Shown piece by piece: positions 1 through 21,713 of a stretch of 21,713 nt of DNA (position 1 is the stretch's first letter; each line of letters opens with the position of its first letter). This stretch comes from Gemmatimonadota bacterium (GTDB lineage: Bacteria > 4572-55 > J002). The position numbers and the translations under genes are program-made. Below the pieces are notes generated by a model that saw nothing but the letters and a program-made list of their open reading frames with translations, did not search any database and was not told where the DNA came from. The stretch spans positions 1 to 21,713 of the forward strand of contig RFFQ01000056.1 in assembly GCA_003697105.1 (NCBI GenBank), given 5' to 3'.

Positions 1-975
1 ATTCATGGGCTTGGCAGTCAAGGCAATGTTTGGGTGGATAAATACGGTTTACCTGCCAAATTACAACAAGAACTCAATCTTGAATTTGGTGGGATTTTAT
101 CGCTTACCGATAAAAATAGGATAACCGTTTCTCCCATAGACGCTAGTGGGTATGATGTTTTTGCCGTTTCACTCAGTGACCCGTACGGTTCTATTCCGGT
201 TTTAGCCGGTGAGCTCGAACGATTCGTCAAATACGTTCGCAAAATCACCAGAGCAAAACGAGTTACTCTGGTGGGGTTTAGTATGGGCGGAGTTGTTGCC
301 CGGCAGTATGTGGTTGATCATCCTCGGAATCATCATGTACACCGGTTAATCACAATCGCCAGTCCTCATCAGGGTAGCGGTCTGGCTTTGATCGGCGATA
401 TTCTGGCATGGGCGCCCGATAACCTTGAAGATGACATTGCCAAAGGGATTAATTGGGTCGCAAAAGATGTTATCAATTTAGAAGGATTTGAAGTTACATC
501 TGCCGCAATTAGCGATTTACGACCTCCTCGTTCTCATTCCAACGACGCTCTTTTTCCGGGTGAAACTTATCTGTACCAATTAAATAACAAACCGCATCCG
601 CTTGATATAGAGTATGTGTGCGTTATTGTTAGGGTGGGTCTACAAAGTCTGATTGATGATGCAATGGAAGAGATGGTAAAAAAATTATATAATTTGGAGT
701 ATGATGACGGGAATAAGACGGTACTCGCCGTTAAAATCACGACTATTCTGTCAGGCACACTCAGTAAATTAATATCTGCCTTGCCACAAGGTAAAATTGA
801 TTTGTTGGGTAGTACGGATGGAGTTGTTAGTTCCACCAGTCAGGATTTACGCCAATTGCCTTTCTTTCAAAATCCCGAAATCGTTACGGCATATGAGATT
901 GAAGGCATTCCCCATTTGGAAGCCTGTGTTGAACATGAATTTATGATTGAAGCATTAGGTTTCGATCATCCGTAG
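1..975 (+). CDS. Lipase-like alpha/beta hydrolase, 5' end cut by window edge
   Basis: The reading frame is open from base 1, so the true start lies outside the window; a GTG at 34 is internal. The first visible residues read IHGLGSQGNVW, the HG-x-x-G oxyanion-hole strand of alpha/beta hydrolases. GFSMGG follows, with the nucleophile Ser codon at 280-282, then IASPHQGSG, as in lipases and PGAP1-like esterases. Near the end STDGVV (Asp codon 817-819) and IPHLE (His codon 913-915) fit the rest of the catalytic triad. It is therefore probably a lipase or esterase; the substrate cannot be told, and the signal peptide, if any, is not visible. The gene looks AT-richer than its neighbours (20 of 60 bases are G or C at 661-720), which may mean transfer or weak selection. 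It is transcribed separately from the next gene, which has its own promoter. Confidence 0.85.
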   Translation: MHGLGSQGNVWVDKYGLPAKLQQELNLEFGGILSLTDKNRITVSPIDASGYDVFAVSLSDPYGSIPVLAGELERFVKYVRKITRAKRVTLVGFSMGGVVARQYVVDHPRNHHVHRLITIASPHQGSGLALIGDILAWAPDNLEDDIAKGINWVAKDVINLEGFEVTSAAISDLRPPRSHSNDALFPGETYLYQLNNKPHPLDIEYVCVIVRVGLQSLIDDAMEEMVKKLYNLEYDDGNKTVLAVKITTILSGTLSKLISALPQGKIDLLGSTDGVVSSTSQDLRQLPFFQNPEIVTAYEIEGIPHLEACVEHEFMIEALGFDHP

Positions 976-1002
976 CATATTCCCCCTGAAATAACCAAAA
1001 CC

Positions 1003-1031
1003 TTGACAAACCCCGTTTTCCCCACTATCTT
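1003..1031 (+). promoter_or_regulatory. Sigma70-type promoter for the radical SAM/rng/rplU block
   Basis: A perfect -35 TTGACA (1003-1008), a 17-base spacer and -10 TATCTT (1026-1031) lie just after the hydrolase stop. The expected start of transcription is near 1038, leaving about 45 bases before the ATG at 1084. No Shine-Dalgarno motif is visible before that ATG. The same -35 and spacing recur at three other promoters in the window. Confidence 0.75.
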
Positions 1032-1083
1032 ACCCCCAATTTGCCGTTAAGCACTGTTCAGACCATTTGACACCGCCCCTATT

Positions 1084-3723
1084 ATGCAATTTACTGACAT
1101 TAAAGACCATATTCTGCCGTTGGTAGAAAAGCCCAACCGTTATGTGAGTAACGAACTGAACGTTATCCGCAAGGATCATGATCAGGTCAAGCTCTCCTTT
1201 GCGCTCTGCTTTCCGGATACCTACGAAATCGGGATGTCCCATTTGGGCTTCAAGATTTTATACCACATCCTAAATAAGCGGGATGATGTCGTCGCAGAAC
1301 GAGCTTTTGCCCCGTGGGTGGATATGGAAAATCTGATGCGCCACCACCAAATCCCGCTCTTTTCGCACGAAACCTACACCCCGCTACGTGATTTCGATAT
1401 TTTAGGCTTTACACTCCAATACGAATTGAGCTATACTAATATATTGAATATGCTCGATTTGGCTCAAGTGCCGGTGTTAGCGGCAGAGCGAACCGGTACC
1501 GACCCGTTGGTCATCGCCGGCGGTCCCTGTGCCTCCAATACAGAGCCGATTCATCTTTTTGTGGATGCGGTGTTGATCGGTGAAGGTGAAGATGCCGTGC
1601 ATGACATTGTGGATGCGATCATCGCCGCGAAGGCAAAAGCGCTGTCGCGCGAGGAAACGCTCTTTGAAATCGCCCAAATTGAGGGCATGTATGTCCCTCG
1701 TTTTTATGATCAACTTGATGATGGTCAGATTGTACCCAATCGCGACGGCATTCCAGAAACGGTTAAACGCCGTTTTGTGCCGGAACTCCGTTACGAAGAT
1801 ATTCCCACCGATCCGGTGGTGCCGAGTACGGGCGTCATCCACGAACGTGCCATGATTGAAGTCATGCGAGGCTGTACCGTCGGTTGCCGCTTTTGTCACG
1901 CCGGAATGTACTATCGTCCGGTGCGGGAGCGGTCGGCAAGTGATGTGATCGATCTGACCAAAAAAGTACTAAAAAGTACGGGTTACGATAATGTCTCCCT
2001 GATTTCGCTCTCCTCGGCAGATTATACCTGCGTGGCGGATGTGGTCCAACAGATCAATGAGGCGTACGGCGATGATAAAATTTCGATTTCATTACCCTCT
2101 TTACGCCCGGATGTGTTTACTGTGGATTTGGCAGATGGGGTTTCATCGGTCAAAAAGAGCGGTTTGACGTTCGCGCTGGAAGCCGGTACGCAACGTCTGC
2201 GGGATGTCATCAACAAGCCTAACTCCGAAGAAGCCCTTTTCCGAGTCGCAGAAGATGCGTTTAAGAAGGGCTGGCAGACGGTCAAGCTCTATTTTATGAT
2301 CGGTTTGCCCACGGAAACCACTGAAGATTTGGATGGGATTGTCCGGGTTATCAATACGGTGTACCGGCTGGGAAGACAGCACGGTAAAGGTCGGATTACC
2401 ATCAATGCGACTATCTCTCCCTTCGTGCCCAAACCACACACGCCGTTCCAGTGGGAAGCTCAAGACACCATCCGCACTTTTTACAAAAAGGTGCATTATT
2501 TGGAATCAAAGTTGACAAATCGTAACATTAATGTTAAGTATCACGCCCCGCACGGGTCGTATTTGGAATGTGTTCTGGCACGGGGTGATCGGCGGGTGAG
2601 CGAGGTGGTTTATCAGGCATGGCGCAAAGGGTGTCGCTTTGATGCGTGGGATGAATTTTTTCGTTTTGATACATGGCTGGATACCTTTGCCGAGCTCGGT
2701 GTTGACCCGGACGAATTTACCCAAGAACACACATTTGAGCAACACCTACCCTGGGATCATATCGATATTCATGCACGCAAAAAATTCTTGTGGAAAGACC
2801 GGCAAAAAGCGTATGAAAATGCGCCGTTAGCGGATTGCCGTTGGGAAAAATGCCATGCTTGCGGCGTACCACGAGGCAAGACGTGCAATGTGCTCGCGGG
2901 TGTCCATCCGGTGATGGGAGAGAGTGTCGATCCCCCATTTGCCGCAATGGAGCAACAACTCATTTCGGCGGAAAGCCTGAAGCGAACCCCGGCGATCCAC
3001 CGCCCACTCAATGGACAACTTACCCAGCGTAATGGTAACGGACAGGCTCCGAAAATGCCGGTCAAGTATCGGTTTAAGCTGACCCGTGACGAACGCTTTC
3101 GCTTTATCTCCCACCGGGATTTTATGGAGATAATCAACAAAGCGTTACGGCGGTCAGAGTTGCCGTTGGCATACACCCAAGGTTATTCACCTCGACCTAA
3201 GATCAGCTTTGGTCCCTCGTTGCCGCTGGGAATGAGTAGTTTCGCCGAGTATTTCGATCTGCAATTAAATGAAGAGATCGACCACTTGCGGGATCGGTTC
3301 AATCGCGTGTTACCGGATGGTATTGCGGTCCAACATGTCAAATTGATTGCGGGTAAAGTGCCTTCTCTCTCGGCGGTGGTGGATACGGCGGTTTATACCG
3401 TTGCCGGTTTGGAGTGTCCCACGCCCCATCAAGTGGAGTCATTCCTTGCCCAAGATGAAATTTGGGTCGAGCGAAACGGGAAAAAGAAGCGGCGAAAATC
3501 GATCAACATTCGTCCGCTGATTCATGATATTACGGTACAACCGGAGAACGGTATCTGGCAATTGGTGCTGGAGACCGGTAATCAGGGTCATGGCAGACCG
3601 GATGAAATTCTACTCCTTTTAAGTGATATTTCAGCGCAAGATATTTTGAAGTTGCAGATGGTGCGCACCGATCTGCTTATTCGTCAGGAGGATCACTTTC
3701 TGACGCCAATGGATATTATTTAA
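1084..3723 (+). CDS. B12-binding-type radical SAM protein (TIGR03960-like) fused to DUF2344
   Basis: The 879-residue protein has three visible parts. Residues about 1-230 resemble the cobalamin-binding-like N-terminus of the TIGR03960 family (FPDTYEIGMSHLG, then AGGPCASNTEP and GEGEDAVHD). The radical SAM core carries the CxxxCxxC cluster motif as C264, C268 and C271 (RGCTVGCRFC), so it should bind a 4Fe-4S cluster and cleave S-adenosylmethionine. Four further cysteines (C585, C590, C593, C601) form a second possible metal site. From about residue 656 a DUF2344 (TIGR03936) domain follows (FRFISHRDFM, YSPRPKISFGPSLPLG). In other bacteria these two domains are fused or adjacent and sit next to rng, rplU and rpmA, as here. 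The family's reaction is not known to me; an RNA or translation role is suggested only by gene neighbours. ATG 1084 fits the family N-terminus. Confidence 0.9.
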   Translation: MQFTDIKDHILPLVEKPNRYVSNELNVIRKDHDQVKLSFALCFPDTYEIGMSHLGFKILYHILNKRDDVVAERAFAPWVDMENLMRHHQIPLFSHETYTPLRDFDILGFTLQYELSYTNILNMLDLAQVPVLAAERTGTDPLVIAGGPCASNTEPIHLFVDAVLIGEGEDAVHDIVDAIIAAKAKALSREETLFEIAQIEGMYVPRFYDQLDDGQIVPNRDGIPETVKRRFVPELRYEDIPTDPVVPSTGVIHERAMIEVMRGCTVGCRFCHAGMYYRPVRERSASDVIDLTKKVLKSTGYDNVSLISLSSADYTCVADVVQQINEAYGDDKISISLPSLRPDVFTVDLADGVSSVKKSGLTFALEAGTQRLRDVINKPNSEEALFRVAEDAFKKGWQTVKLYFMIGLPTETTEDLDGIVRVINTVYRLGRQHGKGRITINATISPFVPKPHTPFQWEAQDTIRTFYKKVHYLESKLTNRNINVKYHAPHGSYLECVLARGDRRVSEVVYQAWRKGCRFDAWDEFFRFDTWLDTFAELGVDPDEFTQEHTFEQHLPWDHIDIHARKKFLWKDRQKAYENAPLADCRWEKCHACGVPRGKTCNVLAGVHPVMGESVDPPFAAMEQQLISAESLKRTPAIHRPLNGQLTQRNGNGQAPKMPVKYRFKLTRDERFRFISHRDFMEIINKALRRSELPLAYTQGYSPRPKISFGPSLPLGMSSFAEYFDLQLNEEIDHLRDRFNRVLPDGIAVQHVKLIAGKVPSLSAVVDTAVYTVAGLECPTPHQVESFLAQDEIWVERNGKKKRRKSINIRPLIHDITVQPENGIWQLVLETGNQGHGRPDEILLLLSDISAQDILKLQMVRTDLLIRQEDHFLTPMDII

Positions 3724-3756
3724 AATGATCTTCCGGGATGTACGGTGTTTGTTTAA

Positions 3757-3783
3757 GGATGGGGTAAGTATTATACCCGATCC
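3757..3783 (+). promoter_or_regulatory. Leader hairpin before rng
   Basis: GGAT (3757-3760) pairs with ATCC (3780-3783). After one G-G mismatch, GGGTA (3762-3766) pairs with TACCC (3774-3778), leaving a 7-base loop. It lies 41 bases before the rng start in the only sizeable gap of this block. No T-run follows, so it is not an obvious terminator. It could be a processing or autoregulatory site, since E. coli RNase E controls its own mRNA through the leader; that role is inference. Confidence 0.45.
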
Positions 3784-3824
3784 ATTCGATCTTTGAACTT
3801 TAAATATGGGGTTTTTCAAGTGTA

Positions 3825-5408
3825 ATGTACACGGAGATTATTGTTAATGTGAACCCTAACGAAACACGAATCGCCATTTTGGAGGATCAACAATTAGTTG
3901 AATTATTGATTGAACGCGCCGAAAAGCGGCGAGTCGTTGGGGATATTTATAAAGGACGTGTGGATGCCGTGATTCCCGGAATGCAAGCGGCATTTGTCGA
4001 TATTGGGATGGAGAAAGCCGCATTTTTACACGTCTCGGATATGTTAGATATGGATACCTACAATCGGGAATTTCTGGATATGGATGATGACGATGAGGAT
4101 GAAACCAGTACCAATGGGAAATCAAACCGCAAACGATCCACCCGCCGGACACGGCGCGAGTACAAACCGATCCAGAAAATCTTGAAAGAAGGACAGGAAA
4201 TTATTGTTCAAGTCAAAAAAGAACCCATTAGTACGAAAGGCGCCCGGATTACTACCCAAATTTCGTTAGCAGGACGGTTTTTAGTGATGATGCCGGGAGC
4301 CGCCAGTATCGGGGTTTCACGTAAAATTCAAGATGAAGGCCGGCGTAAAGAATTAAAAAAATTTCTCCGGCGCTTGCTCACCGAATCTAACTCAGATGCT
4401 GGCTTTATTGTTCGCACGGCTGCCGGCGAACAAAGCAACGAAGACCTAAAAGAGGATATGCAAACGCTGGAAGCCCTCTGGAATGAGATCAAGCAGAAAG
4501 CGGATAAAGCAAAACCACCAGCGTTGATTCATCAGGATGCCGAAATGGTCGGCGGGTTAGTGCGGGATGTTTTCACCAAAGAAACCAACCGGCTGGTCAT
4601 CGATGACAAAGATGAATACGAGGATATTTGTAACTATCTGGAAACGTACGCTCCAGAACTGAAAGAAAAAACAAAGTTATATACCGAAGATACACCGATC
4701 TTTGATGCCTATAGTATTGAGCCGCAAATTGAAAAAGCTCTGCGCCGGAAAGTATGGCTCCGAAGCGGGGGTTATATTATCATCGATCATACGGAAGCGC
4801 TGACGGCAATCGATGTCAACACCGGTAAATTCATTGGGCGGGAAAATCAGGAACAGACGATCTTACAAACCAATCTGGAAGCCGCCGATGAAATTGCGCG
4901 GCAACTTCGGTTACGCGACATCGGGGGAATCATTGTGTTGGATTTTATCGATATGGAGCATGAATCCAACAAACAAAAAGTGTTAAACGCCCTAAAAAAT
5001 GCGATGCGAAATGACCGTAGCCGTCCTAAAATATGTCAAGTCAGCGATTTGGGCTTGATTGAGATGACCCGTAAGCGTGTTCGTCCCAGTTTGGTCAACA
5101 CGTTTTATGAACCTTGCCCGACATGTGATGGTACCGGGCGAGTCGTCTCGCGCTCCACAACAGCGATGAAAATCGAACGCTGGTTGAACCGTGCCGGTGC
5201 GTATTCCAGCGAGCGGGATTTGCTGGTCTATGCCCATCCGGTGATTGTGGACTTTATTTCCGGAGAAGATGATGCGCGCCTGTCTCATCTTCGGGAAAAA
5301 TATAAGATGGACATCAAATTTGAGGTTGACCCCAACCTCAGAATTGATAAATTTAAGATTGTTTCGATCCGTACCGGTGAAGAGATCACCGAACATTTTT
5401 TGAGTTGA
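3825..5408 (+). CDS. rng: Ribonuclease G/E family endoribonuclease
   Basis: This 527-residue single-strand-specific endoribonuclease should process rRNA and decay mRNA in the cytoplasm. The N-terminus (VNVNPNETRIAILED, then GDIYKGRVDAVIPGMQAAFVD) is the conserved start of RNase G/E and leads into the S1 RNA-binding domain. That domain carries an insertion of acidic then basic residues at about 85-110 (DDDDEDE, then RKRSTRRTRRE). The two catalytic metal-binding aspartates are D330 (AIDVNTGKF) and D373 (VLDFIDME). The zinc-link cysteines are C431 and C434 (CPTC). These spacings, 43 and 101 residues from D330, equal those of E. coli RNase E D303, D346 and C404. The length suits RNase G; there is no long C-terminal degradosome scaffold. 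It follows the radical SAM gene after about 100 bases and is preceded by a hairpin. Confidence 0.95.
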   Translation: MYTEIIVNVNPNETRIAILEDQQLVELLIERAEKRRVVGDIYKGRVDAVIPGMQAAFVDIGMEKAAFLHVSDMLDMDTYNREFLDMDDDDEDETSTNGKSNRKRSTRRTRREYKPIQKILKEGQEIIVQVKKEPISTKGARITTQISLAGRFLVMMPGAASIGVSRKIQDEGRRKELKKFLRRLLTESNSDAGFIVRTAAGEQSNEDLKEDMQTLEALWNEIKQKADKAKPPALIHQDAEMVGGLVRDVFTKETNRLVIDDKDEYEDICNYLETYAPELKEKTKLYTEDTPIFDAYSIEPQIEKALRRKVWLRSGGYIIIDHTEALTAIDVNTGKFIGRENQEQTILQTNLEAADEIARQLRLRDIGGIIVLDFIDMEHESNKQKVLNALKNAMRNDRSRPKICQVSDLGLIEMTRKRVRPSLVNTFYEPCPTCDGTGRVVSRSTTAMKIERWLNRAGAYSSERDLLVYAHPVIVDFISGEDDARLSHLREKYKMDIKFEVDPNLRIDKFKIVSIRTGEEITEHFLS

Positions 5409-5462
5409 TGAATCGTTAATTCGCCCATCATGATTCATAACTTTTTCAGAAAGGTGAACCAA

Positions 5463-6227
5463 ATGAAACTCTTTTCAATCATGCGTCGAGGTGTTAATTT
5501 TGCGGGCATCGCTGCAATCGCCATGTTTTTTGTACAGTGTGGGGATAACAGTGATGACGTCAGCGGGATTTCCGGTTCCGCGGCAATTACCGGACAGGTT
5601 GTCATCAAAAGTACCGCCACCAACGGGGTGGGAGAAATTCAGTTTGAGACCCTGGGCTACCAACAAGCCACCGGTATTCATGTCGAATTGTGTGAGTTGG
5701 TTGATTTTGAAACGACCGTCTGCGGTATCGATACGGTTTCAAGCCGAAAAGGAGTCTATAGCTTCGGCTTCCAGCAAGCGGGTACTTACATTGTCAAAGC
5801 CCGTATCAACGATTATATCGAAGCTGAAGGGGATAGTTCCGTTATTCTGTATGATAAATCCCGTGTGAATGGTCCGACAATTTCGTTTGGACCCTATCCA
5901 CGCTATCAAGGGACATTACTCACTGCCAATCGATTACCGTTCCCGAACCCCTTTACCGAAACCGTTACCCTACTTATCAACGCTGGGGACATCGAAAGCG
6001 GTTCTACCGGCGATTTGAAAGTGCGTCTGTTTGATGTTACCGGTGAAGAAATAATGGTGTTGCTCGATGAACGCGACGTTACCCCGGGCGCGCAGCAAAT
6101 TATATGGGATGGAATGAATAAGAGCGGGATCGAAATGCCTGCCGGAATGTATTTTTACGTCGTCACGTGGTACGATAACGAAACAAATGATTTTGAAGGA
6201 TATGTTGGTAATTTTATGAAACGGTAA
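5463..6227 (+). CDS. Secreted lipoprotein with FlgD-like C-terminal domain
   Basis: I chose ATG 5463 (254 residues) because AAAGGTGA precedes it and it begins a signal sequence; an in-frame ATG at 5430 would add 11 residues before it. The hydrophobic segment GIAAIAMFFVQC ends in Cys26, followed by a polar GDNSDD run, so it is probably a lipoprotein with a loose lipobox. Residues about 40-140 look like a carboxypeptidase-regulatory or Cna-B type beta-sandwich (ITGQV, GVYSFGFQQAGTYIVKARI). The last 90 residues (FPNPFTETVTL, VRLFDVTGEE, PAGMYFYVV, VGNFMKR) match the FlgD Ig-like/type-A sorting-domain style of FCB-group secreted proteins. It sits between rng and rplU, so it is probably co-transcribed with translation genes. 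The function is unknown. Confidence 0.75.
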   Translation: MKLFSIMRRGVNFAGIAAIAMFFVQCGDNSDDVSGISGSAAITGQVVIKSTATNGVGEIQFETLGYQQATGIHVELCELVDFETTVCGIDTVSSRKGVYSFGFQQAGTYIVKARINDYIEAEGDSSVILYDKSRVNGPTISFGPYPRYQGTLLTANRLPFPNPFTETVTLLINAGDIESGSTGDLKVRLFDVTGEEIMVLLDERDVTPGAQQIIWDGMNKSGIEMPAGMYFYVVTWYDNETNDFEGYVGNFMKR

Positions 6228-6234
6228 CTTTTTT

Positions 6235-6251
6235 AGGAGGATTGAGTCTTG
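6235..6251 (+). promoter_or_regulatory. Shine-Dalgarno and TTG start of rplU
   Basis: AGGAGG at 6235-6240 is a full Shine-Dalgarno and lies 8 bases before TTG at 6249-6251. An in-frame TGA at 6243-6245 excludes any earlier start. The next in-frame alternative, GTG 6261, would remove the conserved MYAI start of L21. This decides for a TTG start codon. Confidence 0.85.
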
Positions 6252-6560
6252 TACGCAATTGTGAATATTGGTGGATTCCAATACAAAGTTCAGAAAGATA
6301 TGCAACTGAAAGTGCCTCGCTTGAGTGCCGAAGAAGGGGCATCTGTGGATTTAGACCATGTACTCTTGGTCTCGAACGGCGATGATGTCCAAATCGGGAA
6401 ACCGTTGGTGGAGGGTGCAAAAGTAAGCGCCGAGGTGCTGGAGCATGGTAAACACCGCAAAGTGATGGTTGTCAAGAAAAAACGGCGCAAAGGCTATAAG
6501 CGCCGGAACGGTCACCGCCAACTCTACACCGCCATACGGATTACTGGTATCCATGCGTAG
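6249..6560 (+). CDS. rplU: 50S ribosomal protein L21
   Basis: The 103-residue product is full length for L21, a protein of the large ribosomal subunit that binds 23S rRNA. MYAIVNIGGFQYKVQKD is the family start, where GGKQYKV is usual. VLLVSNGDDVQIGKPLVEGAKV is the central part. The basic tail KKKRRKGYKRRNGHRQ is the RNA-binding signature. Translation starts at TTG with a strong Shine-Dalgarno, which is unusual for a highly expressed ribosomal gene. The stop overlaps the next gene by 8 bases (ATGCGTAG), so the two are translationally coupled. rpmA would be the normal next gene but comes only after the exported protein. Confidence 0.97.
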   Translation: MYAIVNIGGFQYKVQKDMQLKVPRLSAEEGASVDLDHVLLVSNGDDVQIGKPLVEGAKVSAEVLEHGKHRKVMVVKKKRRKGYKRRNGHRQLYTAIRITGIHA

Positions 6561-7194
6561 AACGTTGTGGCAGACACTGTTTGTAATGCTTTTCTGGTTG
6601 GGATGGGGTCTTATTTCCACCGCCGCGGGTGGGTCACCGGTTGTGGAAACCTATTACCCGATCAACGTAGATAGTTATTGGGTTTACGAGGCGGAAGGGG
6701 GGCGGTTTGATGGGTTGCGCGGCGAATATCGCTTTACCGGGCAAACCCAACTTGCTGATGGCTCACTCGTCTGGATTCGGGTATGGTCTGTGACACTTCC
6801 CTCTGGGGAAATCGCCCGCGATACCAGCTTTGTGTTGGTTGATGAAACACAACACCAAATACATCTTATCGGAGACCGCCTACGACGGGATGAGATGATT
6901 TTTCTCACGGAAAATCTGGATCCGGGCGATTCGTGGCAAGCATCCCCCTACCACCAAATGCAACAGGTACATGTGGTCGCCACCGAGGTCAATGCACTGG
7001 TGCCTGCCGGTATGTTTGCCCACTGTGTGCGGTTAGAACGCACCAATCAGGATTTTGCCAAGTTTAGCTATCTATTAGCCCCTGCGGTGGGCATGATTGA
7101 GTTTGGAACAAAGGTCAATACTAACAAAGTTCGGAACAAAGATGCACCATTGCCCGAAACCACGTGGCGCTTAGTCGAATATTCAATTCCATAG
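6553..7194 (+). CDS. Exported protein of unknown function between rplU and rpmA
   Basis: ATG 6553 gives a 213-residue protein; the frame stays open upstream, but only inside rplU and with no signal peptide. From 6553 the first 26 residues form a typical signal sequence (MRRTLWQTLFVMLFWLGW, then ISTAAGG), so the product should be periplasmic or surface-linked. The mature part begins YYPINVDSYWVYE, a pattern I associate with small beta-rich exported proteins of candidate phyla and Bacteroidota relatives that often read YYPL..G..W.Y. The rest is rich in beta-strand-like stretches (RFTGQTQLADGSLVWIRVW, PAGMFAHCVRLERTN). I do not recognise a catalytic motif. It overlaps rplU by 8 bases and ends 33 bases before rpmA. 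It is not Prp, the cysteine protease often found at this place. Confidence 0.75.
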   Translation: MRRTLWQTLFVMLFWLGWGLISTAAGGSPVVETYYPINVDSYWVYEAEGGRFDGLRGEYRFTGQTQLADGSLVWIRVWSVTLPSGEIARDTSFVLVDETQHQIHLIGDRLRRDEMIFLTENLDPGDSWQASPYHQMQQVHVVATEVNALVPAGMFAHCVRLERTNQDFAKFSYLLAPAVGMIEFGTKVNTNKVRNKDAPLPETTWRLVEYSIP

Positions 7195-7227
7195 TGAAAA
7201 TTTAATCCAGAGTAAGGAGATTTACGA

Positions 7228-7488
7228 ATGGCTCATAAAAAAGGTGTGGGGAGTACCCGCAACGGTCGAGACAGTAATCCCCAATATCGCGGGGTGAAAA
7301 AGTACGGTGGTGAGTTTGTCCGCGCCGGTAATATTATTGTCCGGCAATGTGGCACAAAGATTCATCCCGGTGAAAACGTCGGTCTGGGCAGTGATTACAC
7401 CATTTTTGCCTTGATTGATGGTGTCGTTAAATTTGAGCGGAAAGACCGGAAACGCAAAAAAGTTAGTGTTTACCCCCAAGACGCGTAA
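7228..7488 (+). CDS. rpmA: 50S ribosomal protein L27
   Basis: The 86-residue product is the L27 protein near the peptidyl-transferase centre. The start [16 protein letters not shown] is the family signature, followed by [21 protein letters not shown] and [17 protein letters not shown]. The N-terminus has no extension requiring cleavage, which agrees with the lack of a prp gene between rplU and rpmA. A Shine-Dalgarno AAGGAG lies 8 bases before ATG 7228. A hairpin terminator follows the gene. Confidence 0.98.
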
Positions 7489-7512
7489 CACAACTGGTCA
7501 AGATGAGAAATC

Positions 7513-7555
7513 AAAGGGTTAGAATATCAATTTGATAGGCTAGCCCTTTATTTTT
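7513..7555 (+). terminator. Rho-independent terminator after rpmA
   Basis: AAAGGGTTAG (7513-7522) pairs with CTAGCCCTTT (7540-7549), 10 pairs with one G-U. A short inner stem, TATC (7525-7528) with GATA (7534-7537), caps it. T at 7551-7555 extends the T-rich tail. It ends the ribosomal block and lies only 17 bases before the tmk ATG, so it could also attenuate read-through into tmk. Confidence 0.75.
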
Positions 7556-7572
7556 GGAATAAGGAAGAGACC

Positions 7573-8220
7573 ATGGCTCCAGGCACATTACAGGGACTAT
7601 TTATTACCTTTGAAGGCATTGAAGGCAGTGGTAAATCCACCCAAATTCAACTGCTGGCGGAACGATTACAAGCCCAAAACTACACCTGTGTGGTGACGCG
7701 TGAACCCGGGGGGACGGCTCTTGCCGAAAAAATCCGGGACTTGTTACTCGACCCGGAACATACCACCATGTCGCCTCGTGCCGAATTGTTATTGTACGCT
7801 GCCAGCCGCAACCAGCATCTCCACGAAAAGATCATCCCGGCCTTGGAACGCGGCGACATTGTGATCTGTGACCGGTTTTATGATTCCACAACAGCCTATC
7901 AAGGTGCCGGGCGGGTGCTGGAGCCGGCGCTCATCCAAACCGTGACCGACGTTGCCGTAGGCTCACACCGTCCTGACCTCACCTTTTTTATTGATGTTCC
8001 GGTCGCGGTGGGACTTGACCGGATTCGCCAGCGGCACGGGCAACTGGATCGATTGGAATCCGAAACATTGGACTTCCACGAACGTGTCCGTGAAGGCTAT
8101 TTGGCAATTGCCCAAAATGAACCCGAACGCGTGGTACTCATTGATGGAATGCAACCGATCCCAGCGGTGCAACAGCAAATTTATCATCACCTGACAACTC
8201 ATTTCCCTTCGTTTTTATAG
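7573..8220 (+). CDS. tmk: Thymidylate kinase
   Basis: The enzyme phosphorylates dTMP to dTDP with ATP in the cytoplasm, on the path to dTTP. The P-loop is GIEGSGKS at residues 15-22 (FITFEGIEGSGKSTQ). TREPGGTALAEKIRDLLL and CDRFYDSTTAYQGAGR are the DR(Y/F) and dTMP-binding motifs. The lid region RQRHGQLDRLE carries the arginines seen in E. coli-type enzymes. The length of 215 residues is normal. AAGGAAGAG precedes ATG 7573. It heads the next plus-strand run; no convincing promoter is visible in the 84-base gap, so it may depend partly on read-through past the terminator. The prepilin peptidase gene follows after 12 bases. Confidence 0.95.
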   Translation: MAPGTLQGLFITFEGIEGSGKSTQIQLLAERLQAQNYTCVVTREPGGTALAEKIRDLLLDPEHTTMSPRAELLLYAASRNQHLHEKIIPALERGDIVICDRFYDSTTAYQGAGRVLEPALIQTVTDVAVGSHRPDLTFFIDVPVAVGLDRIRQRHGQLDRLESETLDFHERVREGYLAIAQNEPERVVLIDGMQPIPAVQQQIYHHLTTHFPSFL

Positions 8221-8232
8221 GTAACTCGTCCT

Positions 8233-9240
8233 ATGCCAGCTGCTGTTTTTTACCCGATCTGGTTTGTGTTTGGCGCGATGTGGGGCAGTTTCATCAACGT
8301 TTGCATTTACCGTATTCCCCGCCGTGAATCCATTGTTTTTCCGGCATCGCATTGCCCGCATTGTGGCACACCGATCAAACCGTATGACAACATTCCCATT
8401 CTCAGTTGGTTGGTGCTAAAAGGTAAATGTCGTGCGTGCCACAAACCGATCTCGATCCAGTATCCTATTGTGGAACTTATTTCCGGGGTTGTCTTCATGC
8501 TCGTCTTTTACCGTACGGGCTGGTCAAGCCAACTGCCGGTCTATCTTTTCTTCAGCGTGTATTTGTTGATCGGAGCGTTGACCGACCTCTTTACGTTTTT
8601 TGATCCACCCCGAACCGAATTACCGGTACACCTGATCTTGCCTCGTATCACCCTCTCTGCCGCAGAACCCCCGACAACAGAACTTGTTTGGGAAGGGGTT
8701 ATTTCCGATGAGACTTATGCCCATGAAAATCCCAATACCGAAACCGTCGGGATTGGACAACCTATTGAACCCGTCCAATTACCCCCCATTCACGTCAAGC
8801 CGATTATGGTGGAAAAGGGGATTATTCCAGATGAAATTTCAATCGGTGGCATCATCATTGGGGTGCTCTTAGCGCTCATCTCTGAACAAACCTCTTTTGA
8901 TTTGATGCTTTTCCCCCGCGAGCCTTTACTGGAAGCCGTTCTTGGATTTTTTGCCGGCGCAGGTAGTCTTTATTTGCTCTCGGTGGGGTATCGATTGCTT
9001 AAAGGCATCGACGGTATGGGCATGGGGGATGTGAAATATTTGGGAATGATCGGTGTCTTTTTGGGTTGGAAAGCCGTTATTGTTACCATTTTGGTGGGGT
9101 CGGTGGTGAGTTTGCTGGTCACTGTGCCGTATCTACTCCGGTCAAAAATGGGTTCGCAGTCCCCGATGCCATTTGGTCCCTCGCTGGCGGTGGGCGCGCT
9201 CGTTGCGCTGGCGTTCGGTGATGTCTTGTTCTTATTTTAA
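8233..9240 (+). CDS. Prepilin peptidase (A24 aspartic protease/N-methyltransferase) with long loop insertion
   Basis: This inner-membrane enzyme removes the leader of type IV pilins or type II secretion pseudopilins and methylates the new N-terminus. The start GSFINVCIYRIPR and the zinc motif C41xxC44...C66xxC69 (CPHC, CRAC) are the N-terminal methylase domain. The catalytic aspartates are most likely D118 (GALTDLFTF, at the usual IDL place) and D266 (GMGMGDVKY, the GxGD motif). In most relatives D118 is followed within about 8 residues by IPDE; here IIPDEIS comes at 197-203. A polar, proline-rich stretch of about 75 residues is thus inserted in the cytoplasmic loop. The total of 335 residues is long for the family. 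No pilin gene is in the window. It is likely co-transcribed with tmk. Confidence 0.9.
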   Translation: MPAAVFYPIWFVFGAMWGSFINVCIYRIPRRESIVFPASHCPHCGTPIKPYDNIPILSWLVLKGKCRACHKPISIQYPIVELISGVVFMLVFYRTGWSSQLPVYLFFSVYLLIGALTDLFTFFDPPRTELPVHLILPRITLSAAEPPTTELVWEGVISDETYAHENPNTETVGIGQPIEPVQLPPIHVKPIMVEKGIIPDEISIGGIIIGVLLALISEQTSFDLMLFPREPLLEAVLGFFAGAGSLYLLSVGYRLLKGIDGMGMGDVKYLGMIGVFLGWKAVIVTILVGSVVSLLVTVPYLLRSKMGSQSPMPFGPSLAVGALVALAFGDVLFLF

Positions 9241-9259
9241 TCCCAATGGAGGTTAGATT

Positions 9260-9625
9260 ATGAAGCTCACATTTAAGGACGATGGAAAATTAATCCTCGC
9301 TTATCTCAAGGGTGACCTCAATGAAAAAAGCGCTGAAAATTTTAAGACCCTGATCCGGCGGGAAGTCTTGCACGAAAAACGCCCAATCTTATTGAATTTA
9401 GATAAATTAGCCCATATAGATTCACACGGATTTGATGCCATCGGTTCCGTGATGACGGCTGTCACCTCCGGTGGCATGGGATTTTCCATTTACGTCTCAC
9501 CGGAAAATGAGAGTGTGATGAACTTGCTCAAAGCGTCACCCTATTTTGAGTTTCTGCCTGTTTTCACGGAGGAGGTAAAAGCCCGCCATGATGCCTTGCG
9601 CCCGCGTAGAAAGAGCAAAAAGTGA
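9260..9625 (+). CDS. STAS-domain protein (anti-sigma-factor-antagonist type)
   Basis: The 121-residue protein is a single STAS domain. The strand-helix core reads LILAYLKGDLNEKSAENFKT, then ILLNLDKLAHIDSHGFDAIG. The D54-S55-x-G57 motif keeps the serine that SpoIIAA-type antagonists use for phosphorylation by an anti-sigma kinase, so partner switching is possible. No kinase or phosphatase gene is next to it. A basic tail (RHDALRPRRKSKK) closes it. GGAGG at 9248-9252 precedes ATG 9260. Its stop overlaps the start of the outer-membrane protein gene (GTGA), so the two are translationally coupled and may share an envelope-related role; that link is inference. Confidence 0.8.
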   Translation: MKLTFKDDGKLILAYLKGDLNEKSAENFKTLIRREVLHEKRPILLNLDKLAHIDSHGFDAIGSVMTAVTSGGMGFSIYVSPENESVMNLLKASPYFEFLPVFTEEVKARHDALRPRRKSKK

Positions 9626-11256
9626 CCCGGATTCTGCTTATCACGATTGTTTTGATTCTTTTTACCCGTGCGGTTTCTGGGCAAGCCCAAACCAACCCGG
9701 TCACGTACGTACCACTCGATGATGACGCTTATTGGCAACTCAAGCGATTTGAAGTGCAAGGCTATCTGCGGCAGCCGATCAGCCAGACACGACCTATCTC
9801 GCGGGCAGACGTCCAGCGGGCACTTCGTGATCTGAACCATCAACAAGAAACGGGGCAGATTCAACTCACTGCCGTAGAACGGGGTGTGCTCGCAAACTTG
9901 AACCGTCGGTTTTTGCCTTCGGATTCGCTCGAACCGCATCTATTCAGCTGGCATGATCCGCACCACACTGCAGTTTTTGATCTACTGGCAGATATGCGCG
10001 TCATTGCACAATCCCGCTCAGATGATTCATCCTCTGTTGGCATCTACACCACGCTAGGGGCTGAACTCTCGGGTGCAATATTGGATAATCATCTGGGATT
10101 TTATGCCCGCAGTGTGAATGTCCGAGAATACACCTCCGGTGATGACTTACCGCGTACCGATAATTATTTCCGCGATTTTGAGTTTGGTGGCGTGTCAACG
10201 GCTTACTATGACCGTACGGAAGCCTATCTTCTTGCCAAAGTTGGTTCTGCCGGTCAAAATATCTCCCTATTGGCTGGTAAATACCAACTCATTTTTGGAC
10301 CCGGTTACCGGGGACAGTTGACGCTATCGGATCATGCCGGTTCATACCCGCTCATCCACTGCAACCTCCAATTAGGACGGATCCAATTCACCAGTTTCAC
10401 GGCTTTTCTGAAATCGATGGAGATAGATTCCCTGCGCAGTTACCGAGTAGAAAACCGGAACAGAATCCTTTACCGGCAAAAATATATGGCGGGGCACCGG
10501 ATAGAAATTCAGGTACACCCGCGTTTGCAATTGGGTCTGGAAGAAACGGTAATCTATGGTGACCGAGGCATTGATGTCGGCTATCTAATCCCGGTGATGT
10601 TTTTCCGCTCTTACGAGCATTATTTAAATGACCCGGATAATGTAGGCTGGGGCATCGACTGGAGCTGGCGTTTTCACGATAATTGGCAGGTTTATGGTGA
10701 GATATTTATCGATGATCTTTCCTTGAGTAAAATCGGTACCACGTGGTGGGGTAACAAACAAGCCTTTTTAGGTGGATTGTATGCTGTGCGCCCGTTTGGA
10801 CTGGGGAATACTGAATTCCGTTTGGAAGCGGTTCGTATCAATCCTTGGGTCTATACGCATTTTTTTCCGGTGAATCGCTACACCCATGACAATCTTGGGT
10901 TGGGGCATGAATTGGGACCGGATGTTCTTTCTCTGTTTGGGGAAATCCGGCAGTACATTTCATGGCGTTGGTGGGTCAAACTGGGGACAGAGTGGGTTCA
11001 AGCGGGTGAAGGGGGTCGCGGAGGCGACATTTTCGATATTCACCGGGATGATGTTCATGGGGAATCTGCTACATTTTTAGGTGGCACGGTTGAAGACCAA
11101 AAAACCATCACGGCTGAGACGGAGTTTATCTTGATACCTCACGTCCTTGATTTCCACTTCAGTTACACCTATACCCGGTTTGAAAACTACCGCCACCATC
11201 TGGATCGAGACCTTAACCGGCAGATGTACAAATTCAGAATCCGGGGAAATTGGTAA
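9622..11256 (+). CDS. Wzi-like outer-membrane beta-barrel protein
   Basis: The GTG start at 9622 overlaps the TGA of the STAS gene by 4 bases; it begins a signal peptide (MTRILLITIVLILFTRAVSG). The 544-residue protein then shows alternating beta-strand patterns and ends in KFRIRGNW, a terminal aromatic residue typical of outer-membrane barrels. After the signal it has PLDDDAYWQLKRFEVQGYL and ISRADVQRALRDL, the helical plug-like region common to capsule-assembly Wzi relatives. Later YLIPVMFFRSYEHYLND, DNVGWGIDWSW and YGEIFIDDLSL match the same family. Wzi itself is an outer-membrane lectin that helps anchor capsule in Gram-negatives; the exact role here is unknown. It is the last gene of the tmk run. 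Confidence 0.75.
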   Translation: MTRILLITIVLILFTRAVSGQAQTNPVTYVPLDDDAYWQLKRFEVQGYLRQPISQTRPISRADVQRALRDLNHQQETGQIQLTAVERGVLANLNRRFLPSDSLEPHLFSWHDPHHTAVFDLLADMRVIAQSRSDDSSSVGIYTTLGAELSGAILDNHLGFYARSVNVREYTSGDDLPRTDNYFRDFEFGGVSTAYYDRTEAYLLAKVGSAGQNISLLAGKYQLIFGPGYRGQLTLSDHAGSYPLIHCNLQLGRIQFTSFTAFLKSMEIDSLRSYRVENRNRILYRQKYMAGHRIEIQVHPRLQLGLEETVIYGDRGIDVGYLIPVMFFRSYEHYLNDPDNVGWGIDWSWRFHDNWQVYGEIFIDDLSLSKIGTTWWGNKQAFLGGLYAVRPFGLGNTEFRLEAVRINPWVYTHFFPVNRYTHDNLGLGHELGPDVLSLFGEIRQYISWRWWVKLGTEWVQAGEGGRGGDIFDIHRDDVHGESATFLGGTVEDQKTITAETEFILIPHVLDFHFSYTYTRFENYRHHLDRDLNRQMYKFRIRGNW

Positions 11257-11257
11257 T

Positions 11258-11287
11258 ACAAAAGCGGGTCGGTATCAACCAACCCGC
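11258..11287 (-). terminator. Terminator of the rhomboid gene, between convergent genes
   Basis: Read on the minus strand, GCGGGT (11287-11282) pairs with ACCCGC (11269-11264). Inside it GGT pairs with ACC past one mismatch, with a 4-base loop. TTTTGTATT follows from 11263. The hairpin lies 39 bases after the rhomboid stop and 7 bases past the Wzi-like stop, so it may also block plus-strand transcription, although the plus side has no T-run. Confidence 0.6.
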
Positions 11288-11326
11288 CAGGTAAATCGCC
11301 CGCACCTTATTGATGTACCACTGAGA

Positions 11327-12199
11327 TTACCGGATATTCTCTTCCTCCGAAAACAGATGGCTTGCTCGTTCTAAAATGCGCCGTTCTTGCTCGGTTAAAC
11401 TTTCGATCCCCTGTTCGTTAATCTTATCTAAAATTCGATCCACCATATCCACGACACGAGTCCGATCCAATTCACGTTCCACGGAAGGCGACCGGGTCCG
11501 TTTACGCTTACGGAACACATTGACCGGTGGAGGTGATTGCTGCTTGTAAAAGTACAAGTAACCGAAGCCAATACCAACCCCCGCCAGATGGATCAAGTGA
11601 GCAACATGATCGATTTGACCGCCCACTTCTGTCATCAGTAGTCCCAGAAAATCCAGCACGATCACCCCAATGGCAAAATACTTTGCTTTAACGGGAAATA
11701 AAAATCCGACCAGAATCACCGCGTTTGGGAAGGTCAAGGCAAATGCCAGTACAACGGCGAGTACGGCGCCGGATGCTCCGATCACCGCGACCGGAGAACT
11801 GCTGTAAAACATAAAATGCACCATATTTGCCCCGATTCCGGTGATCATATAATACCGGAAAAACTCCCGGCTACCCCATACCCGTTCCACCGGACTGCCA
11901 AACATCCACAACGCAAACATATTGAAAATGAGGTGCATCATATTGGTGCTGCTGTGCAGAAACATCGCCGAAACAAACTGCCAGATCGTGAAATGCTGGT
12001 AAACAGATTCCGGCACCAAGCCAAATGTTCGGATAAATTGATCAGAGAGGGAACCCGGTGCGACACCGCCGATCAATGCCAGCAGGATTTGAAGTACCCA
12101 AACTCCCACATTGATGAGAATCAGTCGCTTGACCATTGGTGTCCAGGCATAACTAAGGGTAAGCTCCGGTGCACCGGAAGAATTGAGAGGGGGTTGCAT
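11327..12199 (-). CDS. Rhomboid-family intramembrane serine protease
   Basis: I chose ATG at 12199 (290 residues): AAGAGGAC stands 5 bases before it, and a longer open frame upstream runs through the promoter. Six or so membrane segments contain the family motifs HxxxN (H89LIFN93), W108GSREFF, the nucleophile S143 in GASG and the catalytic H204 in HLIHLAG. It should cleave membrane-protein segments within the inner membrane. After the last membrane helix come a basic stretch (RKRKRTRS) and a helical tail, VDRILDKINEQGIESLTEQE then RRILERAS. This resembles the DUF6576 tail found on many Bacteroidota rhomboids. It is monocistronic, between its own promoter and terminator. Confidence 0.92.
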   Translation of the reverse strand: MQPPLNSSGAPELTLSYAWTPMVKRLILINVGVWVLQILLALIGGVAPGSLSDQFIRTFGLVPESVYQHFTIWQFVSAMFLHSSTNMMHLIFNMFALWMFGSPVERVWGSREFFRYYMITGIGANMVHFMFYSSSPVAVIGASGAVLAVVLAFALTFPNAVILVGFLFPVKAKYFAIGVIVLDFLGLLMTEVGGQIDHVAHLIHLAGVGIGFGYLYFYKQQSPPPVNVFRKRKRTRSPSVERELDRTRVVDMVDRILDKINEQGIESLTEQERRILERASHLFSEEENIR

Positions 12200-12274
12200 G
12201 AAGTCCTCTTGAAGTAACTTACTGATATTTAAGCTATTAACTACCACAGTGCTTTCAAAATATGTGGTTTTACC

Positions 12275-12303
12275 AACATACGGTGATCTCCAAAATTTGT
12301 CAA
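12275..12303 (-). promoter_or_regulatory. Sigma70-type promoter of the rhomboid gene
   Basis: On the minus strand a perfect -35 TTGACA (12303-12298), a 17-base spacer and -10 TATGTT (12280-12275) point to a start near 12268. The leader to ATG 12199 would be about 69 bases. This places the start codon at 12199, because the open frame upstream crosses the promoter. Confidence 0.75.
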
Positions 12304-12341
12304 CAAAAAACAGGTTTCTTTCCAAACACAGCCCATCTAAG

Positions 12342-12433
12342 GTTCCCGTAATGGTGCGAGGTGTACTTCTGGGGTCGTTCCGGCGGTGATACGAACCCTA
12401 AAAATGCACGCGGTCTCTGACCCTCACGGGAAC
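12342..12433. other. Inverted-repeat element between two divergent promoters
   Basis: The gap 12200-12536 has no convincing gene. In its centre GTTCCCGT (12342-12349) pairs perfectly with ACGGGAAC (12426-12433). Inside, GTGC (12354-12357) pairs with GCAC (12406-12409), GGGTCGT (12372-12378) pairs with ACGAACCC (12391-12398) with one bulge, and GGTC (12412-12415) pairs with GACC (12419-12422). The element lies upstream of both the rhomboid and the accC promoters, so it is in neither transcript. It could be a separate small RNA, a dispersed repeat or an operator region. On the minus strand about 57 codons are open without an ATG (about 12470 down to 12300). I match it to no known RNA family. 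Confidence 0.35.
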
Positions 12434-12452
12434 ACCGGAATGCCAAAAACCA

Positions 12453-12481
12453 TTGACAACGATCCCGGAATCATTTATGCT
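12453..12481 (+). promoter_or_regulatory. Sigma70-type promoter of accC
   Basis: A perfect -35 TTGACA (12453-12458), a 17-base spacer and -10 TATGCT (12476-12481) predict a start near 12488 and a leader of about 49 bases to ATG 12537. The TTG at 12453, in frame with accC, is the -35 box itself and therefore not a start codon. Confidence 0.8.
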
Positions 12482-12536
12482 TCTGATTCTGCAATCCTAT
12501 CTGAAACCCTTTTTCACCCTGATTAAAGAAGACACT

Positions 12537-13880
12537 ATGTTTAGAAAAGTATTGGTTGCCAATCGAGGCGAAATTGCGGTGCGCGTTATCCGTGCCTGTA
12601 AAGAACTCGGTCTCAAAACCGTGGCGGTTTACTCCCAAGCTGACGAAGATTCCTTGCATGTTCATCTGGCGGATGAGAGTGTTTGCATTGGTCCGCCGCT
12701 TTCGGTGGACAGCTATCTAAAACCCGCACAAATTATCAGTGCGGCGGAGATCACGGATGCGGATGCGATCCATCCCGGTTACGGATTCCTCGCCGAGAAT
12801 GCACAATTTGCCCAAATGTGTGAAAAATCAGGCGTAACCTTTATCGGACCCTCCCCGGAGAATATCCGAATGATGGGCGATAAATCTCTGGCAAAAGAGA
12901 ACATGCAAAAAGCGGGCGTGCCCACCGTGCCGGGCAACAAAGGGATTTTGAAAGATGTCGATCATGCCATTGAAGCCGCCTATCAGATTGGGTATCCGGT
13001 CATTTTGAAGGCATCAGCCGGTGGTGGTGGTAAAGGTATGCGCATTGTGGGAGATGTGGACGGGGTGCAAAAAACCTTCAAAGTGCTGCAAGGCGAAGCG
13101 CAAGCCGCCTTCGGTTCTCCAGATTTATACATTGAAAAATATATCCAGCGACCTCGCCATATTGAAGTGCAATTGATCGGCGATACTCACGGCAATGTGA
13201 TTCATCTGGGCGAACGCGATTGTTCTATTCAACGCCGCCACCAAAAATTGGTGGAAGAAGCCCCCTCTCCGGCAGTTAGTGACGAATTGCGGGACTATAT
13301 CGGCGGGGTATCGGTGCAAGGTGCCAAGGGCATTGGCTATCGTAGCGCGGGCACCATCGAGTATCTGATGGATGACCAACACAATTTTTATTTCATGGAG
13401 ATGAATACCCGGATTCAGGTGGAACATCCGGTCACCGAGTGGATTACCGGTGTCGATTTGGTTAAAGAGCAGATTCGAGTTGCCATGGGGGAAAAGCTCT
13501 CTGTCACCCAAGCCGATATTCACTTACACGGACATGCCATTGAGTGCCGCATTAACGCGGAAGACCCTTCGCGTAATTTTGCCCCTTCCCCGGGGCAAAT
13601 CACCGCTTTCCACGCCCCGGGAGGCATTGGTGTGCGGGTCGATTCCCACTGCTACACCGGCTATCACATCCCTCCTTTTTATGATTCCATGATTGCAAAA
13701 GTTATTACGCATGGCCATACCCGCCAAGAAGCAATTGCCCGCATGCGGCGGGCATTGGAGGAGTTTGTGATTGAAGGTGTCAATACAACCATCCCTTTTC
13801 ATTTAAAAGTGCTGGAAGACCCCACATTTTTAGAGGGAACTATTGATACGACGTTTATCGAACGGATTCATTTTAAGTAG
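12537..13880 (+). CDS. accC: Biotin carboxylase subunit of acetyl-CoA carboxylase
   Basis: The 447-residue enzyme carboxylates biotin on its carrier protein with ATP and bicarbonate, the first half of malonyl-CoA formation. The start [20 protein letters not shown] is the family N-terminus. Next come [14 protein letters not shown], the ATP-grasp glycine loop [12 protein letters not shown], and [34 protein letters not shown] carries the catalytic Glu, Asn and Arg, and ECRINAEDP lies in the C-terminal domain. The length matches stand-alone AccC (E. coli has about 449), and there is no fused biotin carrier. accB, the usual neighbour, is absent on both sides. A pyruvate-carboxylase A subunit or another acyl-CoA carboxylase subunit is possible from sequence alone. 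A DUF4097-type gene follows after 20 bases. Confidence 0.93.
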
Positions 13881-13900
13881 ATTAAGAAAGGCGGTGCGTC

Positions 13901-14917
13901 ATGAACTCCCACCGATTTTTTATCTTGAATATGGCTTTCGTGTTGTGCGGTTCACTCTGGCTGGTGAGCTGTAACCCGTTGCGGCTCAAAGATGATCAAG
14001 CTACGTTTAAGTCACACTGTTATCATTGGGCTGTGGATACCTCGTTGGCATACCAGCACCGGCAAGTAACCTTAAGCACCATGTTGACGGAATCCGGTAA
14101 GCTCATCATTGATAATGCCGTAGGCAGTATTGCCATCCGTCCCGGAAAGTGGTCTAATGTCTTTGTCAAAGGTGAAATTTATCTACCGGAGGGGCAACCG
14201 TTGGATAGTGTGAGTGTGCGTTCTCAAATCCAAAATTCCCCAACTCGGAGTGACTCAAATTTTGTGTACATTTATACCGATTATCGCCTGACGGATCGCT
14301 TTGATGGGTTTACCCTGATGGACGTGTTCGTGCCGGAAGAATTAAAAGAATTGGAAATTAGATCGAAATCTGCCTCAATCACCATCTCCCAGCTCAATGC
14401 GAACCTGATTATCGGATCACCATGCAGTAATGTAATTGCCCGTGAAATCACCGGTGATTCCGAAATATGGGTCGAATACGGAAACGTTATCTTGGAAAAT
14501 AACGGTGGGCATGTGAATATTGAAAATATCGCCGGGGATGTTACTTTAATCGCTAAAGTGGAGAATGGAAAAACGTACGATGTCGAAACGGTGAGTGGCA
14601 CCATCCAATTTATTCCCCGCAATAACAGTGGTAGCATCTCGATTGCCACGGTCTCCGGGCGCATTGATGTCAGTGAGAACCTGATCTCCACGGAGAGCAG
14701 CCCCTTCAGCGAAAACCCGGGATATGCCACGGAACTTCGGGGTGAGATCGAAATTCAAGGTGAAGATATTCCGCAAGCTGATGTCACGGATCGCCTGTTA
14801 CAAATTAGTGCCGGTAAGCGTTCGGAAGCCCAAGTGGTTGAAGGGCGGTTGGGCACCGGCAGTGCCCGCATCTATCTAAACAGCACCAACGGTGATATTT
14901 ACGTCCGCCAACCCTGA
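13901..14917 (+). CDS. Lipoprotein with DUF4097-type beta-strand repeats
   Basis: The 338-residue product begins with a lipoprotein signal ending LVSC, a near-canonical lipobox with Cys24, so it should be anchored in the membrane. The mature part is made of repeating short strands such as GKLIIDNAVGSIAIRPG, GDVTLIAKVENG, VETVSGTIQFIP and ATVSGRIDVSENL. This is the DUF4097 (putative adhesin) beta-helix style: strand, small turn, strand, with Gly or Ser at turns. It ends ARIYLNSTNGDIYVRQP, as many DUF4097 proteins do. The molecular role of the family is unknown. AAGAAAGGCGGTG provides the ribosome site. It is in one run with accC and overlaps the glycosyltransferase gene (TGATG). Confidence 0.8.
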   Translation: MNSHRFFILNMAFVLCGSLWLVSCNPLRLKDDQATFKSHCYHWAVDTSLAYQHRQVTLSTMLTESGKLIIDNAVGSIAIRPGKWSNVFVKGEIYLPEGQPLDSVSVRSQIQNSPTRSDSNFVYIYTDYRLTDRFDGFTLMDVFVPEELKELEIRSKSASITISQLNANLIIGSPCSNVIAREITGDSEIWVEYGNVILENNGGHVNIENIAGDVTLIAKVENGKTYDVETVSGTIQFIPRNNSGSISIATVSGRIDVSENLISTESSPFSENPGYATELRGEIEIQGEDIPQADVTDRLLQISAGKRSEAQVVEGRLGTGSARIYLNSTNGDIYVRQP

Positions 14918-16035
14918 TGATGGCTATCTTTAATACCACTCTGGTGATTTCCACCGCGATATATTGCATAACCCTGCTTTGGTTGTTAGCAGGGTTGTTT
15001 CGTTTAAAACCCGGACAATCGGAAGAACAACCGCGCGTTTCGGTGATTGTTCCGGCTCGGAATGAAGCCGCCACCATCCAAACTTGCCTTGAAGCCTTAC
15101 TCCGCCAAACGTATCCCGTCGATAAATTAGAACTGATTTTTGTGGATGATCGATCGACTGATGAGACGGCAGCGATTATCCGTGCCTACGCCAACCGTTA
15201 CCATCAAATTCGGTTGGTGTCCGTTACGGCAGAACAACCGCAGTTGGTCGGCAAGAAAAACGCGATCACGCAGGGGATCGCCCAAAGTAATGGGACGTTG
15301 ATTTTAGCGCTGGATGCGGACTGCCAACCCGGCGCCGAGTGGGTGAGGCAGATGGTACGCTACTTTGAACCGGACGTGGGGGTAGTGGCAGGTTATGTGT
15401 ACACAGAAACACCGGCGGAACATGTACCACACTGGCAACGGATGCGGGGCTTGGAACGGCTCGGGGTTGTTGCCGTTGCCGCCGGAAGCATGGGGTGGAA
15501 CGTCGGGATAACCTGTACTGCCAACAATTTTGCCTACCGCCGGCAGGTTTTTGAAGAAGTCAACGGGTTTGCCGGCATTGGGCATATTCGTTCCGGGGAT
15601 GACGATCTATTTGTGCAAAAGATTTTTCGGGAAACATCATGGCAGTTTCGCTATGCCACCCATCCGGGAACCTTTGTCCGCACCCAAGTACCAACATCTC
15701 TTCAGCAAGCTTGGCAACAGGAAAAACGACGCTCCAGCAAGGCAAAATATTATCCGCTGTGGTTGGTTCTGGCACTTATTCCGCCATTTGTGATGAATCT
15801 TCAATTTGGGGTTGCTCTCCTGACCGGTTTCTGGTGGCAGGGCATCATTCCGGTTGCCGGGGGCTGTTTTGGAGCCAAAACTCTGATTGAAGGATTGGTG
15901 ATGGTGCGAACAAGCGCCCTATTTAAGCGATGGGACTTGTGGCGCTATTTCCCTCTGGTGGAAATACTCTATATCCCGTATTTCGTGGTGTTGGCAGTGG
16001 TGGGGACGTTCGGGAAATACCGGTGGAAGGATTAA
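14917..16035 (+). CDS. Membrane-bound family 2 glycosyltransferase
   Basis: The 372-residue protein has an N-terminal membrane helix (residues about 5-28), then a GT-A domain. VSVIVPARNEAATI is the nucleotide-sugar strand. D77-D78 in FVDDRSTDET and D133/D135 in LDADCQPG bind substrate and metal. RSGDDDLF is near the acceptor site, and Q268EKRR resembles the QxxRW motif of processive family 2 enzymes with Arg for Trp. Hydrophobic segments from about residue 285 form the C-terminal membrane part. It should move a sugar from a nucleotide donor to a lipid or glycan at the inner membrane; the product is unknown. ATG 14917 overlaps the previous stop; a second ATG at 14920 would also serve. Confidence 0.88.
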   Translation: MMAIFNTTLVISTAIYCITLLWLLAGLFRLKPGQSEEQPRVSVIVPARNEAATIQTCLEALLRQTYPVDKLELIFVDDRSTDETAAIIRAYANRYHQIRLVSVTAEQPQLVGKKNAITQGIAQSNGTLILALDADCQPGAEWVRQMVRYFEPDVGVVAGYVYTETPAEHVPHWQRMRGLERLGVVAVAAGSMGWNVGITCTANNFAYRRQVFEEVNGFAGIGHIRSGDDDLFVQKIFRETSWQFRYATHPGTFVRTQVPTSLQQAWQQEKRRSSKAKYYPLWLVLALIPPFVMNLQFGVALLTGFWWQGIIPVAGGCFGAKTLIEGLVMVRTSALFKRWDLWRYFPLVEILYIPYFVVLAVVGTFGKYRWKD

Positions 16036-16060
16036 AAAACCCGCCTTAAGAAAGACGGGT
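16034..16060 (-). terminator. Terminator of the mscS/trxB-like/STAS run
   Basis: Read on the minus strand, ACCCG (16060-16056) pairs with CGGGT (16043-16039). After one mismatch, CTT pairs with AAG around a 4-base loop. Six T follow, and the T-run overlaps the glycosyltransferase stop on the other strand. It lies 15 bases past the STAS stop. Confidence 0.8.
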
Positions 16061-16074
16061 AAAAGGGAAACATG

Positions 16075-16476
16075 TTATATATACGTGCGCTCAAATTCAA
16101 AAGTAATCCCGGGAAACTGGAGGAAACCCACCTGTTCCAAAATTTGGTGGATCAATTTATCCGGTGCGATAATCAATTTGAGTTTCACTTGGCGGGAATA
16201 AAGCACATTGTAAATGTTTGCTAAATAGCCGATAGTCAGTGAGTTTACGTAATCCAATTCGTATAAATCTAAAATCACCGTTTTTCCTTTTTCCTGTGAA
16301 CGGATCCATTTGCCCGATGGGCTAGCGATACTCTCAAAAACGGTTTGCACGTGTTCTGTAAATAATTCTCCTTGAAAACGGATGAGGGTAACCTCCTCTA
16401 CATTGGGGGATACCAAAACTTCAACCGTGACATCAGCAAGTTCCAGTTGATCGATTACAGTCCAAACGGGTGGCAT
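16075..16476 (-). CDS. STAS-like domain protein, divergent
   Basis: The 133-residue protein has the strand order of a STAS domain: EVTLIRFQGELFTEHVQTVF, then KTVILDLYELDYVNSLTIG and KLKLIIAPDKLIHQILEQVG. At the usual D-S-x-G site it reads N78-S79-L-T, so the serine is kept but the Asp and Gly are changed. It may thus bind a partner without the standard phosphorylation cycle, which is inference. A short N-terminal stretch (MPPVWTVIDQLELAD) precedes the domain. GGAG stands before ATG 16476. It follows the TrxB-like gene after 16 bases and is the last gene before the terminator. It is clearly not a copy of the other STAS protein in the window. Confidence 0.65.
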   Translation of the reverse strand: MPPVWTVIDQLELADVTVEVLVSPNVEEVTLIRFQGELFTEHVQTVFESIASPSGKWIRSQEKGKTVILDLYELDYVNSLTIGYLANIYNVLYSRQVKLKLIIAPDKLIHQILEQVGFLQFPGITFEFERTYI

Positions 16477-16492
16477 ACGTTCTCCACGTCAA

Positions 16493-17449
16493 CTAAGAGT
16501 TTGATTCAGAATGAGTTAGTACATAATTTCGGGCATTGATTCCGGCAACAGAACCATCGCCAACGGCACTTGCAACCGTATGCACCGAATATTGGCGGGC
16601 ATCACCGGCGGCAAAAATACCGTCCCGGGAGGTTTGCAAGCGTTGATCGACCCAGATATAGCCATTCTCATCTAGGTCAACTATTCCGTGCAAAAATGCG
16701 GTGTTGGGGGTTTGCCCGATGGAAACGACACAGCTATCCACTTTGAGATAGTCTGGTTGGTCTGTTTTCCGGTGGCGTACTTGCACGCCTTCAAGTTGTT
16801 CTTCTCCCAGAACCGCCGTCACTTCGGTTTCCAGCAGGGTCGTGATCGCCGGATATTCGGTTAATTGATCCTGTAATGCCGCTTCTGCCTGTAGGGCACG
16901 ACCCCGGTGAATCAGTATGACTTGTCGGGCATATTTCCCCAGCATGAGTGCATGGGTAAGCGCACCATCACCACCACCGATTACCGCCACAATTTGATCT
17001 TGAAAAAGCGCACCTTCAATCCCAGTCCGGTAGTAAAGACCCTGTCCTTCCCAGCGTTGGGCACCCGGGCACGCCAACGGGCGGGGAGAAGACCCGGGGG
17101 CAAGAACCATTGCTTTACCATATATAATGTGATCGTCTGTTTCGACAAACATGTCACCGTCATAGTCAATATTCAGGGCATTCACTTCCCCGCGTACCAA
17201 CCGAAGCCTGTAACGACAGGCATGATCTTCAACGGCTTTTGCTAATTGGAAGCCGGAAATCCCGTGTGGAAACCCCGGATAATTATCCACATGTTCCATA
17301 AAAGCGACATGTCCCCCCACCGTGTGATGCTCCAACAGCATCACACGTAAATTTGCCCGTCCGGCATACAATGCTGCTGTTAAGCCGGCAAGACCGCCAC
17401 CGACAATCACAACATCTACATCGCTAATCGGTTTTTTCGTATCAAACAT
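16493..17449 (-). CDS. TrxB-fold FAD/NAD(P) oxidoreductase lacking the redox CxxC
   Basis: The 318-residue protein has the two-domain thioredoxin-reductase fold. It shows the FAD motif G17GGLAG22, VGGHVAFMEHVDNYPGFP, the second nucleotide motif VAVIGGGDGAL (residues 154-164) and the FAD motif GIFAAGDARQYS near the end. Where E. coli TrxB has CATC, this protein has R141-T-G-I144, with flanking Gly-Leu-Tyr-Tyr and Glu-Gly aligned. It therefore cannot reduce thioredoxin by the normal disulfide relay. The NADPH-phosphate motif HRRxxxR reads HRGRALQ (H181 to Q187), so two of the arginines are lost and NADH or another donor is possible. A ferredoxin-type reductase or a regulatory flavoprotein are alternatives. 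It has its own promoter directly before the ATG and is followed by a STAS gene. Confidence 0.85.
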   Translation of the reverse strand: MFDTKKPISDVDVVIVGGGLAGLTAALYAGRANLRVMLLEHHTVGGHVAFMEHVDNYPGFPHGISGFQLAKAVEDHACRYRLRLVRGEVNALNIDYDGDMFVETDDHIIYGKAMVLAPGSSPRPLACPGAQRWEGQGLYYRTGIEGALFQDQIVAVIGGGDGALTHALMLGKYARQVILIHRGRALQAEAALQDQLTEYPAITTLLETEVTAVLGEEQLEGVQVRHRKTDQPDYLKVDSCVVSIGQTPNTAFLHGIVDLDENGYIWVDQRLQTSRDGIFAAGDARQYSVHTVASAVGDGSVAGINARNYVLTHSESNS

Positions 17450-17457
17450 GGGGGGGT

Positions 17458-17486
17458 AATATAGCCGCCATCCAAAAGGTTGTCAA
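17458..17486 (-). promoter_or_regulatory. Sigma70-type promoter of the TrxB-like gene, probably leaderless
   Basis: On the minus strand there is a perfect -35 TTGACA (17486-17481), a 17-base spacer and -10 TATATT (17463-17458). Only eight bases, ACCCCCCC, separate the -10 from ATG 17449, so transcription should begin at or within about 3 bases of the start codon. No Shine-Dalgarno is possible in that stretch. The promoter sits in the short gap after the mscS stop. Confidence 0.75.
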
Positions 17487-17494
17487 TAACAGGG

Positions 17495-18373
17495 TTACAT
17501 CGTAGGGGATACGACGTGCACTTGTAAAGGTTGCCGCGTATCCAGATGCACATCCCGTTGTGGAAATGCAATACCAATTCCGTGTTCCCGGAAAAGTTCA
17601 TCGATCCGAAACCGTAGATCACTTTTGACTTGCTGGGCATCCATCAGTGTATTGATTTTCACCCAAAAATGAACTTCAAAATCGAGGGTGTTATCCCCAA
17701 AGTCAGAAAACAAGATAATCGGCTCGGGTTCAGGGATGATCGAGGCCTGTTCTTTTACCGCCTGCCGGAGGAGTTGCGCCACTTGCTGCGTAGGCGAACC
17801 GTATTCCACCCCCACCCGAACATTAACACGCACATTTTTATTGGGAGAGAGAGTCCAATTGATGACCGTTTTCTCCAAAAAAACACTGTTGGGAACTAAG
17901 ATATAAATCCCTTCAAACGTACGGACGCGGGTGCAACGTGCGCCAACCTCTTCTACTGTCCCGTGATTCCCTTCAATTTCAACCATATCCCCAATACGCA
18001 CCGGTTGTTCGATCATGATGATCAAGCCACTGATAAAATTGTTGAGGATATTCTGCGCCCCAAAACCGAACGCAATCGCCACAGCTCCCCCTAAAAAGGT
18101 AAAAATGGTCAGGGGGATATTAGCTACCTGCAACGATACCAAAAAAATTAAGAAAATGGTGGTGTAATACAGAATATTCTCAATGAGAATCGCTGGTGTG
18201 GGTTCCACACCCATCCGCATGAACCCATCACGAGTCCGTTTGCGGATAAAATATCGGGCAAACAACATCCCTAAGCCCAACACAAATGCCGCAGTGACCA
18301 CATCTCCAACGATGACCCAATTGCCGCCGATAGTGATCAATTGAGTATTCCAAATTTGGAAGAAAAGGCGCAT
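17495..18373 (-). CDS. Small-conductance mechanosensitive channel (MscS family)
   Basis: The 292-residue protein forms an inner-membrane channel that opens under tension to release solutes after osmotic downshock. Three membrane segments precede the pore helix GGAVAIAFGFGAQNILNNFI (residues about 94-113), rich in Gly and Ala as in MscS TM3. The beta domain follows (GDMVEIEGNHGTVEEVGAR, RVRTFEGIYILVPNSVF), then the C-terminal alpha/beta domain ending IGIAFPQRDVHL, the usual close of the family. The length is that of plain MscS. The next gene has its own promoter 9 bases past this stop. A long inverted repeat lies upstream. Confidence 0.95.
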   Translation of the reverse strand: MRLFFQIWNTQLITIGGNWVIVGDVVTAAFVLGLGMLFARYFIRKRTRDGFMRMGVEPTPAILIENILYYTTIFLIFLVSLQVANIPLTIFTFLGGAVAIAFGFGAQNILNNFISGLIIMIEQPVRIGDMVEIEGNHGTVEEVGARCTRVRTFEGIYILVPNSVFLEKTVINWTLSPNKNVRVNVRVGVEYGSPTQQVAQLLRQAVKEQASIIPEPEPIILFSDFGDNTLDFEVHFWVKINTLMDAQQVKSDLRFRIDELFREHGIGIAFPQRDVHLDTRQPLQVHVVSPTM

Positions 18374-18406
18374 GGCTTGTACCCTTACAAAGAGAAAACA
18401 GATAAA

Positions 18407-18481
18407 GGCTGAGGTGAGAATCGTCGAAACCGGTGTTTCTTTTTTCTAAGAAGTAACCGATTTCTATACTGCACCTCAGCC
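18407..18481 (-). other. Inverted repeat between the broken membrane gene and mscS
   Basis: GGCTGAGGTG (18407-18416) and CACCTCAGCC (18472-18481) are perfect 10-base complements 55 bases apart. Within, AGAATCG (18417-18423) can pair with CGATTTCT (18458-18465) with a one-base bulge, and a short TTCTT/AAGAA stem caps it. On the minus strand TTTAT follows. It could be a terminator for the upstream TPR run, a structured mscS leader or a small repeat; I cannot decide. Confidence 0.45.
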
Positions 18482-18485
18482 CAAA

Positions 18486-18926
18486 CTAAAACGAATGACC
18501 GCGATAAGCCCATGATAACAAAAGCAGTGAGCGAATACTCCAAGCGATGGCTCGTACCCAATTAGTGCGCACTAAAAATTGGTAAACATCTGGATCAAAC
18601 CCCTGTGTGAGTTTATCGTGTGCCGGTGCTTGCCAGAGTGCCGTCGAGAACTAAATTAGTCCTAGCAACCCGATTCCAGACCATGCGACAACCGGCGGCA
18701 TCCAGAGCGGCGGTTGGACCGCCAAAATAACGGCGGTAATTAGTTCAATTATCATTACCGGAGCAACGATACATGTGATTCGCTTCCGATGTGCATGTTC
18801 GTAATCTCTAAATTGATCCGTACCCACGCGCGACAACAATGGATAGTGCACGAACTGGATTACCCAAATCAAGCCACACATAAATACGGTTGAAAATATC
18901 TGAACCAGTAGGATTTACATCATCAT
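18486..18926 (-). pseudogene. Small multi-spanning membrane protein gene broken by two in-frame stops
   Basis: The frame starts ATGATGATG at 18926, overlapping the TGA of the TPR gene, and reaches a TAA at codon 4 (18917-18915). It then reads ILLVQIFSTVFMCGLIWVIQ, VHYPLLSRVG and HRKRITCIVAPVMIIEL, to a TAG at codon 92 (18653-18651). It continues in the same frame as FSTALWQAPAHDKLTQGFD, LVRTNWVRAIAWSIRSLLLL and stops at 18486. Both sides of each stop look like one family of about 145-160-residue membrane proteins of unknown function, as I remember it. There the TAG position is usually Trp, one change from TGG. No frameshift is present, so decay is recent, or the stops are read through. An ATG at 18881 allows only a 76-residue piece. 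Confidence 0.75.
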
Positions 18927-20749
18927 GGTATTTGGAGCTTATTTTTGACTTTTAGCAACTTTTTTCGGGCAAGATCGGCATATAAACTTTCAGGATAGCT
19001 AAACAAAATTGATTCTAATTCCACTTTTGCGGCTTCATAGTCGTGCTGCACATCGCTATAGATGGTAGCCGTCCGGTCCATCGCTTCTGGGCAGAGCGGG
19101 CTGGCGGGATAATCTTTGGTTAGCGAGCGGTATGCCGTAATGGCATGTTCATAATCCCCTTTTTTTTCATACTGCAACGCGATCTGAAATAGGGCATCAT
19201 CTGCGAGAGCCGAGTTCGGATTCCGTGTCACCAAGCCTTGAAATACTCGAATGGCTTCCTCATATTGTATCTGTTCTGAGAGCAACCATCCATTGAGAAA
19301 CTCTTGTAATTCTGAATCTTCTATATCTTTATTTTCATCTAAGAAAAATTGTAACCGTAACGCATCATTGAGATAAATTCCGTTCGTGTACGTTTTGATC
19401 ATCCCGGTCAGGATGTCTCCGGCACGTTCCAGATCACCCTGTAAGAGTGCCAAATAACCGAGTTTATACTTCGCTTTTTCAACGATATCCGCTGCCGCGG
19501 TTGCCTGCATAATACTCTCATACTGTTTTTGAGCATTTTCCAGTTCACCTTTCACCAAATAGGCATCCCCAACCCGAAACCGAACATCAATCGCGGCGAC
19601 ACTGCGCGAAAATTGTGATAAGTATTGCGAATAGGTTTCAATCGCATTATCCGGCTGGTGCAGTTTATCCAGATAAAGATTGCCCATTTTCACATAGGCA
19701 TCTGCGGCTTGGTTGGAACGGGGATTTCGGTTGATAATTTGCCGGTATGCCTCAATCGCTGCGTCATAATCACCGAGTTTTGAGAGTGTTTCCGCTTGGT
19801 AAATTTGCCCTTGAATTGCAAATGGACTCGTTGGATAGTGGGTCAACAAATGGTCAAATGCGTGGCGTGCGGTTTCATATTCACCCTCGTCCATGCAGCG
19901 TCGTCCAAAATTGAGCAATTCGCGCCCGTTCCCATTGGACTTTTGGTCAAAAATGATGATCTCCGCTAACCCTTTTGCCGCCTGACCGCTAATCAAATAT
20001 AAATCACCCAGTACTTTACGGATATTGACCTCATTGGGAAATTCTGCTAGCGCCGCTTGGGTCACTTCTAGGGCAAGCGACCAAATGCCTTCATCTTCAG
20101 CTAATTTTTTGATACGTCCTTCCACCCATGCTTGTTGGCTCGGTTGGGCATACATATACAAGAGGTATTCCCGAATAGCCTCCCGAAAATTCATCTGCAC
20201 TTCATAAATCCGCGCCAACTCCCGGGAGAATAACGTTGGATTTTGCCGCTGTTGTCGCCCCTTCAGATAGGTTTGGGTCGCTTCATCCAGCATCCCATTG
20301 GAAAAATAGAGATTTGCCACGGTAATGACCGAATTGTCCGACGGGTCTAGCTGCAGAATCCGCTCCCATTGTTTGATGCCCTCTTCCCGTTGCCCCACTT
20401 TGATCAAGGACTCTCCCAACCAGCGTAGATATTGCGCGTTATCCGGGTCTGTTTCCAGACGGGTTTGGCAGAGCGTCACGGCATCATCATATTGTTTGAG
20501 TTGCAACATGTTTCGCACAATTCCGTCAAAAATGATCGGATTATTCGGGTAATTTGGTTCCAACGCGCGATAAATTTCCAACGCTTTGTGATATTGATTA
20601 AGCCGCTCAAACTGGCTTGCCACCCGTAACTGCCGTGTCAGGTGTTCATTATTGGGCGTCACTTGACGTGGCTGTTGGGCAAATGTGATGTTGGACGTTC
20701 CGAAAACTACGGACAATACAATCAAGACGTAAGCTACTGTTTTCTGCAT
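18923..20749 (-). CDS. Exported tetratricopeptide-repeat protein
   Basis: The 608-residue protein begins with a signal peptide (MQKTVAYVLIVLSVVFGTSN, cleaved after about ITFAQ), then consists almost wholly of TPR-like helix pairs. Examples are YHKALEIYRALEPNYPNNP, YDDAVTLCQTRLETDPDN, YDAAIEAYRQIINRNPRSN, YEEAIRVFQGLVTRNPNS and YEHAITAYRSLTKDYPASP. The later repeats match the YbgF/BamD-type pattern of periplasmic TPR scaffolds. It should act as a protein-binding scaffold in the periplasm or at the outer membrane; the partner is unknown. GGAGG lies 6 bases before ATG 20749. The gap to the restriction gene upstream is 18 bases, so transcription may continue from it. The stop overlaps the start of the broken membrane gene (ATGA). 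Confidence 0.9.
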   Translation of the reverse strand: MQKTVAYVLIVLSVVFGTSNITFAQQPRQVTPNNEHLTRQLRVASQFERLNQYHKALEIYRALEPNYPNNPIIFDGIVRNMLQLKQYDDAVTLCQTRLETDPDNAQYLRWLGESLIKVGQREEGIKQWERILQLDPSDNSVITVANLYFSNGMLDEATQTYLKGRQQRQNPTLFSRELARIYEVQMNFREAIREYLLYMYAQPSQQAWVEGRIKKLAEDEGIWSLALEVTQAALAEFPNEVNIRKVLGDLYLISGQAAKGLAEIIIFDQKSNGNGRELLNFGRRCMDEGEYETARHAFDHLLTHYPTSPFAIQGQIYQAETLSKLGDYDAAIEAYRQIINRNPRSNQAADAYVKMGNLYLDKLHQPDNAIETYSQYLSQFSRSVAAIDVRFRVGDAYLVKGELENAQKQYESIMQATAAADIVEKAKYKLGYLALLQGDLERAGDILTGMIKTYTNGIYLNDALRLQFFLDENKDIEDSELQEFLNGWLLSEQIQYEEAIRVFQGLVTRNPNSALADDALFQIALQYEKKGDYEHAITAYRSLTKDYPASPLCPEAMDRTATIYSDVQHDYEAAKVELESILFSYPESLYADLARKKLLKVKNKLQIP

Positions 20750-20767
20750 GAAACCTCCACTGCTATT

Positions 20768-21352
20768 TTAGCTATCGAAACCAAGAATCAGTACGGGTAA
20801 ATCGATATTGGAAACACCGCGCTGCTCTAAATCCCAAACAAACTGCTCAAAATAAGAAACACCGGTCGACATTTCGTCAGCAAATTGTTTAATCGGCACG
20901 ATTTCGATTCCGGCATCGATCAAACCCAAATTATGGAAAATCGTCATTTTGGCACAAACGTTGTACACCATGAATGCATACTTACCAAATTGAACTTCTA
21001 CACCTAATGATTCTTTGATGAAATCCATAGCACGGTAAGGTCTTGCCGGTTTGGGATCGGATTTGGGTTTATAATCGCTGGTGTAATATTCGGTTGGATA
21101 GTCACAATAAATTTTGTTATGCCGATCATCCTGCCAACTTAATTTTGTAAATTCGGCTTTAAATGCTTTATTCAGCCGTTTCGGACTGTATAATGCTCTT
21201 CCGGGCATCGTTTTTTCTTTGCTGGTTTTGGTTTTATACCGGGTGGCGTCAACTAACTGGATTACCTGTTCGACTTCCGATAATAGATGAGGATATTGTT
21301 GATGAATGACATTTTCTCCGTTGTTGAAGGAATACTTTCCGGCGATGATCAT
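20768..21352 (-). CDS. Type II restriction endonuclease, BglII/BstYI family
   Basis: ATG 21352 gives 194 residues and overlaps the methyltransferase stop (ATGA); a longer frame from 21385 would run inside that gene. The pattern IIAGKYSFNNGENVI, then TSKEKTMPGRALYSPKRLNK and VEVQFGKYAFMVYN, then IVPIKQFADEMSTGVSYFE, matches what I recall of BstYI (R^GATCY) and the BglII family (Endonuc-BglII). The catalytic set is D110, E119 and Q121 (D-x8-E-x-Q), the same spacing as BglII D84, E93 and Q95, where Gln replaces the usual Lys. Recognition of AGATCT or RGATCY is likely but not proven. Three 60-base lines in it (21001, 21121, 21241) hold 77 of 180 G+C, lower than the TPR gene next to it, fitting horizontal transfer. 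Confidence 0.88.
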   Translation of the reverse strand: MIIAGKYSFNNGENVIHQQYPHLLSEVEQVIQLVDATRYKTKTSKEKTMPGRALYSPKRLNKAFKAEFTKLSWQDDRHNKIYCDYPTEYYTSDYKPKSDPKPARPYRAMDFIKESLGVEVQFGKYAFMVYNVCAKMTIFHNLGLIDAGIEIVPIKQFADEMSTGVSYFEQFVWDLEQRGVSNIDLPVLILGFDS

Positions 21353-21713
21353 TTTGTATACGCCCCGTTTTCGATTTGTTTCCATTCGGGGGGTATTTGG
21401 GTGACTTTTTCTTTACCGGTTGGTTTATGAACCGGTTTTCCTAAAGGGCGGATTTTGAGATTACCGGCATAAAAATCGTGAATACGTTGCTGACCAATCT
21501 GGATATATTTTGCTTCTTTTTCGCAACCAATCACCTTTCGGTGATGCCTCAATCCCGCAATTAAGGCAGATGCAACCCCACAATATGGATCGAATATAAA
21601 ATCATCATTGTTTGTAAATGCTAACAGACATCGTTCAACCAATTCAATCGGGAATTGGCAAGGATGCTCTGTTTTTTCAGGATGGTTCGATTTTACATTG
21701 GGAATATCCCATA
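21349..21713 (-). CDS. DNA methyltransferase (beta-type N4/N6), C-terminal part, cut by window edge
   Basis: The frame is open to the last base, and about 120 residues are visible. VKSNHPEKTEHPCQFPIELV, then FDPYCGVASALIAGLRHH and VIGCEKEAKYIQIGQQRI, is the C-terminal arrangement of beta-class amino-methyltransferases. There the (F/D)PxxG AdoMet-binding motif comes late in the protein. It should methylate adenine-N6 or cytosine-N4 at the site cut by the overlapping endonuclease and so protect the host. The catalytic (D/N)PP(Y/F) motif lies outside the window, so the modified base cannot be told; methyltransferases paired with BglII-like enzymes are often N4-cytosine type. Confidence 0.88.
   Translation of the reverse strand, partial: WDIPNVKSNHPEKTEHPCQFPIELVERCLLAFTNNDDFIFDPYCGVASALIAGLRHHRKVIGCEKEAKYIQIGQQRIHDFYAGNLKIRPLGKPVHKPTGKEKVTQIPPEWKQIENGAYTK

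What the first reader, a model, noticed from the sequence alone, without database searches (positions are those of the whole stretch)
18486..18926. Membrane-protein gene with two in-frame nonsense codons and no frameshift
The same frame runs from ATGATGATG at 18926 to 18486 except for TAA at codon 4 and TAG at codon 92. The protein pattern continues smoothly across both. TAG sits where relatives I remember have Trp (TGG), and TAA can come from AAA (Lys) by one change. This is either a very young pseudogene or regulated read-through. TAA, TAG and TGA all end other genes here, so a changed genetic code is unlikely.
Basis: partly seen in the sequence, partly recalled or inferred. Interest (0 to 1): 0.6.

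Follow-up and report, generated by a model that had tools for sequence, protein, structure and literature searches.

The report
Young pseudogene of a membrane protein
A bacterial gene for a small, uncharacterised membrane protein has been switched off by two stop codons, one of them replacing a tryptophan that nearly all relatives keep; this is ordinary recent gene loss, not a new way of reading the genetic code.

Summary
On the minus strand, 18926-18486 is one frame of 147 codons broken only by TAA (18915-18917) and TAG (18651-18653), and it ends at its own TAG (18486-18488). In an alignment with 68 homologues from other genomes, 65 have Trp at the TAG column. All 68 continue at least 40 residues past it. 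The rest of the window protein keeps the family consensus as well as intact members do. TAA lies at the variable N-terminal edge, where several homologues only start, so it is the less certain lesion; still, no ATG, GTG or TTG lies between it and codon 16. Recoding is unlikely. RF1 is present, no PylS passes its cut-off, none of the 44 tRNAs found reads UAG or UAA, TAG ends about 15% of long genes, TAG is followed by T, and no RNA structure stands out downstream. The genome has no second copy, and the only same-class relative available has no detectable match. Synonymous codon bias is low (2nd percentile), which fits relaxed selection or foreign origin. Best reading: a recently inactivated, single-copy gene of a patchily distributed, uncharacterised membrane-protein family. 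An assembly error cannot be excluded without reads. Interest is low.

The parts
18486..18926 (-). Disrupted gene (pseudogene) of a roughly 143-residue membrane-protein family, 147 codons in one frame including its terminal TAG
18915..18917 (-). In-frame TAA, codon 4, at the variable N-terminal edge; it blocks the ATGATGATG starts
18651..18653 (-). In-frame TAG, codon 92, at a near-invariant Trp (65 of 68 homologues)
18486..18488 (-). Natural terminal stop, also TAG
18923..20749 (-). Upstream intact TPR-repeat gene; its TGA overlaps the first ATG of the disrupted gene
17495..18373 (-). Downstream intact MscS-type mechanosensitive channel gene

Best explanation
A single-copy gene for a small, uncharacterised membrane protein has recently lost its function by point mutation. 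The TAG at codon 92 (shown) removes the last third of the protein, which holds the most conserved motif (LVRTNWVRAxxW). The upstream TAA (shown) blocks the only canonical starts near the N-terminus. Other changes are too few to have erased the family pattern or introduced an indel, so the inactivation is young (inferred). Relaxed selection may follow from the gene's dispensable, patchily held nature (inferred from its distribution).
For: W at the TAG column in 65 of 68 homologues, all continuing 40-73 residues beyond it. The window protein matches 85% of consensus columns, within the range of intact members. Homologues found in other genomes have uninterrupted frames: of about 120 matches, three show one stop each. 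Those in L015 and L166 lie at the natural end of their frames; the third (G558) was not read. No second copy in the genome. RF1 present, no PylS above cut-off, no UAG- or UAA-reading tRNA among the 44 found. TAG ends 61 of 396 long ORFs in a sampled 0.93 Mb. The synonymous codon score of the frame is at the 2nd percentile of same-size gene pieces (3rd among hydrophobic pieces), as expected after relaxed selection or foreign origin. Patchy family: 15 of 386 diverse genomes, absent from the only same-class genome.
Against: Two nonsense changes would on average accompany about 40 substitutions under neutrality, yet no indel is seen and only two positions conserved in 87% or more of relatives besides the Trp differ (F31 to L, T126 to A). 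Both of these also occur in some intact homologues. The pattern is a little cleaner than expected, but not improbable for a young pseudogene. No close relative exists for a dN/dS test.
Confidence: 0.84

Rival explanations
1. Consensus or assembly error, or strain mixture, in a draft genome of 199 contigs: one or both stops are not in the living population.
For: The genome is a draft. Apart from the stops the frame looks intact, with no indel.
Against: Other genes in the window are intact. Two independent nonsense errors in one 441-base gene and none evident in its neighbours would be unusual. Low codon bias points to something real about this gene.
Confidence: 0.09
2. TAG (and TAA) are read through, by programmed or low-level suppression, giving a full-length protein.
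For: The downstream part keeps all the strongly conserved residues except T126. Some bacterial pseudogenes are still expressed (Sodalis glossinidius, PMC7067036, abstract seen).
Against: RF1 present, no PylS above cut-off, no cognate tRNA among the 44 found. TAG is also this gene's own terminator and a common stop genome-wide. The stop is followed by U and no stable downstream structure was found (z = +0.68). No homologue conserves a stop at codon 92. Two different stop codons would have to be bypassed.
Confidence: 0.03
3. TAA is not a lesion but lies outside the gene (start at a non-canonical ATC or CTG just after it, as some homologues begin there); only the TAG is inactivating, or a truncated protein of about 87 residues is made.
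For: Homologues L013, L014 and the Deinococcus plasmid copy start at or one codon after the TAA position. Position 4 is variable.
Against: No ATG, GTG or TTG occurs between the TAA and codon 16, and there is no clear Shine-Dalgarno sequence. A protein ending at codon 91 lacks the invariant C-terminal motif, and no homologue is that short.
Confidence: 0.04

Closest known systems
Young bacterial pseudogenes formed by nonsense mutation (e.g. Salmonella pseudogenes, PMC2916853; arginine decarboxylase in Chlamydia, PMC2720952; abstracts seen)
   Same: Otherwise intact reading frame interrupted by point nonsense codons; intact relatives elsewhere
   Different: No close strain is available here to date the event or to see the intact allele
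Uncharacterised membrane-protein family of about 143 residues, with weak similarity to Pfam Anthrone_oxy (PF08592)
   Same: Length, HYP..F motif, W at codon 92, TNWxRTxxW motif
   Different: Similarity to PF08592 is weak (3 of 8 members match, best E 0.00039; member 1 scores 11.6 bits against a cut-off of 27.3); the window frame itself has no Pfam or NCBIfam hit
Pyrrolysine (UAG) or other stop-codon recoding
   Same: An in-frame UAG inside a conserved frame
   Different: No PylS above cut-off and no UAG-reading tRNA found; the site is a Trp site; a TAA is also involved

Membership tests
Pseudogene by nonsense mutation | Homologues are intact and continue past the stop | tested here: met
   68 of 68 aligned homologues continue at least 40 residues beyond the TAG column
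Pseudogene by nonsense mutation | The stop removes a conserved or essential part | tested here: met
   TAG falls on a Trp found in 65 of 68 homologues; the motif with N122, W123, R125 and W129 lies downstream
Pseudogene by nonsense mutation | Relaxed selection on the frame | tested here: inconclusive
   Synonymous codon score at the 2nd percentile fits decay or foreign origin; conserved residues are still intact; no sister sequence for dN/dS
Pseudogene by nonsense mutation | Stops present in the raw reads | not testable with these tools
   no reads available
Pyrrolysine or UAG recoding | PylS and a CUA-anticodon tRNA in the genome | tested here: not met
   PylS model below cut-off (27.7 against 178 bits); no such tRNA among the 44 found
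Changed genetic code (TAG or TAA as sense) | RF1 missing and the codon not used as terminator | tested here: not met
   RF1 554.7 bits; long ORFs end TAA 225, TGA 110, TAG 61
Programmed read-through | Stop conserved at the same site in relatives, or a stimulating context | tested here: not met
   No homologue has a stop there; downstream RNA fold z = +0.68
Anthrone_oxy (PF08592) | Profile match above the gathering score | tested here: not met

The most novel reading that the evidence does not exclude
A gene kept under selection behind two different stop codons and expressed in full by low-level read-through, that is, a functional 'pseudo-pseudogene' with a UAG read at a Trp site.
Probability: 0.02. 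Interest if true: 0.6.

Novelty: new member of a known kind. Interest (0 to 1): 0.08.

Why it matters
It matters little beyond annotation. The frame should be annotated as a pseudogene rather than as two small proteins or a recoded one. It also shows loss of a patchily distributed, still uncharacterised membrane-protein family in this lineage.

Tried and rejected
Changed code and pyrrolysine: rejected. RNA structure after the TAG: nothing. Promoter and terminator scan: chance level. Second intact copy in the genome: none. Conserved neighbourhood in the only same-class genome: not found, since the MscS and TPR hits there are distant and on other contigs, so no empty site could be compared. Apparent extra stops in homologues L015 and L166: both lie at natural C-termini. 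Codon-score scan for other nonsense-split genes in 0.93 Mb: most top hits have a start codon within a few codons of the stop and look like adjacent genes, and the method ranks this TAG only 165th of 1538 stops, so it cannot give a genome-wide pseudogene rate. Neutral simulation: it left F31 and T126 out of the conserved set, so its low probabilities overstate the cleanness of the frame and are not used as evidence; only its expected number of substitutions is used.

Full report
Observation. The minus-strand frame 18926-18486 was read directly. It has 147 codons, with TAA as codon 4, TAG as codon 92, a terminal TAG and no frameshift. The ATGATGATG overlaps the TGA of the upstream TPR-repeat gene (18923-20749), and an intact MscS-type channel gene (17495-18373) follows.

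What the protein is. The read-through frame has no Pfam or NCBIfam match. It has one copy in the 4.18 Mb, 199-contig genome and no match in the only other genome of the same class. Homologues were found in a Planctomycetota genome, on Deinococcus plasmids, in 15 of 386 diverse genomes including this one, and more often in two phyla searched around hits (20 of 111 and 89 of 392 genomes). The family is uncharacterised; intact members show only weak similarity to Anthrone_oxy, PF08592.

What the stops hit. Alignment with 68 homologues puts Trp in 65 at the TAG column; the three exceptions (L019, L140, L142) are divergent members with Leu. All 68 continue 40-73 residues past it, through a motif in which R125 is kept in 68, W129 in 66 and W123 in 65. 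The window protein matches 35 of 41 consensus columns (85%), within the range of intact members. The TAA column is variable (L, E, V, A, I and others; no Lys), and several homologues begin at or one codon after it. TAA is therefore a weaker argument for damage, although no ATG, GTG or TTG occurs between it and codon 16 and no clear ribosome-binding site is seen.

Could it be read through? RF1 is present, no pyrrolysyl-tRNA synthetase passes its cut-off, and none of the 44 tRNAs found reads UAG or UAA. In a 0.93 Mb sample, 61 of 396 long ORFs end in TAG, as does this gene itself. TAG is followed by U; from general knowledge such contexts tend to terminate well. The RNA after it folds no better than shuffles. 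No homologue has a stop at this column. The genome does have a tRNA-Sec and a selenophosphate-synthetase-like gene with an in-frame TGA, so it very probably recodes UGA, but that machinery does not act on UAG or UAA (general knowledge).

Age. The frame has no indel and little visible damage beyond the stops, so inactivation is probably recent. Its synonymous codon score is at the 2nd percentile of same-size gene pieces, which fits relaxed selection or a foreign origin; the two cannot be separated without a sister sequence. A neutral model expects about 40 substitutions for two nonsense changes. The observed frame is cleaner than that average, but two conserved positions (F31 to L, T126 to A) may be additional damage.

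Verdict. A young, single-copy pseudogene is the best explanation (0.84). A consensus error (0.09), a start after the TAA or a truncated product (0.04) and read-through (0.03) are the rivals. Reads and conspecific genomes would decide.

Noticed in passing
L065:1834 (- strand; G000 contig C12): A selenophosphate-synthetase (SelD)-like frame runs through an in-frame TGA (VACAG*ASKIAPGVLDD...), and a tRNA-Sec was found in the same genome sample: the organism very probably makes selenoproteins.
   Followed up: partly
L091:15046 (+ strand): Another coding-looking frame across a TGA lies antisense to a long intact repeat-protein gene (13975-17235, - strand), so it is a shadow frame, not a recoded gene.
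   Followed up: yes
17495-18373: For this MscS-type channel of the window, the only same-class genome has five distant MscS-like genes (25-29% identity), none evidently its ortholog.
   Followed up: partly
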